From Faecalibacterium prausnitzii (GTDB lineage: Bacteria; Bacillota; Clostridia; Oscillospirales; Ruminococcaceae): a stretch of DNA of 64,000 bases. The notes below the pieces were generated by a model. The model ran no database searches. It worked only from the letters and a program-made list of their open reading frames with translations, and had not been told where the DNA came from. The position numbers were made by a program, and so were the translations under genes. The stretch spans positions 1-64,000 of the forward strand of contig NZ_PRLD01000009.1 of NCBI RefSeq assembly GCF_003287405.1. Reading direction: 5' to 3'. Each line of letters opens with the position of its first letter. Position 1 is the first letter of the stretch. Positions 1 to 64,000 of this stretch are shown one piece after another.

Positions 1-165
1 AATGTCAGCGAAGCCGAATTTCACAATCTTCAGCAAATTGTCTTGTGCGAAAATCAGAAAGTTTCCATTGAGAAAAAACTTGCAAGTACGATACTACTGG
101 TTCTGATGATATGTGCAACTGCTGCATTTGTATGGCTCACTTTTTGGTATAAGGTTTTGTTATGA
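1..165 (+). CDS. C-terminal end of an unrecognised membrane protein (partial)
   Basis: An open frame enters from the left edge and ends at TGA, giving 54 residues. The last about 25 residues form one clear hydrophobic helix (STILLVLMICATAAFVWL) followed by a short tail, so this is the end of a protein anchored near its C-terminus. The stop overlaps the next gene's start as ATGA, implying co-transcription and coupled translation. The stretch is noticeably AT-richer than the rest of the window, suggesting transferred DNA. Too little is present to name a family. Confidence 0.6.
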   Translation, partial: NVSEAEFHNLQQIVLCENQKVSIEKKLASTILLVLMICATAAFVWLTFWYKVLL

Positions 166-701
166 AAGAGATAATTATTGAACCACATATTGGAATTGGA
201 CAATTAAAATTAGGCATGACATCAGATGAATTAGAAAATGCTCTTCTACAAATGAAGAAACAGTGGTCGAATTCTTCTGATGAAGCAATGCAAATGGAAT
301 GTTGTGCGGAAACCGATGACCCTAATTTGATAACCGGACGATATATGGATAATGATTCGTTCTTTCTTGTGCAGTATCGGAACGGAAAAGCTGCTGAAAT
401 CGGCATCCAGCGTGATTTGTCTAAAGTGGCATCAATAAAATTGTTCGGGATGGATATGTTTAATACAGCCGCCGAGTGTATTATTGATAGCTTAATGAAA
501 AAGGACAACGTTATTTGCAACGAAAAGGACTTGCAACTGGGAACGGAATATTTTTTTCCCGAAATTGGAGTCCGACTCTGGAGAGAGCGAGCATTTCATC
601 CCAAACTGTTGAAAGACCCGCTATACATGGAAGAAATGCAGGCGGTATTAGAAGATGAATACCAGTATCAGTATTTTCAGATGGTTACCATAATAGGTTG
701 A
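162..701 (+). CDS. Hypothetical protein, 179 aa, cytosolic
   Basis: I do not recognise this protein. It is acidic, has no signal peptide or membrane helix, and begins with a GIGQLKLGMTSDEL segment of a type seen in many small stand-alone Firmicutes proteins, some of them immunity proteins of polymorphic toxins; that link is only inference here. It is translationally coupled (ATGA) to the upstream membrane protein, so the two probably work together. Codon use is AT-rich compared with the chromosome further right, consistent with an accessory island. A terminator follows 20 bases after the stop. Confidence 0.7.
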   Translation: MKEIIIEPHIGIGQLKLGMTSDELENALLQMKKQWSNSSDEAMQMECCAETDDPNLITGRYMDNDSFFLVQYRNGKAAEIGIQRDLSKVASIKLFGMDMFNTAAECIIDSLMKKDNVICNEKDLQLGTEYFFPEIGVRLWRERAFHPKLLKDPLYMEEMQAVLEDEYQYQYFQMVTIIG

Positions 702-719
702 ACTACTAACTAATCATGA

Positions 720-760
720 GCCCTCTATTTGCAACGACTGCAAGTAGAGGGCTGTTGTTT
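720..760 (+). terminator. Intrinsic terminator
   Basis: A 14-bp near-perfect stem (GCCCTCTA...TAGAGGGC, extended by TTGCA/TGCAA) with a short loop, followed by TGTTGTTTTG. It closes the two-gene unit to its left. Confidence 0.75.
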
Positions 761-784
761 TGCCTTGGATATTTTAATTAAAGG

Positions 785-1033
785 TCAATCTTCCAGTCTG
801 CCATGGTCGCAGCCAAGTGAAAGGTAGTGTTCAATCTCACCACTCAGCACAAGCTGGGCGTACTCCAATGGCTTATTGTAGAGCAGCCAATCCAGTTCTG
901 CCCGCTGTGCCGGGGTGTTGCCGTACTCGTCCTCAATGGCGATGCAGTCAAGGGAAAGGACAGTGCCATCCTCAAACCGGGCTTCCACCCGGTTGGTGTC
1001 CATATTGTAGCGGCAGGAAAGTAGTTTCATCAT
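785..1033 (-). CDS. Small DUF6061-type protein (divergent paralogue)
   Basis: An 82-residue protein of the type I know as DUF6061, a small cytosolic family of unknown function common in Faecalibacterium. It shares the layout CRYNMDTNRVE..FEDG..SLDC..E..AELDWLLYNKPLEYAQLVLSGE with two other copies in this window (starting at 8146 and 31269), but is much more diverged from them than they are from each other. ATG is preceded by AGGAGG eight bases upstream. Like the second copy, it sits right beside a tRNA-Lys fragment, so it may be cargo of the integrated elements. Function unknown; the family name is from memory. Confidence 0.7.
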   Translation of the reverse strand: MMKLLSCRYNMDTNRVEARFEDGTVLSLDCIAIEDEYGNTPAQRAELDWLLYNKPLEYAQLVLSGEIEHYLSLGCDHGRLED

Positions 1034-1128
1034 AGTAGTGTCCTCCTAGACTTGATTTTTGGTGTGCGGCCACTCAAACCAATGCCGTCAAGTCGATGGG
1101 GGATAGGTCGATTTTGTTTGTCAGAGAG

Positions 1129-1200
1129 TAAGTGCACGGTTTCTGCACGGATTTTGCACGGTTTCAAAACGTGCAGAAGGTGCTTTTCGCTGCAAAATTC
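1129..1200. repeat. Clustered TGCAC repeats left of att copy 1
   Basis: Direct repeats of the form TTTcTGCACGG/TTTTGCACGG occur three times in about 35 bases, followed by further TGCAG/TGCAC units. Similar TGCAC clusters lie inside the element at 1405-1440 and 7775-7800. Such repeats beside att cores are typical of integrase arm-type sites; the assignment is inference. Confidence 0.4.
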
Positions 1201-1300
1201 GACAAAGGGTGCAGAAATTACCGGGTGAAAAATCACGTTGCTTTGATTGAAAATAACGATGACTCGAAACTTCCATAAATTGAGACGAACCGGCGGCTTG

Positions 1301-1345
1301 CTCTCTTAATCAGTGGGCCCAGGGTTCGAGTCCCTGGAGGTGCAC
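1301..1345 (+). tRNA. 3' half of tRNA-Lys(CTT), probable att site (left copy)
   Basis: The segment starts at the anticodon loop (CTCTTAA, anticodon CTT) and runs through the T arm (AGGGTTCGAGTCCCT) to the acceptor end (AGGTGCAC). No 5' half with D arm precedes it, so it is a fragment and not a functional tRNA. An identical 45-bp copy lies at 7931-7975. Duplication of a tRNA 3' end on both sides of an integrase-bearing segment is the usual signature of attL/attR. Here the copy ends in TGCACTA, so even CCA is altered. Confidence 0.8.
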
Positions 1346-1353
1346 TAGATATT

Positions 1354-1390
1354 GAACGTCAAATCGTAAGATTTGACGTTCTTTCTTTAT
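1354..1390 (+). terminator. Terminator after tRNA-Lys fragment
   Basis: Perfect 12-bp stem (GAACGTCAAATC / GATTTGACGTTC) with GTAA tetraloop, followed by TTTCTTTATG. Its place just after the tRNA 3' end suggests it was the tRNA terminator or a copy of one. Confidence 0.7.
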
Positions 1391-1399
1391 GTAAGAAAG

Positions 1400-1441
1400 C
1401 GGCTGCACACTTTCTGCACACCGTTTGCACATTTGCCCAAA
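1400..1441. repeat. TGCACA repeats between att copy and integrase
   Basis: CTGCACACTTT, CTGCACACCG and TTTGCACATTT follow each other closely. They match the repeat style near 7775-7800 at the other end of the element and are candidates for recombinase arm binding. Confidence 0.4.
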
Positions 1442-1503
1442 TCAGGGGCTTTTCTGTGCATGGCTTGCACAGCCTGCTTTCCTTTGCATAAAAAGAAGAG
1501 AGG

Positions 1504-2487
1504 TTAAGCGAACAAGGCTCTCGTCAATTCTCTGCGTTCGTCTGCGTCCATCAGCCGGATGGCTTCAAGGATCTCCTTACCGGAGATTTTTGTTGCCGCC
1601 GGCTTTTCGTTTTGCCGGGGCTGGGATGCTGCCGGGGTCAGGTCTTGGGAGTAGAAGTTTGCTTCGATCTTCTCGGTCAGCTCCAACCGGGGCTTGTCCT
1701 GCGTGTGGGCGTAGGTGTCCATCAGGACAGATGCCGTTGCATGACCTGTGTTGCCCTGCACCGACTTGAAGTCACCGTCCGACTGCAAGAGCTGGTAGGT
1801 GGCACTGGAGTGCCGCAGGCCGTGGAACACGATCTGCTCAAACTCCGGGTGCTCGGCTCTCCACAGGCGGTACCACTTTGTCAGCAGCTCCGGCGCGATG
1901 GGCAGACCATCCGGGAGCCGGAACAGTTGCCCGCAATTGCTGTATTTCTCCGGGGCGTTCTGCTCGTCCTGCTTGAGCTTTTCAAGCCATGCCAGCAGTT
2001 CTTCCTTTAAGGGCTTTGTCATATACAGGACACGGTTGGATTTCTTGGTCTTGGGCTTTTTCAGGATAAGGGAGGACTTGCTGCCCTCACGCCTGTCCGG
2101 GAAGGTGTAGTAGACCTGTTTGGGGTCGAGCTTTTTCAGAGCGTCCTTGTTGGCTCTCTGCATGGTCTTGCTGACCGAGATGGTGCCACGCCCATCGGCG
2201 GCATCAAAGTCCAGATCACTCGGCTGTAAGCCGAGGATTTCGCCCTCACGGAGCGAAAGGATCATGCTCATGTGCACCGCCAGATGCAGGGCAGGATTCT
2301 CGATGGTCTGCAAGGCTGCCAGCATGGTTTTCTCGTCCCAGATGGTGCGCTCCTCGATATTGACCTTGGGGGCATCACGGGGCAGGGGAATCTTGTGGAT
2401 GAGGTCCCACTCCACAGCATAGGAAAATGCGGTCTTGAGCAGCGTGTAGACTTCGTGGATAAATGATTTTTCTAATCTCCGTTTCAA
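1504..2487 (-). CDS. Tyrosine recombinase (integrase), N-terminally truncated
   Basis: The C-terminal catalytic domain of a phage-type integrase that cuts and rejoins att sites. Visible catalytic residues are Arg in LREGEILGL, Lys in the KTKKSNRVLYM hairpin, the HGLRH box, GHA, and the Tyr nucleophile in MDTYAHT. At 327 residues from a TTG codon it lacks the N-terminal arm-binding domain and most of the core-binding domain; relatives are usually about 380-410 residues. The frame stays open about 25 codons upstream with non-homologous sequence, then meets a stop, so the 5' part appears deleted. It sits next to the left att copy, as expected for the element's own integrase, but is probably inactive or impaired. 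Confidence 0.75.
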   Translation of the reverse strand: MKRRLEKSFIHEVYTLLKTAFSYAVEWDLIHKIPLPRDAPKVNIEERTIWDEKTMLAALQTIENPALHLAVHMSMILSLREGEILGLQPSDLDFDAADGRGTISVSKTMQRANKDALKKLDPKQVYYTFPDRREGSKSSLILKKPKTKKSNRVLYMTKPLKEELLAWLEKLKQDEQNAPEKYSNCGQLFRLPDGLPIAPELLTKWYRLWRAEHPEFEQIVFHGLRHSSATYQLLQSDGDFKSVQGNTGHATASVLMDTYAHTQDKPRLELTEKIEANFYSQDLTPAASQPRQNEKPAATKISGKEILEAIRLMDADERRELTRALFA

Positions 2488-2875
2488 CAGCTTGCCGGGA
2501 GAGTGCGCAGCAGCGGAGCTGCTGGATCTGCCGCCATTTTGCGTCAGATAATACCCATCATATCACTGGGGCAAAGGGCTGCGCTCTCTGCACTCCTGCT
2601 CCGGGCAAACTGTCAACCTGACACTTTGCCAATACCCCCTATAAGGGAGAACTTGGGCGTTTCGCTGCGTATGTGCGTACGCAGCAGGTGGCTTTCTATG
2701 TACGCACATACGCAGCGAAAGACCGGAAACGCACCATACGTTTCGCGAACGCGAACTTTTGAGAACGCGTTGTTTTCGGCAGCTTGCAAGAAAAAGCGAT
2801 GGAAACTTTGGCAAAAAGAGAGAGGGCCGGACGGTGCCAGCCCTCTTGACAGGAGCAGATACGCAGATTTCTGCT
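2488..2875. other. Gene-free stretch with large inverted repeat and a copied segment
   Basis: No credible gene. It contains a 21-bp perfect inverted repeat (arms 2660-2680 and 2700-2720, TTTCGCTGCG... facing ...CGCAGCGAAA) with a 19-base loop. It also carries a 47-bp segment at 2778-2824 that recurs at 20376-20422 with about 85% identity by eye. Both copies lie just downstream of minus-strand genes. The truncated integrase start is at the left edge, so this may be the scar of a deletion. Confidence 0.6.
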
Positions 2876-3610
2876 TTATGCCCGCACATCCTTCCGGCGT
2901 AAAAGCAGCCATGCCAGAAGGAACATCGTCCCCAGCCAGAAGATGCAGCTGAAGGCAAACAGCCCGTAGCTGCCCGCCAGAGCATCCGCACTTCTGTTGG
3001 AGTTCATTCCGAGTTGCATCAGGGAATAGGGCCACAACAGCCCATGACCCTTGGAGCTGATAAAGATGCCGGTAATGCCGCCCAGCAGCCCCAGAAAAAT
3101 GGGCACGGCAAAGCTGCGGATGACCATGGCCAGCACCAGCTGTGCGGCAATGACAGCCAGCGCACCCAGCAGTCCCCGCAGTAAAAACAGCGGTAAGGTG
3201 ACCGGCGGCAGCCCGGGCAGATGGGCAAATACCTTGCCGCAGAACACGAACAGCGCAAATACAAAGCCGTGGGTCAGCAGCGCAAGCTTTGTCACCACCG
3301 CAAACTTTGCGGCAAACAGGTCCAGCGGCGGTACGGGGCTTGCCATGATCAGGTTCCAGTTGTGCCCCAGATGTTCCAGCCGCCACAAGTAGGCAGCATA
3401 GGTGGCTACCATGGCAGGGAAGAAGAGCATGGAATAAAACAGGGTGTGCTGGGTCCACAGGCTATACCAGCCGTCGGTGAGGATCTCAAGATTTTGCAGA
3501 TAATTGAAAGTACCGTAGGTGGCCGAAAGAATGGGCAGCACAAAGAACATTGCCCAGATGGGGGATGCGTGGAGTTTGCGGTTCTCCGCAAGAATACAGC
3601 GTTTCAGCAT
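2876..3610 (-). CDS. ABC-2 type permease, lantibiotic-immunity-like
   Basis: A 244-residue six-helix membrane protein starting MLKRCILAENRKL, with the WYSLWTQHTLFYSMLFFPAM and YAAYLWRLEH segments that I associate with the MutE/EpiE/MutG (ABC2_membrane_4) permeases of lantibiotic self-protection or bacitracin-type exporters. The start chosen has GAGGAGGT upstream inside the end of the preceding gene, leaving a 4-base gap; an upstream in-frame start lacks a ribosome site. Third gene of a minus-strand operon with the ATPase and a second permease. It probably helps expel a membrane-active peptide; the substrate is inference. Confidence 0.8.
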   Translation of the reverse strand: MLKRCILAENRKLHASPIWAMFFVLPILSATYGTFNYLQNLEILTDGWYSLWTQHTLFYSMLFFPAMVATYAAYLWRLEHLGHNWNLIMASPVPPLDLFAAKFAVVTKLALLTHGFVFALFVFCGKVFAHLPGLPPVTLPLFLLRGLLGALAVIAAQLVLAMVIRSFAVPIFLGLLGGITGIFISSKGHGLLWPYSLMQLGMNSNRSADALAGSYGLFAFSCIFWLGTMFLLAWLLLRRKDVRA

Positions 3611-3614
3611 GGTT

Positions 3615-4364
3615 TTATACCTCCTCGTCCTGTACCTTGCGCCACGCAAGGGCAAACAGCACAGCGCCCAGCGCAAGGGTGAAGGCCAGCAGCACCCAGT
3701 TAAAGGGGCGGGTGCCGTAGGTGACGGTGTGGGTGGCCTTGTCCCAGTTCGCCACTTCGTAGGCGCTCAGAGGGATGTAGTACCCAAAAGGCACAAAGTA
3801 ACTGGCAAGCGGTGGCATAAAAGCCGAAAACAGCCCCACCAGCGCCCCTACGATGCCCACGCAGAGCGCCGGCAGGGGATTGCCCACCCACAGCATCAGC
3901 AGAAATTCTCCAAAGAAGAGCATTGTGTCCACCGCCAGCGTGCAGATGAATAGGTAGACCAGCTGCCCAGTGGGAAAGGCTTCGGTATAACCATGGACAC
4001 GCCCCAGCACCGGAACGCAGGCCAGCTCCAGCACCGTGACCAACAGCACCTCCAGCACCCCAAAGACAGCTTTGCCTGCAAACAGGCTGCGGCGGCTCTG
4101 CAGGGTGTAGAGCAGCTTTGCGGTGTTGCCTTTGATCTCCATATCCCACAGCCGGGAGGCCAGCACTGCCATCATCACTGGCATCAGAATAGCTTCAATG
4201 ACGGGCAGGCTGTAAAGCAGGGCGCTGTAACCGTTGGCAAGCTCCTCCGGGTCTGCCGGAGCAAGGCCGCCCACCCACAGCACGACAATGCCGGGGATGA
4301 GCAGGCAGAGAGCAAGGTCATGCCTACGGTGGGCTTTTTGCAGTTCTGCACGGAAAGCTGCCAT
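3615..4364 (-). CDS. ABC-2 type permease, lantibiotic-immunity-like
   Basis: A 249-residue polytopic protein with about six hydrophobic helices and the SRLWDMEIKGNTAKLLYTLQ segment characteristic of this exporter family. It begins one base after the ATPase stop and ends four bases before the other permease, so the three genes form a tight operon. The two permeases are distinct in sequence, as in NisEG/MutEG heterodimers. Role: membrane channel for export of an antimicrobial peptide or for immunity to it (inference from family and neighbours). Confidence 0.8.
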   Translation of the reverse strand: MAAFRAELQKAHRRHDLALCLLIPGIVVLWVGGLAPADPEELANGYSALLYSLPVIEAILMPVMMAVLASRLWDMEIKGNTAKLLYTLQSRRSLFAGKAVFGVLEVLLVTVLELACVPVLGRVHGYTEAFPTGQLVYLFICTLAVDTMLFFGEFLLMLWVGNPLPALCVGIVGALVGLFSAFMPPLASYFVPFGYYIPLSAYEVANWDKATHTVTYGTRPFNWVLLAFTLALGAVLFALAWRKVQDEEV

Positions 4365-4365
4365 C

Positions 4366-5292
4366 TTACGCCACCTCCCCGCTGGTCTGGGTCAGGCTGA
4401 GGAAGATGTCCTCAAGGCTCTTTGTCTGCGCAGTCAGTCCAACTACGCCCACGCCGCTTTCGGCAAGAGTACAGACCAGCGCCGCCAACGCTTCGTCCGG
4501 CAGCGGGGGCAGCTGCAGGGTGTCCGGCTGGTCTGCCGGTGCAGCGGCTTTTACTCCCTGCTGCTGCAGGACGGCTGCGGCTTTGGGGGCGTCCAGCACC
4601 CGCAGCAGAATGCCGCCCCGGCTGTGCTTTTGCAGCTGCTGCAAGGAGCCCTCGAACAGCAGTTTGCCGTGGTTCAGGATGCCCACCTGATCCACCATCT
4701 GCTCGATCTCTCCCAGCAGGTGGCTGGAAATCAGCACGGTGGCTCCGGTGGTCTGCGGCATGGAAGCAATCAGACTGCGCATCTCCTGAATACCTGCCGG
4801 GTCCAGACCGTTGGTGGGTTCATCTAAAATCAGCAGTTTGGGGCTGCCCAGCAGCGCCATGGCAATGCCCAGCCGCTGCTTCATGCCAAGGGAATACTGC
4901 CCCACCTTCCGGTCAGCGTCTTTGGTCAGGTGCACGATCTCCAGCACCCGGCTGATGTCCTTCCGATCCACGTCTTTCAAGTCAGCCACGATGGAAAGGT
5001 TTTCTCGGGCGGTCAGGTGCAGATAACCGGAGGGGGATTCGATCAGGCTGCCGGTCTGCCGCAGCAGGGCAATGCGGTTTGCTTCGTTCAGGGTGTGCCC
5101 CAGCAGTTCCACACTGCCACCGGTGGGGTGTACAAGCCCCAGCAGCATCTTCATGGTGGTGGATTTGCCCGCACCGTTGGGGCCTAAAAAGCCGTAAACA
5201 CAGCCTTCCGGGACAGTCAGGTTCAAATGATCCACCACCGGACGGCCATGGTAGCTTTTGCAAAGGGCATGGGTCTCGATCACAGGTTTCAT
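4366..5292 (-). CDS. ABC transporter ATPase, BcrA/MutF-like
   Basis: A 308-residue ATPase energising the two permeases that follow. Walker A GPNGAGKST is at residues 37-45, the signature YSLGMKQR near 130, Walker B LLILDEPTNGLDP near 155, and the H-loop SSHLL after it. The C-terminal 80 residues form the accessory domain usual for BcrA/NisF-type drug and lantibiotic exporters. The start ATG has AAGGAGA upstream; a longer frame of 59 extra codons reaches back into the divergent promoter region and is unlikely. Divergently arranged with the response regulator gene, the standard layout of peptide-sensing detoxification modules. Confidence 0.9.
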   Translation of the reverse strand: MKPVIETHALCKSYHGRPVVDHLNLTVPEGCVYGFLGPNGAGKSTTMKMLLGLVHPTGGSVELLGHTLNEANRIALLRQTGSLIESPSGYLHLTARENLSIVADLKDVDRKDISRVLEIVHLTKDADRKVGQYSLGMKQRLGIAMALLGSPKLLILDEPTNGLDPAGIQEMRSLIASMPQTTGATVLISSHLLGEIEQMVDQVGILNHGKLLFEGSLQQLQKHSRGGILLRVLDAPKAAAVLQQQGVKAAAPADQPDTLQLPPLPDEALAALVCTLAESGVGVVGLTAQTKSLEDIFLSLTQTSGEVA

Positions 5293-5371
5293 AAAGGGTC
5301 TCCTTTCGCATTCATGGATTTCGGAACGATGCCAGAATACACCCGCTGCCTTAAACTGACCGGAAGCGCAG

Positions 5372-5394
5372 CTTAATTTACCCTTAAATTTGCA
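5372..5394 (-). promoter_or_regulatory. Possible response-regulator direct repeat before the ABC operon
   Basis: Read on the minus strand the segment contains AATTTAAG and AAATTAAG spaced one helical turn apart (11 bp). Tandem half-sites about 11 bp apart are typical OmpR-family binding sites. It lies between the divergent ABC operon and its regulator gene. Confidence 0.35.
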
Positions 5395-5423
5395 GGCGTT
5401 TTCCGCTGCGGCGCAAAAAAGTG

Positions 5424-5432
5424 TGGTATAGT
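5424..5432 (+). promoter_or_regulatory. Extended -10 promoter of the two-component operon
   Basis: TGGTATAGT fits the TGn-TATAAT extended -10 element; no good -35 is seen at the right distance. GAAAGGAGAA precedes the regulator ATG about 27 bases on. Confidence 0.5.
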
Positions 5433-5458
5433 AAAGGCAGGAAAGGAGAACTGCCCTT

Positions 5459-6178
5459 ATGGATACCATTTATGATGCAAAGCTCCTGCTTGTGGACGAC
5501 AACGCCGAGCTGCTGGCACTGCTATGTGAGCAGCTGCGGGGCGCAGGATATGGCCATATCAGAACTGCCCAAAGCTGCGCCGCTGCCCGCGCCTGCTTTG
5601 CGGCAGAACAGCCGGAGTTGATGATCCTGGATATCAACCTGCCGGATGGGGATGGATTTTCGCTGTTCCGGGCGCTGCGGGCAAAAGCGGATGTCCCGGC
5701 ATTGTTCCTCTCTGCACGGGACGCGGATGCCGACCGTCTGTTTGGGCTGGGTCTTGGCGCAGATGACTACCTGACCAAGCCCTTTCTGATGCAGGAGCTG
5801 CTGCTGCGGGTGCAGCATATTTTGCAGCGGGCGTACCGGGCAGAGCTGTCCCGTACAAAACCGGCACCTTTGCAGCTGGGGGAGCGGTGCGTAGACCTGA
5901 ATGATGCCATTGTTACCCTGCCAGAGGGCAAAACGCTGGCACTGACCGCCACCGAACTGGCGCTGCTGCGGAAATTGGCAGAGAACCGGGGACACATCGT
6001 TACCTACGATGCCCTTTGTGCGGCGGTCTGGGGCGCAGATTACTATGGCTACGAGAACAGTCTGGGTGTACATATCCGGCATCTGCGGGAGAAGCTGGAA
6101 GCCGAACCCGGTGCGCCGCAGTTTCTGCGGACGGTGCGGGGCATTGGCTATAAGCTGACAAAGGGGGAAGAAGCATGA
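5459..6178 (+). CDS. OmpR-family response regulator
   Basis: A 239-residue transcription regulator. The receiver domain (about 8-120) has the acidic pair Asp13/14, phosphoacceptor Asp58 (LMILDINLP) and Lys107 (YLTKPF). A winged-helix DNA-binding domain follows (about 140-235, ending TVRGIGYKLT). Its stop overlaps the sensor kinase start as ATGA. Divergent to the lantibiotic-immunity-like ABC operon, which it most likely activates when the kinase senses a cell-envelope peptide; this is inferred from layout. Confidence 0.9.
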   Translation: MDTIYDAKLLLVDDNAELLALLCEQLRGAGYGHIRTAQSCAAARACFAAEQPELMILDINLPDGDGFSLFRALRAKADVPALFLSARDADADRLFGLGLGADDYLTKPFLMQELLLRVQHILQRAYRAELSRTKPAPLQLGERCVDLNDAIVTLPEGKTLALTATELALLRKLAENRGHIVTYDALCAAVWGADYYGYENSLGVHIRHLREKLEAEPGAPQFLRTVRGIGYKLTKGEEA

Positions 6179-7539
6179 AAACCTTTGTGCGCCTGATCCG
6201 GCGGTATGTGCTGGCGGCGGTGGGCATTGTTTTGCTGCTGTTGTTTTCCGGTGTTGCGGTGCTGGGCTGGCTGGGTTGGCAGGAGGGCTGCCGCCTGCCG
6301 CAGCGGGAATACTCCTCCAGCGAGATCGCGGATTCCATGGTGGAGACCGCCGAAGGGCTTGCCTTTGGGGCAGAACGCACCCCGCAGGAATGGATGAACG
6401 GCTACGAGTGGGCGATGGTGCTGGACGATGTGGGAAACATCCGCTGGAGCTACGGCCTGCCGCAGGAACTGAACCATGCCTACACTCCCGGCGATATCGC
6501 CAAATTTGCCCGCTGGTATCTGGCGGATTACCCGGTGTTCTGTTGGACAGAACCTTACGGACTGTTCGTCATCGGGTTGCCAAAGGGGAGCCTGTGGAAG
6601 TACAGCATTTACAGCTCACCGGACTTTGCCCTGAGCATGGTGCGGGTGCTCCCGGCAGCAGCGTTGGGAATGCTGCTGCTGGGTCTGGTTCTCTGCTTCT
6701 GGCTGAGCTGGCGGGGGGCAAAGCGGCTGGAGACCGTGGCAAACGGTCTGGAAGCACTGGCGCAGGGGCAGACCGTCCGGCTGCCTACCGACGGTTTTGC
6801 CGGGGAACTGGCAGAAAAGCTGAACCAGACCGGGGCGCAGCTGCAAGCCAAAAATGAGATGCTTTCCCGGCGGGACAACGCCCGCACCCAGTGGATCGCA
6901 GGAGTCAGCCATGACGTGCGCACCCCGCTGGCGCTGATCTTAGGCTGGGCAGAGCAGTTGGAACAGGATGCACTTTTGCCGGACAGCTCCCGGCAGAAAG
7001 CGACCGGCATCCGTACCCAGTGCGAAAAGCTGCGCACCCTCATTGATGACCTGAACCTGACCAGTAAGCTGGAATACGGTGCCCAACCCCTGCGCCGGAA
7101 AGACCTCCGGGCAGGGCCGCTGTTCCGGCAGCTGGTGGCGCAGTTTTGCGAAAGCCCGCTGGCAGAGCGCTGCGAGATCACACTGGAACAGGAAGAGCCA
7201 GCAGAGCAGACAGTGCTTTCGGTGGATGAGGCGCTGCTGGCACGGCTGCTGGAAAATCTGCTGAACAACAGCGTCCGGCATAACCCAAAGCCGGTGAACA
7301 TTACCGTGCACACCCGGCAGGTAGGGGAGCGCTTCTGCCTGACCGTGGCAGATGACGGTATCGGCTATCCAGCTGCCGTTCTGGTGGCACTGAACGCTGC
7401 GGAGCCTGCCGAAAATGCGCCCCATATCCTTGGCCTGTATGTAGTGCAGCAGATCGCCGCCGCCCATGGCGGCACGGCAGTGTTTGGGCAGAATACCCCC
7501 CGCGGAGCAAAAGCAACGGTCTGGCTGCCGGTAAAATAA
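6175..7539 (+). CDS. Sensor histidine kinase of the ABC-linked two-component system
   Basis: A 454-residue membrane kinase: helix 1 at about 11-33, an extracytoplasmic loop of about 120 residues, helix 2 at about 157-177, then a HAMP-like linker, a dimerisation/phosphoacceptor helix with His246 (GVSHDVRTPL) and a C-terminal ATPase domain (LLENLLNNSVRHN, VADDGIGYP, GLYVV). The sizeable loop separates it from the loopless BceS type and makes direct ligand sensing plausible. Partner is the response regulator immediately upstream. No terminator directly follows. Confidence 0.88.
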   Translation: MKTFVRLIRRYVLAAVGIVLLLLFSGVAVLGWLGWQEGCRLPQREYSSSEIADSMVETAEGLAFGAERTPQEWMNGYEWAMVLDDVGNIRWSYGLPQELNHAYTPGDIAKFARWYLADYPVFCWTEPYGLFVIGLPKGSLWKYSIYSSPDFALSMVRVLPAAALGMLLLGLVLCFWLSWRGAKRLETVANGLEALAQGQTVRLPTDGFAGELAEKLNQTGAQLQAKNEMLSRRDNARTQWIAGVSHDVRTPLALILGWAEQLEQDALLPDSSRQKATGIRTQCEKLRTLIDDLNLTSKLEYGAQPLRRKDLRAGPLFRQLVAQFCESPLAERCEITLEQEEPAEQTVLSVDEALLARLLENLLNNSVRHNPKPVNITVHTRQVGERFCLTVADDGIGYPAAVLVALNAAEPAENAPHILGLYVVQQIAAAHGGTAVFGQNTPRGAKATVWLPVK

Positions 7540-7774
7540 AAAATGTGAACCTTTTAGGTGTTTCCACCCAGAAAAGTCCACATAGAAAGAGCTGCTTCGG
7601 ATTTATAAGAGATCGCAGTTGTCCAAATCCCTGCCATGAATCGTAGTTGTTGATGTACATTTGATGCTTGGCCTAAACAGATAATATCGTAGCTGCCGTA
7701 TCGGGTTCGAACCCGGCCATTTTCCCGGCTTTGCATAAAAATCCGATGCCTGCTTTAAGGGGCTGATTTTGGCT

Positions 7775-7860
7775 CTGCACATTTTTGCACACCGGAACGG
7801 CTGGATAACGGATGCAAGAGGGGATGGCGGATGCAAAGAATGCAGCGGATGCAAAACACA
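7775..7860. repeat. Repeat cluster just inside the right att copy
   Basis: CTGCACATTTTTGCACACCGG is followed by four GCGGATGCAA/ACGGATGCAA-like units within 55 bases. Position and TGCAC content mirror the cluster at 1400-1441. Candidate integrase arm or accessory-protein sites. Confidence 0.4.
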
Positions 7861-7930
7861 AATTTACGGTGAAACGATAAAAGTAACGAATCTGCGTAAT
7901 TCTGGAAATTGACGATTGTTGCACGTTGGT

Positions 7931-7975
7931 CTCTCTTAATCAGTGGGCCCAGGGTTCGAGTCCCTGGAGGTGCAC
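7931..7975 (+). tRNA. 3' half of tRNA-Lys(CTT), probable att site (right copy)
   Basis: Identical over 45 bases to the copy at 1301-1345 and here continuing into a proper CCA end (TGCACCA). Again no 5' half or D arm is present upstream. With the left copy it brackets a 6.6-kb segment carrying an integrase, an ABC exporter and a two-component system. Confidence 0.8.
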
Positions 7976-7986
7976 CACAACAACAA

Positions 7987-8029
7987 AATCCGAACTTTTT
8001 TCCGATAGGAGAAGGGTTCGGATTTTTTG
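7987..8029 (+). terminator. Intrinsic terminator after the tRNA fragment
   Basis: AATCCGAAC pairs with GTTCGGATT across a 20-base loop, followed by TTTTTG. A similar half (GGTTCGGATTTTTTG) recurs near 10847. Confidence 0.65.
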
Positions 8030-8040
8030 TATTCTTCGGA

Positions 8041-8145
8041 AAACAGGACGAATCCCTTGCTTCCATCGAAAAACGTCCTAGACCTTATCATAAGAAAGCA
8101 CGACAGACCACTGTGAGAGTGCCGTAAGGCGGAAAGGACACAAAC
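8041..8145 (+). promoter_or_regulatory. Conserved leader of DUF6061-type gene (copy 1)
   Basis: This 105-base stretch matches 31163-31268 with only about four differences, ending in the same GCCGTAAGGC mini-hairpin and a GGAAAGGAC ribosome site. It contains CTTATCATAAGAAAGC but no obvious sigma-70 promoter. Conservation as high as in the coding region suggests either recent duplication or a functional leader. Confidence 0.55.
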
Positions 8146-8397
8146 ATGAAGTACGATGAAAGAGCCTGCAAGTTCAACATGGACACCGGCTGTGTGGAAC
8201 TGCTGCTCCGGGATGGGAGAATGATCTCCATTAACTGCACTGGGGTCGAGGATGCACCGGATGTGACCATGTCGCAGAAATCAGAGTTGGATTACCTTAT
8301 CTACAATGACCCGCTGGGCTATGCGGATTTGATTCTGAACGGTGACCCGGAGAAATACTTGAAAACCGTGACCGGGAGCCATGGGTTAGAAGATTAA
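8146..8397 (+). CDS. Small DUF6061-type protein
   Basis: An 83-residue cytosolic protein of unknown function, nearly the same as the copy at 31269 and distantly like the one ending at 785. Shared features are KFNMDTGCVEL, a DG..I-[ND]-CTGVED turn, and SELDYLIYNDPLGYADLILNGDPE. No signal peptide, membrane helix or catalytic motif is visible. The start follows GGAAAGGACACAAAC. It lies immediately outside the right tRNA fragment, with a two-way terminator behind it. The family name is from memory; the role is unknown. Confidence 0.75.
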   Translation: MKYDERACKFNMDTGCVELLLRDGRMISINCTGVEDAPDVTMSQKSELDYLIYNDPLGYADLILNGDPEKYLKTVTGSHGLED

Positions 8398-8398
8398 G

Positions 8399-8440
8399 AG
8401 AAATGCCGTTCCAAAAGCAACTGGAACGGCATTTCTTATC
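8399..8440. terminator. Two-way terminator
   Basis: Perfect 14-bp stem AGAAATGCCGTTCC / GGAACGGCATTTCT with a 10-base loop, overlapping the end of the convergent merR-type gene and able to serve both strands. Confidence 0.7.
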
Positions 8441-8903
8441 TTTCGATATTCGGCATCTTCTGTCCCCGAAGCTCCTGCCGGATGGCACGGAACTGATCAG
8501 GTACATCCGCATCGGTCATCGCACCGGGAACATCCACTGTCCCAGCGGCTTTGGCGGCTTCATAGAACCAGCATTTATACTCCACGGTCTCCAGCGTATG
8601 CTGTAACTGCTGGATCTGCTGGGTGAGCACCTCCCGCTGATGCCGGAACATTTCCAGCCGGGTGTCAATGGTGTCGTCTCCCTGCATGGAAAGCTCAATA
8701 TACTGCCGGATATCCTTGATGGACATTCCGGCTTTTTTCATGCAGCGGATGACCTGCAGCCACTCGAAGTCGTTTTCCCGGAACATCCGAATGCCGCCGG
8801 AGGAACGCTCCACAAAGGGAAGTAACCCTTCTTTGTCATAGTAGCGCAGGGTGGAGGCAGGTACGCCCAGCTTTTGTGCCATTTCACCTACGGTATAGAT
8901 CAT
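8436..8903 (-). CDS. MerR-family regulator (AdhR-like)
   Basis: A 155-residue regulator: N-terminal MerR winged helix (MIYTVGEMAQKLGVPASTLRYYDKEGLLP), second wing (GGIRMF), then a long coiled-coil dimerisation helix (EVLTQQIQQLQHTLETVEYKCWFYEAA). It lacks a C-terminal ligand domain, like the aldehyde-responsive AdhR/NmlR group. ATG at 8903 is chosen because GGAGG lies eight bases upstream; a 7-codon longer frame lacks a site. It is divergent from the flavodoxin remnant and CMD-cupin gene, whose promoter carries a MerR-type dyad. It probably activates that operon. Confidence 0.85.
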   Translation of the reverse strand: MIYTVGEMAQKLGVPASTLRYYDKEGLLPFVERSSGGIRMFRENDFEWLQVIRCMKKAGMSIKDIRQYIELSMQGDDTIDTRLEMFRHQREVLTQQIQQLQHTLETVEYKCWFYEAAKAAGTVDVPGAMTDADVPDQFRAIRQELRGQKMPNIER

Positions 8904-8931
8904 CTGAAACCTCCGGTTTTTCAAAAAGCCC

Positions 8932-8962
8932 TTGACTTAAAGTACGCTTTAAGTTGTATGAT
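8932..8962 (+). promoter_or_regulatory. MerR-type promoter with 19-bp spacer and dyad operator
   Basis: TTGACT and TATGAT are 19 bp apart, the overlong spacing typical of MerR-controlled promoters. Between them lies a perfect 8-bp dyad ACTTAAAG-4-CTTTAAGT (8935-8954), closely like the CTTAAAG..CTTTAAG operator of Bacillus AdhR as I know it. Confidence 0.8.
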
Positions 8963-9020
8963 AAAATCAATCTTTATCAACATCATAATGCGGATGCACT
9001 CCGCTGTCAAGGAGGTTCCT

Positions 9021-9137
9021 ATGAGCAAGAAGGTATTGATTTTGTCTGGCAGTCCACGGAAGGGCGGTAACTCTGATATTCTATGCGATGAATTTCTGCG
9101 TGGAGCACAGGCTTACGAGATGGGGAGGAATGTATAA
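9021..9137 (+). pseudogene. Internally deleted flavodoxin-fold NAD(P)H:FMN reductase
   Basis: The 38-codon frame starts with an intact flavodoxin N-terminus including the FMN phosphate loop (LILSGSPRKGGNSD), continues to DEFLRGAQ, and then jumps to AYEMGRNV, which looks like the usual extreme C-terminus of the same family. About 140 residues in the middle are missing, yet start, ribosome site (AAGGAGGT) and stop remain. This is an in-frame deletion relic or a tiny peptide without reductase function. Its stop overlaps the next start as TAATG, keeping the operon's coupling intact. Confidence 0.7.
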
Positions 9138-9889
9138 TGGCAGTGAAACAGACCGCAGGGCGGGATGCTCTGGGCGAATTTGCGCCAAAGTTTGCAGAAC
9201 TTAACGATGAGGTACTATTCGGGCAGGTGTGGAGCCGAGAGGATAAACTCTCCCTCCGGGACCGCAGCCTTGTGACGGTGGTGGCACTGATGGCGCAGGG
9301 ACTGACGGACTCCTCGTTTCGGTATCACCTGACGGCAGCGAAAAACAACGGTATTACCCGGACTGAGATTGCAGAGATCCTGACCCATGCGGCGTTTTAT
9401 GTAGGTTGGCCCAAGGCGTGGGCGGCTTTCCGCATGGCCAAGGAAGTCTGGGCAGAGGACGCAGCAGAGGATGCCAAGGCAAAGCACCAGAGTGAAATGG
9501 TGTTCCCCATCGGTGCATCCAACGACGGTTTTGCACAATATTTCAGCGGAAAAAGCTATCTGGCACCCTTGTCCACCGCACAGGTTGGCATTTACAACGT
9601 CACCTTTGAGCCGGGCTGCCGGAACAACTGGCACATCCACCATGCCGCAAAGGGTGGCGGGCAGATCCTTGTCTGCGTGGCAGGCCGGGGCTACTATCAG
9701 GAATGGGGCAAAGCGCCGCTGGAGCTGCATCCGGGCGATGTGGTAAACATTCCCCCGGAGGTCAAGCACTGGCACGGTGCTGCACCCGATTGCTGGTTCT
9801 CTCATCTGGCAGTGGAAGTACCCGGTGAGGGCACCTCCAACGAGTGGTGCGAGCCGATGCCGGAAGAAACCTATAAGGAGTTGCAGTGA
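9137..9889 (+). CDS. Carboxymuconolactone decarboxylase-cupin fusion
   Basis: A 250-residue two-domain protein. Residues about 25-105 are a carboxymuconolactone decarboxylase (AhpD-like) helical domain (LSLRDRSLVTVVALMAQG, THAAFYVGWPKAW) without the CxxC pair of peroxidatic AhpD. Residues about 130-245 are a cupin with metal-ligand pattern HIHHAAKGGGQ and HPGDVVNIPPEVKHWHG. Fusions of this kind occur in MerR-regulated aldehyde/quinone stress operons; B. subtilis AdhR controls a CMD gene, yraC. Here it follows the deleted flavodoxin and is expected to use the MerR promoter at 8932. Substrate unknown. Confidence 0.85.
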   Translation: MAVKQTAGRDALGEFAPKFAELNDEVLFGQVWSREDKLSLRDRSLVTVVALMAQGLTDSSFRYHLTAAKNNGITRTEIAEILTHAAFYVGWPKAWAAFRMAKEVWAEDAAEDAKAKHQSEMVFPIGASNDGFAQYFSGKSYLAPLSTAQVGIYNVTFEPGCRNNWHIHHAAKGGGQILVCVAGRGYYQEWGKAPLELHPGDVVNIPPEVKHWHGAAPDCWFSHLAVEVPGEGTSNEWCEPMPEETYKELQ

Positions 9890-9920
9890 TGCGGTTTGAT
9901 GTACACCCAACCATGATGAA

Positions 9921-10022
9921 ACAAAAATAGGGTGCGCCCCTGCGGACGCACCCTGAAAAATCCACATACGACAGAGATATGTACAACAGGGCGTTCCCCG
10001 TCGGGATCGCTCTGTTTTCTCT
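9921..10022 (+). repeat. Intergenic repeat family A, copy 1
   Basis: Begins with a GGGTGCG/CGCACCC hairpin, then GAAAAATCCACATACGA, then CAGGGCGTTCCCCGTC and CTCTGTTTTCTCT. Copy 2 lies at 19511-19617 and a partial copy 3 at 36546-36612. All three sit right behind a gene's stop codon; the first hairpin probably acts as terminator. Confidence 0.7.
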
Positions 10023-10028
10023 ATAGTG

Positions 10029-10061
10029 GGAGGAATTGTGTCAAATTGACACAATTCCTCC
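10029..10061. promoter_or_regulatory. 33-bp palindrome, probable operator
   Basis: Perfect 16-bp arms GGAGGAATTGTGTCAA / TTGACACAATTCCTCC around a single A. Size and symmetry suit a homodimeric regulator such as MarR/TetR type. It lies just upstream of the UbiX-tail/LpdD-like remnant, and may be the old operator of that operon. Confidence 0.5.
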
Positions 10062-10100
10062 TCGTCCGTTTTAAGCAGGGTTTGGGGTGGGACCGCATTT

Positions 10101-10373
10101 GCAAAGCGTAACCTGCTTTTGCGAACCGCAGACTGTATGCTGAAAGAGCGCCGCAAGCTGGTGTTGGTGTCACGGGAAAGCCCACTGTCCACCCTGCATC
10201 TGGAAAACCTGTGTAAAGCCAGTCAGTACGGTGCAGTCATCCTGCCGCCCATGCAGACCTACTATAACCATCCGGCATCTGTTGCGGATATGCCCCGTCA
10301 CACCGTCAACCGGATCCTGAGTCAGTTTGATCTGGACGAGGAAAGCTATGAGTGGGAGGGCATGAATCCATGA
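10101..10373 (+). pseudogene. C-terminal fragment of UbiX-like flavin prenyltransferase
   Basis: About 90 codons matching the C-terminal half of UbiX/Pad1/LpdB proteins, which attach a dimethylallyl group to FMN to make the cofactor of UbiD decarboxylases: NLLLRTAD..LKERRKLVLVSRESPLSTLHLEN, then GAVILPPMQTYYNHP. The N-terminal FMN-binding half is absent and no ribosome site precedes the frame. The stop overlaps the next gene as ATGA. The UbiD-type decarboxylase that normally follows ubiX in such operons is missing as well. Confidence 0.7.
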
Positions 10374-10720
10374 AACATTTTACCCATGAGCAGATGTTCC
10401 GTGGAAAACCCATCACGGCAGAAATCACAGTGACAGACTGCGGGGTGCAGGTTGGTCTGTATGGCGGCGACAAGCCCCATATCGGAGCGGTTGGAATCGC
10501 AGCCCCGGATGGAAATATCACTGTTACGCAGTTTGAGGGACACAAGGAAGGAATCCTTTGTCAGCACTGGTGTGAAGAACTGTTTAAGGCTGTGAATTGT
10601 CCGGTTGTCGTGTCAGCGGGAATACACTATGATAATGCCAGCAAAGAAGAAATTTTGCAGGTGGTGGAGATCAGCAACGTACTTTTAGGGATTGGAATCC
10701 GAAAGCTACAATCTATATAA
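10370..10720 (+). CDS. LpdD/VdcD-like prenylated-flavin chaperone domain protein
   Basis: A 116-residue protein resembling the small D subunit (VdcD/LpdD) of hydroxyarylic acid decarboxylase operons, ending with a VVVSAGIHYDNASKEEILQVVE segment typical of the group. Coupled by ATGA to the UbiX fragment; GGGAGGG lies upstream. In intact operons the order is B (UbiX), C (UbiD) and D; here B is broken and C absent, so this gene may be a leftover with no partner, or may serve a UbiD encoded elsewhere. The family assignment is moderate. Confidence 0.65.
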   Translation: MKHFTHEQMFRGKPITAEITVTDCGVQVGLYGGDKPHIGAVGIAAPDGNITVTQFEGHKEGILCQHWCEELFKAVNCPVVVSAGIHYDNASKEEILQVVEISNVLLGIGIRKLQSI

Positions 10721-10761
10721 TAATTTCAAAATGTTCTTTCAGGTGCTTGCGTATAGGGTAT

Positions 10762-10836
10762 ATGCTTGCCACCAAGCCGTTCTGCGGCTACTGTGGGGCG
10801 CTGATGTTTGGCGAAAGCGACGGAAGTTGCATCCGA
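10762..10836 (+). pseudogene. Fragment of a large serine recombinase (zinc-ribbon part)
   Basis: Some 25 codons read ATKPFCGYCGALMFGESDGSC, matching the CGYCGxxM zinc-ribbon of transposon-type large serine recombinases (normally K-L-F-C-G-x-C-G). Nothing else of the protein remains on either side. A footprint of a lost mobile element. Confidence 0.5.
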
Positions 10837-10907
10837 GGAAAATGGTTCGGATTTTTTGTTTTCTTTGGAAACGAGAACAATGGATCTTCCCATAAAATCG
10901 TATTGAA

Positions 10908-10955
10908 AAAACACCGCCCATCTGCGTAATCAAACGCAGGTGGGCGGCGTTTTGC
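10908..10955 (-). terminator. Terminator of the MATE/cytidylate-kinase-like operon
   Basis: On the minus strand a 13-bp stem (CGCCCACCTGCGT / ACGCAGATGGGCG) is followed by GTTTTTTC. Confidence 0.75.
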
Positions 10956-10988
10956 GCTATCGGCTCAGAGACTGCCGGAAATTACAGC

Positions 10989-11567
10989 TTATGAAAGACT
11001 TTCAATGATCTCCGCACTCTTTTCAATGCCGATGACCCCGCTATCCAGCGCGACATGATAGTTAGCGGCATCGCCCCATTTCATATCGGTATAGAAGCGG
11101 TAATAGGCGGCACGGCGTTTATCTTTTTCCTTCAGTCGGGCTTCGGGAGATTTCTCCCGCTCCCCGTAGACCCGCACGATGCGGTCAGCCCGGAACTTCA
11201 TGTCCGCGTGGACAAAGACTTTCAGGCAGTCGGTGCGGTCCTGTAGGATAAAATCGGCGCAGCGTCCCACGATGACGCAAGGCTCCTTTTCCGCCAGCTC
11301 CCGGATGATCCGGTACTGCAGCTTCCAGAGCAGGTCCTCGTTGGTGGGGCCAAAGCTGCGGTCGGTGAAGGCAGAGGCGAGGAAGCCGCCGGGGGTGTAC
11401 TCTCCGGCCTCCTTGACGTAGCTTTCGTCAAAGCCGCTTTCAGCAGCCAGTTTCTGGATCAGTTCAGCGTCGTAGCACCGGATGCCCAGATGTTCTGCCA
11501 CCAGCTTGCCGATGGTTCTGCCGCCGCTGCCAAACTCGCGGCTGATGGTGATGATGCGTTTTTCCAT
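10989..11567 (-). CDS. Cytidylate kinase-like family protein
   Basis: A 192-residue P-loop protein beginning KRIITISREFGSGGRTIGKLVAEHLG, the hallmark of the cytidylate kinase-like group (PF13189 as I recall), with later VIVGRCADFIL and an Arg-rich lid (ARLKEKDKRRAAYYRFYT). The substrate of this group is uncertain; canonical CMK phosphorylates CMP. Its start overlaps the stop of the MATE transporter (TAATG), so the two are co-expressed, as seen for this pair in other Firmicutes. A terminator follows. Confidence 0.85.
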   Translation of the reverse strand: MEKRIITISREFGSGGRTIGKLVAEHLGIRCYDAELIQKLAAESGFDESYVKEAGEYTPGGFLASAFTDRSFGPTNEDLLWKLQYRIIRELAEKEPCVIVGRCADFILQDRTDCLKVFVHADMKFRADRIVRVYGEREKSPEARLKEKDKRRAAYYRFYTDMKWGDAANYHVALDSGVIGIEKSAEIIESLS

Positions 11568-12967
11568 TAGACTTCTCCTTTCGTGCTCAGTTCACGGTAG
11601 GTTTTGCAGATCAGATAGCCTGCAATCAGGAAGGTGAGGATATCCGACATGGGCATGGAGTACAGCACACCGTCCAGCCCGAAGAACCGGGGCAGCAGCA
11701 GGGCAAAGCCCACGCCGAACACCACCTCACGCACCATGGACAGGGCGGTGGATTCCGCTGCCTTGCCCATGGCCTGCAAAAAGATGAAGCACGCCTTATT
11801 GACACAAGCAAGAATGATCATGCACAGGTAGATGCGGAAGGACTTCACGGCAAAATCGGTGTAGTAAACGCTCTCGTTGGCGGCACCGAACAGGGCGATG
11901 AGCTGCCGGGGAAGCAGCTCCACCAACACCAGTGCAACGGCACCCACGGTGGCTTCTGCCAGCAGCAGTTTCGTGAACAGCTCCTTCACACGGGTGGGCT
12001 TTTTGGCGCCCATGTTGAAGCCCACCACGGGGATGCAGCCAGCCGCCATGCCCACCACGATGGAGATGACGATTTGGAAGAACTTCATCACGATGCCAAC
12101 AACTGCCATAGGGATCTGGGCGTACTGCTCCTGCCCGAACACGGCATCCAGTGCGCCGTATTTGCGGATCATGTTGTTGATGGCTGCCATTGCCGCTACA
12201 AGGCTGATCTGGGATAGAAAGCTGGTCATGCCAAGGGTCAGGGTACGGCCGCAGATGGAGCCCTTCAGCCGGTAGTCGCTCTTTTCAGGGCGAATGATCT
12301 TCATGTGCAGCAGATACCACACTGCCAGCGCTGCCGTGACCAGCTGACCGATGACGGTAGCCACTGCCGCGCCCATCATGCCCCAGCGGAAGCTGAAAAT
12401 GAAAACAGGGTCCAGAATGATGTTCAGCACCGCACCCGCAAGAGTGGAGATCATGGCAAACCGGGGATTGCCATCCGCGCGGATAATGGGGTTCATGGTC
12501 TGCCCGAACATATAAAAGGGCACGCCCAGCGTGATATAGAAGAAATATTCCTGCGAGTGGTGATAGGTCTCGGCGTTCACCGTTCCGCCGAACAGGGCGA
12601 GAATGGTATCCGCAAAAACCAGATAGAGAGCCGCCAGCACAATGCTGCTGACCAGACACATCACCACTGCGTTGCCGACGCTCCGCTTTGCCTTGAGAAC
12701 TTCGTTCTGACCAAGGCTGATGCTGACGAAAGCGCAGCAGCCGTCACCGATCATCACCGCAATAGCCAGCGCCACCACCGTCAGCGGGAACACAACGGTG
12801 TTGGCGGCGTTGCCGTAGGAGCCCAGATAGCTGGCGTTTGCAATAAAGATCTGGTCCACGATGTTGTACAACGCGCCCACCAGCAGTGAAATAATGCACG
12901 GGATCGCGTATTTCCGCATCAGCTTGCCGATGCGTTCCGTGCCGAGGAACTGATTGGAACTTTCCAT
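11567..12967 (-). CDS. MATE-family multidrug/cation antiporter
   Basis: A 466-residue, 12-helix exporter (ISLLVGALYNIVDQIFIANA in helix 1, the internal repeat IPVVGFNMGAKK in the second half). MATE proteins pump cationic drugs or metabolites out in exchange for Na+ or H+. ATG at 12967 preceded by AAAGGTGA is preferred over an upstream TTG with no site. First gene of a two-gene operon with the cytidylate kinase-like protein. Substrate unknown. Confidence 0.9.
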   Translation of the reverse strand: MESSNQFLGTERIGKLMRKYAIPCIISLLVGALYNIVDQIFIANASYLGSYGNAANTVVFPLTVVALAIAVMIGDGCCAFVSISLGQNEVLKAKRSVGNAVVMCLVSSIVLAALYLVFADTILALFGGTVNAETYHHSQEYFFYITLGVPFYMFGQTMNPIIRADGNPRFAMISTLAGAVLNIILDPVFIFSFRWGMMGAAVATVIGQLVTAALAVWYLLHMKIIRPEKSDYRLKGSICGRTLTLGMTSFLSQISLVAAMAAINNMIRKYGALDAVFGQEQYAQIPMAVVGIVMKFFQIVISIVVGMAAGCIPVVGFNMGAKKPTRVKELFTKLLLAEATVGAVALVLVELLPRQLIALFGAANESVYYTDFAVKSFRIYLCMIILACVNKACFIFLQAMGKAAESTALSMVREVVFGVGFALLLPRFFGLDGVLYSMPMSDILTFLIAGYLICKTYRELSTKGEV

Positions 12968-13003
12968 GGGATTCACCTTTACCTTTCCATTTTGGGGCAA
13001 ACA

Positions 13004-13100
13004 TTGCAGTTTGCGCTTTCAATGCCCGGACAACATCCGCAAACTGCATATCGCAAATATGCAGTTTTGTAAGTCATTTCTGCAAAAAATTGCGATAAAA
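13004..13100. repeat. Structured intergenic repeat family B, copy 1
   Basis: Matches 48305-48400. It contains nested inverted repeats: GCAGTTTGCG / CGCAAACTGC and TATCGCAA / TTGCGATA, plus GCATAT..ATATGC. Located in the divergent gap between the MATE exporter and the CarD-like gene. Confidence 0.7.
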
Positions 13101-13367
13101 AAACGGGCAGCCCTTATGCAACCGGTTTTACGCATGAGTGCTACTCGTTGTACGAAATTATTATAGCCTGCCCGCCGGGAATTTGCAAAGGCAATTTTGC
13201 ACAAGAATTGTACTGGGCATTCTGCGCAGATTGCACGAGGCAAACTTTGTGGAAGATGCCCTTTGAAGCCAGCCGCCCGGCCGTGGTACAATATTGTAGA
13301 GAACGAAAGTACGCTGGAAGGTCTGTTTTTTTGCAATCCTTCCATACAAGGAAACGAGGAAAATACC

Positions 13368-13871
13368 ATGTCACGGTTTCAGGCGGGAGCGCTGGTGGTT
13401 TACGGAAATCTGGGAGTGCACGAGGTGGAAGGGGTCGGGCTGCGGCGCTTTTGCGATGAGTCTGCCAGAGAGTATTACACCCTCCGGCCCTATTTTTCGG
13501 ATTCCCACGACCGCAGCTATATCCCCACGGAAAAGGAAGCGGCGCTGCGCCCAGTGACCCCGGCACAGCAGGCAGAAGCCGACCTTGCACGCATCAAAGC
13601 GGAGAAGCTGGCTATCCCGGCGGGGGTACAGACAGCGCTGGCAGAACACTATCAGGCGCTGCTGCACACCAATGATTTTTACCAGTACCTGACCCTGTTC
13701 AAGGAGCTGGGGCAAAAACAGACCCAGCAGCAAAGCCGCGGCCGAAAGATCAACGCTATGGATACCTACTTTTACCAGATGGTAGAGCGTGTCCTGCGGG
13801 AGGAGCTGGCGGTGGCGTTTGGGGAATCGCAGCAGGAAGCCGGCAGACGGCTGCTGGAGGTTTTGCGCTAA
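13368..13871 (+). CDS. CarD-like transcriptional regulator
   Basis: A 167-residue protein with an N-terminal CarD/TRCF RNA-polymerase-interacting Tudor-like fold (FQAGALVVYGNLGVHEVEGV, YYTLRPYF) and an all-helical C-terminal half (LARIKAEKLAIPAGVQ... ALREELAV). CarD proteins bind the RNAP beta subunit and stabilise open complexes at promoters. The ATG follows GGAAACGAGGAAAATACC. It stands alone between divergent and terminator-bounded genes. Confidence 0.85.
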   Translation: MSRFQAGALVVYGNLGVHEVEGVGLRRFCDESAREYYTLRPYFSDSHDRSYIPTEKEAALRPVTPAQQAEADLARIKAEKLAIPAGVQTALAEHYQALLHTNDFYQYLTLFKELGQKQTQQQSRGRKINAMDTYFYQMVERVLREELAVAFGESQQEAGRRLLEVLR

Positions 13872-13895
13872 AGCCGCATGGTGATTTTTACCAAC

Positions 13896-13943
13896 AAATG
13901 CAAGGGCTCTTTTTGTGAAGAATCGCCTTTGCATTTATTTTTT
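13896..13943 (+). terminator. Terminator after the CarD-like gene
   Basis: AAATGCAAGG pairs with CCTTTGCATTT across a 20-base loop, followed by ATTTTTTGCATTTT. Confidence 0.7.
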
Positions 13944-14111
13944 GCATTTTTTATCGTATATTTTAAAATTCGATCCTATCCTTTTTGGTGCGGATATAAA
14001 TCGGAGCAACTTTGTAGGAATTAACAAAGCATGGCAGTTTGCCATGAAAAACCTTCGTGCGAGTTTGCCACTTGAAACCCATCGATGCCTTATGATATAA
14101 TCCCTTCAACA

Positions 14112-14170
14112 GAACGCGCTGTGTGTGAACACGTAAGACCAGTTTCTTCACACGCAGGCGTTCTCTTTTT
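14112..14170 (+). terminator. Hairpin with T-run upstream of siderophore operon
   Basis: GAACGC..TGTGTGAA pairs with TTCACACG..GCGTTC, followed by TCTTTTTATTTTT. It lies in the 345-base gap before the ABC operon and may terminate readthrough or act as an attenuator. The rest of the gap, 13944-14111, shows no gene. Confidence 0.55.
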
Positions 14171-14184
14171 ATTTTTAAAAAAAG

Positions 14185-14198
14185 TTAGTTTACACTAA
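14185..14198 (+). promoter_or_regulatory. DtxR-like iron box
   Basis: TTAGTTTACACTAA is an inverted repeat TTAGT-4-ACTAA just before the ribosome site of the siderophore permease gene. It resembles the TTAG..CTAA boxes at 43603 and 43543 and the DtxR/IdeR consensus. Suggests metal-dependent repression. Confidence 0.45.
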
Positions 14199-14216
14199 TC
14201 TCGAGGAGGGCTTTTC

Positions 14217-15230
14217 ATTCGTAATCATCGTTCCACTGTTTTTCTCGGCGTTCTGCTGATGATTCTTTCGGTTTGTTCTTTGTTTGTCGGGGTGCTGGAC
14301 ATCCGGCCTTCTGACCTGCTTACAGGCAGCGTGGAAACATGGGAGATCTTTCTGATCTCCCGCCTGCCGCGTCTGCTTGCCATCCTCTGCACAGGCATCG
14401 GCATGAGTGTGGCGGGGCTTATCATGCAGCAGCTCTGTATGAACAAGTTTGTTTCGCCCACCACAGGCGCAACGATCTCTTCTGCGCAGTTTGGCATTCT
14501 GCTGGCACTGCTGTTTGCACCGGGTTCTACCCTGTGGGGACGTGCTGCCTTTTCCTTCGTTTGTGCTGTTCTGGGTACATGGGTCTTTGTCTGGTTCATC
14601 CAGCGCATCCAGTTCAAGGATGTTGTCATGGTCCCGCTGGTCGGCATCATGTTCTCCAACATCGTAATGGGCGTTACCAATTATCTTGCCTACAAATATG
14701 AAATGACACAGGCTCTTTCCAGCTGGCTGGTCGGTCATTTTTCCACCGTCATTCGTGGGCGGTATGAGCTTGTCTGGCTGACGGTGCCGCTGGTGGTTCT
14801 GGCATTTGTATTTGCCAACCACTTCAATATCGTGGGTATGGGAAAGGATTTTTCTCAGAACCTCGGCGTTCCGTATGATCTGGTACTGTTTATAGGTCTG
14901 ACCATTGCTGCCATGATCACGGCATCCGTTGTTGTCGTGGTCGGCTCGATCTCCTACATCGGTCTCATCGTGCCCAATATCGTAGCAATGTTCAAGGGTG
15001 ATCAGATCCGCGGAACGCTGGTGGATACCGCTCTGTTTGGCGCTGTGTTCGTGCTGGTCTGCGATATGATCGGACGGGTTGTGATCTATCCCTACGAGCT
15101 GCCCATCGAGCTGATCGTTGGCGTTATCGGCAGTATCCTGTTTGTCGGGCTGCTGTTGTATCGGCTTCGGCATGGACGCAAGGCAGTCCGGCGGGACAAA
15201 GCTGCCAAGAAAACCGGAGGTGCAGCATGA
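14217..15230 (+). CDS. FecCD-type siderophore permease (YclN-like), apparent ATT start
   Basis: A roughly 337-residue inner-membrane permease of the FecCD/BtuC family for ferric siderophore import (RLPRLLAILCTGIGMSVAGLIMQQ, SYIGLIVPNIVAMF). First gene of a four-gene operon in the order permease-permease-ATPase-lipoprotein, the same as yclNOPQ (petrobactin) in Bacillus. The only well-spaced ribosome site, GAGGAGGG, is six bases before an ATT codon; starting there gives an N-terminus (RNHRSTVFLGVLL) of normal family length. The first ATG is 14 codons later, without a site. Stop overlaps the next start. Confidence 0.85.
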   Translation: MRNHRSTVFLGVLLMILSVCSLFVGVLDIRPSDLLTGSVETWEIFLISRLPRLLAILCTGIGMSVAGLIMQQLCMNKFVSPTTGATISSAQFGILLALLFAPGSTLWGRAAFSFVCAVLGTWVFVWFIQRIQFKDVVMVPLVGIMFSNIVMGVTNYLAYKYEMTQALSSWLVGHFSTVIRGRYELVWLTVPLVVLAFVFANHFNIVGMGKDFSQNLGVPYDLVLFIGLTIAAMITASVVVVVGSISYIGLIVPNIVAMFKGDQIRGTLVDTALFGAVFVLVCDMIGRVVIYPYELPIELIVGVIGSILFVGLLLYRLRHGRKAVRRDKAAKKTGGAA

Positions 15231-16195
15231 AAACGCACAAAAATCATCTGCGCCTGCTGATCCTTCTGCTTCTTGTTCTGCTGGCCTGCGCGGGCTATAT
15301 GACAGTGGGTGTCCACTTTGAAAACCAAAAATTATTTGCCTACGCCATGCGCATCCGCACGCCCAAGCTGATCGCCATGCTCATCACGGCATTTGCCATT
15401 GGAAGTGCATCCATCGTGTTTCAGTCCATCATCAACAACACCATCGTCACGCCCTGCCTGTTGGGTATGGATCAGCTTTACTCGCTGATCCACACAGCGG
15501 TGTTCTTTGTGGCGGGTTCGGGCAGCTTTCTGGCGGTCAATGCCAACGCAGCCTTTGCGGTAGACCTCGCCATCATGGGGGCTGTTGCCACCGTGATCTA
15601 TAGCTATCTGTTCCAGAAAACGAACCACAATGTTCTGTACGTCCTGCTTATCGGCACGGTGCTGACCTCGTTCTTTTCCAGCATCCAGACGACCTTGACC
15701 CGTGTGATGGACCCCAATGAGTACGACACGCTGCTGACGGATCTGGTTGCCAGCTTTTCCAATGTCAATTCGGCGATTCTGGTACTGTCCGTTGCGGTTC
15801 TGGCGCTGGTCGCCTTTGCCTTTCGGAAAGAGCTTGCGCTGCTGGACGTTCTGACACTGGGCAAAGATCAGGCCATCAATCTGGGCGTGGACTATGACCG
15901 CTGCATCCGCCGGCTGCTGCTAGGGGTCACGCTGTACATTGCAACAGCCACCGCTATGGTCGGCCCGCTGGCATTTCTGGGGCTTATCATTGCTAACCTT
16001 TCCCGGCAGTTCCTGCGTACCTACCGGCACAGCCAGCTCATCACCGGTTCTGTTTTGTTCGGTATGGCTGTTCTGATCGGCGGACAGCTTCTGGTGGAGC
16101 GGGTGTTCGTTTACTCGGTTCCGGTCAGCGTGTTCATCACCGTGGGCGGCGGCGTGTATTTCCTGTATCTGCTGCTCACCCAGAGAAAGGCATAA
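15227..16195 (+). CDS. FecCD-type siderophore permease (YclO-like)
   Basis: A 322-residue polytopic permease, the second half of the import channel, with about nine helices (RIRTPKLIAMLITAFAIGSA, GPLAFLGLIIANLSRQF). ATG overlaps the stop of the first permease by four bases, showing tight coupling. It should form a heterodimer with the preceding protein and contact the ATPase that follows five bases later. Siderophore identity is not visible from sequence; petrobactin/catecholate type is suggested only by operon similarity. Confidence 0.88.
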   Translation: MKTHKNHLRLLILLLLVLLACAGYMTVGVHFENQKLFAYAMRIRTPKLIAMLITAFAIGSASIVFQSIINNTIVTPCLLGMDQLYSLIHTAVFFVAGSGSFLAVNANAAFAVDLAIMGAVATVIYSYLFQKTNHNVLYVLLIGTVLTSFFSSIQTTLTRVMDPNEYDTLLTDLVASFSNVNSAILVLSVAVLALVAFAFRKELALLDVLTLGKDQAINLGVDYDRCIRRLLLGVTLYIATATAMVGPLAFLGLIIANLSRQFLRTYRHSQLITGSVLFGMAVLIGGQLLVERVFVYSVPVSVFITVGGGVYFLYLLLTQRKA

Positions 16196-16199
16196 CACC

Positions 16200-16952
16200 A
16201 TGTTTGTAAAAGAGATCACCAAACGCTACGATGGCAAAGCCGTTGTCGATGGCGTGAGTTTTGAAATTCCGAAAGGCAAAGTCCTTTCCCTCATCGGTCC
16301 GAACGGTGCGGGAAAATCCACCGTGATGGGAATGCTGTCCCGCCTGATCGCACGGGACAGCGGTCTTGTGGATTTTGAGGGGACGGAGATCACGCGCTGG
16401 AAAAGCCGGGAGCTGAGCAAGCGGCTTGCCATCCTGACCCAAGCCAACAATGTCCAGATGAAGCTGACCGTCCGGGAGCTGGTTGCATTTGGCCGCTTTC
16501 CGTATTCCGGCGGGCGGCTGACCCAAGAGGACAACGAGATCATTGACCGCGCTATCGCCTACATGGAACTGGACGATTTTGAGGAGCAGTTCATCGATGA
16601 ACTGTCCGGTGGTCAGCGGCAGCGTGCCTATATTGCCATGGTCATTGCGCAGGACACCGAGTATATCCTGCTGGATGAACCGACCAACAATCTGGATATT
16701 TACCACGCAACCAACCTCATGCGTATCGTCCGCCGCCTGTGCGATGAGCTGGGCAAAACGGTGATCCTTGTTCTGCACGAGATCAACTATGCTGCGTTTT
16801 ATTCCGACTACATCTGCGCCTTCGTGGATGGAAAAATCGCAAAGTTTGGCACCGTGCAGGAAGTGATCACCAAAGAAAACCTGTCCGATATCTACAAGGT
16901 AGACTTTGAGATCATGCAGATCGAAGGCAAGCCTTTGTCGATATATTATTGA
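16200..16952 (+). CDS. Siderophore ABC transporter ATPase (YclP-like)
   Basis: A 250-residue FecE/BtuD-type ATPase: Walker A GPNGAGKST (about 33-41), Q-loop LTQ, signature LSGGQRQRAYIAM, Walker B YILLDEPTNNLD and H-loop LHEIN. The YSGGRLTQEDNEIIDRAI segment is typical of the YclP branch. It powers the two permeases immediately upstream. Confidence 0.92.
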   Translation: MFVKEITKRYDGKAVVDGVSFEIPKGKVLSLIGPNGAGKSTVMGMLSRLIARDSGLVDFEGTEITRWKSRELSKRLAILTQANNVQMKLTVRELVAFGRFPYSGGRLTQEDNEIIDRAIAYMELDDFEEQFIDELSGGQRQRAYIAMVIAQDTEYILLDEPTNNLDIYHATNLMRIVRRLCDELGKTVILVLHEINYAAFYSDYICAFVDGKIAKFGTVQEVITKENLSDIYKVDFEIMQIEGKPLSIYY

Positions 16953-16981
16953 TTTCAGTACTTTTTAAAAGGAGCATTCTT

Positions 16982-18010
16982 ATGAAGAAAATTTCTCGTC
17001 GTTCGTTTTTGACCGCTATGGCCGCTGTGAGTGCAGCGGGTGTTCTCGCCGCCTGCGGCGCTTCCTCCTCCACGGCAAGCTCCGTGGCATCCTCTGTGGC
17101 AGCATCCAGCGAAGCTGCCACTTCCTCGGAAGCTGCACCGGAATCGGTGACCATCAAGGCGTTCAACGGTGCAAAGGAGTTAGTGGACGTGGAAGTGCCC
17201 TTTGACCCGCAGCGCATTGCGATCCTCGACCTTGCTTCTCTGGACATTCTGGATGAACTGGGCGTTGGCGACCGTGTGGTCGGCACGGCATCCACCTCTC
17301 TGGACTATCTTCAGAGCTATGTCACCAATGACAGCATTGTGAACCTTGGCAACATCAAGGAAGCCGATATGGAAGCAGTCATGGCCTGTGAGCCGGACAT
17401 CATCTTTATCGGCGGACGCCTGTCCAAATCCTATGATGCTCTGTGCGAGATCGCACCCGTTGTTTTCCTTGCGACCGACGCCGAAAAGGGCGTTGTGGAA
17501 AGCACCCGTGAAAACGCCATGACCATCGCTTCTATCTTTGGTCTGGAAGACCACGTGGAAGCTTTGATGGCGGATTTTGACAGCCGCATTGACGCCCTGA
17601 AAACCTTTGCAGAGGGCAAGACTGCCATCGTCGGCATGACCACCAGCGGCAGCTTCAATGTTCTGGGCAACGATGGCCGCTGCTCCATCATCGGCAAGGA
17701 GATCGGCTTTGAGAATATCGGTGTGGATGCCAATATCGACACCTCGACCCACGGCAACGAGGCTTCCTTCGAGTTCATTGTGGACAAGAACCCCGACTAC
17801 ATCTTCGCAATGGACCGCGATGCAGCCATTGGCACCGATGGCGCACAGATGGCACAGGAGATCCTGGAAAACGAGCTGGTCAAGAGCACGGATGCTTACA
17901 AGAACGGCCACGTCGTTTATCTGGCACACCCGAATGTCTGGTACACCGCAGAGGGCGGCATTCAGGCACTGAGCGAAATGCTGAGCGATCTGGAAAACGC
18001 ACTGCTGTGA
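16982..18010 (+). CDS. Siderophore-binding lipoprotein (YclQ-like)
   Basis: A 342-residue extracytoplasmic receptor. The N-terminus KKISRRSFLTAMAA looks Tat-like (SRRSFL) and runs into a lipobox LAAC with the lipidated Cys near residue 25, followed by a Ser/Ala-rich linker. The mature part is a periplasmic-binding fold of class III (VPFDPQRIAILDLASLDILDELGVG; NPDYIFAMDRD). It captures the ferric siderophore and hands it to the upstream permeases. ATG at 16982 has AAAAGGAGC upstream. The operon ends in the terminator that follows. Confidence 0.9.
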   Translation: MKKISRRSFLTAMAAVSAAGVLAACGASSSTASSVASSVAASSEAATSSEAAPESVTIKAFNGAKELVDVEVPFDPQRIAILDLASLDILDELGVGDRVVGTASTSLDYLQSYVTNDSIVNLGNIKEADMEAVMACEPDIIFIGGRLSKSYDALCEIAPVVFLATDAEKGVVESTRENAMTIASIFGLEDHVEALMADFDSRIDALKTFAEGKTAIVGMTTSGSFNVLGNDGRCSIIGKEIGFENIGVDANIDTSTHGNEASFEFIVDKNPDYIFAMDRDAAIGTDGAQMAQEILENELVKSTDAYKNGHVVYLAHPNVWYTAEGGIQALSEMLSDLENALL

Positions 18011-18089
18011 TTTTTTCAAAATTCTTCTTGCAATTTTGAAAAAACTCCGGTATAATACCTTCCGTTAAGAATACAAAAAGCCGGCTTAC

Positions 18090-18143
18090 AAAGCGTGAAA
18101 TCCTGAGGGAAAGCTATCCCTCAACGATTTCACGCTTTTTTGT
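18090..18143 (+). terminator. Terminator of the siderophore operon
   Basis: AAAGCGTGAAATC pairs with GATTTCACGCTTT; an inner GAGGGA/TCCCTC stem lies in the loop; TTTTTG follows. Confidence 0.8.
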
Positions 18144-18163
18144 TTGCCCGAAAAGGAGGACCT

Positions 18164-19504
18164 ATGAACCCGAAAAACAAACTGGCGGAAATGCCCGTCC
18201 GGCCCCTGCTATACACTATGGCGGTACCGCTGATGCTGTCGCTGCTCATCCAATCGCTGTACAACATCGTGGATAGCATTTTTGTGGCGCGTCTGTCGGA
18301 AACGGCCTTGACTGCCGCCTCTCTTGTATATGCCATCCAGTTTTTGATGATCGCCATTGGCGTGGGCACTGCCGTTGGTCTGAACGCCCTGCTCTCTCGC
18401 AAACTGGGGCAGAAAAAGCCGGAGGAAGCCTGCCGTGCCGCCACCACCGGGCTGTTTCTGATGCTGGGTACTTCATTGGTGTTTACGCTGGTGGGGCTGC
18501 TGTTCTCGAACCAGATCGCTGCCGCCTTGACCAACGATCCCGAATTGCAGAAGCTGTGCCGGGAATACCTCTCGGTGAACCTTGTGTTCTGCTGGGGCAT
18601 CTTTTTGCAGACTTACGGACAGCGGCTCTTGCAAGCTGTGGGTGACACGGTGCTGTCTATGGTCTCTCTCATCATCGGCGCAGTGGCCAACATTATTCTC
18701 GACCCCATGATGATCTTTGGTCTGCTGGGCTGCCCGGCCATGGGAATCCGGGGCGCAGCCATTGCCACCGTCATCGGGCAGCTCATCGGCGCAGCGGCGG
18801 CGCTATGGTTCAACCGGGTCAAAAATCCGGTCATTCACGTCCGGCTGAAGGACTATCGCTTTTTGTGGCAGGATGTGGCCGACATCTACCGGGTGGGGCT
18901 GCCTACCATCGTGATGCAGGCCATTGGCAGCGTGATGACCTTTGCAGTCAACGGCATTCTGCTGGGCGTATCCTCCACAGCAGTGGCATTCTTTGGCATC
19001 TACTATAAGCTGCAAAACTTCCTGATGATGCCGGTGAACGGCTTGGGACAAGCGGCCATCCCGGTGGTAGGCTTCAACTACGGCAGCGGCCAGTCCGACC
19101 GGGTAAAGCAGGCATGGAAGGTGCTGCTGCCCACCGGCGTGGTGTTTGCCCTGTGCGGCACAGCGGTGTTCCTGCTGTTCCCGGCGCAGCTGCTGGGGCT
19201 GTTCTCTGCCAGTGACGAGATGCTGGCTTTCGGTGTGCCCGCTCTGCGCATCATCTCGGTGACCTTTCTGTTTGCGGTCCTCACGATTTTGTGCGGCTAC
19301 TTTGTCTCCGGTCTTGGCAACGGCGTGGTCAACATGATCGGCGGTGCGCTGCGGCAGCTGGTGGTATTGGTGCCCTGCCTGTGGCTGCTTATCCGCACTA
19401 TGGGCATCGACAAGGCATGGTTTGCGTTCTGGATGTCTGAGATTGTGGCCTGTGCTTACAGCCTGTGGGCAACGAAAAAAGAACTGCGAAACAAGGGAAA
19501 ATAA
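18164..19504 (+). CDS. MATE-family exporter
   Basis: A 446-residue, 12-helix MATE antiporter (LLIQSLYNIVDSIFVARLSETALTAAS; AAIPVVGFNYGSGQSDRV). It starts at an ATG with AAAAGGAGGA upstream, directly after the siderophore operon's terminator. It is not close in sequence to the other MATE protein of the window (11567-12967). MATE proteins next to siderophore uptake genes sometimes export chelators or drugs; here that is speculation. Repeat family A follows the stop. Confidence 0.9.
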   Translation: MNPKNKLAEMPVRPLLYTMAVPLMLSLLIQSLYNIVDSIFVARLSETALTAASLVYAIQFLMIAIGVGTAVGLNALLSRKLGQKKPEEACRAATTGLFLMLGTSLVFTLVGLLFSNQIAAALTNDPELQKLCREYLSVNLVFCWGIFLQTYGQRLLQAVGDTVLSMVSLIIGAVANIILDPMMIFGLLGCPAMGIRGAAIATVIGQLIGAAAALWFNRVKNPVIHVRLKDYRFLWQDVADIYRVGLPTIVMQAIGSVMTFAVNGILLGVSSTAVAFFGIYYKLQNFLMMPVNGLGQAAIPVVGFNYGSGQSDRVKQAWKVLLPTGVVFALCGTAVFLLFPAQLLGLFSASDEMLAFGVPALRIISVTFLFAVLTILCGYFVSGLGNGVVNMIGGALRQLVVLVPCLWLLIRTMGIDKAWFAFWMSEIVACAYSLWATKKELRNKGK

Positions 19505-19510
19505 GGCAAA

Positions 19511-19617
19511 ACAAAAAACAGGGTGCACCCCTGAATAGGACGCACCCTGAAAAATCCACATGCGATAGCGATATGTATAACAGGGCGTTCCCCGTCGGGA
19601 ACGCTCTGTTTCTCTTC
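19511..19617 (+). repeat. Intergenic repeat family A, copy 2
   Basis: Same order as copy 1 at 9921: hairpin CAGGGTGC..GCACCCTG, GAAAAATCCACATGCGATAG, CAGGGCGTTCCCCGTC, CTCTGTTTCTCT. It abuts the left end of the IS200-type element. Confidence 0.7.
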
Positions 19618-19620
19618 ATA

Positions 19621-20370
19621 TAGAAAACCACAAGCTATGCTTGTGGAAGAAAAGAGCCGTAGCGTTGAAACGGTAGAAAAAGAACCTCCTTTTGCTATAA
19701 TTAGAAGCGGGTAACGTCAACCGCATACTAAAGCAAAAGGAGGTTCATCCATATGGACGAGAAAAGTTTATCACATACGAGCTGGAATTGCAAATATCAC
19801 ATAGTGCTAGTACCGAAATATCGCAGGAAAGTGATATACGGAAAGCTAAGAAAAGATATTGGAAAAATACTAAGGACACTATGCGATTACAAGTATGTAG
19901 AGATAATAGAAGCACACGCGATGCCAGACCATATCCATATGCTTGTGTCGATACCGCCCAAACTTGCCGTAGCAGATTTCATGGGGTATCTCAAAGGGAA
20001 GAGTACGCTCATGATATTCGAGCGACGTGCAAACCTAAAATAGAAATACGGAAGGAGAGTGTTCTGGGCGAAAGGATATTACGTAAATACAGTAGGTGGA
20101 AATGAAGCCAAGATTCGCAAATACATTCAGGAACAAGAGTTCAACGATCAAATGTGCGACCAGTTGAGATTCAAGGAATACGAAGATCCATTCAAGAATG
20201 TAGCTGACTTCGATGACGACGATTCGCCAGAAGTGCCTACAGATAGTATGAGAAAGTAAAAGCGACGTCAGTGTGCGGTTGACGTCGCTCATTGTGCGCC
20301 TTTAGGCGCGGCTGGTATTATGGCCCCTATGGGGCCGTTCTGCAAACCCCGCGTTTTCACGCGGGGTTAT
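19621..20370 (+). mobile_element. IS200/IS605-family insertion sequence
   Basis: A single-transposase IS without terminal inverted repeats. Its ends carry the subterminal hairpins expected for single-strand transposition: CCACAAGC-TAT-GCTTGTGG at 19628-19646 on the left, and AACCCCGCG / CGCGGGGTT at 20345-20368 on the right. Further stems lie at 20261-20289 (AGCGACGTCA / TGACGTCGCT) and 20322-20336. Exact ends are not proven. No tnpB accessory gene is present. Confidence 0.75.
19753..20259 (+). pseudogene. tnpA: IS200-type Y1 transposase with in-frame amber stop
   Basis: Conceptual 168-residue TnpA interrupted by TAG at codon 97, where a Tyr codon would fit (ANLK-stop-KYGRRVFWAKG). The reading frame is unchanged across the stop. 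The HUH motif (MPDHIHMLV) is before it and the catalytic Tyr region (KGYYVNTVGGNEAKIRKYIQEQ) after it, so both parts are needed. AAAGGAGG precedes the ATG. It looks recently inactivated because the rest is intact; suppressor read-through cannot be excluded. Confidence 0.8.
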
Positions 20371-20375
20371 GATTT

Positions 20376-20422
20376 GGCAGGATGCAAGAAAACACGCTGA
20401 AAACTTTGGCGAAAAGAGAGAG
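20376..20422. repeat. Copy of the 47-bp segment found at 2778-2824
   Basis: GGCAGGATGCAAGAAAACACG then CTGAAAACTTTGGCGAAAAG matches the other copy with about seven differences in 47. Both are immediately downstream of the last gene of a minus-strand operon. Confidence 0.5.
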
Positions 20423-20441
20423 CTAGGTGGGCTCGTTTTAC

Positions 20442-22271
20442 TTATTTGTTTTTTACCAGCAGCGCCTGATAGGGCTCCAGCTCCACATCCGCCAGCCAGA
20501 CGGAAGTACCCTCCGGGGTGTGATACTCGCCGCCCAGAGCGTCCAGACTGGCCCCTGCCGGGTACTCGGTAAAGTTGAACAGTCCCACCAGCGTCTCCTC
20601 GCCGCGCTTGCGCACCAGTGCCAGCACACCGGGGTTGTGGCTGTCCCATGTGGTCACCCACGCATCCGGGGCAAAACAGGGGTCTGCCCGCATTTGGCGC
20701 AGCTGCTCCATGCCCTGCCACAAGGCGTTTTGCAGCGTGCCCTTCCGGGTGCGCTGCTTGGCGTCCTCCCAGTTGAATTTGCTGCGATGCAGATTGCGGC
20801 TATCCTCCACACGGTCAGGGTCGTTTTTGTAATCCCAGCCGTTGCGCTGAGCAATTTCATCCCCGCAGTTCAGCATGGGGAAGCCCTGCAAAAACGCCAT
20901 AGCAGTATGCAGCAGCAGGTCGCGCTTCACGGCATAATCCAGAGCGGTTTTGTCGTCCTTTTCCAGTGCCTGCTCCACGCCGCACAGGCTGGCGGTGGTG
21001 CCGCAGCTCCGGGCATCGCCGGTGGCGGGGTCGTAGTTGTACAGCTCGCCCTTTGCCCAGCTGCCGGGGAAATTGCCCTCGTAGAAGTGGTACAGGTATT
21101 CCTTGTGCTTCTGCGGGTCGATGCCCAGCCGGTTTTCCACCGCTTCGTCCAGACCCCAGCCGATGTCATCGTGGCAGCGCAGATAGTTCACGAACCAGCA
21201 GTTGTCCGGCAGGGCGTGGAGGGCATCCAGCTGTGCCTTCAACAGCCGGGTGTCCCGGCTGGCAAGGGCACCCCACAGGTTGACCATGGTGGACACGTTG
21301 TAGAGCATATGGCATTCCGGCTTTTCGGGCGTGCCGAAGTAGGCAGCCAGCTCCTTGGGAGCCATGACCACCTCGCCCTTGAGCACGACAGCGGGGCAGA
21401 CGCATTCCAATACCATGCGCAGCATCCGCACGATGGTGTGCACCTGGGGCAGATTGCGGCAGGTGGTGCCCAGCTGCTTCCAGATGTAGGGCACCGCGTC
21501 AATGCGGAACACCTCCACGCCAAGGTTGGCGAGATGCAGGATGCTCTTGGTCATGTCCACGAACACCGCCGGGTTTGCATAATTCAGATCCCACTGATAA
21601 TCGTGGAAGGTGGTCAGCACCCACTTGTGCATCTCCTCACACCATGTAAAGTTGCCGGGCGCGGTGTTGGGGAACACCTGCGGCACGGTCTGCTCGTACT
21701 GGTCGGGGATGGTGCGGTCCTCGTAGAGGTGGTAATAGGCCTGAAACCACGGGTCGCCCGCCTTTGCCGCCATGGCCCAGCGGTGGGTGCTGGCGGTATG
21801 GTTCATGACAAAATCCAGACACAGGCTGATGCCTGCCTTGCGCAGCTCCCGGGTCAGGTTTTCCAGATCCTTGTTGGTGCCAAGGGCAGAGTCTACGGTG
21901 TCAAAATCCTCCACCGCATAGCCGCCGTCGTTGTGGGGGTGGGGCATCTGCAAAAGGGGCATCAGGTGCAGATAAGTCAGCTTCTGCTCCTTCAGGTAGG
22001 GCAGCTTCTTTGCCAACTCTTTCAAATTTCCGGCAAAGAGGTCGGTGTACATGGTCATGCCGAACATATTGCCCCGCTTGTACCACTCCGGGTCGGCAGA
22101 GCGTGCCTTGTCCAGTGCTTTCAGCTCGGCGCTGCGGGCATTGTAGGCTTCTGCCATCTCCCGCTCCAGAACTTCCAGCCCTTCCCGGTTGTGGTACAGC
22201 TCCATAAACAACCATTCCAGCTCGTCCTTGTGCTTGGCAAACCGGGACGCAAATTCCTGTTTTGCTGCCAT
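20442..22271 (-). CDS. Amylosucrase (GH13), sucrose glucosyltransferase
   Basis: A 609-residue GH13 enzyme of the amylosucrase/sucrose hydrolase type, which splits sucrose, transfers glucose to an alpha-glucan and releases fructose. Catalytic residues are visible: nucleophile Asp258 (FRIDAVPY), acid/base Glu300 (LKGEV), and the HDD motif at 367-369 (YLRCHDDIGW); NHT at 157-159 is the first conserved GH13 region. An N-terminal helical domain precedes the barrel as in Neisseria amylosucrase. No signal peptide, so it acts in the cytosol. It follows fructokinase by three bases, which would phosphorylate the fructose released. Confidence 0.88.
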   Translation of the reverse strand: MAAKQEFASRFAKHKDELEWLFMELYHNREGLEVLEREMAEAYNARSAELKALDKARSADPEWYKRGNMFGMTMYTDLFAGNLKELAKKLPYLKEQKLTYLHLMPLLQMPHPHNDGGYAVEDFDTVDSALGTNKDLENLTRELRKAGISLCLDFVMNHTASTHRWAMAAKAGDPWFQAYYHLYEDRTIPDQYEQTVPQVFPNTAPGNFTWCEEMHKWVLTTFHDYQWDLNYANPAVFVDMTKSILHLANLGVEVFRIDAVPYIWKQLGTTCRNLPQVHTIVRMLRMVLECVCPAVVLKGEVVMAPKELAAYFGTPEKPECHMLYNVSTMVNLWGALASRDTRLLKAQLDALHALPDNCWFVNYLRCHDDIGWGLDEAVENRLGIDPQKHKEYLYHFYEGNFPGSWAKGELYNYDPATGDARSCGTTASLCGVEQALEKDDKTALDYAVKRDLLLHTAMAFLQGFPMLNCGDEIAQRNGWDYKNDPDRVEDSRNLHRSKFNWEDAKQRTRKGTLQNALWQGMEQLRQMRADPCFAPDAWVTTWDSHNPGVLALVRKRGEETLVGLFNFTEYPAGASLDALGGEYHTPEGTSVWLADVELEPYQALLVKNK

Positions 22272-22274
22272 GGT

Positions 22275-23207
22275 TCAGCCCTCCACTTCTGCAAGGGTGG
22301 GCATGGCGGGGATAGCACCATGGCGGCTGGTGGTGATGCTGGCCGCTTTGTTGGCAAAAGCCAGAATGCCTTCCAGCTTGTCCACGGTCAGGGTGTCCAG
22401 CTCCTCCTTGCAGAGCTTGGACAGAGCAGCCCCAAAGAAGGTATCGCCTGCGCCGTTGGTGTCGCCCACCTTGCAGGGAACGCCAGCCACATGACCGGTC
22501 TTGTCCCCAAAGCGGTAGAATACGCCGTTTGCACCCAAGGTGACAAAAATCAGCCGGATGCCGTTCTGTGCCAGCTGTGCCGTGCCGCTTTCGCAGTCGG
22601 TGGTGCCGGTGAGCAGGGGCAGCTCCTCATCGGACACTTTCAGGATATCCACCAGCGGCAGGGGAGCTTTCATCTGGGCAATGGCGTCCTCTTTGTTCTT
22701 CCAGAGGTTGGCACGGTAGTTGGGGTCATAAGTAATGACAGCACCCAGCTTTTTGGCACGGGCGGCAGCGTCCAGCGTAGCGGTGCGGGAGGGGTCGGCG
22801 GTCAGGCTGACAGAGCCGAAGTGGACGATTTTGGCAGCTTTCAGAGCCTCGTCCGAAATGTCCTCTTTGCTCAGCATCACGTCAGCGTTAGCACTGCGGT
22901 AGAAGCTGAAATCCCGCTCGCCGGTGGCATCCACCGACACGACTGCCATGGTGGTGGGGTGGTCTGCATCCACCGCCATGCCGGAAACGTCCACCTTGTT
23001 TTCTGCCAGAACCTCTTTCAGGTAGCGGCCAAAGGCGTCCGCACCCACCTTGCCGATAAAGGCGGTCTGTGCGCCCAGTCTGGAAGCAGCCACCGCCAGA
23101 TTGGCCGGTGCACCGCCGGGGTTTGCGGCAAACTGAGGAATGCCGCGCGCATCCTTGCCGGTCTGGGTCAGGTCGATCAAAACTTCACCAATCGTTAAAA
23201 TGTCCAT
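22275..23207 (-). CDS. scrK: Fructokinase (PfkB family)
   Basis: A 310-residue ribokinase/PfkB-family sugar kinase: GEVLIDL start, GGAPANLAVAASRLG substrate loop, FIGKVGADAFG, YDPNYR, and the catalytic GDTNGAGDTFFGA with the anion hole and base Asp. Closest in style to fructokinases of sucrose loci. ATG follows AAGGAGAAGTATC. Located between a membrane protein and amylosucrase in one operon under the LacI-type regulator; it feeds fructose-6-phosphate to glycolysis. Confidence 0.9.
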   Translation of the reverse strand: MDILTIGEVLIDLTQTGKDARGIPQFAANPGGAPANLAVAASRLGAQTAFIGKVGADAFGRYLKEVLAENKVDVSGMAVDADHPTTMAVVSVDATGERDFSFYRSANADVMLSKEDISDEALKAAKIVHFGSVSLTADPSRTATLDAAARAKKLGAVITYDPNYRANLWKNKEDAIAQMKAPLPLVDILKVSDEELPLLTGTTDCESGTAQLAQNGIRLIFVTLGANGVFYRFGDKTGHVAGVPCKVGDTNGAGDTFFGAALSKLCKEELDTLTVDKLEGILAFANKAASITTSRHGAIPAMPTLAEVEG

Positions 23208-23243
23208 GATACTTCTCCTTATTCATGATGTGAAACCCAACGA

Positions 23244-23861
23244 TTACCGCTGGAACAGATAATGAATGTAAGCGGCTGCACGCTCCGGGTGCGGTGCATT
23301 CTGCACCACCCCAAGATAGACCCTGCCAGAAAAACCTGCCTGCCTGACAAACGGCGTGTCCGAAATATCCAGCACGGTCCCACCGGCGTTCAGACCCGAC
23401 AGTGCACTGAAAGACGCATCCAGCGTCCGCAGATCGAGAAAATAATCATCTGCCAACAGTCGATCCCGTGCATATTCGTCCATCAGAACAACATCTAACC
23501 GCTGGGCACTGACTGCACCCAGCAGCTTCATCTCCGAAGCATATACATACTGCTCCTCTGCGCGTTCGCTTTCGCTGAGCAGCAAGCCGGACAGCAGATC
23601 GACCTGTTGCTTTTTGGTCAGACCCTGCGCCTCGGCAAAGCCGGTGGTAAGCTGTTCCGTCAGATCAGACCCGGCAGTGATATTTACCAGACCAAGGTAA
23701 AGCACATCCTCTTTTTTCGTCACATGACGGTAGGCTGCATAGCCAAGGATATAGACGATGATGAGCACGATCGCAATGGGCAGCTTGTAATATGCCCAGA
23801 TGTGCTCCCACTTTTTGCACCCATGGAGGGAGCGGAGCGTATCCCGGTCAGTTTTTGTCAT
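23244..23861 (-). CDS. Single-helix membrane protein of unknown function
   Basis: About 205 residues: a short cytosolic N-terminus, one hydrophobic helix (LPIAIVLIIVYILGYAAY), and an outside domain of about 150 residues with alternating strands and helices (RLDVVLMDEYARDRLLADDYF), faintly like a substrate-binding protein lobe. I do not recognise the family; such proteins sit beside YesL genes in several Firmicutes sugar loci. ATG at 23861 has GAGGA upstream and overlaps the end of the YesL-like gene by 14 bases. It may be a scaffold or sensor for the ABC importer (inference). Confidence 0.6.
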   Translation of the reverse strand: MTKTDRDTLRSLHGCKKWEHIWAYYKLPIAIVLIIVYILGYAAYRHVTKKEDVLYLGLVNITAGSDLTEQLTTGFAEAQGLTKKQQVDLLSGLLLSESERAEEQYVYASEMKLLGAVSAQRLDVVLMDEYARDRLLADDYFLDLRTLDASFSALSGLNAGGTVLDISDTPFVRQAGFSGRVYLGVVQNAPHPERAAAYIHYLFQR

Positions 23862-24498
23862 GGTCGTATTCCTCGTGTACTGCATCAGGGTCTCCACCGA
23901 TCAGATAGAGGATCCGAAGCATCAGAAAGGAGCAGAGCATGGCGCACAAGCCCATGCCCAGCAGGAATGCAGGCGTGAACACAAACACAATGACGTACCC
24001 CATGATGCCATAGATCGCCGCCATCAGCAGGGTGCAAAACAGATACCGGACACCCACGAGAAGCGCTGTTTTCAGGATGCCGAAGGTGGTGTTTTCAAAC
24101 CGTGCCAGCAGAGGAAAGGCATACAGCAGAACGATGCCGTACAGAACTGCCGCACCAATAAGCACTGCAGTGAGCAGCGTCCAGAAAATGTTTTCGCTCC
24201 ACATTCGGCGCAGCACAAAGCCATCCACAGCCAGAAAACTGCCGACTGCCAGCAGGATAAGCCAGAGTTTTGTGGCGGGCTTAAAATTTTCCCGGAACGC
24301 CTTAAAAAACATCCGGGTCAGACCATCGTCCCGATCTTCCGCCATTTTGAGCGTGACGTAGAACAATGCGGTCGTAGAAGCCCCTATGGTAACGATGGGC
24401 AGGCTGCACACGAGCCATAAGATGTTCAGGTAAGCACTGTAAGTCAATTTCGTCAGCACAGCAAACAGCGGCTTGTCCGTATTGAACAGATCACGCAT
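23848..24498 (-). CDS. YesL-family (DUF624) membrane protein
   Basis: A 216-residue protein with about five helices beginning with LTYSAYLNILWLVCSLPIVTIGASTTALFY, which is the signature of YesL/DUF624. This family occurs next to CUT1-type oligosaccharide ABC transporters without a known biochemical role. It lies 18 bases after the LacI-type regulator and overlaps the next gene. Confidence 0.85.
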   Translation of the reverse strand: MRDLFNTDKPLFAVLTKLTYSAYLNILWLVCSLPIVTIGASTTALFYVTLKMAEDRDDGLTRMFFKAFRENFKPATKLWLILLAVGSFLAVDGFVLRRMWSENIFWTLLTAVLIGAAVLYGIVLLYAFPLLARFENTTFGILKTALLVGVRYLFCTLLMAAIYGIMGYVIVFVFTPAFLLGMGLCAMLCSFLMLRILYLIGGDPDAVHEEYDHDKN

Positions 24499-24516
24499 GG
24501 GAGGTTCTCCTTTCGC

Positions 24517-25572
24517 TCAATCTCCTGTGGATTCGCGCAGGATCAGGTTGGTTTCCGTATAGACGGTGCGATAGTTCAGCGATGGCTCTTCGATGCGGGT
24601 CATAAGCAGATTGGCAGCGGTGTAGCCCATGATCTGTCCATGGATATGGATCGAAGTCAGACGGGGGGCAAAGTAGGAAGCCTCCTGACTGTCATCGAAG
24701 CCGCAGACCCAGATATCATCGGGAACCGAATACCCCAGCTCATTCAATGCCTTGATCAGATCCATGGCAACAAAGTCATTGGCGCAGACAAAGGCATCCG
24801 GCATCGTTTTGAACCGACGTATGGTTTCGTACAGGGATACCGGATAGTCCTGCTGTCCAGATGGCATCGCACAGGTGCTCAGGCCCTCTGTCAGACCAAA
24901 GTGCTCCACGGCATCCTTATAAGCCATATAACGCTCAAAGAAGGACTGACAGTGGTTTTTATCCCCCGCAAAGCTGATGCGTTTTTTGCCGCGCTGGACC
25001 ATGTGAGTCACCGCATTCTGGATCTCAAGGCGGTTTTCCATATAAAGGCGGTCGGCTTTAAGGGGAGGACGCATATCCATCATAGGGGTATCTACAAACA
25101 GCAGCGGAACATCCAGATCGCACAGCATCTGTGCGTAGTCATAGTCGAATACTTCAATGCAGATAATGCCGGCTGTGCACTGGATGTTGAGAGAAGATGG
25201 AAGTTTTTTCTCTTTCAGCTCTATGGGAGAAATGCGATGAATGGTCATGCCGCTGTGCAGATGATTGATTTCCGACTGGAAACGATCCAGCATCATGGAG
25301 GAAAAGTGAGAGCTGCTCAGAAACTGGGTCGTCAGCATGGCGATCTCCCGTTTGTCACTCGGCAGAATGAAAGGCTCTGCTGTTTTTGCAGTGTTTTCCT
25401 GAAACAGCGGCAGATAGGCAAACTGCTTATAGCCCATTTCGGCGGCTTTGCGCAGGATCTTCTCCCGTGTGGCATCTGCCAGCACACCGGTGTTGTTGAT
25501 GGCCTTTGAAACGGTGTTGCGGGAAAGCTGCAGTTCGTTTGCAATATCCTGAATGGTGACTTTGGTTGCCAT
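24517..25572 (-). CDS. LacI-family regulator of the sucrose/fructoside locus
   Basis: A 351-residue repressor: helix-turn-helix (VTIQDIANELQLSRNTVSKAINNTG), hinge, and a periplasmic-binding-like effector domain (DAFVCANDFVAMDLIKALNELG; DIWVCGFDDS). First gene of the minus-strand operon ending with amylosucrase and divergent from the ABC transporter operon, so it most likely controls both from the shared 333-base gap. Effector is presumably sucrose, a fructoside or a phosphate of them (inference). Confidence 0.88.
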   Translation of the reverse strand: MATKVTIQDIANELQLSRNTVSKAINNTGVLADATREKILRKAAEMGYKQFAYLPLFQENTAKTAEPFILPSDKREIAMLTTQFLSSSHFSSMMLDRFQSEINHLHSGMTIHRISPIELKEKKLPSSLNIQCTAGIICIEVFDYDYAQMLCDLDVPLLFVDTPMMDMRPPLKADRLYMENRLEIQNAVTHMVQRGKKRISFAGDKNHCQSFFERYMAYKDAVEHFGLTEGLSTCAMPSGQQDYPVSLYETIRRFKTMPDAFVCANDFVAMDLIKALNELGYSVPDDIWVCGFDDSQEASYFAPRLTSIHIHGQIMGYTAANLLMTRIEEPSLNYRTVYTETNLILRESTGD

Positions 25573-25761
25573 AAGTCATCCTCTTTCTTTTATAGATAAA
25601 GTCTGGCGACGGATCTTATTCTTTGCGATTCCAGTATAGTGCAAATGCACAAATTAGTCAAATGCAAAAATGCAAATCAGCATTTTGCATATCTGCGAAC
25701 TTTCGAATTTGTGCATCTGTACAAATCCACAATAATTTTTGATGTATACCATGAATTATCG

Positions 25762-25790
25762 TTGACATTCGCTTGTGTGCGTGGTATAAA
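25762..25790 (+). promoter_or_regulatory. Sigma-70 promoter of the sugar ABC operon
   Basis: TTGACA, 17-bp spacer, TATAAA with TGG just before it (extended -10). Upstream, 25636-25730 holds several TGCAAATG/TTTGCAT words and ATTTGT-8-ACAAAT, candidate LacI-type operators serving both directions. Confidence 0.8.
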
Positions 25791-25801
25791 TGAATTACAG
25801 A

Positions 25802-25862
25802 GTTTTACATTTGCACAATCGAAGCGAAGAAAACGTAAAATTCAAGGGTGCAAATGTAAAAC
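25802..25862 (+). promoter_or_regulatory. Large stem in the 5' leader of the ABC operon
   Basis: Perfect 15-bp arms GTTTTACATTTGCAC / GTGCAAATGTAAAAC separated by 31 bases, starting about 12 bases after the -10 and ending about 43 bases before the ATG. It may be an mRNA stem-loop or a pair of operators for the LacI-type regulator that could loop. No T-run follows. Confidence 0.55.
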
Positions 25863-25905
25863 ACAAATCAAACGGCAAGCAAATCAAAAAGGAGGAGAAT
25901 GATTC

Positions 25906-26853
25906 ATGAAAGCAAAGACGGCCTCGCCGGAAACGGCTGTGCTGACAGCAGAACGCAAGCTGCACAACACATGGGTCTACATCAAACGGCATTGGCAGCT
26001 TTACCTGTTGTTCCTGCTGCCTGCTGTGGTGCTGACGCTGGTGTTCAAGTACGCTCCCATGGGCGGTGTGCTGATCGCGTTCCAGAAGTACAATCCCTTC
26101 AAGGGCATCTGGGGCAGCGAGTGGGTAGGCTTCAAAAACTTTACCCGCTTCATGTCCTCACCGGACTTCCAGCGCTACCTGATCAACACCCTGAAGCTGA
26201 GCGTCTACGGTCTGCTGTGGGGCTTCCCGATCCCCATCCTGCTGGCATTCCTGCTCAACCGTATCGAGAGCAAGAAGATCAAGCAGAAGGTGCAGCTGGT
26301 GCTGTATATGCCCAACTTCATCTCGGTCATCGTGCTGTGCGGTATCGTCCGGGTGCTGCTGAGTGTCACCGGTCCGGTGAACGGCCTGCTTCACACCAGC
26401 ATCAACTTCATGACGCTGCCGGAAGCGTTCCGCCCCATCTACATCATCAGCGGCATCTGGCAGGGTGCCGGCTGGGCATCCATCATGTACACCGCATCCC
26501 TTTCTAACGCCAGCAAAGATCTGAAGGAAGCTGCTATGATCGACGGCGCAAACCTGATCCAGCAGATCATGACAGTGGAGTGGCCCGCCATTAAGGATAT
26601 GGTCGTTATTCAGTTCATCCTGCAGGCAGGCAACATCATGAGCATCGGTTTTGAAAAGGCCTATGCCCTGCAAACTGACCTGAACCTGAACACTGCCGAG
26701 ATCATTGCAACGTACGTTTATAAAAAAGGTCTGTTGGACGGCGATTACAGCTTTTCCACGGCAGTCGGTCTGTTCAACACCGTTGTCAACGTCATCCTGC
26801 TGATCGCAGTGAATAAGATCGTTGCCAAAATGAACGATGGCAAGGGCTTGTAA
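25906..26853 (+). CDS. Sugar ABC permease (LplB/YteP type)
   Basis: A 315-residue CUT1-type permease with six helices (LYLLFLLPAVVLTLVFKYAPMGGV start) and the EAA loop EAAMIDGANLIQQIMTVEWPAI that docks the ATPase. ATG follows AAAGGAGGAGAATGATTC. Works with the next permease and the binding lipoprotein to import an oligosaccharide, probably a short fructan or sucrose-like sugar given the GH32 gene downstream. No ATPase gene lies in the locus, so a shared MsmK-like ATPase elsewhere is expected. Confidence 0.9.
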   Translation: MKAKTASPETAVLTAERKLHNTWVYIKRHWQLYLLFLLPAVVLTLVFKYAPMGGVLIAFQKYNPFKGIWGSEWVGFKNFTRFMSSPDFQRYLINTLKLSVYGLLWGFPIPILLAFLLNRIESKKIKQKVQLVLYMPNFISVIVLCGIVRVLLSVTGPVNGLLHTSINFMTLPEAFRPIYIISGIWQGAGWASIMYTASLSNASKDLKEAAMIDGANLIQQIMTVEWPAIKDMVVIQFILQAGNIMSIGFEKAYALQTDLNLNTAEIIATYVYKKGLLDGDYSFSTAVGLFNTVVNVILLIAVNKIVAKMNDGKGL

Positions 26854-26866
26854 GGAGGGGTTTACC

Positions 26867-27772
26867 ATGGCAAAACAGAAAAAATCAAAAATGGCCCTCT
26901 ACACCAGACAAGATAAGATCATCCTGTACTGCGGCTACGCACTTCTGGGTTTGTTTCTGCTGGCGATCATCGTTCCGATGATCTACATCGTCATCGCGTC
27001 CTTTATGGACCCGGTCACTCTGCAAAACAAGGGCATCTCCTTTGATTTCAGCAAGTGGAGTCTGGATGCTTACCAGCGTGTCGTTTCGGACAAGCAGATC
27101 TGGGTCGGCTTCAAGAACGCGGTACTTTACTCCATCATCTTCACCATCATCTCGGTAGCTGTGACGATGCTTGCCGCTTATCCCATGTCGCTGCCGGACT
27201 TCAAAGGCAAAGCAATCTTCAACGCCTTGTTTGTGATCACGATGTTTTTCAGCGGCGGTCTGATCCCCACCTACCTGCTCATCAACAATCTGGGTCTGCT
27301 GGATTCCATGTGGGCGGTCATTCTGCCGGGAGCATTCAGCGTGTGGAACATGATCATTGCCCGCACCTATTATCAAGGCATCCCGCGTGAGCTGCGTGAA
27401 GCTGCGGATGTGGATGGAGCCAGCGAGATGCTTTACTTCTTCAAGATCCTGCTGCCCGTCTGTATGCCGGTTGTGGCAGTTCTGGCTCTGTGGCAGTTCG
27501 TGGCAATGTGGAACAGCTACTTTGACGCCATGATCTACCTGAACAGCGCATCGAAGCAGCCGCTGCAGCTGGTGCTGCGTTCCATCCTGATCCAGAGCCA
27601 GCCGGAATCCGGCATGATCGCAGATATCCAGAGCACTGCCGAACGTGCGAAGATGGCAGAGCTGCTCAAATATGCAACCATTATTATTTCCAGTCTGCCG
27701 CTGCTGGTGATGTATCCCTTCTTCCAGAAGTATTTTGATGCCGGCATCATGGCTGGTTCCATTAAAGGCTGA
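26867..27772 (+). CDS. Sugar ABC permease (LplC/YtcP type)
   Basis: A 301-residue partner permease with six helices and EAA loop REAADVDGASEMLYFFKILLP. ATG at 26867 has AAGGAGGGG upstream; an in-frame start ten codons earlier would overlap the first permease and lacks a site. Ends YPFFQKYFDAGIMAGSIKG, the typical C-terminus of the YtcP group. Confidence 0.9.
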   Translation: MAKQKKSKMALYTRQDKIILYCGYALLGLFLLAIIVPMIYIVIASFMDPVTLQNKGISFDFSKWSLDAYQRVVSDKQIWVGFKNAVLYSIIFTIISVAVTMLAAYPMSLPDFKGKAIFNALFVITMFFSGGLIPTYLLINNLGLLDSMWAVILPGAFSVWNMIIARTYYQGIPRELREAADVDGASEMLYFFKILLPVCMPVVAVLALWQFVAMWNSYFDAMIYLNSASKQPLQLVLRSILIQSQPESGMIADIQSTAERAKMAELLKYATIIISSLPLLVMYPFFQKYFDAGIMAGSIKG

Positions 27773-27848
27773 GGATATTCCAGAATTTTATAAGCAGGTA
27801 CGCTCATCTGTTACACGAAAAAAGAAACTTAAAAAAGGAGAAAATACC

Positions 27849-29522
27849 ATGAAAAAGCTGATCTCTCGCCGCAACTTCCTCAAGGTCTGCGCTCTGGCAG
27901 GCTCTGCCGCTGCTCTGTCTGCCTGTGGCGGCGGCAAATCCACCGGCAGCGGTAATTCTGCTGCCGCAGCTGTGGACACGACCGGTGCCGTTACATTTCC
28001 GCTGTCCGAAAAGGTTACCTTTACCGGTATGACCAGCTTCCCTGTGGGCAGCGAACCCGAGCCGAACAACCGCACCATCTTCAAGCGTCTGGAAGAGCAG
28101 ACCAATGTGCACATCGACTGGACCGCCATCCAGTCCGACCAGTGGAGCGATAAGATCACCCTGAATATGTCCAACCCCAACACCCTGACGGATTTTGTTT
28201 TTACTGCTGATTTTACCGACAGCAATCTGCTGCGCTACGCAGATCAGGGTGTCATCCTCAATCTGGAAGACTACATTGACAACAATATGCCGAATCTCCA
28301 GAAGGTCTTTGAGAAGTACCCGGAGTACCGTACCATGTGCACCGACAGCGATGGCCACATCTGGGCACTGCCCTGGATCGAGCAGCTCGGCGCAGAAAAG
28401 ACCGCCATCCAGACCGTTGGCAACATGAGCTTCATCAATACCAAGTGGCTGAACTTCCTCGGTCTGTCGATGCCCACCACGGTGGACGAGTTTGAGCAGG
28501 TGCTGATGGCATTCCGTGATAACGCCGCTTCTATCAAGGCAGAGTATGGCATTGACGGCGACATCATCCCCATGTCCTGCATCGTCAACAACGGCGATCA
28601 GGACCCCAGCATCCTCATCAATGGCTTTGGCGAAGGCTACGGCGATGCAGACAAAGACCGCCATATCGCCGTTACCAACGACCGGAAAGTTATCTGTGCC
28701 GCCACCCAGCAGGGCTACCGTGATGGTCTGGACTGGCTGCACAAGCTGTATGCCGAGAAGCTCATCGACCCGGAGTGCTTCACGCAGGAGTGGTCCACCT
28801 ATGTTTCCAAGGGCAAGGCTGGCCGCTATGGTGTCTGCTTCAGCTGGGATGTTGCCAACATTGACAACCTGACCGACTGGGAGCCGCTGCCTGCCCTGAC
28901 CGCCGATACCCGCAATATCACCCCGCAGAACGGCTCTTTCACCAGCGGCTTTGCCCGCGGCAGATGCGTTGTCACCGCAAAGGCGGATAACCCCGCATTG
29001 GTTTGCGCATGGCTGGATCAGATGTACGCACCCCTCCAGTCTCCGCAGAACAACTGGGGTACCTACGGCGATGCGGAAGGCTTTAACATTTTTGAACTGT
29101 CCACCAACGATAAGGGCGAGCCCATGCTGAAGCACGCTCCTCTGGGCGATGCTTCTCCCGTGGAAGTCCGTGAAGCGCAGTGTGTCAGCGGGCCTCTGGC
29201 GGTTCTGGATGAGTACTATGGTGTATACGTTACCTGCCCGGACGATGCACAGTACCGTCTGGACTGGATCAAGGACATCTACACCCCGGATATGAACAAC
29301 GATTATGTCTATCCTAATGTCTTTATGAGCAGCGAGGACACCGAGCAGGTCTCTAACCTGCAGGCAGATCTGCAGACCTACATGAATACCCAGAAGGCGA
29401 ACTGGATCATGAACGGCACTAAGGATGCAGAGTGGAACGACTATCTGAGCAAGCTGGAAGCCTACGGCCTGTCCGACTATCTGGGTATTATGCAGAAATA
29501 TCTGGATGCTTACTACGCATAA
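27849..29522 (+). CDS. Sugar-binding lipoprotein of ABC transporter
   Basis: A 557-residue extracellular receptor with a Tat-like SRRNFLKVCAL N-terminus and lipobox LSAC, then a Gly/Ser/Ala linker. The large mature domain (DRHIAVTNDRKVICAATQQGYRDGLDWLHKLYAEKLIDPE) matches the LipO/YtcQ class of long binding proteins that pair with LplB/LplC permeases. ATG is preceded by AAAAAGGAGAAAATACC. It likely binds the sugar cut by the GH32 enzyme encoded next. Confidence 0.88.
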   Translation: MKKLISRRNFLKVCALAGSAAALSACGGGKSTGSGNSAAAAVDTTGAVTFPLSEKVTFTGMTSFPVGSEPEPNNRTIFKRLEEQTNVHIDWTAIQSDQWSDKITLNMSNPNTLTDFVFTADFTDSNLLRYADQGVILNLEDYIDNNMPNLQKVFEKYPEYRTMCTDSDGHIWALPWIEQLGAEKTAIQTVGNMSFINTKWLNFLGLSMPTTVDEFEQVLMAFRDNAASIKAEYGIDGDIIPMSCIVNNGDQDPSILINGFGEGYGDADKDRHIAVTNDRKVICAATQQGYRDGLDWLHKLYAEKLIDPECFTQEWSTYVSKGKAGRYGVCFSWDVANIDNLTDWEPLPALTADTRNITPQNGSFTSGFARGRCVVTAKADNPALVCAWLDQMYAPLQSPQNNWGTYGDAEGFNIFELSTNDKGEPMLKHAPLGDASPVEVREAQCVSGPLAVLDEYYGVYVTCPDDAQYRLDWIKDIYTPDMNNDYVYPNVFMSSEDTEQVSNLQADLQTYMNTQKANWIMNGTKDAEWNDYLSKLEAYGLSDYLGIMQKYLDAYYA

Positions 29523-29546
29523 GAATTCTTTCCTTTGGAGGATTCC

Positions 29547-31022
29547 ATGAACGATTTGACTTTACAAAAAGCCCGTGCCTACGAGGCCGAGCATGGCGCT
29601 GCCATTTCCCCGGCGGAACGCCCTGCCTACCACATGACCCCTTATGTGGGCTGGCTGAACGACCCCAACGGCTTCTCTTATTATAAAGGGAAGTATCACC
29701 AGTTCTATCAGTATAACCCCTACGATGTGCGGTGGGCGCCCATGCACTGGGGTCACGCGGTCAGCACCGACCTGCTGCACTGGGAGTATCTGCCCTGTGC
29801 GCTTGCCCCGGATTCCCCGGTGGACAACGGCCCCGGCTGCTTCTCCGGCTCTGCCACCGAGATGGATGACGGCAGGCAGCTGCTGATGTACACCAGCGTG
29901 ATTGCAGAAAAGCAGCCCAATGGGGAGATGCGGGATATCCAGACCCAGAGCATTGCCATCGGTGACGGTCTCGACTACGAAAAGCCTGCCTGCAACCCGG
30001 TGCTGACCCAGAAAGACCTGCCGGAAGGCTTCAGTAAGTTTGACTTCCGGGATCCCAAGATCTGGCGTGAGGCCGACGGCACTTACTCCGCCGTCACCGT
30101 CTGCCGGGCCGAGGACGACAGCGGCGCAGCGGCACTATTCCAAAGCAAGGACGGCTTCGACTGGCACTTTGTCACGGTGCTGGAACGCTGCAACAATCAG
30201 TACGGCAAAATGTGGGAGTGCCCGGACTTCTTCCCGCTGGATGGCAAGCAGGTCCTGATGCTCGGCCCCATGGAGATGCTGCCCAAGGGCGAGTTCCACA
30301 ATGGTCACAACGTCATTGCCTTCATCGGCAGCTATGACGAAGCCACCCACACCTTCACCAAGGAAAACGTGCAGCTGATGGACGGCGGCATCGACTTCTA
30401 CGCCACCCAGACCACCCTTGCCCCGGATGGCCGCCGCATCATGACCGCATGGCTGCAAACATGGTCGGACACCGAGGATAAGCCCCAGGGCTGCAAGTGG
30501 TTCGGGCAGACCATCTGCCCCCGCGAGCTGCACATTAAGAATGGACGCATTATTCAGACCCCCGTGCGGGAGCTGGATGCCGTCCACGGTAAGCGCACCT
30601 TCCACGAAAATGTGACGGTGCAAAGCGAAACAACGCTGGAGGGCATCAAGGGCCGTGTGGCGGATCTGACCGTCACGGTGCAGCCCGGCGAGTACCGCTC
30701 CTTTACCCTGAAGCTGGCTGCTGACGCAGACCATCACACCAGCCTGACCTACGACCCCTACACCTCGCAGCTGACGCTGGATCGCAGCTATGCCGGTTCC
30801 CGTGCCGACATCGTGCATACCCGCAGCTGCAAGGTTCGCAGCCAGAACGGTGCGCTCAAGCTCCGCATCCTGCTGGATAAGAACAGCATCGAAGTTTTCG
30901 CCAACGATGGCGAGCAGACCATGACCGCATGGATCTACACGCCCCAGTCCGCCGAGGATATCACCTTTGCTGCCGATGGCAAAGCAACCATCACGGCAGA
31001 ACAGTTTGAACTGAATCTGTAA
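29547..31022 (+). CDS. GH32 beta-fructofuranosidase
   Basis: A 491-residue family GH32 enzyme that hydrolyses sucrose and short beta-fructans. All three signature motifs are present: WLNDPNG with nucleophile Asp39, FRDPKIW with the transition-state Asp, and the acid/base Glu in WECPDFF. A C-terminal beta-sandwich follows (residues about 345-491). No signal peptide, so it acts in the cytosol on sugar imported by the ABC transporter. TTTGGAGGATTCC precedes the ATG. With fructokinase and amylosucrase it gives two alternative ways of splitting sucrose. Confidence 0.92.
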   Translation: MNDLTLQKARAYEAEHGAAISPAERPAYHMTPYVGWLNDPNGFSYYKGKYHQFYQYNPYDVRWAPMHWGHAVSTDLLHWEYLPCALAPDSPVDNGPGCFSGSATEMDDGRQLLMYTSVIAEKQPNGEMRDIQTQSIAIGDGLDYEKPACNPVLTQKDLPEGFSKFDFRDPKIWREADGTYSAVTVCRAEDDSGAAALFQSKDGFDWHFVTVLERCNNQYGKMWECPDFFPLDGKQVLMLGPMEMLPKGEFHNGHNVIAFIGSYDEATHTFTKENVQLMDGGIDFYATQTTLAPDGRRIMTAWLQTWSDTEDKPQGCKWFGQTICPRELHIKNGRIIQTPVRELDAVHGKRTFHENVTVQSETTLEGIKGRVADLTVTVQPGEYRSFTLKLAADADHHTSLTYDPYTSQLTLDRSYAGSRADIVHTRSCKVRSQNGALKLRILLDKNSIEVFANDGEQTMTAWIYTPQSAEDITFAADGKATITAEQFELNL

Positions 31023-31055
31023 CCTGATATTCCCTTCATTTCTCCTTCATTGAAT

Positions 31056-31105
31056 ACAGCCCCGCTTTGGCTTCTCCTTCGCCAAAGCGGGGCTGTGCTT
31101 TTGTA
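31056..31105 (+). terminator. Terminator of the sugar ABC/GH32 operon
   Basis: Perfect 14-bp stem AGCCCCGCTTTGGC / GCCAAAGCGGGGCT, then GTGCTTTTGTATT. Confidence 0.85.
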
Positions 31106-31162
31106 TTGGGTAGCTTGAGCGAACGACAACCACCAGTTCCGCCGGTGATTTTGACTCTTCGG

Positions 31163-31268
31163 AAAACAGAACGAATCCCTTGCTTCCATCCAAAAACGTC
31201 CTAGACCTTATCATAAGAAAGCACGACAGACCACTGTGAGAGTGCCGTAAGGCGGAAGGAACACAAAC
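31163..31268 (+). promoter_or_regulatory. Conserved leader of DUF6061-type gene (copy 2)
   Basis: Matches 8041-8145 almost base for base, including CGTCCTAGACCTTATCATAAG and GTGAGAGTGCCGTAAGGCGG. Confidence 0.55.
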
Positions 31269-31505
31269 ATGAAGTACGATGCAAGAGCCTGCAAGTTCAA
31301 CATGGACACCGGGTGCGTGGAGCTGCAGTTCCGGGATGGGAGGAAAATCTCCATTGACTGCACTGGGGTCGAGGATGCGCTGGATGTGACCATGGCGCAG
31401 AGGTCAGAGTTAGATTACCTTATTTACAATGACCCACTGGGCTATGCGGATTTGATTCTGAATGGTGACCCGGAGGAGTATTTGGAGAATGGAGCCATGG
31501 GTTAG
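31269..31505 (+). CDS. Small DUF6061-type protein
   Basis: A 78-residue near-copy of the protein at 8146, differing at about 18 positions and ending early (EYLENGAMG instead of the SHGLED tail). Same KFNMDTGCVEL and SELDYLIYNDPLGYADLILNGDPE segments. Function unknown. It sits alone between two terminators, with its own conserved leader, which suggests the leader plus gene moved as one cassette. Confidence 0.75.
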   Translation: MKYDARACKFNMDTGCVELQFRDGRKISIDCTGVEDALDVTMAQRSELDYLIYNDPLGYADLILNGDPEEYLENGAMG

Positions 31506-31516
31506 AAATCTGAATG

Positions 31517-31570
31517 AATGCTGGACATTACCGTTTTTTGAGCTGGTGATGTCCAGCATTTGTTATTTGG
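31517..31570 (+). terminator. Terminator after DUF6061-type gene
   Basis: AATGCTGGACAT / ATGTCCAGCATT perfect 12-bp stem with a 20-base loop, then TGTTATTT. Confidence 0.75.
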
Positions 31571-31680
31571 TGTTGCCCGATCAATTTTAATGGAATCTTT
31601 ATACTTCTACAATTTTCTTTACGGCTCTTTTATCTATTCCATGCTAATCTTTATGCACACGGATAGGTAAAGGAGCTTTT

Positions 31681-33018
31681 ATGATTCAATATCCTCGTTA
31701 CAGGCAGCACCGTTTTTCTTCTTTTCAGGTCATTATTGCAGGTTTTGCGGCAGTTGATCTGGTGGGCGCATTGCTTCTGATGCTCCCGATCGCTGCACAG
31801 CAGCGGTGCGTTACACCGTTCCATGAGGCACTATTTACCTCCACCTCTGCCCTTTGCGTGACCGGGCTTGTGGTTCAGGATACCGGCAGCTACTGGTCGG
31901 CATTCGGGCAGAGTGTGATCCTTCTTCTGATCCAGATCGGAGGATTGGGTGTCATTACAGTGGGTGCTGCCTTTGCGCTGCTTTCCGGGCGAAAGATCTC
32001 CCTCAAGCAGCGCAGCACGATGCAGGAAGCCACGGCTGCCCCACAGATGGGCGGCATCGTTCGGCTGACAGGCTTTATTCTGCGGATCACCGCCCTGTTT
32101 GAATTGGTCGGTGCTGCACTGCTGCTTCCGACGTTTTGCGCCGATTATGGTTTGCGCGGGATCTGGTACGCGCTGTTTCATTCCATTTCGGCGTTCTGCA
32201 ATGCCGGCTTTGACCTGCTGGGAACAGAGGGTGCAAAATTTGTTTCGCTGACACGGTATGCAGGTGACCCATTGCTTACCACAGTGATCGCGGCCCTGAT
32301 CGTCTTTGGCGGCCTTGGCTTTCTGACATGGGAGGACATTTGTACATATCGCCTTGACTTTCACCGCTATCGGATGCAGAGCAAGGTGATCCTTGTTACA
32401 ACGGCGTTTCTTCTGGTACTGCCGGCGCTGTACTTTTATTGCTTCGAGTTCACGGCAGGCTCTGCCCGGCAGCGCATTTTATTGTCGATGTTCCAATCTG
32501 TTACCCCCCGTACTGCCGGCTTTAACACCGCTGATCTTGCTGCGATGGGCAGCACTTCACAGGCATTGATGGTGGTTCTGATGCTGTTGGGCGGTTCGCC
32601 CGGCTCCACGGCAGGCGGCATGAAAACCACAACATTCGCCGTTTTGCTGGCCAATATGTGGGCGACCTTCCGCCGCAGAGAAGATGCCGAATTTTTCGGG
32701 CGGCGCATAGATGGTTCCGCGGTCAAGAATGCTGCCACGATTGCAGGGATGTATTTGACGCTATTCTTCCTCGGAGCCTTTGTCATTGCTACGGCAGAGC
32801 AGCTGCCGATGTCGGTCTGTTTGTATGAGACTGCTTCGGCTGTGGCAACGGTAGGTCTGACATTGGGTATCACGCCGCAGTTGGGCATCCTTTCGCAGGG
32901 GGTGCTGATCGCACTGATGTTTTTAGGACGTGTTGGCGGATTGACATTGATCTATGCGGCATTTGGCAGCAGCCCTGCCCACTCTCGTCTGCCGCAGGAG
33001 AAAATCGCAATCGGATAA
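31681..33018 (+). CDS. ktrB: KtrB/TrkH-type potassium channel subunit
   Basis: A 445-residue membrane protein of the Ktr/Trk/HKT family with four M1-P-M2 repeats; pore loops are visible as STSALCVTGL, SISAFCNAGFD, QSVTPRTAGFN and ETASAVATVGL, each with the selectivity-filter glycine. It takes up K+ (Na+-dependent in Ktr systems). ATG follows AAAGGAGC. It is followed 11 bases later by its cytosolic gating subunit, and then by a KdpD/KdpE-type regulatory pair. Confidence 0.92.
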   Translation: MIQYPRYRQHRFSSFQVIIAGFAAVDLVGALLLMLPIAAQQRCVTPFHEALFTSTSALCVTGLVVQDTGSYWSAFGQSVILLLIQIGGLGVITVGAAFALLSGRKISLKQRSTMQEATAAPQMGGIVRLTGFILRITALFELVGAALLLPTFCADYGLRGIWYALFHSISAFCNAGFDLLGTEGAKFVSLTRYAGDPLLTTVIAALIVFGGLGFLTWEDICTYRLDFHRYRMQSKVILVTTAFLLVLPALYFYCFEFTAGSARQRILLSMFQSVTPRTAGFNTADLAAMGSTSQALMVVLMLLGGSPGSTAGGMKTTTFAVLLANMWATFRRREDAEFFGRRIDGSAVKNAATIAGMYLTLFFLGAFVIATAEQLPMSVCLYETASAVATVGLTLGITPQLGILSQGVLIALMFLGRVGGLTLIYAAFGSSPAHSRLPQEKIAIG

Positions 33019-33029
33019 AGGAGACAAGT

Positions 33030-33677
33030 ATGAAATCGATTCTTTTGATTGGGCTTGGCCGTTTTGGCCGCCATATTGCGCAGGAACTGAATGAGCTGGG
33101 TCATCAGGTCATGGCAATCGACAGCAATGAGGACCGTGTGAACGCCGTGCTTTCCTATGTGACGAATGCACAGATCGGTGACAGCACCAGCGAATACTTT
33201 CTGCGTTCCCTTGGCGTTGGCAATTTTGATGTGTGTATCGTAACCATCGGCGGTAATTTTCAAAGCTCGTTGGAAACAACATCACTGCTCAAGGAGCTGG
33301 GGGCAAAGCTTGTGGTCTCGCGTGCAGAGCGGGATGTACAAGCCAAGTTTCTGCTGCGCAACGGTGCGGATGAAGTGGTCTACCCGGAAAAGCAGCTGGC
33401 AAAGTGGGCAGCGATCCGATACAGCTCCGAACACATTCTCGATTATATCGAGCTGCAGGACGACCACGCCATCATGGAAGTGACGATTCCGCCGGAATGG
33501 GTGGATCGCACGATCGGCGAGATCAATATTCGAAAAAAGTATAACATCAACATTCTTGCACTGAAAAAAGACGGAAAGCTCGATATGAGCATTACGCCGG
33601 ATACGCAGCTGTGCCGGGATGAAAGTATGCTGGTTTTGGGAAAATACGCATCGATCCAGAAGTGTTTCCGGCTCTAA
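33030..33677 (+). CDS. ktrA: KtrA/TrkA regulatory subunit
   Basis: A 215-residue RCK protein: an N-terminal Rossmann domain (ILLIGLGRFGRHIAQELNELG, the nucleotide-binding GxGxxG, then Asp31 in AIDSN) and a C-terminal TrkA_C domain (about 135-215). It forms an octameric ring that gates KtrB in response to ATP/ADP; the RCK_C domain of such proteins is also a known c-di-AMP target in Gram-positives. AAAGGAGACAAGT precedes the ATG. Confidence 0.92.
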   Translation: MKSILLIGLGRFGRHIAQELNELGHQVMAIDSNEDRVNAVLSYVTNAQIGDSTSEYFLRSLGVGNFDVCIVTIGGNFQSSLETTSLLKELGAKLVVSRAERDVQAKFLLRNGADEVVYPEKQLAKWAAIRYSSEHILDYIELQDDHAIMEVTIPPEWVDRTIGEINIRKKYNINILALKKDGKLDMSITPDTQLCRDESMLVLGKYASIQKCFRL

Positions 33678-33695
33678 AAAGATAGGACGGATCGT

Positions 33696-33824
33696 ATGGA
33701 TGTCGCTTTGTTATTGATGGTTCTTGGAGTCATGTTGAGTGGTTTCCGGGCAGCAGATGCGCTGGATCATATGCGGAAGGAGATCCTTCGACAGGAAGGA
33801 AAAAGACGCGGCTGGTGGTCGTGA
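33696..33824 (+). CDS. Small membrane peptide, 42 aa
   Basis: A short frame between ktrA and the kdpD-type gene encodes a hydrophobic helix (ALLLMVLGVMLSGFRAA) followed by a charged tail (HMRKEILRQEGKRRGWW), an N-out/C-in single-span pattern. AGGACGG lies upstream. The position suggests a small accessory subunit of the potassium module, comparable in concept with KdpF, but no sequence match is claimed. Confidence 0.5.
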   Translation: MDVALLLMVLGVMLSGFRAADALDHMRKEILRQEGKRRGWWS

Positions 33825-33866
33825 CCATCAAATTGTGCTATACTGTGGGCAAGGCAGGTGATTTTT

Positions 33867-35840
33867 ATGAATCAGAACGACCCACCCACTGAACATATTC
33901 TGGCGTGTCTGTCGTCCTCTCCCTCCAATGCAAAGATCGTGCGGACGGCAGCAACGATGGCAAAGGCGTTTGGAGGGACCTTTACAGCTCTGTATGTCCG
34001 GACTCCTGATTCGGATCAGATGGGAAAAGAAGACTGTCGGCGCTTGCAGCAGCACATTCGTATGGCAGAGCAGGCAGGTGCCGACATTTCTACGATCTAC
34101 GGAGATGACATTCCGCAGCAGATCGCGGAGTTTGCCCGCATCTCCGGCATTACAAAAATCGTGTTGGGGCGCTCCAGCGTACATCGCCGCCATTTCTGGA
34201 GTGGACCGTCACTGACTGAAAAATTGACGCTGACTGCGCCTAATCTGGATATTTATATCATCCCGGATGCTTCTGCAGAGAACGGCTACGGTTCAGGACG
34301 GAAGCTGTTCACCCGTCCGCTTCTGCCGTCTGTCCGTGATCTGCTGATCACCGCAGGCATCCTGAGCTGCATCACGCTCATCGGCTTCTTTTTCTTACAA
34401 CTGGACTTTGCACGCTATAATATTATCATGCTCTATATGCTGGGGGTGCTGTTCACCGCATTGTGTACCAGCGGTTACACCTGCGGTGTGCTGGGCTCTG
34501 TTGCCGGTGTTGCGCTGTACAATTTTTTTCTGACGGAACCGCGCCTGACATTCCATGCGTATGACCCCGGTTATCAGGTTACATTTGCCCTGATGCTGAC
34601 CTCTGCAATCATTACCTGTGCGTTGACAACACGGCTGAAGGATCATGCAAAAATGTCTGCGCAGGCAGCATTCCGGACAAAGGTACTGTTTGATACGAAT
34701 CAGCTTTTACAGAGAGCAAAAAACGAGGAAGAAATCCTCTCTCAGACAGCGTCCCAGCTGATGAAGCTGCTGAACCGGAGTTTGATCGTTTACCCGGAAC
34801 AAAACGGAGATCTTGGGTCAGAACAGGTTTTTGGGATTGATGGGGAAGTGCCGTGTAACATCTTTTCTGCACCGGAAGAACGAGATGCAGCAAACTGGAC
34901 GTTTGCCAACAAAAAGCGTTCCGGCGCAGGCACGGATAGCTACCCGGATGCAAAGGGGCTTTATCTTGCGCTTCGGACCGGAGGCGGCGTGTTTGGAGTG
35001 ATCGGAATCGATCTGTCCGAAAAACCGCTGGATGCCTTTGAAAACAGTGTGCTGCTTTCCATTCTGGGCGAAGGTGCGCTGGCCATCGAAAACCGCAGAA
35101 ACGCGCTGGAAAAAGAGCAAGCTGCATTGCAGGCAAGGAATGAAGAACTGCGGGCAAACCTGCTGCGCACGATCTCCCATGACCTGCGCACCCCGCTGAC
35201 CTCCATTTCCGGCAATGCCAGCAATCTGCTTTCCAACGGAGAAACGCTGGATACAGAGACCCGGAACAAGATCTGCACCGATATTTTTGACGATGCACAA
35301 TGGCTGATCGGTCTGGTGGAAAATCTGCTTTCCATCACCCGCATTGAAGATGGGCGGATGAATCTGCAGATCTCACCGCAGCTGATGGACGAAATGATCG
35401 AAGAAGCACTGCATCATGTCAACCGGAAAAGCTGCGAACACACCATCACAACACAGTATGGGGACGAGATCCTCCTGGTCAATGTGGATGCACGGCTGAT
35501 CATGCAGGTCGTTGTCAATCTGGTGGATAACGCCATCAAATACACCCCCGTGGGCTCGGTTATTCAGATTTCGGCTTACCGGAAAGACCATCAGGTCGTA
35601 GTGGAGGTTGCAGATAACGGTCCCGGCATTCCAGATCGCGCAAAAGCACAGGTGTTCGAGATGTTTTATACCGGGCAGAGCCGCATCGCAGACAGCCACC
35701 GCAGCCTTGGCTTGGGTTTGCCCCTCTGCCGAGCGATCCTGACGGCTCACGGCGGAACATTGACCCTGCGTGACAACATTCCCAACGGCAGTGTCTTTTC
35801 CTTTGCATTGCCGCAAAGCGAGGTGAACATTCATGAATAA
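33867..35840 (+). CDS. KdpD-like sensor kinase lacking the KdpD ATPase domain
   Basis: A 657-residue kinase. Residues 1-125 are a USP domain, then four helices of the KdpD DUF4118 membrane unit (about 155-260), a GAF-like segment, a phosphoacceptor domain (TISHDLRTPLTSISG) and an ATPase domain (NLVDNAIKYTP, VADNGPGIP, GLGLPLC). The N-terminal 200-residue KdpD domain with Walker motifs of E. coli KdpD is absent. The USP domain carries S-x-S (16-18), exactly 20 residues, then FTALY (39-43), the c-di-AMP binding motif described for S. aureus KdpD. ATG overlaps neither neighbour; AAGGCAGGTG is upstream. Coupled to kdpE. Confidence 0.88.
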   Translation: MNQNDPPTEHILACLSSSPSNAKIVRTAATMAKAFGGTFTALYVRTPDSDQMGKEDCRRLQQHIRMAEQAGADISTIYGDDIPQQIAEFARISGITKIVLGRSSVHRRHFWSGPSLTEKLTLTAPNLDIYIIPDASAENGYGSGRKLFTRPLLPSVRDLLITAGILSCITLIGFFFLQLDFARYNIIMLYMLGVLFTALCTSGYTCGVLGSVAGVALYNFFLTEPRLTFHAYDPGYQVTFALMLTSAIITCALTTRLKDHAKMSAQAAFRTKVLFDTNQLLQRAKNEEEILSQTASQLMKLLNRSLIVYPEQNGDLGSEQVFGIDGEVPCNIFSAPEERDAANWTFANKKRSGAGTDSYPDAKGLYLALRTGGGVFGVIGIDLSEKPLDAFENSVLLSILGEGALAIENRRNALEKEQAALQARNEELRANLLRTISHDLRTPLTSISGNASNLLSNGETLDTETRNKICTDIFDDAQWLIGLVENLLSITRIEDGRMNLQISPQLMDEMIEEALHHVNRKSCEHTITTQYGDEILLVNVDARLIMQVVVNLVDNAIKYTPVGSVIQISAYRKDHQVVVEVADNGPGIPDRAKAQVFEMFYTGQSRIADSHRSLGLGLPLCRAILTAHGGTLTLRDNIPNGSVFSFALPQSEVNIHE

Positions 35841-36543
35841 GCCGTCCATTCTGGTCGTAGAGGATGATGTTCCTGTACGGTGTCTGATCACAACGACCCT
35901 GAAAACCCACGGCTATAAATATCTGACTGCTTCCAATGGGGAAACGGCGATCATGATGACTACCAGCCACAATCCGGACATCATGCTGCTGGATCTTGGG
36001 CTGCCCGATATAGACGGCATCGAGGTCATCCGCAGCGTCCGCACATGGTCGAACCTGCCCATCATCGTCCTGAGTGCCCGGAGCGAAGATTCTGATAAGA
36101 TCGAGGCACTGGACAACGGCGCAGACGATTATCTGACAAAGCCGTTTTCCGTGGATGAGCTGCTGGCAAGACTGCGTGTAACGCAGCGCCGATTGAATCT
36201 GCTGGCTTCTGACGGCATCAATAGCCCGGTTTTTGTCAATGGTCCTTTGAAGATCGACTTCTCGGCAGGCTGCGTCTGGCTGAGCGAGAATGAATTGCAT
36301 TTGACCCCCATCGAGTACAAACTGCTGTGTGTGCTGGCGCATAATGTGGGCAAAGTGCTGACGCATACCTCCCTCACGCAGAAAGTATGGGGCAGTACGC
36401 AGGAAAATGACATTGCTTCCTTGCGCGTTTACATGGCATCCCTGCGCAAAAAATTGGAACGATACCCGGATGCGCCGCATCTGATCCAGACCCATGTTGG
36501 TGTCGGATACCGGATGCTGCGCGCAGAAAATGATGAAGCATAG
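35833..36543 (+). CDS. kdpE: KdpE-like response regulator
   Basis: A 236-residue OmpR-family regulator: acidic Glu10/Asp11/Asp12, phospho-Asp54 (MLLDLGLPD), Lys103 (YLTKPF), and a winged-helix domain ending HVGVGYRML. The sequence follows KdpE closely. Start overlaps the kinase stop by eight bases. No kdpFABC genes are present; here it most likely controls the KtrB/KtrA genes upstream. Repeat family A follows the stop. Confidence 0.9.
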   Translation: MNKPSILVVEDDVPVRCLITTTLKTHGYKYLTASNGETAIMMTTSHNPDIMLLDLGLPDIDGIEVIRSVRTWSNLPIIVLSARSEDSDKIEALDNGADDYLTKPFSVDELLARLRVTQRRLNLLASDGINSPVFVNGPLKIDFSAGCVWLSENELHLTPIEYKLLCVLAHNVGKVLTHTSLTQKVWGSTQENDIASLRVYMASLRKKLERYPDAPHLIQTHVGVGYRMLRAENDEA

Positions 36544-36545
36544 TA

Positions 36546-36612
36546 AAAAAACAGGGTGCGTCCTGCGAACGCACCCTGCCAAAAGCTACGGACGATAGCG
36601 ATATCTACGAAA
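36546..36612 (+). repeat. Intergenic repeat family A, copy 3 (partial)
   Basis: CAGGGTGCGTCCTGCGAACG hairpin with CACCCTG, then GACGATAGCGATAT as in copies 1 and 2, after which it diverges. Probably the terminator of the ktr-kdp unit. Confidence 0.6.
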
Positions 36613-36716
36613 AACTGGGTGTAAGCTCCCTCAAGCAGTTGCAGCAGTTCGCGGCGATCCTGAATTCCGGTGGCAACAGCGTCCCGGACGACGGCACCCC
36701 CGGGAAGGGCTGCTGA
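36591..36716 (+). pseudogene. Fragment of an unidentified mobile-element protein
   Basis: A 41-codon open fragment with no start (DIYEKLGVSSLKQLQQFAAI then LNSGGNSVPDDGTPGKGC, stop) reads as the C-terminus of a real protein, with helix and Gly/Pro-rich tail. It overlaps repeat A copy 3, whose GATAGCGATATNTA part therefore probably derives from this gene. Family not recognised; a phage or conjugative-element origin is guessed from the next fragment. Confidence 0.35.
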
Positions 36717-36763
36717 ACCGGCTGCTCCACCGTTCAATGATGTATAAATAGGAGGTGCCTGCC

Positions 36764-36901
36764 ATGACCGACCTTCGGGATTGGTTAAAGGCGTACAACA
36801 TCAAAAATTCTATGGGCGGGGAGATGGCATATAACACGATTCAGCGGATGCTGAGCAGCCGCTGGCTTTTCATCTTGCCGGGGCTTGAACATAGCCGCTA
36901 A
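36764..36901 (+). CDS. Short truncated protein, probable mobile-element relic
   Basis: A 45-residue frame with a strong ribosome site (AGGAGGTGCCTGCC) starts MTDLRDWLKAYNIKNSMGGE and ends soon after in WLFILPGLEHSR. The N-terminus looks like a genuine small phage or element protein; the tail appears to be unrelated sequence picked up by truncation. Not recognised further. Confidence 0.4.
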   Translation: MTDLRDWLKAYNIKNSMGGEMAYNTIQRMLSSRWLFILPGLEHSR

Positions 36902-36935
36902 CAATGTTAATACGTCCTAACATCGTCGAAAAATA

Positions 36936-36963
36936 TTGAAAAACCCCGAAAGCGTGCTACAAT
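36936..36963 (+). promoter_or_regulatory. Promoter of the DUF6110/P-type ATPase operon
   Basis: TTGAAA, 16-bp spacer, TACAAT with TGC before it. Just upstream, 36898-36922 has CTAACA..GTTAAT..CCTAACA, similar to the metal boxes near 43550, so metal control is possible. Confidence 0.65.
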
Positions 36964-37035
36964 ATAAAGATAAAGAGCCTGCCCCACTCAAGGGGATGGG
37001 CACACAGATAGGAAATACAGAAACGAGGGGTAAAT

Positions 37036-37326
37036 ATGTTTGATGCAAAAAAGCTTGCACTGTTTTTGGGCGGTGTGGTGTTCGGCTCTGCCGGCTTCAA
37101 GGTGCTGTCCAGCAAGGATGCCAAAAAGGTCTACACCCAGACCACCGCTGCGGTGCTGCGGATGAAGGACTGCACCATGCAGACCGTGAATAAGGTGCAG
37201 GAGGAAGCAGGGGACATCCTTGCCGATGCAAAGGCCATCAACGAGAGCCGCGCCGCCGAGGCTGCACAGGAGGTCATCGAGGATACGGCTGAAGAAGAAC
37301 AGGCCGAAGAGCAGACCGCACAGTGA
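37036..37326 (+). CDS. DUF6110-type small protein
   Basis: A 96-residue protein: N-terminal hydrophobic glycine-rich segment (KLALFLGGVVFGSAGFKVL), an amphipathic middle helix, and an acidic Glu/Ala tail. I associate this with DUF6110, which is regularly found directly before heavy-metal P-type ATPases, suggesting a membrane-associated accessory or metal chaperone role; function unproven. AGGGGTAAAT precedes ATG. The ATPase starts 61 bases after the stop. Confidence 0.7.
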   Translation: MFDAKKLALFLGGVVFGSAGFKVLSSKDAKKVYTQTTAAVLRMKDCTMQTVNKVQEEAGDILADAKAINESRAAEAAQEVIEDTAEEEQAEEQTAQ

Positions 37327-37387
37327 TATAGCGCAGCAGAGCCGCCGCTTTGGGCGGCTCTTTTTGCACAGAGGGGTAAGAAAAGCA

Positions 37388-39478
37388 ATGAAATGTACGA
37401 TCCTACATGAAGGGAAGGGACGGATGCGGGTGCACGTCTGCGCTGTGCGCATGACCCTGCACCGGGCAGACGTGCTGGAAGCCTACCTGAACGGGCAGGA
37501 CAACATCCAGAAAGCCACCGTCTACGAGCGCACCGGAGATGTGGTGCTGACCTACCGGGGCAGCCGGAAGGACGCCGCCGCCCTGCTGGCGGCCTACCGC
37601 TTTGACAACGAAGAACTGGAGGTGCTGGTCACCTCTCACGACAGCCGGAAGATCAATCAGGAATATCAGGAAAAGATGGTCAGCCTTGTGGCGGGCCGGG
37701 TGTTCCGCAAGGTGTTCCTGCCCGCGCCCATCGCAGCGGCCTATACGGTGTGGCGCTCCATCGCCTTTATCTGGAAGGGGATCCGCTGCCTGCTGCACCG
37801 CAAGCTGGAAGTAGAGGTGCTGGATGCGCTCAGCATCACCGCCTCCCTCCTGCGGGGCGATTACAGCACCGCAGGCTCGGTGATGTTCCTGCTGACGGTG
37901 GGCAGCCTGCTGGAAGAGTGGACGCGGAAAAAGAGTTTGGACGACCTTGCCCGCAGCATGGCACTGAACGTGGATAAGGTCTGGGTGCGTACCCCGCAGG
38001 GCGAGGTGCTGGTGCCGTTGACCCGCGTCCACGCAGGGGACGAAGTAGTGGTGCGCTCCGGCAACATGATCCCGCTGGACGGCATGGTACTGGAGGGCGA
38101 AGCCATGGTGAACCAAGCCGCCCTGACCGGCGAGTCCATGCCGGTGCGCAAGACCACCGGTGCCACCGTCTACGCAGGCACGGTGGTGGAAGAGGGCGAA
38201 TGCGTCCTTGTGGCCAAAGCCGAAGGCGGTGCCAACCGCTACGATAAGATCGTGGCGATGATCGAGGAATCGGAAAAGCTCAAGTCCGGCACTGAGAACC
38301 GGGCTTTGCAGCTGGCCGACCGTCTGGTGCCGTGGTGCCTTGCCGGTACGGTGGCTACCTACGCCTTTACCCGCAATGTCACCCGCGCCATCTCCATTTT
38401 GATGGTGGACTTCTCCTGTGCACTGAAGCTTTCCATGCCGCTGGCGGTGCTTTCTGCCATGCGGGAGTGCGGGGAATACCACATCACCGTAAAGGGCGGC
38501 AAGTATCTGGAAGCGCTGGCAAAGGCGGACACCATCGTGTTCGATAAGACCGGCACCCTCACCCGTGCCACCCCGCAGGTGGTGCAGGTAGTGCCTTTCT
38601 CCGGCTGTGAGGAGCAGGAGGTATTGCAGCTTGCCGCCTGTCTGGAAGAGCATTTCCCCCATTCCATGGCAAACGCCGTTGTCCGTGCTGCCAGAGAGCG
38701 GGGTATCTCCCACGAGGAGATGCACTCCGAGGTGGAGTACATCGTGGCGCACGGCATTGCCAGCCGGGTGGGCGGCACGCGGGTGGTCATCGGCAGTGCC
38801 CACTTCATTTTTGAGGACGAGGGCTGCACCATCCCGGCGGGGGAACAGGCAAAGTTCGATGCACTGGACCCGCAGTACTCCCACCTGTATCTGGCGGCTT
38901 CCGGGGTGCTGGCGGGGGTCATCTGCATCGCAGACCCCCTGCGCCCGGAGGCGGCACAGGTGCTGCATAAGCTCCGGAAGCTGGGCATTGCCCAGACGGT
39001 CATGATGACCGGCGACAGCGACCGCACCGCCCGCGCCATTGCGGCGCAGGTGGGGGTGGACCGCTGCTTTGCGGAGGTGTTGCCGGAGGATAAAGCCGCC
39101 TTTGTCCGTGACGCCAAGGCCGAAGGACATACGGTGGTGATGATCGGTGACGGCATCAACGATTCGCCCGCCTTGTCGGCGGCAGATATCGGCATCGCCA
39201 TCCATTCCGGTGCCGCCATCGCCCGGGAAATTGCCGATGTGACCATCCGTGCAGACAGTCTGGAAGAACTGGTGACTTTAAAAGCCATTGCCAACGCCCT
39301 GCAAAAGCGGGTGGGCAGCAATTACCGCTTTGTCCTCAGCTTCAACTCCGCGCTCATCCTTCTGGGCGCACTGGGCATCCTGCCCCCTGCCACCAGCGCG
39401 ATGCTGCATAACCTTTCCACCCTTGGCATCAGCCTGCGCAGCATGACAGACCTGCTGGAGCAGAAGCCTTTACCGTGA
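37388..39478 (+). CDS. P1B-type heavy-metal-translocating ATPase
   Basis: A 696-residue metal exporter. Motifs: TGES in the actuator domain, phosphorylation site DKTGTLT, EEHFPHSMANAVV (the P1B His-Pro region in variant form), MMTGDSDRTARAIA and GDGINDSPAL. The membrane metal site normally reading CPC or SPC is here DFSCALKLSMPL, with Cys-Ala-Leu-Lys and no Pro, resembling the CtpC-like branch more than Cu or Zn pumps. The N-terminal 90 residues are an HMA-like fold without CxxC. Start ATG with GAGGGGTAAG upstream; the long upstream frame overlaps the DUF6110 gene and is spurious. Metal unknown, perhaps Fe or Mn. Confidence 0.88.
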   Translation: MKCTILHEGKGRMRVHVCAVRMTLHRADVLEAYLNGQDNIQKATVYERTGDVVLTYRGSRKDAAALLAAYRFDNEELEVLVTSHDSRKINQEYQEKMVSLVAGRVFRKVFLPAPIAAAYTVWRSIAFIWKGIRCLLHRKLEVEVLDALSITASLLRGDYSTAGSVMFLLTVGSLLEEWTRKKSLDDLARSMALNVDKVWVRTPQGEVLVPLTRVHAGDEVVVRSGNMIPLDGMVLEGEAMVNQAALTGESMPVRKTTGATVYAGTVVEEGECVLVAKAEGGANRYDKIVAMIEESEKLKSGTENRALQLADRLVPWCLAGTVATYAFTRNVTRAISILMVDFSCALKLSMPLAVLSAMRECGEYHITVKGGKYLEALAKADTIVFDKTGTLTRATPQVVQVVPFSGCEEQEVLQLAACLEEHFPHSMANAVVRAARERGISHEEMHSEVEYIVAHGIASRVGGTRVVIGSAHFIFEDEGCTIPAGEQAKFDALDPQYSHLYLAASGVLAGVICIADPLRPEAAQVLHKLRKLGIAQTVMMTGDSDRTARAIAAQVGVDRCFAEVLPEDKAAFVRDAKAEGHTVVMIGDGINDSPALSAADIGIAIHSGAAIAREIADVTIRADSLEELVTLKAIANALQKRVGSNYRFVLSFNSALILLGALGILPPATSAMLHNLSTLGISLRSMTDLLEQKPLP

Positions 39479-39482
39479 AAAT

Positions 39483-39518
39483 GGTACGCCGGAGCGTCCG
39501 CAGACGCTCCGGCGTACC
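39483..39518. terminator. Strong hairpin after the P-type ATPase
   Basis: Perfect 16-bp stem GGTACGCCGGAGCGTC / GACGCTCCGGCGTACC with CGCA loop; only a weak T-rich tail follows. Confidence 0.65.
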
Positions 39519-39524
39519 GAAATT

Positions 39525-39590
39525 ATAAATAGTTTTTCCGCTGAAAATGCCCAGAGCATAGCGGAGGGCATTCAAAATCGTCCTAGTCAA
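39525..39590. repeat. Intergenic repeat family D, copy 1
   Basis: TTTTTCCGCTGAAAATG, CCCAGAGCATAGCGGAGGGC, ATTCAAAATCGTCCT. Related copies at 48404-48455 and 57165-57225. Confidence 0.6.
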
Positions 39591-39637
39591 AAAAGGAGAC
39601 TGATGCACAAATACTGCGCAGCGGCTTCCTTTTTGTT

Positions 39638-40537
39638 TCAGATAAACCGGCAGAAGCCCAGCCAGCAGCCCAGCAGGAAGAAGAGCAGCGCCTTACCCAG
39701 CACCGGCAGCCACTGGTGCTTACACAAGGCGGTATCCCACCGGTGGATGTTCTGTTTGGGGCAGGTGCCCACGCAGGCTTCACAGGCGATGCACTCCCCG
39801 CTGCGCAGGCTGCTTTCCTCCAGCTTCAGGCACACCGGGCACTGCTGCTTGCAGGCGTTGCAGCCCGGAATGCAGCCCTCACTCTGCCGGTGCAGCCGTG
39901 CAAAGGGCAGCACCGGCAGCAGGGCGAACACCGCACCCATGGGGCAGAGAAACTGACAGAAGAACCGGGGCTGCACCGCCATGCCCAGCAAAATGAGCAC
40001 AAGCAGCGCAATGCCCACACCGAAGCCCTCCGGCGGCAGACGCAGAGCCGTCAGGCGGGAAAATACCTCCCACGGGCTTGCGCCGGTCAACAGCTTTTCC
40101 TGCCGGGTCACATACAGCGCTACCAGCCCTGCCAGCAGCAGATATTTGACCTTCTGCCCCCAAAGCACCGCCCGCTCCGGCAGACGGAGCTGCTTTTTGC
40201 GGTGAAACAGCTTTTTCTGGAGTAGCCCGGACAGCGCCCAGACGGCATCGCCCAAGCTGCCAAAGGCGCAGGCGTACCCGCAGAAAAACCGGTCGAACAG
40301 CAACGTGAAGCCGCACAGCCCCAGCAGGGAAAGCGTAAAGCTGTCCGCCGAGAGCACCTCGCCCGCACCGATGTGCAGAAAAATCTGTTTTACCCCGGAA
40401 AACCCGGCCACGAATGCGCCCGGCATGGTCACAAAGAAGAACAGCTGCACCCCGGCGCGCAGCCATATGCGGCGCTTTTTGTCCCGCTGACGCTGCTGCG
40501 CCGCAGTTAAAGGCTTTGCCTGTGTTTTTTCCATCAT
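39638..40537 (-). CDS. NapH/YccM-like membrane 4Fe-4S polyferredoxin
   Basis: A 299-residue membrane protein with about five helices and two kinds of cysteine motif: membrane-side FFCGYAC and FFCQFLCP pairs, as in NapH/CcoG/RnfB-related proteins, and a ferredoxin-like pair CIPGCNACKQQCPVC / CIACEACVGTCP binding two 4Fe-4S clusters. It probably passes electrons from the cytosol through the membrane to the flavin-binding proteins encoded upstream in the same operon. Start overlaps the FMN-binding protein's stop (ATGATG); M1 or M2 could both serve. Confidence 0.85.
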   Translation of the reverse strand: MMEKTQAKPLTAAQQRQRDKKRRIWLRAGVQLFFFVTMPGAFVAGFSGVKQIFLHIGAGEVLSADSFTLSLLGLCGFTLLFDRFFCGYACAFGSLGDAVWALSGLLQKKLFHRKKQLRLPERAVLWGQKVKYLLLAGLVALYVTRQEKLLTGASPWEVFSRLTALRLPPEGFGVGIALLVLILLGMAVQPRFFCQFLCPMGAVFALLPVLPFARLHRQSEGCIPGCNACKQQCPVCLKLEESSLRSGECIACEACVGTCPKQNIHRWDTALCKHQWLPVLGKALLFFLLGCWLGFCRFI

Positions 40538-40998
40538 CCTGCCGCCTTTCCCAGTGCGTCCGCTACTGCACCGATAAGTCCTTCTGCCGTGAGGGTAGCG
40601 CCGGAAACGGTATCCACCTCGGCAGACTGCACCGCCAGCATCTCGTCCAGCAAAGGCAGCGCCTGCTTATAGTAGGGCTTATCCTCACCGGAAGCATCCA
40701 GCACCGATATATCGGTCATTTTTCCGTTCTGAATGGTTACCGACACCCGGATGACATCGCCAAAACCAAAGGCGCTGCCCTCGTAGGTGCCGTCCCGGTA
40801 GCCGCTCTGGCTCTGCTCCGCCTGCGCTGCGCTCTGCGCCTGCAAAACGGAAGCGTTGTAGGCTTCCACCTCGGCAATTTCCTGCTTGCGCTGACTTACC
40901 GCCGCCGCCCGGACCAGCGCTACCTGCTGGTATTGCCACAGGATGCCAAGGAACAGCAGCAGGTTCACTGCCCGGAGAAGAAAATTCTTGTATTTCAT
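40534..40998 (-). CDS. FMN-binding-domain membrane-anchored protein
   Basis: A 154-residue protein: N-terminal membrane anchor (LLRAVNLLLFLGILWQY), short linker, then one FMN_bind domain (about 67-150) with the covalent flavinylation motif D-T-V-S-G-A-T-L-T. Such Thr residues receive FMN from ApbE transferase and carry electrons outside the membrane. No apbE is in the window. It lies between the two-domain FMN-binding protein (ATGA overlap) and the polyferredoxin. Confidence 0.85.
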   Translation of the reverse strand: MKYKNFLLRAVNLLLFLGILWQYQQVALVRAAAVSQRKQEIAEVEAYNASVLQAQSAAQAEQSQSGYRDGTYEGSAFGFGDVIRVSVTIQNGKMTDISVLDASGEDKPYYKQALPLLDEMLAVQSAEVDTVSGATLTAEGLIGAVADALGKAAG

Positions 40999-42098
40999 TC
41001 CGCTGCTCCTTCCGTTTCAGGTTCGGTTTCGGTCTCTTCCGGCGGAAGCGCCGTCTCGGATGCCGGCAGCACTTCCTCAGAAGATGCCGGTTCAGAATCG
41101 TCCGGTGCATCTGCCGGGAAAAGCTGCTGCCATACTTCCTTGAACCACGTGGAAACAGCGCTCTTTTCCTCCGGCTGCACCACCTCCACGGTGGGCGCGG
41201 TGACCGGCGTTTCCTCGGGTTCTGCCGCTTCGGACGGTGCGACTTCTTCCACCACTTCTTCCGATGCAGCCTGCTCCGGGTCGGCTTCCTCTGCCGGGGC
41301 GACAGCGGCCTTTGCCAGCGCCAGCTTGACGGCGTTCAGGATACCGGTGGAAGAGTAGGTGGCACCGGAAACAGCATCCACATTGGGGTTTTGTCCTTCC
41401 AGAATGGCGGGAATGACCCGCTTTGCCCGGGAAAGATATTCCTCCTCGTCCTCAGCGCTCAGAATCGTGATATCGGTGATCTTATCCTCTGCCACCGTGA
41501 TCTGTACCGTAATTTTGCCCTCAAAGCCTATGGCTTCGGCAGTGTAGATGCCGTCACGGTAGGTGGATGGCGCTGTAAATTCCTCCACCACCAGCGGTGC
41601 GGCGGGCTTGGGCTGCGGCGGCAGGGGATTGTTGACCACCTCGCCGGTCAGGGCGTTCTGCACCGCGCCCAGAATGCCCCGGCTGGTGTAGGTGGCTTCG
41701 GAAACGGCATCCACCTCCCAGCTCTGGGCATCCACTACAGTAGTCAAAAGCCGCTTTGCACGCCGCAGAAACTGCTTGGTCTCGTGGGAAGCATCCAGAA
41801 TTTCAACCTCCGTGATGCTGCCGTTTTCCATGGTGACCTGCACCCGGACGGTACCGCCGTAGCCCCGGGAAGAGCCGACGTAAACGCCGTCAGCATAGGG
41901 CAGCTTGGGCAGCGCTTCTTCCTCCGCTTCGGAGGAAGCGGCTTCCACCGGCTGCTCCACCACGGCTGTCAGCCTTTCCGGCACGGCAGCCAGCACCGGC
42001 ACAGTGCGCGGCAGGGCAAAAAGCACCGCTGCCGCTGCCGCCACCGCCGGGAGCAGCTGCACCAGCGGCAGCAGCGTGTTGCTTCGTTTTTTGTTCAT
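40995..42098 (-). CDS. Two-domain FMN-binding extracytoplasmic protein
   Basis: A 367-residue protein: signal anchor (LLPLVQLLPAVAAAAAVLFAL), two FMN_bind domains (about 70-155 and 180-265), then a long acidic Glu/Pro/Ser/Val-rich tail without domain signature. Domain 2 has the canonical flavinylation site DAVSGATYSS; domain 1 has DAVSEATYTS, Gly replaced by Glu, so its modification is uncertain. ATG at 42098 follows AGGAGGAGTTGG. Likely an extracellular electron relay linked to the polyferredoxin and the Tp47-like protein. Confidence 0.85.
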   Translation of the reverse strand: MNKKRSNTLLPLVQLLPAVAAAAAVLFALPRTVPVLAAVPERLTAVVEQPVEAASSEAEEEALPKLPYADGVYVGSSRGYGGTVRVQVTMENGSITEVEILDASHETKQFLRRAKRLLTTVVDAQSWEVDAVSEATYTSRGILGAVQNALTGEVVNNPLPPQPKPAAPLVVEEFTAPSTYRDGIYTAEAIGFEGKITVQITVAEDKITDITILSAEDEEEYLSRAKRVIPAILEGQNPNVDAVSGATYSSTGILNAVKLALAKAAVAPAEEADPEQAASEEVVEEVAPSEAAEPEETPVTAPTVEVVQPEEKSAVSTWFKEVWQQLFPADAPDDSEPASSEEVLPASETALPPEETETEPETEGAAE

Positions 42099-42118
42099 TC
42101 CAACTCCTCCTGACACGG

Positions 42119-42160
42119 AAAAGCAAGGCCGCCTGCATAGAGCGACCTTGCTTTTTGGGT
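42119..42160 (-). terminator. Terminator between Tp47-like gene and FMN-binding gene
   Basis: On the minus strand AAGCAAGGTCGC / GGCGGCCTTGCTT stem, then TTCC. Partial termination would set different levels of the secreted protein and the redox genes. Confidence 0.5.
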
Positions 42161-42178
42161 ATTCTGTTTTTTGCCGGA

Positions 42179-43495
42179 TCAGGCAGCTTTCAGGTTCTGC
42201 ACGGCATCGGTCAGGTGGGTCACCTGCTCCAGTGCAGCGGCCTTATACAAGGTCTCGCGGCTCAGCAGCTCCACGCTTTCGGCCAGTTCAGTCTCCAGAT
42301 TGGCGTAGCTGTCGGCGGTGTAAGCGGCCTTTGCCTTGCCCTGTGCTTCGGCAACTACAGCCTGCAGGGCGGCGCGGTCGGCATCGCTTGCCAGCTCGTG
42401 CTTGGCAAGGTTCTCGGCAGTGGTCTGGAACTTGACCACCGTGTCGGCGTAGCCCAGTGCGCGGATGGTGATGGTCCAGTAGCCGGTGCCATCGGTGCCT
42501 TCCGGCAGCTGGCAGCGGGCGGAATCGCTCAGACCCAGCTGGATGCCCATGGACTTGTGCATCCAGTTGTCGGCTGCAAACTTAGTGCCGTAGGAGGCCT
42601 TGGCGTGGGTGTAGGTGCTGTCATTGCCGTAGTAAGTCCACACCACGGACTGCATCCGGGAGCCCAGCTCGCCGTAGTTGCCGTTCAGGTCCACACGGAT
42701 GAACTCGCCAAAGCTGCCCACATCGCTGCCGCTGCGCAGGTTCACGGTAAGACCATCAGCAGCTTTCTGGGCGGCTTCAGCCACGCCGGAACCGGTGCCG
42801 GTGTGTGCGGCGGAGAAGGTGTAGCCATCGCCGCTCTTGGTTGCATACTTCAGGCCGTTGGTGTTCTTGTCCACCGCAGCCGTCAGGGTGTAGGCGGTCA
42901 GGTTCTTTTCAGAGTAGCCGCCCACCAGCTGGCCGCCGTTTTCCACAACGGTGTACTTGGAGCAGAAATCTGCAAGGTCGCTGGTAGCCACGCGCACCGG
43001 CACATACTTGGTGCCCAGCACCTCGTAATGGTCCATCTGCACGGTAGAGCCATCGGCCTTAGTGATGGTGCCGCGGTTCCAGCCTACGGTAGTGCCATCG
43101 GCCAGATAGATGGTCTTGCCATCGTCCGACCAGTGGGAAACGGTGTAGGTGCTGCCGTCCTTGGCGTAGATGACAGCAGTGCTCTGGAAGCTGCCGCGGT
43201 GCAGACCATGGTTGGCGGTAGCGCGGGAAACGGCGTCAAATGCGCCAAGGTCGTGCTCCTCGTGGCTGTCCAGCTGCGCAGAAGCGGCAGTGCTGCCGGC
43301 AGCATAGACCTTCTCGTTTGCCCAGTACTCGTCCCAAGTCAGGGCAGCGTAAAGGTAGGTGTACTTTTTGCCCAGCAGAAAATCGAAAAAGCCGTTTTCC
43401 TCCTCGGCGGGGGCTGCTGCAAAGGCGGTAGCGGTCAGCAGGCTGAGCGCCATAGCCGCCGACAGCAGCAGGGAAAGAAATTTCTTTGTTCTCAT
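42179..43495 (-). CDS. Secreted Tp47-like (penicillin-binding Tp47 domain) protein
   Basis: A 438-residue exported protein: signal peptide (KKFLSLLLSAAMALSLLTATAFAA), a central region with YAALTWDEYWANEKVYAAGS, AVSRATANHGLHRGSFQ and ADNWMHKSMGIQLGLSD, which I link to the Treponema Tp47 domains also found in gut Firmicutes, and a C-terminal helical FIVAR-like segment (about 375-438). Relatives often sit with FMN-binding proteins, as here, so a role in redox or iron acquisition at the surface is likelier than penicillin binding. It has its own promoter with a metal-type operator. The family call is moderate. Confidence 0.6.
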   Translation of the reverse strand: MRTKKFLSLLLSAAMALSLLTATAFAAAPAEEENGFFDFLLGKKYTYLYAALTWDEYWANEKVYAAGSTAASAQLDSHEEHDLGAFDAVSRATANHGLHRGSFQSTAVIYAKDGSTYTVSHWSDDGKTIYLADGTTVGWNRGTITKADGSTVQMDHYEVLGTKYVPVRVATSDLADFCSKYTVVENGGQLVGGYSEKNLTAYTLTAAVDKNTNGLKYATKSGDGYTFSAAHTGTGSGVAEAAQKAADGLTVNLRSGSDVGSFGEFIRVDLNGNYGELGSRMQSVVWTYYGNDSTYTHAKASYGTKFAADNWMHKSMGIQLGLSDSARCQLPEGTDGTGYWTITIRALGYADTVVKFQTTAENLAKHELASDADRAALQAVVAEAQGKAKAAYTADSYANLETELAESVELLSRETLYKAAALEQVTHLTDAVQNLKAA

Positions 43496-43542
43496 GAAAA
43501 AATGCTCCTTTCATCACACTGGCAAGGGATAGGGATCATGTA

Positions 43543-43558
43543 GTTAGCATCACCTAAC
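43543..43558. promoter_or_regulatory. DtxR-like box in leader of the Tp47-like gene
   Basis: GTTAGCATCACCTAAC, inverted GTTAG-6-CTAAC, lies about 50 bases before the start codon. Confidence 0.5.
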
Positions 43559-43602
43559 ATTGCGCGCAAAGAAAAACCCGCGGGGCAAAGCCCCTCAGAT
43601 GG

Positions 43603-43616
43603 TTAGGATAAGCTAA
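43603..43616. promoter_or_regulatory. DtxR-like operator over the Tp47-like gene start site
   Basis: TTAGGATAAGCTAA resembles the TTAGGTTAGCCTAA core of DtxR/IdeR sites and lies directly downstream of the minus-strand -10, where a repressor would block transcription. Confidence 0.6.
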
Positions 43617-43628
43617 TTGACGAGACCT

Positions 43629-43657
43629 AAAATAGCACGCCTGCAAAGCGTTGTCAA
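43629..43657 (-). promoter_or_regulatory. Sigma-70 promoter of the Tp47-like/redox operon
   Basis: Minus strand TTGACA, 17-bp spacer, TATTTT. Confidence 0.7.
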
Positions 43658-43731
43658 GAAAAAACGGGGATGTTTACAGAGGTTAATTTGTGGGCAAAAG
43701 GTGCCGTTTACGCTCTTTATGCTGCAAGCCC

Positions 43732-43786
43732 TTGACCTTTTTGCCGGAGCGCAGTATACTTTTCATATGGTTAGTTATGAATAACC
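43732..43786 (+). promoter_or_regulatory. Promoter and operator of the ZIP transporter gene
   Basis: TTGACC, 17-bp spacer, TATACT (43732-43760). GGTTA-8-TAACC at 43769-43786 covers the expected start region and the approach to GCAAGGAGG, in the style of a DtxR/MntR-family operator. Confidence 0.65.
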
Positions 43787-43801
43787 GCAAGGAGGTACTA
43801 C

Positions 43802-44584
43802 ATGATACAAGACGCATTCTGGGGGATCTTGATCCCGTTTCTGGGCACAAGCCTTGGAGCAGGCTGTGTATTCTTTTTAAAAAACTCTTTGCGTGACGGT
43901 ATCCAGCGCGCCCTCACCGGCTTTGCCGCCGGGGTCATGGTGGCGGCATCGGTATGGAGCTTGCTGATCCCGGCCATGGAGCAGGCCGCAGATCTGGGCA
44001 GACTGGCGTTTTTCCCGGCGGCGGTGGGCTTCTGGCTGGGCATCCTGTTTTTGCTGCTGCTGGATCATCTCATCCCGCATCTGCACCAGAACAGTTTGCA
44101 GGCCGAAGGGCCAAAAAGCCAGCTCCAGCGCACCACCATGATGGTTCTGGCGGTAACACTGCACAACATCCCGGAGGGCATGGCGGTGGGCGTGGTCTAT
44201 GCCGGATATCTTGCCGGAACTGCTCAGATCACCGCCGCCGGGGCGCTGGCGCTTTCCCTTGGCATTGCCATCCAGAACTTCCCGGAGGGTGCCATCATCT
44301 CCATGCCGCTGCGGGCGGAAGGAATGAAGAAAGGCCGGGCGTTCTGGGGCGGCGTGCTGTCCGGCATCGTAGAGCCCATCGGGGCAGTGCTGACGATTCT
44401 GGCAGCAGGCATCGTGGTGCCCGCTTTGCCCTATCTGCTCAGCTTTGCCGCCGGAGCCATGCTGTATGTGGTGGTGGAGGAACTGATCCCGGAAATGTCG
44501 CAGGGACAGCACTCCAACGTTGGCACGGTGTTTTTTGCGGTAGGCTTCAGCGTGATGATGGTGCTGGATGTGGCACTGGGGTGA
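43802..44584 (+). CDS. ZIP-family divalent metal transporter
   Basis: A 260-residue, eight-helix ZIP permease importing Zn, Fe or Mn. The metal-binding helices carry LHNIPEGMAVG and IQNFPEGAIIS, plus VVEELIPE near the C-terminus; HLIPHLHQN in the variable loop is a His-rich site. It is divergent from the flavin redox cluster and shares a gap with three TTAG/CTAA-type boxes, so both units are probably under one metal-dependent repressor. AAGGAGGTACTAC precedes the start. Confidence 0.92.
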   Translation: MIQDAFWGILIPFLGTSLGAGCVFFLKNSLRDGIQRALTGFAAGVMVAASVWSLLIPAMEQAADLGRLAFFPAAVGFWLGILFLLLLDHLIPHLHQNSLQAEGPKSQLQRTTMMVLAVTLHNIPEGMAVGVVYAGYLAGTAQITAAGALALSLGIAIQNFPEGAIISMPLRAEGMKKGRAFWGGVLSGIVEPIGAVLTILAAGIVVPALPYLLSFAAGAMLYVVVEELIPEMSQGQHSNVGTVFFAVGFSVMMVLDVALG

Positions 44585-44704
44585 CGGTTTGAGGGCTCCC
44601 GAAAGCGAAATCTTTTTCGAAATCTCCGAAAATGCCTAAACTTCTTGATAGAGGCAACAGCAGGGCGTATTCTTTTGCCAGAAGGACCGCTGAGAAGCGG
44701 CTTT

Positions 44705-44834
44705 TTGTATTTCTAAAACCACTCGCTAGGCGAGTGGTTCGATAAAGATTTTATCGGTGAATCATTAAAGGATGACGAAGAAAAGAAAAACCTCTGTTAT
44801 AATAGAGATGTGGTCTGCCAACTGCAAAACTAAC
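44705..44834 (+). mobile_element. Left-end remnant of an IS200/IS605-type element
   Basis: Contains a hairpin AACCACTCG / CGAGTGGTT (44717-44739), GATAAAGATTTTATCGGTGA, and CTCTGTTATAATAGAG, which together resemble the left end and transposase promoter of IS605-group elements. No transposase frame follows: sequence switches to a rhamnulokinase remnant at about 44835. Confidence 0.5.
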
Positions 44835-44972
44835 CAGATGACCGTCCGTCCGCTGGACGCTATTGGGAAAACGGTACACTTCCTCGGTGCGGAGAACGCC
44901 GTTCTCCATCCATCCCACAATGTGCCGCCCGCTGGACGCACCAATGTCGATGGCAAGATAGTTTTTTTGCAT
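44835..44972 (-). pseudogene. N-terminal fragment of rhamnulokinase
   Basis: Forty-six codons match the start of RhaB-type FGGY kinases (NYLAIDIGASSGRHIVGWME, then RTEEVYRFPN, TDGHLV) and then stop being homologous at the IS junction. The remaining about 430 residues are missing, so the kinase is dead. It is read away from the sugar-gene relics to its right and indicates a lost rhamnose locus. Confidence 0.7.
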
Positions 44973-45291
44973 AATGCGTCTCCTGTGCGGCTTTGACTGC
45001 TACCAGTATAGCGGTAGAATGCTGCCGATTCTGTCCGCAAAGGTGACACATTCTTTGTGAAAAGTCTACTCTTGCGCTGCAAAGCGCAGCGCAAAGATAA
45101 ACAGGGAACTGCCCTGAAAAATCTGCAGATAATAGGCTGTTTTACGTATGAAAACCAGAAAAAAGAAAGGGGCGAAACGCTGGATGCATGGATCAGATGC
45201 GGTATGTGCAGTTCTTATGAGTACACACTATCCGCATCTTCCGAAATTTGACAAATAATTCTCAATTTTAGTATGCTGCTTTTTCTTGCGA
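44973..45291. other. Gene-free stretch
   Basis: Upstream sequence of the rhamnulokinase remnant. It holds a 9-bp hairpin TTGCGCTGC-5-GCAGCGCAA (45072-45094) and no convincing gene; a 64-codon open frame here lacks a ribosome site and protein-like composition. Confidence 0.5.
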
Positions 45292-45330
45292 TAAAAGGCG
45301 GGCACACCGCATTCTGCCGCGTGCCCGCCG
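45292..45330 (-). terminator. Terminator of the binding-protein remnant
   Basis: Minus-strand stem GGCGGGCAC / GTGCCCGCC followed by TTTTATC. Confidence 0.7.
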
Positions 45331-45343
45331 GAAAAACCAAAGC

Positions 45344-46090
45344 TTACTGTGCCACAGGTGCGGTGATACCGGCCACAGTGTTGTCCACCAGCTGCTGGGT
45401 GGTCTTGCCCTGCGTATCGCCGGAGACAAGGATCTCGCCCAGACTTGCAGCGGAATTCCAGTAGTTTGCACCTACCCGCTGCAGAGTAGCGTAAGAACTC
45501 TGCTCAGCCAGTGCGGCAATGGCGGGTGCGGACTGCACAGCCTCAGTGGCGTTTGCGTTGATGTTGGAGGGACCCAGCTTGCGGTCGTTGAAGCGCTTGA
45601 CCTGATTGTCCTCGTTGGTGATGAAGTCGGCCAGCATCATAGCCACGCCCACGTTAGCGCTGTGGGGGTTGACGCCCACCAGCTTGTAGCCGGAGAAGGA
45701 GCCCATCTGGACCTGCTCGCCGTTCAGGGTGTAGGTGGGCAGTTTGGTGGCGGCGTAGCCCTCGCCCCATGCGCCCTCGGCGGTGCTGGCGTTCCAAGTG
45801 CCGGAGATGGCAGCACAGCAGCTGCCGTCCTTGATGGCGGAAGCGATGTCAGCATCCGCGCCGGACTTGAAGCCGGGGTTTGCAGTGATATCCAAAATGG
45901 CCTGCGTGACATCTGCACCGGGAGCCTCATTCCAGTTGCAGACGGTGTTGATGCCGTCGTCTGCCAGCGTTGCCACCAGACCGGCACCGGCGTAGAAGCT
46001 GTAAATGTACCATGCGTCGTTCACGCTCATCATGAACTTCTTCCCGGCGGCGGCAGCCTTTTCCAGCATGGTGTCCATGGTCTGCGCAAC
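45344..46090 (-). pseudogene. C-terminal half of a MalE-type sugar-binding lipoprotein
   Basis: About 248 codons match the C-terminal part of maltose/oligosaccharide binding proteins (DTMLEKAAAAGKKFMMSVND, FSGYKLVGVNPHSANVG, MMLADFITNEDNQVKRFNDR). Signal peptide, lipobox and the first half are gone. The upstream edge of homology coincides with TTGCGC repeats like the operators before the GH42 remnant, suggesting a deletion that joined promoter DNA to mid-gene. No ribosome site or believable start remains. The ABC permeases are absent. Confidence 0.75.
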
Positions 46091-46111
46091 TTTAGCGCAA
46101 CCTCCGCCGCA

Positions 46112-46152
46112 CAAAGAACAAAAATGCCCGCTCCCAGGGAAGGAGCAGGCAC
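46112..46152 (-). terminator. Terminator of the LacI-type gene
   Basis: Minus strand TGCCTGCTCC / GGAGCGGGCA stem, then TTTTTGTTCTTTG. Confidence 0.65.
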
Positions 46153-46162
46153 AGAAAACGCG

Positions 46163-47194
46163 TTATTTGATGTTGCGGGAGCGTTCCATCCACTTGGTAG
46201 AATCCCGCAGGATGACCTGATAGCCTTCCAGCTGCCGCATGACCGTTTCCTTTCCAGCCAGACGATCCAGCAGCATCCGGCAGGCGGTCTTGCCCAGCTG
46301 CTCGGCATCATACTGCACTGCCGAGACCGAGGGTGTAATGCTGGCGAGCATGGAGCTGTCGTACAGACTGGCGACCCGCATATCGTTGGGCACGAGGATA
46401 TGCCGCATCCGCAGCTCCCGCATGACCTCAAAAGCGATCTCGTCATCACCGCAGAGGATGCAATCTGCTTTCTGCTCCAGCGCCGCCTCCAGTGCATCAA
46501 TGGTCTGCCCGGAAGATTCCACGCCGGAATGAACGAGCCGCTGGTCTACCGGAACGCCAAATTCTGCGAATCCACGCAGATAACCGCGTGTGCGGTCGGT
46601 GTTGACCGCGTAGATGGTGCTGCCCACCAGCAGCGCGATGCGCTTGGCGCCCAGCTGCAAAAGAATGCGGGTCATCTCGCAGGCGGCAGCGACCTGATCG
46701 TTGTCTGCCTGCGGGATGGTCTTGTCCTCGCTGCGTCCGATAAGCACGAAAGGCGTCTCGTATTGCCGCAAAAGGTCGATGCAGGGGTCGTCTGCCATGG
46801 CGTAGGTCAGGATCACGCCGTCCACCTTGTGGTTGGCCAGCTGCCGCTGCAGCTGCGGGTACTCGGTATTGGAGGAGTAGCAGAGCATCAGGTCATAGCC
46901 GCGCTGGTCTGCCATGGTGCAGATGCCGCCCATACACTTGCGCAAAAAGGGCAGATCCAGCGCAATAAAACGCTGCGGCACGATCATGGCGATGTTGTTG
47001 GTGCGCAGCTTTTCACCGCTCTGTGCCAAAGTCGGCTCGGAACGGGTGCGTCCCATATAGGCGTATATCTTGGCGCGGGTCTCCTCGCTGATGCGCCCTT
47101 TGCCGGAAAGTGCGCGTGATACCGTTGTTTTAGAAACGCCAAGCGCATCGGCCACCTGCTCGATCGTCATTTTTTCGGTTTCCTTTGCAGCCAC
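46163..47194 (-). CDS. LacI-family regulator, GTG start
   Basis: A 343-residue LacI/GalR regulator: HTH (MTIEQVADALGVSKTTVSRALSGKGRIS), then an effector domain (RTNNIAMIVPQRFIALDLPF; ADCILCGDDEIAFEVM). GTG at 47194 is chosen since GGAGAGG lies seven bases upstream. It is intact although its neighbours, a GH42 galactosidase and a sugar-binding protein, are broken. TTGCGCAA-type repeats before those genes and before its own start are the likely operators. Probably an orphaned galactoside or oligosaccharide repressor. Confidence 0.88.
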   Translation of the reverse strand: MAAKETEKMTIEQVADALGVSKTTVSRALSGKGRISEETRAKIYAYMGRTRSEPTLAQSGEKLRTNNIAMIVPQRFIALDLPFLRKCMGGICTMADQRGYDLMLCYSSNTEYPQLQRQLANHKVDGVILTYAMADDPCIDLLRQYETPFVLIGRSEDKTIPQADNDQVAAACEMTRILLQLGAKRIALLVGSTIYAVNTDRTRGYLRGFAEFGVPVDQRLVHSGVESSGQTIDALEAALEQKADCILCGDDEIAFEVMRELRMRHILVPNDMRVASLYDSSMLASITPSVSAVQYDAEQLGKTACRMLLDRLAGKETVMRQLEGYQVILRDSTKWMERSRNIK

Positions 47195-47218
47195 GGAATA
47201 TCCTCTCCTTTTCACAGA

Positions 47219-47228
47219 ACTGCGCAAC
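47219..47228. promoter_or_regulatory. TGCGCAAC word before the LacI-type gene
   Basis: CTGCGCAACAG matches the GCGCAA operator word found at 48007-48023 and 46083-46100; suggests autoregulation. Confidence 0.35.
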
Positions 47229-47279
47229 AGAGCGCCACCCCAGCATACCGGGATAAGCCCGCTTTGTCAAGTATGAAAG

Positions 47280-47316
47280 CAAACAAAAAGCGTCCTGCTT
47301 TTTCGGCAGAACGCTG
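47280..47316 (-). terminator. Terminator of the GH42 remnant
   Basis: Minus strand AGCGTTCTGC / GCAGGACGCT stem, then TTTTTGTTTGC. Confidence 0.7.
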
Positions 47317-47336
47317 AAATCCGGTATTTTTACTTC

Positions 47337-47989
47337 TTATAAGATCTGCTCGCCGTTTTTCCAGACAGCCGTTCCGTAACGGTTCAGCGCAACACCACCC
47401 ACTTCGACCGGGTGCTCATTGCAGTTCTGTACAAAGACGAACGTACCGCGCCGCGCCGCCAGAACACCGTCCGGCAGCGTCTCCGGCCATGCCGGGGTCA
47501 GACCGGCCTCCTGCGCTGTGTTGCGGTAAAATGCGCGATAAAACGCAGCATCAAAGCGGCTTGCCAGATAGTATGCGCGGCCTGCGCCGTAAGAATGAAT
47601 CGCCACGGCAGGGCAGCCGGCAAAGTAGTCCTCGGTGTAGACGCTGAGCGGCGTTGCCGGGTCGGTATCCTGCAGCGCTGCCACCTCGCAGAGCACAGAG
47701 GCTTGTGCTTCCGGCAGCGTTGCGCCATCCATGCGGGGCGCGCCGCACTGGGGGTGGCCAGAATGGTGGAAATGCCGTTGTCATACAGGTTGTGGATGAT
47801 GTCGGCCAGCCAGTCCAGCGCAAACACACCCTCCTGCGGCTCCAGCGCCGACCAGGAGAACACCCCCAGCGTTACCGTGTTGACATGGGCTTTTTTCATC
47901 AGCGCAATATCCTGCGCCAGAATGTCCGGCCGGTCGAGCCACTGCTCCGGGTTATAGTCGCCGCCATGAAGTAATTGGAAGCGTTGCAT
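47337..47989 (-). pseudogene. GH42 beta-galactosidase with its middle deleted
   Basis: The first about 85 codons match the N-terminus of GH42 enzymes (LHGGDYNPEQWLDRPDILAQ, VNTVTLGVFSWSALEPQEG, ATPSAARPAWM). The last 130 codons match the C-terminal trimerisation/beta domain (SVYTEDYFAGCPAVAIHSYG... VQNCNEHPVEVGGVALNRYG). The frames switch near 47735 and about 450 residues including the catalytic Glu pair are missing. Ribosome site, operators and terminator are still intact, so the loss looks fairly recent. It was probably controlled by the LacI-type gene downstream. Confidence 0.8.
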
Positions 47990-48006
47990 CATCGTTCCTC
48001 TTTCGA

Positions 48007-48023
48007 TTGCGCAAATTGCGCAA
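48007..48023. promoter_or_regulatory. Tandem TTGCGCAA operator before the GH42 remnant
   Basis: Two palindromic TTGCGCAA words separated by one A. A third related word occurs at 46083-46100 beside the binding-protein remnant. Likely target of the LacI-type regulator. Confidence 0.6.
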
Positions 48024-48239
48024 CATTTTTGCGGAATAAAGTTGCGTTCGATACTGAGTATAGCAAGAACGCCCGTAAGATGCAATGCGGCTTTATGGCG
48101 TTTTGTTGAAACAATCTGAATATTTGATGCAATGCAAAAAACTTCTCGCCGCTGCTCTGGAAGATTCCACAATGTCAGCGCACGTTTTATGGGCAAATCG
48201 TCAAAACGGTCTTTTTGCGGCGGCTGCCGTTTTCTGCAA

Positions 48240-48297
48240 TGACCCCTCTCGTGAAAAAAGTGGTTCAGAAACGCCCGTAGGCGTTTCTGAACCACAA
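48240..48297. repeat. Hairpin module shared with 57114-57160
   Basis: ATGACCCCTCTCGTGAAAA then GTGGTTCAGAAACGCC and GGCGTTTCTGAACCAC, a 16-bp perfect stem. At 57114 the same flanks hold a shorter GTGGTTC/GAACCAC stem, so the loop part was gained or lost. Confidence 0.6.
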
Positions 48298-48304
48298 ATT
48301 TTAT

Positions 48305-48400
48305 AGCAGTTTGCGTTTTTAATGCACAAGCAACATCCGCAAACTGCATATCGCAAATATGCTGTTTTGATAGACACTATTTCTGAAAATTGCGATAAAA
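48305..48400. repeat. Structured intergenic repeat family B, copy 2
   Basis: GCAGTTTGCG..CGCAAACTGC and TATCGCAA..TTGCGATA stems as in 13004-13100; loops and spacers differ while paired arms are kept. Confidence 0.7.
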
Positions 48401-48403
48401 TAA

Positions 48404-48455
48404 TATTCCTTTAAATAGGCCCAGAGCGCAAGCGGAGGGCATTGAAAACCGTTTT
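48404..48455. repeat. Intergenic repeat family D, copy 2
   Basis: ATTCCTTTAAATAGG, CCCAGAGCGCAAGCGGAGGG, CATTGAAAACCGTTTTG. Confidence 0.6.
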
Positions 48456-48467
48456 GTGCAGCTGCCT

Positions 48468-49169
48468 TTATTTATTGCTTTCCGGCAGCTTGAAGTAGAC
48501 GCGGTATTCGTCCGAGTAGATCTTGCTGCCCATGCGGCTCACGCCGCCGTACAAGTGGGTGCGCATCAGCGGCTCAATGGCGTCCAGGTCTTTCTCCCGC
48601 AGAATACGCAGCATCTCGGCGTGCTCGCTGACAACGCTGGACACGTTGCGTGCGCCCACGATGTCCAGACGGATAAAGCGGGAGTAATCTGCCTGCGGGC
48701 GGGTCATCTGCTCCCAAAGGTACTCCTTGCTGGTTTTGCGGAACCAGTACGCGTGCATGGCAAGGTCGCAGCTGAGGAAGTGGTTGAAATCAAAATTTTC
48801 CGGGTCACTGCGCCCCGCAGCGGCCTCCAGCAGCATATTATAAAGGTGCTCCACAGCAAGGATCTCCATGGGCGAGCAGCTCTGCACAAAATCCCGGAAC
48901 ACCATGCCCTCCACGGCAACACGCTGGAAGATGAGCTGATCCACCACGCCGATGTCGATGGCGGTAACGATGGTGCCCTTGCAGGGGATGATCTGCACAA
49001 AGCGGTTCTGCTCCAGCCGCTGCAAAACGCTGCGGATGGGGGTGCGCGAAACACCGAACCGCTTGCACAGCTGGTTTTCGCTCAGCGCTTCCCCGGGCAG
49101 GATCTTCAGGGCACAGATCTCGTCCTCGAGAATATGATAAAGCTCATCCGTGTGCTGTAATGTAGCCAT
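48468..49169 (-). CDS. GntR-family (FCD subgroup) regulator
   Basis: A 233-residue regulator: winged helix with EALSENQLCKRFGVSRTPIRSVLQRLEQNRFV, then an all-helical FCD effector domain with His residues suited to a metal-bound carboxylate ligand (FLSCDLAMHAYW, VVSEHAEMLRIL). ATG at 49169 has GGAGAACGACT upstream; an extra 19 upstream codons lack a site. Members of this subgroup sense organic or sugar acids. A TTGTATACAA palindrome in its upstream gap is its likely operator. No target enzymes are adjacent. Confidence 0.88.
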   Translation of the reverse strand: MATLQHTDELYHILEDEICALKILPGEALSENQLCKRFGVSRTPIRSVLQRLEQNRFVQIIPCKGTIVTAIDIGVVDQLIFQRVAVEGMVFRDFVQSCSPMEILAVEHLYNMLLEAAAGRSDPENFDFNHFLSCDLAMHAYWFRKTSKEYLWEQMTRPQADYSRFIRLDIVGARNVSSVVSEHAEMLRILREKDLDAIEPLMRTHLYGGVSRMGSKIYSDEYRVYFKLPESNK

Positions 49170-49262
49170 AGTCGTTCTCCATTTATCCGGTAAATTAAGC
49201 TTAATATCATTGTACCGTCCCGGCAAACGAATGTCAATGCTGGAACGGAACTTTATTCAGCT

Positions 49263-49276
49263 ACTTGTATACAAGT
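49263..49276. promoter_or_regulatory. Palindromic GntR-type operator
   Basis: ACTTGTATACAAGT, a perfect 14-bp palindrome of the TTGTATACAA class bound by FCD-type GntR proteins, about 95 bases before the regulator. A related word CTGTATACAAG lies at 49473-49483. Confidence 0.6.
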
Positions 49277-49663
49277 TTTTGTACTTGCACACGGAGCTGC
49301 TCACGAAACAAGAAAATTGATATATCACTTTATGATACGGGAAAATTGCTGATAGAATGCCGTGATCAAGCGGATACTGTACGGAATATACAAAGAAAAC
49401 AGAAAATAACGGTCAAATGCTATAATTGCAAGGCAATGCGCTTGTTTTGCGCCAGCACTGCGGGATGAAATGCTGTATACAAGGTTTCGCTAAAAAGGCT
49501 GAAAGGGACAAATACCCCGCAGACACCGGATCGTTGCCGGAAAATACAGTAGGAAATGTGCTTTTTTGTGCATTACGGGGGTACCGTACTGCTGCGGGCT
49601 TGCTTTGCTGCCCCAAAGGCGGTAAACTGAGGGTAGGCAAAACGCCCGAAAAGGAGAGACGAC
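49277..49663. other. Gene-free gap between GntR and AAC(3)-type genes
   Basis: AT-rich at the left, with the second GTATACAA word at 49473. I see no gene. GAAAAGGAGAGACGAC at the right end is the ribosome site of the acetyltransferase. Confidence 0.5.
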
Positions 49664-50470
49664 ATGGCATATACAAAGGCTGACCTCAAGCACGACCTTG
49701 CGGCAATGGGGCTGACAGGAAACGAGACCATCCTGATCCATTCTTCCATGAAGTCCATCGGCCCGGTGGAGGGCGGTGCGGACACAGTTCTGGACGCGCT
49801 GATGGAGTTTTTTGCGGAGGGCTTGCTGCTGCTGCCCACCCACACATGGCGGTTTATCAATGAGGAGAACCGGATGTTCGATGTGTGCCGCAGCCCGTGC
49901 TGTGTGGGCATTCTGCCGGAGCTGTTCCGGCAGCGCCCCGGGGTGGTGCGCTCGCTGCACCCCACCCACAGCATGGCGGCTTACGGCAAGGACGCGGCTG
50001 CTTACATAGAAGGGGAGCTGGACGCCAACACCCCCTGCACCCCCGGCGGCTGCTACGACCGGTTGCGGGCAGCTCACGGCAAGGTGCTGCTGCTGGGGGT
50101 GACCCACGCCCGCAACACCTTTATCCACAGCGTGGAGGAGGTGCTGAACGTCCCGAACCGCCTGACCGACAAGCCCCTGCAGCTGACCGTGGCGGACGAA
50201 GCCGGGGCGCAGCACACCGTCTATATGCGCCGCCACTATAACGCGCAGCAGCCGCACATCTCGGAGGATTTCGTCAAGCTGGAGCAGGCGTATCTGGACT
50301 GCGGCGCAGCCCGGAACACGAAATTCGGCGATGCAGTCTGCATTTTGTGCGATGCTGAGGGGCTTTTCCGGGTCACCCGCCATGTTCTTGCCCCAAATCC
50401 CGAAGCCTTTGTCACAGAGCCTGTCATCCCGGCGGGGCGCTGGCAGGCGCTTTGCACCGGCAAAACCTAA
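49664..50470 (+). CDS. AAC(3)-type aminoglycoside N-acetyltransferase-like protein
   Basis: A 268-residue member of the antibiotic NAT / AAC(3) family (YokD, FrbF relatives), which use acetyl-CoA to acetylate an amino group. Seen: ILIHSSMKSIGPVEGGADTV, LLLLPTHTW, VRSLHPTHSMAAYG (the conserved HPTHS), and GKVLLLGVTHARNTFIHSVEE. The common gut homologues often do not confer resistance and have unknown natural substrates. Single gene with its own ribosome site; no resistance-element context. Confidence 0.85.
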   Translation: MAYTKADLKHDLAAMGLTGNETILIHSSMKSIGPVEGGADTVLDALMEFFAEGLLLLPTHTWRFINEENRMFDVCRSPCCVGILPELFRQRPGVVRSLHPTHSMAAYGKDAAAYIEGELDANTPCTPGGCYDRLRAAHGKVLLLGVTHARNTFIHSVEEVLNVPNRLTDKPLQLTVADEAGAQHTVYMRRHYNAQQPHISEDFVKLEQAYLDCGAARNTKFGDAVCILCDAEGLFRVTRHVLAPNPEAFVTEPVIPAGRWQALCTGKT

Positions 50471-50559
50471 AACCCTCCCGGTCATTGCAGCACGATGCCG
50501 GAGCTGCCGCAAAGAAATCGGATGCGCGTGGTTTTTATGGATAAATATGTGAAAATTTG

Positions 50560-50588
50560 TTGAAAAAACTTCCTGATAATGGTAAAAT
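50560..50588 (+). promoter_or_regulatory. Promoter of the SBP/hybrid-kinase operon
   Basis: TTGAAA, 17-bp spacer, TAAAAT; about 190 bases of leader follow before the start. No other feature is seen in the 317-base gap. Confidence 0.6.
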
Positions 50589-50787
50589 AATTGTATGTCT
50601 CTATTGCGCTGTGCCTTTTCGCGGGAAAGGAAAAGTGCAAAACAGGAAGCACACAAAAAATTGCGGCATCATTTCCGTGGGCGGGTTTTAAAGCGCACAC
50701 TCTTGCGGGCGGTGATGTACGATTGGTAAGCCATAGCAGCTTTGCCGCAAAAACGGCAGCTGCCCAAGAGTTGTGAGGAGAATGAAT

Positions 50788-52656
50788 TTGACGAACAAAA
50801 GAACATTGCGCCGCCTTATTTCCGTGCTTGCGGTACTGGCGCTGGGGCTGTCCCTGCTGACCGGCTGCGGCACAAAAAGCCCGGAACAGGTACAGGAGCA
50901 GGAGGATGCCCAGACCATTAAGGTGTATCTGTGGAGCAATAGCCTGTACGAAAGCTATGCTCCCTATGTCCAAGCGCAGCTGCCGGACGTGAATATTGAG
51001 TTCATCGTAGGCAACAACGATCTGGATTTTTACAAGTTTTTGCAGCAGAACGGCGGCCTGCCGGATATCATCACCTGCTGCCGGTTCTCGCTGCACGATG
51101 CTGCCCCGCTGAAAGACAGTCTGATGAACCTTGCCCTGACCAACGAGGCGGGCGCTGTGTACAACACCTACCTCAACAGCTTTAAAAACGAGGACGGCAG
51201 TGTGAACTGGCTGCCGGTGTGTGCGGATGCCCACGGCTTTGTGGTCAACCGCAGCCTTTTTGAGCAGTACGATATCCCGCTGCCTACCGATTACGCAAGC
51301 TTTGTGGCGGCCTGTCAGGCGTTTGAAGCGGTAGGCATCCGGGGCTTTACCGCTGACTATGCCTACGATTACAACTGCATGGAAACGCTGCAGGGGCTTT
51401 CCGCCGCCGAGCTTACCACTACGGAAGGGCGCAAGTGGCGCACCGCTTACAGCGACCCCGCCAGCACCGTGCGGGTGGGTCTGGACGATGCCGTGTGGCC
51501 GGGGGCCTTTGAGCGGATGGAGCAGTTCATTCAGGATACCCACCTTACGGCGGACGACCTTGCCCTGACCTACGACGACGTGACCGGGATGTTCCGGGAC
51601 GGGGAAGTTGCCATGTACTTTGGCAGCTCTGCCGGCGTGAAGATGTTTCAGGATGAGGGCATCGACACCATTTTTATGCCCTTCTTCTGCCAGAACGGCG
51701 AAAAGTGGATCATGACCACCCCGTATTTCCAAGTTGCCCTGAACCGAGATCTCGAGCAGGACACCGCGCGCCGCGAAAAAGCCATGAAGGTGCTGAACGT
51801 CATGCTCTCTGAGGAGGCGCAGAACCGCATCGTTGCCGACGGACAGGACGTGCTGAGCTACAGCCAGAACGTCCCCCTGCGCCTGACCGAGTACATGAAG
51901 GACGTGCGCGATGTGGTGGAAGAAAACCATATGTATATCCGCATTGCTTCCAACGATTTCTTTGCCATCTCTAAGGATGTGGTCTCCAAAATGATCGCGG
52001 GCGAGTACACGGCAAAACAGGCTTACCGGGCGTTCAATGCGCAGCTTCTCGCCGAAGAGGAGCCTGCTGCGGACGAGATCGTGTTGACCAGCGGGAAGGG
52101 CTATTCCAACGTGTTCCACGCAAACGGCGGCAACGCTGCCTTCTCGGTTATGGCAAACACGCTGCGCGGCGTTTACGGTACGGATGTGCTGCTTGCCACC
52201 GCAAACAGCTTTACCGGCAGTGTGCTGAAAGCAGACTATACCCCCAAAATGGTAGATTCCATGATCATGCCCAACGGCCTGATATCCCGCCAACGCACCA
52301 TGACCGGTGCTGAGCTGAAGGAAACTGTCCGCGCTTATGTGGAAGGCTGCGAGGGCGGCTTTGTGCCCTTCAATCGTGGCTCTCTGCCGATAGTCAGCGG
52401 TATTGCCGTGGAGGTAAAGGAGAATAACGGCAGCTATACCCTGACCGGTATCACCCGCAACGGGCAGCCGCTGCGGGATGACGACACCATTACTGTGACC
52501 TGTCTGGCAACGTCAAAGCAGATGGAAGCGCTGCTTGCGAGCAAGAGCGGCACGTCTGAGGACGGAGACGCGTGGGTGAAAAACACATGGCGCGATCATG
52601 TTTCCGGCGGCGGCGCAGCGCTTGCAGAGCCTGAAAACTACATGACACTGAGGTGA
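50788..52656 (+). CDS. Lipoprotein: solute-binding domain fused to 5'-nucleotidase C-terminal domain
   Basis: About 622 residues: signal peptide with lipobox LTGC (Cys27), an extracellular solute-binding domain (about 40-425; [51 protein letters not shown]), then a domain matching the 5'-nucleotidase C-terminal substrate-binding fold (about 430-615; [48 protein letters not shown]). The metallophosphoesterase half of a nucleotidase is absent. Its stop lies six bases before the kinase ATG and no permease is nearby, so it looks like a ligand receptor for signalling. TTG at 50788 fits GAGGAG spacing; ATG at 50782 is too close. Confidence 0.8.
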
Positions 52657-52661
52657 GCGGA

Positions 52662-55610
52662 ATGGCAGACGAAAAGCGTAAACCAAAACGGAGCTGCCAT
52701 CCCCGGCAAAAGTGGCTCCCGGCTGCTGCCGCTATCCTTCTGCTGGTCTTGCTGGCAGTTGGGCTCAGCGTGCGGTACATCTCGTTTGTGTCGCAGACCA
52801 TCTATCAGGAAAGCACCTCGCATCTGGAAGAAGTGCTGCATAAATCCAACAATATGCTAAAAGAGATGGTGCGCAAAAATGTGACCTATCTGCATTTGTA
52901 CAACGGCTTTCTGGAAAATACCTCGGACGAGGATGAAATTCAGGCGTATATCGAGCAAGCACAGAAGAATACCGGATTTGCCAACTTTTACTTTCTTACC
53001 TACGACGGCAACTACATCACCGTGACCGGGGAAACCGGCTATCTTGGCTTGCAGACCAATCTGGACGAAAAGCTTGCCCACGATGAGGATGTCGTTGTGA
53101 ACACGGCGCTGCCCGGCAAGCCCCAGATGCTTGCGTTCATCTGTCCCGAAACGCAGGGCAGCTACCGGGGCTTTGCCTACGATGCCATTGCCATCTCTTA
53201 TTATAATGATGCGGTGCTTAGATTGCTGGACAACTCTGCCTTTGAGGGCAATGCCAGCAACTATGTCATCTACCCGGATGGGCGGGTGGTCATCGACAAC
53301 TCCGTAAACCGCAAGGAGACCATTTACAATTTCATTGCGATGCTGCGCGACCATTCCGACCTTTCCGAGGAACAGATCACGGAGCTGTCCAATGCCTTTG
53401 CGCAGGGCAGCAGCGGAAACCTGAGGGTCAAACTGAGCGACACCAGCTATTATCTGGTCTACGAGGGCACTGCGGTCCAGAACTGGACGATGGTGGGGCT
53501 TGTGCCGACCAAGATCGTCAATGCCAGTCTGGACGAACTGTGGTTCCATACGGTGCAGATCGTGGCGGGCATCGTTGCAGGTCTTGCGCTGCTGGTCATT
53601 CTGCTCATCGTGCGCATAAGCCATACAACCCTGCGCCGGAAGAATACCGAGATCTTGTACCGGGATGAGCTGTTCCAGAAGCTTTCGCGTAACGTGGATG
53701 ATGTTTTCCTGATGCTGGACGCAGAGACTTCCAAGGTGGATTACGTCAGCCCGAACGTTGAGCGGCTGCTGGGAATCCCGTGGAGAGAAGTCCGGCAGGA
53801 TGCCCGTGTTCTGGCAGCGCTGCACCCGAATGGTTTCCCGGAGCGCGACAAAAACTATCTGAAAGGGCTGCTCAGCGGGCAGCAGCGCGAATGGGATTTC
53901 GAGTTTGAGCATCGGGAGACCAAGGAGCGCCGCTGGTTCCACGTCATCGCCATAGGCAGCGAGGTGGAGGGCAGAGCCAAGTATATCCTTGTCTTGTCCG
54001 ACCGCACCGCCGACAGGCAGGTGAATCAGGCGCTTTCCGATGCCGTTGCTGCTGCCGAGACCGCCAACCGCGCCAAGAGCACCTTCCTTTCCAATATGTC
54101 CCACGATATCCGCACCCCCATGAACGCCATCATCGGCTTTACTACGCTGGCGCTCAGCAATATCAACGATACCGAGCGGGTGAAGGATTATCTTGGCAAG
54201 ACCCTTGCATCCAGCAACCATCTGCTTTCCCTCATCAATGATGTGCTGGATATGAGCCGCATTGAAAGCGGAAAGATCCATCTGGAAGAGGTGGAGGTCA
54301 ACCTTTCGGATGTGCTGCACGATTTGAAAACCATCGTCAGCGGGCAGATCTACGCAAAGCAGCTGGAGCTTTATATGGACGTCATGGACGTGACCGACGA
54401 GGACGTCTACTGCGACAAGACCCGGCTGAACCAGATTTTGCTGAACCTGCTGTCCAACGCCATCAAGTTTACCCCGGCGGGCGGCACAGTCTCGGTGCGG
54501 GTGCGGCAGCTTGCCGGTAAGGTGCGCGGCTGCGGGCAGTACGAGTTCCGCATCAAGGATAACGGCATCGGCATGAGCCCGGAGTTTGCCAAAAAGATCT
54601 TTGAGCCCTTCGAGCGGGAGCGCACCTCCACGGTAAGCCGAATTCAAGGCACCGGCCTTGGCATGGCCATTACCAAAAACATCGTAGATATGATGGGCGG
54701 AACCGTCGAGGTGCAGACAGCGCAGGGCAAGGGCACCGAGTTTACCGTCTGCGTGCCCATGCGCGCACAGACTGAGCAGCGCCCGGTGGAAAAGATCACC
54801 GAGCTGGAAGGCCTGAAAGCACTGGTGGTGGATGACGACTTCAACACCTGCGACAGCGTGACAAAGATGCTGGTCAAGGTGGGTATGCGCGCCGAGTGGA
54901 CCCTTTCCGGCAAGGAAGCGGTGCTGCGTGCACGGCAGTCTATCGAGATGAGCGATGCCTACCACGCCTATATCATCGACTGGCGCCTGCCGGATATGAA
55001 CGGCATCGAGGTCACCCGCCGCATCCGCAGCCTGAACGATGATACGCCCATTATCATCCTGACTGCCTACGACTGGTCTGACATTGAGGTGGAAGCAAAG
55101 GCCGCCGGTGTGACCGCCTTCTGCTCCAAGCCCATGTTCATGTCCGACCTGCGCGAGACCCTGATGAGCGCACTCGGCCAGAAACAGACGGATGCGGCGC
55201 AGGGGCTTCTGCCGGAAAAGAACGCCGACTTCAAGGGCAAGCAGATCCTGCTGGTAGAGGACAATGAGCTGAACCGTGAGATCGCACAGGAGATCCTGCG
55301 GGAGTACGGCTTCCTTGTCGATACGGCTGAAAACGGTGTTGTGGCGGTGGAAAAGGTAAGCACCGCAGCGCCGGGCAGCTATGATCTGGTGCTGATGGAT
55401 GTGCAGATGCCGATCATGGACGGCTATACCGCCACCCGGAAGATCCGCGCGCTGGACGACCCTGCCCGGGCAACGCTCCCGATCATTGCCATGACCGCCA
55501 ACGCCTTTGACGAGGACCGCCGCAACGCCTTGGAAAGCGGCATGAACGGCTTTTTGTCAAAGCCCATCGTGATCGGCGACCTTGTGCAGGAGCTGCATAA
55601 AATTTTGTGA
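52662..55610 (+). CDS. Hybrid sensor histidine kinase with two receiver domains
   Basis: A 982-residue kinase: helix 1 (about 19-38), a dCache-like extracellular sensor (about 40-290), helix 2 (about 297-318), a PAS domain (345-450), phosphoacceptor His481 ([11 protein letters not shown]), ATPase domain ([29 protein letters not shown]), receiver 1 (Asp in YIIDWRLPD) and receiver 2 ([19 protein letters not shown]). No Hpt or DNA-binding output is fused, so a separate phosphorelay partner is needed. GAGGTGAGCGGA precedes the ATG at 52662. The upstream lipoprotein is the probable ligand-presenting partner. Confidence 0.9.
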
Positions 55611-55639
55611 CCCGAACGCCTGTCAGAAGCATAAATAAT

Positions 55640-55706
55640 AAAGCACCCGCAGCAGTTTCCCGTTTTTTGCAATGAAATGCAGGGAGAATGCTGCGGGTGC
55701 TTTTTG
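55640..55706 (+). terminator. Terminator of the SBP/kinase operon
   Basis: AAAGCACCCGCAGCA / TGCTGCGGGTGCTTT, 15-bp perfect stem with a long loop, then TTGCAG. Confidence 0.75.
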
Positions 55707-55874
55707 CAGTTTGGCACCCGAAAAACGGGCGAAAAAAGAAATATCTTTTCATATTTGTGCGGTGGGTAGGACGAAATTTTGTCAGATGCGTGGAATATTG
55801 CAGAAAAATTTGTGAAAAGCAGCCAACGGATATCCCCAAAACGTGTTGATATTGAGAAAATAGACGGAAGATTG

Positions 55875-55903
55875 TTTACAAAAGGATTACAAGCTGGTAT
55901 ACT
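55875..55903 (+). promoter_or_regulatory. Promoter of the C39-like gene
   Basis: TTTACA, 17-bp spacer, TATACT with TGG before it (extended -10). The start site near 55910 leaves too short a leader for the ATG at 55922, favouring the GTG at 55961. Confidence 0.7.
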
Positions 55904-55960
55904 TTTTAGCGGTAGATCCCTATGAGATCCGCAAAGAAACAAGAAAGGAAATACCGAACC

Positions 55961-56986
55961 GTGAATACCACCGCACCGCACACCCTGAGAAAACGATTGC
56001 TGACCCTGATACTGAGCTTTGCCTTTCTGCTTACCTGTCTGCCCGCTGCACTGGCAGTGGATCTGAACGTGGACGCAGGCTTCTACTTCAAGCAGAGCCG
56101 GGGCGGCACCTGCACGCTGGCTTCCGCAGCCATGATGCTGCGCCGCCGTGCCTACTTTGACGGGCTGACCGATTGGACGAACGTGACCGAGAACAGTGTG
56201 CGCTCCACAGCATGGGCCAACGGCCTTGCGCACAGCTTTACATATAAGGAAATGCAGGTGGGCTACGCCACCCTGCCCTCCAGCCTGCAAAGCAAAACGG
56301 CGGTGCTGATCTCTCTGCTGGAGCAGCACCCGGAGGGCATCGTCCTTTACGACCGTACCCAGCCCCATGCGGTGCTGCTGACCGACTACACCAACGGTAT
56401 TTTCTATTGCTCCGACCCGGCGGGGAACATCGGCTACGGCCGCATCCCTATTACAAGCTCCAGCGTGTCCATTGCAAGATCTTCCTGCTACTGGTACGTC
56501 ACCGCAGATCATAACAGCGTGGCGGCACAGGCCGACGGCCTGCGGCTGGAAGGGGTGCGCTACCCGGTAAACCTTCGCACCGGCAGCGGCATGACGCTGA
56601 CCGGTACAGCCAACAGCGCTACCGGTACTACCCTGACCAGTGTGCAGGTGGCGGTTCTGGACGCAGCTGACCAGACTGTGCAGAGCGCGGCGGCACAGGT
56701 GAACGCCGCCGCTTTCTCTCTGAACATGCTGGACAGCCAGATCCGCTTCGGGGAGCTGCCGGAGGGCAGCTACACCTATATGGTGCTGGTGACCGACTCT
56801 GCGGGCGAGAGCCTGTGCTTTGCATCGGACTTCACGGTATCCGGCAGTGCAAGCAGCACCCAGACCTACTGGTCGCTCAAGGACGCCGAGGGCACCAAGC
56901 TGCAGCAGACGGTCCAGCAGGTGGAGACCACGGTAGAGACCGCCGCCGAGACCACAGTAAGCTGGTTTGCAAAGCTGTTCGGCTGA
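55961..56986 (+). CDS. Secreted C39-like papain-fold protein
   Basis: About 341 residues: signal peptide (RKRLLTLILSFAFLLTCLPAALA), then a domain of about 170 residues with GGTCTLASAAMMLRRR (candidate catalytic Cys) and QPHAVLLTDYTNGIFYCSDP (candidate His), as in peptidase C39-like exported proteins, followed by a beta-rich region (about 215-310) and a C-terminal amphipathic helix. GTG at 55961 is supported by AAAGGAAA upstream and by the promoter position; ATG at 55922 has no ribosome site. It may trim peptides or peptidoglycan cross-bridges; activity is inferred only. Confidence 0.65.
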   Translation: MNTTAPHTLRKRLLTLILSFAFLLTCLPAALAVDLNVDAGFYFKQSRGGTCTLASAAMMLRRRAYFDGLTDWTNVTENSVRSTAWANGLAHSFTYKEMQVGYATLPSSLQSKTAVLISLLEQHPEGIVLYDRTQPHAVLLTDYTNGIFYCSDPAGNIGYGRIPITSSSVSIARSSCYWYVTADHNSVAAQADGLRLEGVRYPVNLRTGSGMTLTGTANSATGTTLTSVQVAVLDAADQTVQSAAAQVNAAAFSLNMLDSQIRFGELPEGSYTYMVLVTDSAGESLCFASDFTVSGSASSTQTYWSLKDAEGTKLQQTVQQVETTVETAAETTVSWFAKLFG

Positions 56987-57007
56987 TAAAAATCTGAACA
57001 TAATTCG

Positions 57008-57045
57008 GGGCTGCTGCACAAAGCGATGTGCAGCAGCCCTATTTG
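57008..57045 (+). terminator. Terminator of the C39-like gene
   Basis: Perfect 13-bp stem GGGCTGCTGCACA / TGTGCAGCAGCCC, then TATTTGC. Confidence 0.75.
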
Positions 57046-57109
57046 CATTACAGCAACACCTGTTTTTGAACTTTATAAAATCAGAAATTCACTGCTGCAG
57101 ATGCCGCTT

Positions 57110-57225
57110 TTTGCTGCGACCCCTTTCCGTGAAAAAGTGGTTCTGAACCACAAAATTTAAAATATTTCCTCCGCTGAATATGGCCAGAGCAGCGCGGAGA
57201 CCATTTAAAATCGTCTTTGTTCTGC
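57110..57225. repeat. Composite of hairpin module and repeat family D, copy 3
   Basis: GCGACCCCTTTCCGTGAAAA with GTGGTTC/GAACCAC, then CCTCCGCTGAATATGGCCAG, AGCAGCGCGGAGACCATTTA, AAATCGTCTTTG. Shows the two modules normally sit side by side, as also at 48240-48455 with family B between them. Confidence 0.6.
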
Positions 57226-57230
57226 CGCTA

Positions 57231-58244
57231 TTATCCCCGCAGTTCCGTGCCGGGGTAGTAGTGCGCCAGAATGGCGCGGTAGTCTGCACCCTGCTCTGCC
57301 AGCGCCTTTGCGCCCCACTGGCTCATGCCTACGCCGTGACCGTAGCCCCTTGTGGTAAAGGAGAAGGTGCCGCTTTGCCAGACCACCGTAAAGCAGGTGC
57401 TGCGCAGCCCCAGCGCCTTGCGCAGGGCGGTACCCTGCACCGTCTGTCCGCAGACCGGCAGGCTGTCTACATAGCCGGAGGGGGTGAGCATCGGCGTGCC
57501 GAACCACTGCGCCTGCTGCGAAAGATCAGCGGCGATGCCCAGCCGTTCGGCCAGCAGCTGCTGTAATTGGGCGGCAGAAAGGTTCAGGGTGTATTCATAG
57601 TTGTCGGCGGCGGTGTCGGTGCTGCTGTCCACCGGTACAAGATAGGGCAGGGCAGTGCCCCAGACGTTCTCGCTGGCTTCGGTACGGCCATTGGACATGG
57701 CAAAGTAGCTTGTCCCGGCGGGGGCGTCCCCGTAATACAGCACCTGCGTCTGTACCGCATCCACCAGCGCGGAAAGCCGGGCGTAGTTGGCCGCGTAGGC
57801 GGTGCCCCAGTAGCTGTGCAGCACCGCATCGGTCAGGCAGCCCTGCCGCCGGGCGGGGTCTGCGGTGAACCATGCGCCGTTTTCCTCCGTGCTGTGATCC
57901 CGGCGGTAAAGGGCATAGCTGTGCGCCGCCACCGCCTGTGCCTTCAGTGCTTCATCCGGCCAGCTGACCGGCATTTCGGCGGCAACCGCTCCGATGAGAT
58001 ACTCCCGCAGCGGCAGCTCCACCGCCTGCCCGGTGCTCTGATCCGTAAAGCAGACGGTATCGGCTGTGTCAGCAGGGAAGGTGGCCTGGCCGCTGCCTTC
58101 TTCCGAAGCGGCAGAGGATGCTTCTGCTGCGGACGGAGCGGTGCTCTGCGCAAGGGTCATGCGGGCAAGGCGGTAGGCAGCACACGGCAGGGCGCAGCCC
58201 AGCACCAGCAGAACGGCGCACAGCAGCAAAAAGGAACGTTTCAT
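57231..58244 (-). CDS. SpoIID/LytB-domain exported protein
   Basis: A 337-residue protein with an N-terminal signal anchor (RSFLLLCAVLLVLGCALPCAA), a Ser/Ala linker, and a SpoIID domain (about 72-335): LREYLIGAVAAEMPVSWPDEALKAQAVAAHSYAL, AMSNGRTEASENVWG and the C-terminal GYGHGVGMSQWGAKALAEQG. SpoIID is a lytic transglycosylase that cleaves stem-peptide-free glycan during spore engulfment; related proteins modify amidases. Faecalibacterium is generally held to be non-sporulating, so a cell-wall remodelling role is likelier. Single gene facing the C39-like gene. Confidence 0.88.
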   Translation of the reverse strand: MKRSFLLLCAVLLVLGCALPCAAYRLARMTLAQSTAPSAAEASSAASEEGSGQATFPADTADTVCFTDQSTGQAVELPLREYLIGAVAAEMPVSWPDEALKAQAVAAHSYALYRRDHSTEENGAWFTADPARRQGCLTDAVLHSYWGTAYAANYARLSALVDAVQTQVLYYGDAPAGTSYFAMSNGRTEASENVWGTALPYLVPVDSSTDTAADNYEYTLNLSAAQLQQLLAERLGIAADLSQQAQWFGTPMLTPSGYVDSLPVCGQTVQGTALRKALGLRSTCFTVVWQSGTFSFTTRGYGHGVGMSQWGAKALAEQGADYRAILAHYYPGTELRG

Positions 58245-58355
58245 ACTAGACCTCCTCCCGGAACGCAGGTTTTGGGAACATCATACGCCCGGCGGCGTGC
58301 AAACCGGCGGGAAATGCGCAGAGAAAAACCTGCATTTTTGCGCTTTACGGTGAGA

Positions 58356-58400
58356 AGTGCGCACTTAGCGCTTGAATTTACTGCACAAAAGCGATATTAT
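58356..58400 (+). promoter_or_regulatory. Citrate synthase promoter with palindrome
   Basis: TTGAAT, 17-bp spacer, TATTAT (58372-58400). AAGTGCGCACTT, a perfect 12-bp palindrome, sits immediately upstream of the -35 (58356-58367) and could be a regulator site. Confidence 0.65.
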
Positions 58401-58476
58401 AAAAGTATGTCCATCAGAGCGTAGGATGGACGGGAACGGAAAGTATAAAAAGTAAGAGACGGAAAGGAGCACTCCT

Positions 58477-59847
58477 ATGAACTTTGCACACGCAGAAGTG
58501 GCAACGCTGGACCCGACGACCATGCGTACCCTGTGCGAGGAGTACATCGCAAACAACTACATCGACCCGGAGACCAGCGAGCGGCTGGGGGTCAAGCGCG
58601 GCCTGCGCAACCCGGATGGCACCGGCGTGCTGGCCGGCCTGACCAACGTCTGTGACGTTGTGGGCTACAAAAAGGATCAGGAAGGTCATGTGATCCCCAC
58701 CCCCGGCAAGCTGATCTACCGGGGCGTCAACATCAACGAGATCGTGGACGAGGCTTACCGCAACGACCGCTTCGTGTTTGAGGAAGTAATCTGGCTGCTT
58801 CTGTTCGGCAGCCTGCCCACCCGGGAGCAGCTGGACGATTTCTGCGAGATCTTAGCGGAGTCCCGCGCACTGCCGGACGGCTTTATGGACACCATGAACG
58901 CTCCCTCGCCCAATATCATGAACAAGTTGCAGCGCTGCGTGCTGGGCCTGTACTCCTACGACGACCGCGCTGAGGATCTGAGCCTTGAGAACATCCTGAA
59001 TCAGAGCATCAACCTGATCGCCAGTATGCCCACCATGATGGTGAACGCTTACCAGATGAAGCGCCGTTACTACGATAAACAGAGTATGTTCTTCCACCTG
59101 CCCAAGCCCGGCCAGAGCACGGCAGAGCACATCCTCAGCACCTACCGCCCGGATCAGAAGTTTACCCACGAGGAGGCAAAGCTGCTGGATATGTGCCTGC
59201 TGGTGCACGCAGACCACGGCGGCGGCAACTGCTCCACCTTTACCACACGCGTACTGTCCTCCTCCGGCACGGACACCTACTCGGCTATCTCTGCGGCCAT
59301 CGGTGCCCTGAAGGGTCCCAAGCACGGCGGCGCGAACCTGATGGTCAACCGCCAGCTGCAGGATATCCTCAAGCACGTTGAGAACCCGGAGGATGACGAC
59401 GAGGTGCGCGAGTATCTGCGCCGCATCCTGCGCAAGCAGGTGGGTGACGGCTCCGGCCTGATCTATGGCATGGGTCATGCGGTGTACACCATCAGCGACC
59501 CCCGTGAGGTCATCCTGAAGCAGCGCGCAAAGCATCTGGCCTACGAAAAGGGCTTTGAGGAAGAGTACAATATGCTGTGCAGCATCGAGCGGCTGGCACC
59601 CGGCATCTTTGCCGAGGAAAAGGGCAGCTCCAAGCCGGTGTGCGCCAACGTGGACCTGTTCAGCGGCCTGATCTACAATATGCTGGGCATCTCGGAGGAT
59701 CTGTACACCCCGCTGTTTGCCATCGCCCGTGTGCCGGGCTGGTGCGCACACCGGGTGGAAGAGGTGATCTTCGCCAACCGTATCATCCGCCCGGCCTACA
59801 AGTATCTGGGCGTGCGCCAGAAATATAAGCCCATCGAGGAGCGTTAA
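58477..59847 (+). CDS. gltA: Citrate synthase
   Basis: A 456-residue citrate synthase joining acetyl-CoA and oxaloacetate. Active-site residues are seen: His in HADHGGGNCSTFTTRV, His in GMGHAVYTISDPR and Asp in NVDLFSGLIYNMLG. It has the longer N-terminal region typical of clostridial enzymes (ERLGVKRGLRNPDGTGVLAG). In this lineage it feeds a partial TCA path towards 2-oxoglutarate and glutamate. GGAAAGGAGCACTCCT precedes the ATG. The next gene's start overlaps its stop (TAATG). Confidence 0.93.
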   Translation: MNFAHAEVATLDPTTMRTLCEEYIANNYIDPETSERLGVKRGLRNPDGTGVLAGLTNVCDVVGYKKDQEGHVIPTPGKLIYRGVNINEIVDEAYRNDRFVFEEVIWLLLFGSLPTREQLDDFCEILAESRALPDGFMDTMNAPSPNIMNKLQRCVLGLYSYDDRAEDLSLENILNQSINLIASMPTMMVNAYQMKRRYYDKQSMFFHLPKPGQSTAEHILSTYRPDQKFTHEEAKLLDMCLLVHADHGGGNCSTFTTRVLSSSGTDTYSAISAAIGALKGPKHGGANLMVNRQLQDILKHVENPEDDDEVREYLRRILRKQVGDGSGLIYGMGHAVYTISDPREVILKQRAKHLAYEKGFEEEYNMLCSIERLAPGIFAEEKGSSKPVCANVDLFSGLIYNMLGISEDLYTPLFAIARVPGWCAHRVEEVIFANRIIRPAYKYLGVRQKYKPIEER

Positions 59848-60632
59848 TGAAACCGTTAGAGTTCGTTGTTATCCTGCTCTGCGTGCTGCTTGGCCTTGGC
59901 CGCGGCGCAGACCTTGCCTTTGCTACGGACGCCGCCACCGGTCTGTGCACCGCAGGCGCGGTGTGGTGGCGGTATCTTGCCTTGGGCGCTGTGGTGCTGG
60001 CCGCAGTGCTGGCTGGCCGCAGCCGCCCGCTGCCCCCGGAGCCGCTGCGCAGCCGCCGCCCGGCGGCAGGCGTGCTGGCGTTTGCGGGGGCAGTGTGTAT
60101 GCTGGCTGCCGGCGCGGCGCAGTTCGTGTTCGCTGCCGGTACGGTAAGCACCTTTGTACGCATTCTGCTGGAGGTGATCTGTGCCGTGTGGCTGAGCAAT
60201 CTCGGGCGCAGCTGGCTGCGCGGGGATGGCTGGAAAACGCCTGCCGGCGGTCTGCCACTGGCCATAGCGGGCAGTGCGCTGTTTTACTGGAACGTGCTGA
60301 TGCGCTTTATGGAGAACAGCTCCAGCTGGCACAGGGTGCAGCCCACAGCAGCGGTCTGGCAGGAGCTGGCGGCGCTGTTGTTTCTGGCGGCGCTGGCGCG
60401 CACGCTGTACCTGCCCCAGCCAGAAAACGGCCGCACCCTGCACGCTGCGGCGCTTGCAGCCTTCTGCCTGTGCCTGTGCTGGGAGCTGCCCCGGGTATTT
60501 TTGCTGTTGGCAGCAGGCTTTAGCGGCAGCGCTGCGGCGGTGCTGCCGGAGCTGCTTTCCGGTCTCGCGCTGTGCTGCATCGGCGGCATGGGGCTTGCCT
60601 GTACTGGACAGGGAAAAACTGGAAACGACTGA
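59847..60632 (+). CDS. Polytopic membrane protein of unknown function
   Basis: A 261-residue protein with about seven hydrophobic helices and short loops, strongly alanine- and leucine-rich, no charged catalytic motif. I do not recognise the family. Translationally coupled to citrate synthase through TAATG, yet no metabolic link is evident; the coupling may simply reflect readthrough expression. Not obviously a transporter. Confidence 0.7.
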   Translation: MKPLEFVVILLCVLLGLGRGADLAFATDAATGLCTAGAVWWRYLALGAVVLAAVLAGRSRPLPPEPLRSRRPAAGVLAFAGAVCMLAAGAAQFVFAAGTVSTFVRILLEVICAVWLSNLGRSWLRGDGWKTPAGGLPLAIAGSALFYWNVLMRFMENSSSWHRVQPTAAVWQELAALLFLAALARTLYLPQPENGRTLHAAALAAFCLCLCWELPRVFLLLAAGFSGSAAAVLPELLSGLALCCIGGMGLACTGQGKTGND

Positions 60633-60746
60633 TAAAAATGGCTGTGCGCCCTTGGTGTAATTGAACAAAAGCTTTGTGGCAGGGTGCATAAAATCATACA
60701 AAAGCAAAAAAAGATAAAATTGTGTTGTTAATTTTTTAGCAGACAC

Positions 60747-60775
60747 TTGAAAGTTTGCCGGTTTTGGTCTACAAT
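60747..60775 (+). promoter_or_regulatory. Promoter of gap
   Basis: TTGAAA, 17-bp spacer, TACAAT; leader of about 50 bases to TTAGGAGGTACTATTACA. Confidence 0.8.
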
Positions 60776-60830
60776 AAAGATACCGTGATTTATCCGATTA
60801 TGGGTAAAATAATTAGGAGGTACTATTACA

Positions 60831-61862
60831 ATGGCTGTTAGAGTTGCTATCAATGGTTTCGGTCGTATTGGCCGTCTGGCTTTCCGTCAGATGTTTGATG
60901 CTGAGGGTTACGAGGTCGTCGCAATCAACGACCTGACCAGCCCCAAGATGCTGGCTCACCTGCTGAAGTACGATACTGCTCAGGGCTCTTTCTGCGGCAA
61001 GATCGGCGAGGGTAAGCACACTGTCGAGTCCACCGAGGATTCCATCATTGTTGACGGCAAGGAGATCAAGATCTACGCTGTTAAGGACGCAAAGGATGCT
61101 CCTTGGGGCGAGCTGAACGTTGACGTCGTTCTGGAGTGCACCGGCTTCTACACCAGCAAGGAGAAGAGCATGGCTCACATCCAGGCTGGCGCAAAGAAGG
61201 TCGTTATCTCTGCTCCCGCAGGCAACGATCTGAAGACCATCGTCTACTCCGTCAACGAGAAGACCCTGACCGCTGAGGATCAGGTCATCTCCGCTGCTTC
61301 CTGCACCACCAACTGCCTGGCTCCCATGGCTAACGCCCTGAACAAGACCTTCCCCATCGTTTCCGGTATCATGACCACCGTTCATGCTTACACCGGCGAC
61401 CAGATGATCCTGGACGGTCCTCAGCGCAAGGGCGATCTGCGCCGTGCTCGTGCTGGCGCACAGAACATCGTTCCCAACACCACCGGTGCTGCTAAGGCTA
61501 TCGGCCTGGTCATCCCCGAGCTGAATGGCAAGCTGATCGGCTCTGCTCAGCGCGTGCCCGTTCCCACCGGTTCTACCACCCTGCTGGTTGCCGTTGTCAA
61601 GGGCAAGGATGTCACCAAGGAAGCTATCAACGCTGCTATGAAGGCTGCTGCTTCTGAGTCCTTCGGCTACAACGAGGATCAGATCGTTTCTTCCGACGTC
61701 ATCGGTATGCGTTACGGCTCTCTGTTCGACGCTACCCAGACCATGGTCGCTAAGATCGACGACGACACCTATCAGGTTCAGGTCGTGTCTTGGTACGACA
61801 ACGAGAACTCCTACACCTCTCAGATGGTTCGTACCATTAAGTACTTCGCTGAGAACTGCTAA
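60831..61862 (+). CDS. gap: Glyceraldehyde-3-phosphate dehydrogenase
   Basis: A 343-residue glycolytic GAPDH oxidising glyceraldehyde-3-phosphate with NAD+. N-terminal Rossmann motif [14 protein letters not shown], catalytic Cys in [13 protein letters not shown] (about 155), His in [10 protein letters not shown] (about 180), C-terminal [16 protein letters not shown]. Unlike neighbours it uses T-ending codons such as GCT, GTT and GGT heavily, the codon style of very highly expressed genes. Own promoter and terminator. Confidence 0.97.
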
Positions 61863-61965
61863 TCGCGCAGCTGCGTTAAAAATTGGATGATTTGTCGGCC
61901 GGAGTTTGTCTTGCTCAACTACGAACAAGCTTGATTTGGTACGATAAGCTTATCTAGCAATTTTT

Positions 61966-62009
61966 CACCCTTTCTTTTGTGGTCCGCCATGAAGGAAAGG
62001 GTGTTTTTT
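61966..62009 (+). terminator. gap terminator overlapping the integrase ribosome site
   Basis: CACCCTTTC / GAAAGGGTG stem, then TTTTTTATG. The right arm GGAAAGGGTG is also the only ribosome site of the following recombinase, whose ATG begins right after the T-run. Confidence 0.75.
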
Positions 62010-62921
62010 ATGTGTTTGAAAGATCTCCGTGATGAATTTATCTACGATTGTGAATGCCGCCATCTGGCTAAAGGCTCCCTGCGCAATTATAAGGCTGCGA
62101 CCCGGTTTTTGGTGGAATATCTGGAGCTGAAGCAGATCACTGAGCTGGAAGACGTCCGTCCCCGCCACATCCGGGACCTGATGAAGGAGAAGCAGGACGC
62201 GGGTAGCACGTCCCGCTATATCAACGACCTGCTCAAGGTGTGGCGCACATGGTTCAACTATCTGGTCAATGAGGGCTATCTGGAGGAGCGGGACAATCCG
62301 GCCAAAAAGGTAAAGTGCCTCCGCCAGCCCCGGACGATCATCGATACCTTTACAGTGGCTGAGATGAAGCGGATGATCCAGTTCTACGACGGCAAGGACT
62401 TTCTGGAGGTACGGAACAAGACCATTATCATGCTGCTGTTCGATACCGGGATGCGTTGCAACGAAATGATCCTGATGGAGCCGGAGGACATCAAGCAGGA
62501 CTATATTCTGGTCAAGCACGGCAAGGGCAGCAAGGAACGGGTCGTGCCCAAATCGCCCGCACTCTCCAAGCAGCTCGTCAAGTACTGCACGCTCCGGGAT
62601 GGCTACCTGAAGGAGCACCCTACCCGCTACAAGAATCTCTTCCCCAGCAAAACAGGCAAGCCGATGACCGATGAAGCCGTAGCACGGATATTGAAGCACG
62701 CCGCAAAAGAGGTGGGGGTCTCGCCCTCGGTGCGGGTCAGCCCTCATACCTGCCGCCACACCTTCGCACAGATGCAATTGAAGAACGGTTTGGACCTGTA
62801 CAGTGTCTCCCGCCTGATAGGGCACGTCAATATCATGATCACCCAGCGCTACCTGTTGGGCATCAAGGATAAGGACATCGTGGATCGCGGCACCCAGACC
62901 AGCCCCCTGATGAACCTGTGA
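62010..62921 (+). CDS. Tyrosine recombinase (XerD/integrase family), complete
   Basis: A 303-residue recombinase: N-terminal SAM-like core-binding domain (DEFIYDCECRHLAKGSLRNY... 1-95) and catalytic domain with Arg (LLFDTGMRCNEM), Lys (VKHGKGSKERVVP), the HTCRHTFA box, GHVNI and Tyr nucleophile (ITQRYLLG). Size and domains match short integrases of transposon-like or integrative elements. No arm-binding domain. It is immediately downstream of the gap terminator and followed by an AT-rich, repeat-filled region, so it probably marks an element inserted behind gap. Confidence 0.9.
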   Translation: MCLKDLRDEFIYDCECRHLAKGSLRNYKAATRFLVEYLELKQITELEDVRPRHIRDLMKEKQDAGSTSRYINDLLKVWRTWFNYLVNEGYLEERDNPAKKVKCLRQPRTIIDTFTVAEMKRMIQFYDGKDFLEVRNKTIIMLLFDTGMRCNEMILMEPEDIKQDYILVKHGKGSKERVVPKSPALSKQLVKYCTLRDGYLKEHPTRYKNLFPSKTGKPMTDEAVARILKHAAKEVGVSPSVRVSPHTCRHTFAQMQLKNGLDLYSVSRLIGHVNIMITQRYLLGIKDKDIVDRGTQTSPLMNL

Positions 62922-62939
62922 AAAACTGAATCGTACACT

Positions 62940-62985
62940 TCAAGAGTGGCCCCGCCGGGTGGTGAGGCTGCTCTTTTTTGTTTTA
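62940..62985 (+). terminator. Terminator of the recombinase gene
   Basis: AAGAGTGGCC / GGCTGCTCTT stem with one mismatch, then TTTTTGTTTT. Confidence 0.65.
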
Positions 62986-63139
62986 ATTCTGTTGATTCGA
63001 TTGTAAAAGAAGAACAATGAAAAGTGAAGAAGTGAGTCTATATCTATTTATAAAAAGAAAAAACATAGCTGGAAAAATAATGCGAAAAAATAGACGATAA
63101 TGCGATGGAATCTTTTGCGTTAAAGAAAAGTTAAAGAAT

Positions 63140-63224
63140 GCCTATATATTATAATAAGGTATTTATATATTATAATAAGGTATTTATATATTATAATAAG
63201 GTATTTATATATTTATAATAAGGT
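63140..63224. repeat. Four tandem copies of a 21-bp AT-rich unit
   Basis: Unit ATTTATATATTATAATAAGG + T, two perfect copies (63161-63202) flanked by a slightly changed first copy and a last copy with one extra T. No spacers of unique sequence, so not CRISPR. Resembles iterons or recombinase-binding arrays beside integrases; role unknown. Confidence 0.85.
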
Positions 63225-63777
63225 GAGTTGAATGACTTTGAGAATTAATGAAAGAAAATAAAACGATACAACGAATAAAAATGACCATTAAAATTTAGTG
63301 AAATTTTGCTGATTTGAAATTCATGAATTCTAATACAAAAAACAACATTATGGAATCAACAGGATGGATTCAAATGATTGAGAAAAGTACAGGAATGGAA
63401 ATCGAGAATACTGACAACAGTAGCGTACGGAAAGAGGGCTAGGTGCAATGGCGGAGTTGATCCTGACAAATATACATAACCAGTGTGTTTATATGCTGTT
63501 GTGCGGGATACGAAAGCAGAACGGAATGATAAGAAAATATGACTAGTATTCTTATATGTTTATGGTGCGAGCGGCAGAGGTGAAATCAACCTACAAAAAT
63601 ACATAACTAGTTCTTTGATGTGCTGATTGCGCGGGCGGCAGAAGGGCGCGAGCGATCCTTGAAATTTTTTACAGCCTATGATATGGTATTTATGTGGCTG
63701 CAAACGCACCTGGGAACCTTTACAACGGCTTTTTACAGTCAACGTATAAGGACCTACGGTAAAAACAAGAAAAGCGA
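63225..63777. other. AT-rich gene-free region with degenerate repeats
   Basis: No convincing gene in about 550 bases. Two loosely repeated blocks are visible: GACAAATATACATAACCAGT at 63465-63484 and CTACAAAAATACATAACTAGT at 63591-63611, each preceded about 30 bases earlier by GTGC..GCGG.G and followed by a TGCTG/TGCTGATT-GCG segment. May be part of an element's end or origin. Confidence 0.5.
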
Positions 63778-63816
63778 GTCAGAGACGCCTTGCAGCGCGT
63801 CTGACAAAACTTTTTT
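63778..63816 (+). terminator. Possible terminator near right edge
   Basis: GTCAGA..CGC pairs with GCG..TCTGAC, followed by AAAACTTTTTT. Confidence 0.55.
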
Positions 63817-63843
63817 GGAAAACCACTGGACAAGCGGTCGGAA

Positions 63844-64000
63844 GTGTGTTATTCTTATGCACTCGAGGAGGAGAGAGCGGCCGGACAAGCCCCGGACGTG
63901 CTCGACATCCCGACAAGCGTGCCCCGCGTGCGGGGGGCGGTGACCGAGGCGACTTGGAAGCTGCCCCTGCACGACGGAGCAGGCGACTACCCTGTGAAAG
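63844..64000 (+). CDS. Possible start of a gene running off the right edge
   Basis: From a GTG the frame stays open to the window end and reads YALEEERAAGQAPDVLDIPT then VRGAVTEATWKLPLHDGAGD, protein-like in composition and GC-rich, unlike the AT-rich DNA to its left. No clear ribosome site is seen and the family is not recognised, so both start and reality are uncertain. Confidence 0.3.
   Translation, partial: MCYSYALEEERAAGQAPDVLDIPTSVPRVRGAVTEATWKLPLHDGAGDYPVK

Follow-up and report, generated by a model that had tools for sequence, protein, structure and literature searches.

In the sections of PMC5704250 drawn on here, a CIME is an element that has kept its attachment sites and lost its integration and transfer genes, and it is described as sharing a tRNA gene with a more complete element next to it in tandem; a tandem of an IME and a decayed ICE at tRNA-Lys is named there in Streptococcus agalactiae, and IMEs with a tyrosine integrase and a MobV-type relaxase are described. 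Considerable numbers of ICEs and IMEs in Faecalibacterium prausnitzii have already been reported (PMC6295017), and the portion of that paper used here holds no mention of the tRNA-Lys site. Within the collection searched, we found no literature on tRNA-Lys integrative or cis-mobilizable elements of Faecalibacterium. Among peptide-efflux systems, the closest described is CprABC-CprRK (PMC5786555), with one ATPase, two ABC-2 permeases, a two-component system whose kinase has an extracellular loop and whose genes are distantly located, and no biosynthesis genes.

The window, a stretch of 64 kb of F. prausnitzii DNA, holds at 1301-7975 a locus that has the CIME properties of two retained attachment sites and lost integration and transfer genes. 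We read it as a decayed, CIME-like, tRNA-Lys integrating element of a kind that we call type B, with an element of type A as its upstream neighbor (probability about 0.88). It differs from the streptococcal case, which was compared by description, in its genus and in keeping a catalytic integrase fragment, and from an IME in having neither an intact integrase nor a relaxase of its own, whereas its counterpart in genome G015 and many type-A elements resemble IMEs in gene set.

The earlier note had described two identical 45-bp copies of a tRNA-Lys(CTT) 3' half enclosing an integrase, an ATPase with two permeases, and a divergent two-component system, and that description stands: the copies are exact, 6,630 bp apart from start to start, and all of these genes lie between them (Table 1). 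The repeat is exactly 45 bp long (leftward extension, 0 bp) and begins at the anticodon loop, the arrangement of site-specific insertion at a tRNA 3' end. ARAGORN found no whole tRNA in the window, and Rfam gave no match there at gathering thresholds; in the same genome, whole tRNA-Lys(CTT) genes were found at the margins of two contigs, C22 and C28, and the window itself starts at a contig end. Across the tRNA-Lys repeats in the stretches fetched from other genomes, the comparison supports the note's view that a duplicated tRNA end beside an integrase is an attachment signature, and the repeats are attachment sites of a tRNA-Lys integrating family that occurs throughout the genus. Its proposed check, an empty site with one tRNA-Lys followed directly by the right flank, came out in part. 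In G022 and likewise in G020, a whole tRNA-Lys leads straight into sequence that shares 73 of 75 bases with the flank beyond 7975, but homology stops after about 465 bp, so these are the same kind of site, though not necessarily the same locus.

Table 1. Features of the tRNA-Lys locus and its flanks (window coordinates)
Feature	Position	Strand	Basis
Neighboring type-A element, right end; DUF6061 gene 785-1033 (-) inside	1..1300	+	93% collinear with type-A right end in G025:C1 (L156)
Left attachment site, tRNA-Lys(CTT) 3' half; also junction between two tandem elements	1301..1345	+	Exact repeat, flank classes
Type-B left end: hairpin 1354-1381 after tRNA 3' end, repeated TGCAC motifs	1346..1500		Same left end in other genomes' B-type elements
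Tyrosine integrase, N-terminally truncated	1504..2487	-	PF00589 only; frame comparison with relative
Element-backbone shreds 2477-2615, 2634-2734, 2744-2861	2477..2861		blastn matches, in order, to L093, L095, L098
ABC-2 permease, ABC2_membrane_4	2876..3676	-	PF12730, E 5.7e-20
ABC-2 permease, ABC2_membrane_4	3615..4364	-	PF12730, E 7.6e-11
ABC ATPase (ABC_tran), 308 aa	4366..5292	-	PF00005; Walker A, signature, Walker B motifs
Predicted operator of the response regulator, four units of 11 bp; CTTAA in boxes 1, 3, 4, degenerate in box 2	5349..5392		Pattern search
OmpR-family response regulator	5459..6178	+	PF00072, PF00486
Sensor histidine kinase (HisKA/HATPase)	6175..7539	+	PF00512, PF02518; H, N, G boxes
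Type-B right end	7619..7930		End class; 84-91% over matching stretches in L093, L094, L095, L097, L098, L103
Right attachment site, tRNA-Lys(CTT) 3' half	7931..7975	+	Exact repeat
Chromosomal side, terminator-like sequence	7976..8060	+	Directly 3' of whole tRNA-Lys at two empty-type sites (G022, G020)

The earlier note missed two features: the integrase is truncated, and a second, different element has its right end at 1301. The integrase open frame is 352 aa long, against 466 aa in the nearest relatives' copies; the relative's integrase matches PF14659 as well as PF00589 over 465 aa. By this comparison about 139 residues are missing from the N-terminus of the integrase; the SAM-like core-binding domain is gone and the catalytic part kept. 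No HTH, MOB (relaxase), or REP matches were found between the two repeats, and the HTH and REP genes that relatives have next to the matching shreds or amid them are absent here. An intact 11-kb counterpart in G015 (L084) is collinear with the window on both sides (1068-2461 and 2758-9890) and has 4.75 kb where the window has about 0.3 kb; this extra DNA encodes HTH_17, Mob_Pre, and D5/DUF5906 proteins as well as the N-terminal part of the integrase, SAM-like domain included. Comparison at this level shows gene losses with cargo and attachment sites retained. The ABC/TCS cassette was not detected in any of the six elements matched at the right end (Table 1). TGCAC/GTGCA occurs 5 times in the 155 bp of the left end, 16 times in the 6,118 bp of the interior, and 3 times in the 312 bp of the right end, and the motifs at the left end are possible integrase arm sites.

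We propose that the 3' part of tRNA-Lys received an ancestor with an integrase, an HTH gene, a replication gene, and possibly a relaxase, whose right end carried the ABC transporter/two-component cassette, and that internal deletions then took the integrase N-terminus, the HTH and replication genes, and any relaxase, leaving the cargo and both attachment sites. Since a relaxase match was found in only two of the six other B-type elements fetched across (L084 and L098; none in L093, L094, L095, or L103, nor in the fetched part of a seventh, G015:C4), the ancestor was perhaps no IME in the strict sense. The remnant is probably immobile alone; to move, it would need enzymes from elsewhere acting in trans or would have to travel with its neighbor.

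That neighbor is recognized from the type-A end sequence that precedes the left repeat. Contig C28, which carries a whole tRNA-Lys, and positions 1 to 1345 of the window match two parts of one contiguous G025 element at about 93%, C28 corresponding to its left part; these parts stand 3.95 kb apart in the G025 element, where C28's REP part is absent. Most likely, the remnant is one unit of a tandem array and C28 fits as the left part of the type-A element, a join that we infer from these matches. The type-A element, with integrase, HTH, relaxase, and replication gene, would then most likely lie upstream, adjoining the whole tRNA-Lys and sharing the repeat at 1301. Many type-A elements at tRNA-Lys have an integrase, an HTH gene, a Mob_Pre relaxase (Mob_Pre presumably corresponds to MobV), and often a replication gene. 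In a hand tally, integrase type and end types agree in 18 of 19 intervals, the window element included; the tally took intervals that showed both a left end with its integrase and the right end following it, and left out those with one end seen, no integrase, or no recognizable left repeat (the last element of L097; L098, L152/L153, L154, L158, L161, L165, L167, L168, and L169; C22 and C28; and the second elements of L094 and L095). The related genomes, which show empty-type sites, single elements, and tandems, document how integrating elements are stacked behind tRNA-Lys in a genus of major gut commensals.

The cargo has a wider distribution than the element. Seven genomes hold the kinase at 95% identity or more, and the cassette lies in tRNA-Lys islands in three of them and elsewhere in four, which rules out that it is bound to these islands; its mobility therefore need not come from the type-B element. 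The earlier note would have given up its reading if all related strains carried these genes without tRNA fragments, and that is half the case: in four of the six other genomes, no tRNA-Lys fragment (up to 4 mismatches) was found near the cassette in the 18 to 19 kb fetched from each. Three of the four off-island cassettes occupy one common neighborhood, tblastn found no integrase, relaxase, HTH, or REP relatives in the off-island stretches, and a distant version of the cassette lies on a Lactococcus plasmid between two IS6-family transposase genes. Judged by this placement, the ABC/TCS block is portable by itself. It may even spread mainly by homologous recombination, plasmids, or other elements and have hitch-hiked into the tRNA-Lys islands of three genomes, an explanation to which we give somewhat less than even odds. 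However, G000, G015, and G006 have the cassette, the B right end, and the chromosomal flank in common, and the G015 element around the cassette has the full set of backbone genes, so the cassette has likely been transferred with the element in at least some cases. Spread by other routes concerns only how the cargo travels and is compatible with our structural account of a decayed type-B element. The flanks of the cassette position in G022, G005, and G026 are on different contigs in the window's own genome and far apart in G009; therefore, no empty chromosomal site can be defined for the cassette.

Between G000 and G015, G006, and G020, the cassette is 96.2 to 96.7% identical and the rpoB region 85.9 to 86.8%; for G020, about 3.9 of the 4.66 kb of cassette were compared, because one piece with a small overlap was set aside. 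By these values the cassette, probably one for peptide defense, has crossed species lines. In the element gene maps, response regulator, kinase, and ABC matches below 45% identity and overlapping matches were removed, which hides the second permease.

The regulator/kinase pair is divergent from the transporter genes, and the predicted operator lies between them. Its pattern occurs once in the window against 0.00 expected and recurs without mismatch in 13 of the 14 cassettes whose kinases are at least 55% identical. Phased 11-bp repeats stand at the same position in distant homologues on a Lactococcus plasmid and a Monoglobus plasmid; the more distant G010 cassette (ATPase, 51%) lacks the operator even at 2 mismatches. 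A consensus scan of 5250-5520 returned no promoter and no terminator. The ATPase was listed as an open reading frame at 4366-5469 (-), and a start at 5292 is more likely than one at 5469, the ATG there being preceded by the ribosome-binding-like AAGGAGA.

One nucleotide-binding domain, two ABC-2 permeases, and a two-component system make up the Cpr set, and the absence of biosynthesis genes and about 114 kinase residues between two predicted membrane segments (3-36 and 151-182, by hydropathy) add to the likeness; the two-component genes here are adjacent to the transporter, unlike those of Cpr, which was compared by description. On these grounds, the cargo rather likely works like CprABC-CprRK in peptide efflux. 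An envelope-active peptide would be sensed by the extracytoplasmic loop of the kinase, the regulator would bind the 11-bp repeats that separate the two divergent operons, and the peptide would be cleared from the membrane by the ATPase and two permeases. This is the most likely mechanism given the gene families, their layout, and the conserved predicted operator, which is directly testable. BceAB-type systems have one large permease, and their kinase is without an extracytoplasmic sensor; the permeases here are two, of 249 and 266 aa, and the kinase has the loop described. LanFEG producer immunity would be expected alongside biosynthesis genes and is disfavored because the LanC family (PF05147) was found in 0 of 31 genomes, with the control positive in 1 of 14 named genomes.

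The peptide-defense role given in the earlier note is thus upheld by family resemblance and weakened by model scores. The lantibiotic-protection ATPase TIGR03740 is the best NCBIfam model of the ATPase, at 260.7 bits (cut-off, 309.75), and the permease at 2876-3676 matches TIGR03732 (MutE/EpiE) at 33.9 bits (cut-off, 145.2), so that both lantibiotic models score below their curated cut-offs, a test that we added to the published Cpr definition. Cpr permeases have six membrane helices each; simple hydropathy merges or misses segments in the permeases here. PDB sequence searches with the ATPase and kinase gave general ATPase and kinase-core relatives only, the nearest solved relatives of the ATPase being ABCA lipid transporters, and DrrA and GldA are also among the NCBIfam matches. 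A substrate outside the antimicrobial peptides, perhaps a lipid or some other drug, would suit these matches and the scores below cut-off but seems unlikely to us, as the best models are still the lantibiotic ones and the gene set is that of a Cpr-type operon (PMC5786555).

As to the element itself, the remnant could still be a mobile satellite that borrows integrase and relaxase, acting in trans, from a type-A neighbor with which it shares the tRNA-Lys core, the tRNA-Lys arrays being shared shelves on which cargo cassettes like this defense module are kept and exchanged among Faecalibacterium species; we consider this improbable as a whole. Less probable still is that the compact, nearly single-purpose element for peptide-defense delivery proposed in the earlier note is in working order: the exact repeats, an integrase adjoining the left one, and little besides ABC/TCS genes gave this reading its appeal, but the integrase has lost about 139 N-terminal residues with its SAM-like domain, and of the backbone only shreds remain, in order, with no HTH, relaxase, or replication gene. 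An assembly artefact behind the truncation and the shared repeat is scarcely credible, for although tRNA repeats seem to break the assembly (C22 and C28 end at tRNA-Lys, and the window starts at a contig end), the deletion is internal to the contig and off the repeats, relatives' shreds are ordered across its junction, and the ends and right flank match other genomes.

A 21-bp inverted repeat (arms 2660-2680 and 2700-2720) lies inside the shred at 2634-2734. It is probably not an oriT, since in relatives it accompanies REP rather than MOB: related inverted repeats adjoin the REP 3' side in three B elements (L093, L095, and L098), two of them without a relaxase match, and none was found in the relaxase carrier of G015 (L084). 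Two further copies occur in G009 stretches (L102 and L161). In the phage collection, 10 records had integrase relatives, all distant (<60% identity); relaxase relatives turned up in 7 records of the plasmid collection. Of the 12 type-A elements that were examined, 8 have a different inverted repeat, 150 to 193 bp upstream of their relaxase.

The 45-bp tRNA-Lys(CTT) 3'-half repeat, which the earlier note had called identical at both ends of the 1301-7975 element, is indeed exact at 1301 and 7931, both copies falling short of a whole tRNA. In this genome (3.03 Mb, 70 contigs; near matches in the named collection, Faecalibacterium hattorii, F. prausnitzii, and Faecalibacterium sp.), whole tRNA-Lys(CTT) genes were located at two contig edges, and the window itself begins at one end of contig C70. 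The gene content between the repeats is as that note listed, except that the integrase is short, starting at approximately residue 140 of the full-length protein.

Mapping of stretches fetched from the genus panel (31 genomes, including this one) showed two types of tRNA-Lys integrating element, A and B, each with distinct left and right end sequences; their integrases are 50-52% (A) and 86-97% (B) identical to that of G015:C52, a fuller, ~11-kb type B counterpart. Of 19 intervals in which both a left end plus integrase and the following right end were visible, 18 (7 B, 11 A) had matching end and integrase types. The sole exception is probably a composite island: it spans 45 kb in G006 between two tRNA-Lys repeats, all but 15 kb of which was fetched, starts with an A left end, finishes with a B right end, and has the same ABC transporter/two-component cassette as the window at the right end. 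The tRNA-Lys 3' sequence (≤2 mismatches, whole genes counted) was present in 22 of the 31 genomes, 15 of which had at least three copies, and the eight single-contig genomes carried two whole tRNA-Lys genes apiece and 18 extra 3' halves in total. A tRNA-Glu immediately precedes tRNA-Lys in 8 of 18 loci with a whole tRNA-Lys, several loci being cut by contig ends.

Both ends of the window element and its integrase are of type B, so it is one element and no chance pairing. G015:C52, which shares the window's chromosomal flank, reads repeat, integrase (465 amino acids, SAM-like and catalytic domains), HTH_17, Mob_Pre relaxase, D5/DUF5906 replication protein, cassette, repeat, its repeat copies having one and two mismatches. 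It holds 4.75 kb where the window has about 0.3 kb; there, three shreds are collinear with the backbone of other B elements, and HTH and REP are missing beside or between them. The ancestor may have carried a relaxase; two of the six other B elements fetched across gave relaxase matches. We consider it very probable (roughly 90%) that the locus is a decayed element within a tandem array. A perfect inverted repeat also lies in this region, and in three B-type elements (L093, L095, and L098) related repeats adjoin the replication gene on its 3' side.

Features of the tRNA-Lys locus and related elements
Feature	Stretch	Positions	Remarks
Recurrent segment	window	1-148	94-99% in five places, other contexts; one in own genome (C50)
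tRNA-Lys(CTT) 3'-half repeats	window	1301-1345; 7931-7975	
Backbone shreds	window	2477-2861	three
Inverted repeat	window	2660-2720	21 bp, 19-nt gap
Four 11-bp units (predicted operator)	window	5349-5392	divergent promoter region; CTTAA boxes and degenerate box
Motif/DUF6061 repeats	window	7990-8397; 31149-31507; 10836-10878	
Second whole tRNA-Lys (C22)	L100	19483	
G006 45-kb interval	L085, L086	G006:C8:710778-755786	
G020 cassette with insertion	L090	12321-14057	~1.7 kb inserted near junction of two permease genes
Inverted repeat upstream of type A relaxase	L099, L101, L102, L150, L151, L155, L156, L166		candidate oriT

A type A right end directly precedes 1301. Contig C28 carries a whole tRNA-Lys, an A integrase, HTH, relaxase, and REP, and it and window 1-1345 match (~93%) two parts of a single contiguous element in G025, in which 3.95 kb lies between the parts; the REP stretch of C28 is absent from the G025 copy. 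The type A end and this match make it likely that the A element follows tRNA-Lys and is itself followed by remnant B and then the chromosome, with the C28-window join one that we infer. The genome's other whole tRNA-Lys lies on C22, a contig that fits worse as the left part because it begins with a B left end. No integrase was found adjoining that end, and the locus is perhaps another decayed B element.

In G022 and G020, a whole tRNA-Lys is directly followed by sequence from the right of 7975 (identity at 73 of 75 bases in both genomes). From this contact we read both as putative empty-type sites, with three cautions: the homology (about 465 bp at 90%) stops short of the next window genes, a portion of it belongs to a repeat dispersed through the genus, and in G020 another repeat lies 33 kb downstream. 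An empty copy of the window's own locus was not found among the genus genomes compared. The contents of the tRNA-Lys locus itself vary between genomes: no ABC transporter/two-component cassette was detected in the elements that precede this right flank in G005 and G011. Two features of the window, a terminator-like 54-bp motif and a module with a DUF6061 gene, recur as dispersed repeats. In 15 of 31 genomes there are 7 to 18 matches per genome (fragments included, at most 14 candidates scored per genome), several directly after tRNA-Lys repeats.

PMC5704250 describes how an element decays to a cis-mobilizable element (CIME) and a second element inserts at that site; set against that account, our locus follows the same course and adds a further example to an element type already described. 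According to PMC6295017, F. prausnitzii carries integrative elements in considerable numbers.

Among type A elements, G009 carries a 6.7-kb copy at both tRNA-Lys loci (L101 and L102), within a 7,217-bp stretch 99.1% identical between them. Because the two loci are also 98.9% identical upstream of their tRNAs, the paired copies may stem from duplication or conversion as well as from two insertions. In 8 of the 12 type A elements examined, a short inverted repeat lies 150-193 bp upstream of the relaxase and is a candidate oriT.

The kinase gene occurs at 95-98% identity in six other genomes of the 31. In G015 and G006 the cassette adjoins a tRNA-Lys repeat, as in the window; in G026, G022, and G005 it sits in one common chromosomal neighborhood (96% over 14-18 kb), and in G020 at a different place. 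No tRNA-Lys repeat (≤4 mismatches) was found in the latter four cassette stretches; the tRNA in the first three is a tRNA-Pro ~7 kb off, and the G020 stretch yielded no tRNA. With one core region, the rpoB region, as the yardstick, G015, G006, and G020 share 96.2-96.7% of cassette nucleotides with our genome versus 85.9-86.8% of rpoB region nucleotides. The near relatives G022, G005, and G026 are alike in both (96.0-96.5% and 95.2-95.3%), and G025 versus G015 shows the opposite pattern (rpoB region, 93.6%; cassette, 83.2%). Because cassette identity is out of step with the rpoB region, the history of the cassette includes transfer between species; two chromosomal flank searches from G022 agree in direction. 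The cassette is 59.6% G+C versus 55.2% for the window. Gemmiger has more distant cassettes with this layout (kinase, 55-57%), and a Lactococcus plasmid has one at 30.5% identity, flanked by two IS6-family transposase genes.

Of the NCBIfam models, the lantibiotic protection family scored best for the ATPase and MutE/EpiE for one permease, both below cutoff; the other permease had no NCBIfam match. Self-immunity of a lantibiotic producer is unlikely, since no LanC was found in the 31 genomes. Cpr-type operons comprise the same gene set as our cassette, an ATPase, two ABC-2 permeases, and a two-component system, and no biosynthesis genes (PMC5786555). A Cpr-like peptide efflux role seems reasonably likely.

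The divergent promoter region contains four 11-bp units formed by CTTAA boxes at 22- and 11-bp distances and an intervening degenerate box, a pattern occurring once in 64 kb where none is expected. Spacing of 11 bp is expected of an OmpR-family regulator, and we predict that these units form a regulator-binding operator. An exact copy of the pattern is present in 13 of 14 cassettes whose kinase is at least 55% identical (nine Faecalibacterium, ours included, and four of five Gemmiger, the fifth being imperfect), and among 203 loci all 26 that gave a match are cassette loci. It is absent, even at 2 mismatches, from the 11 loci with 37-40% identical kinases; one of them, in G010, also has a divergent ATPase gene (51% identity) and thus is a cassette without this operator. 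Boxes at the same 11-bp step and in the same place also occur in the Lactococcus version (four, ACCTT) and in a Monoglobus version (three, CTTA).
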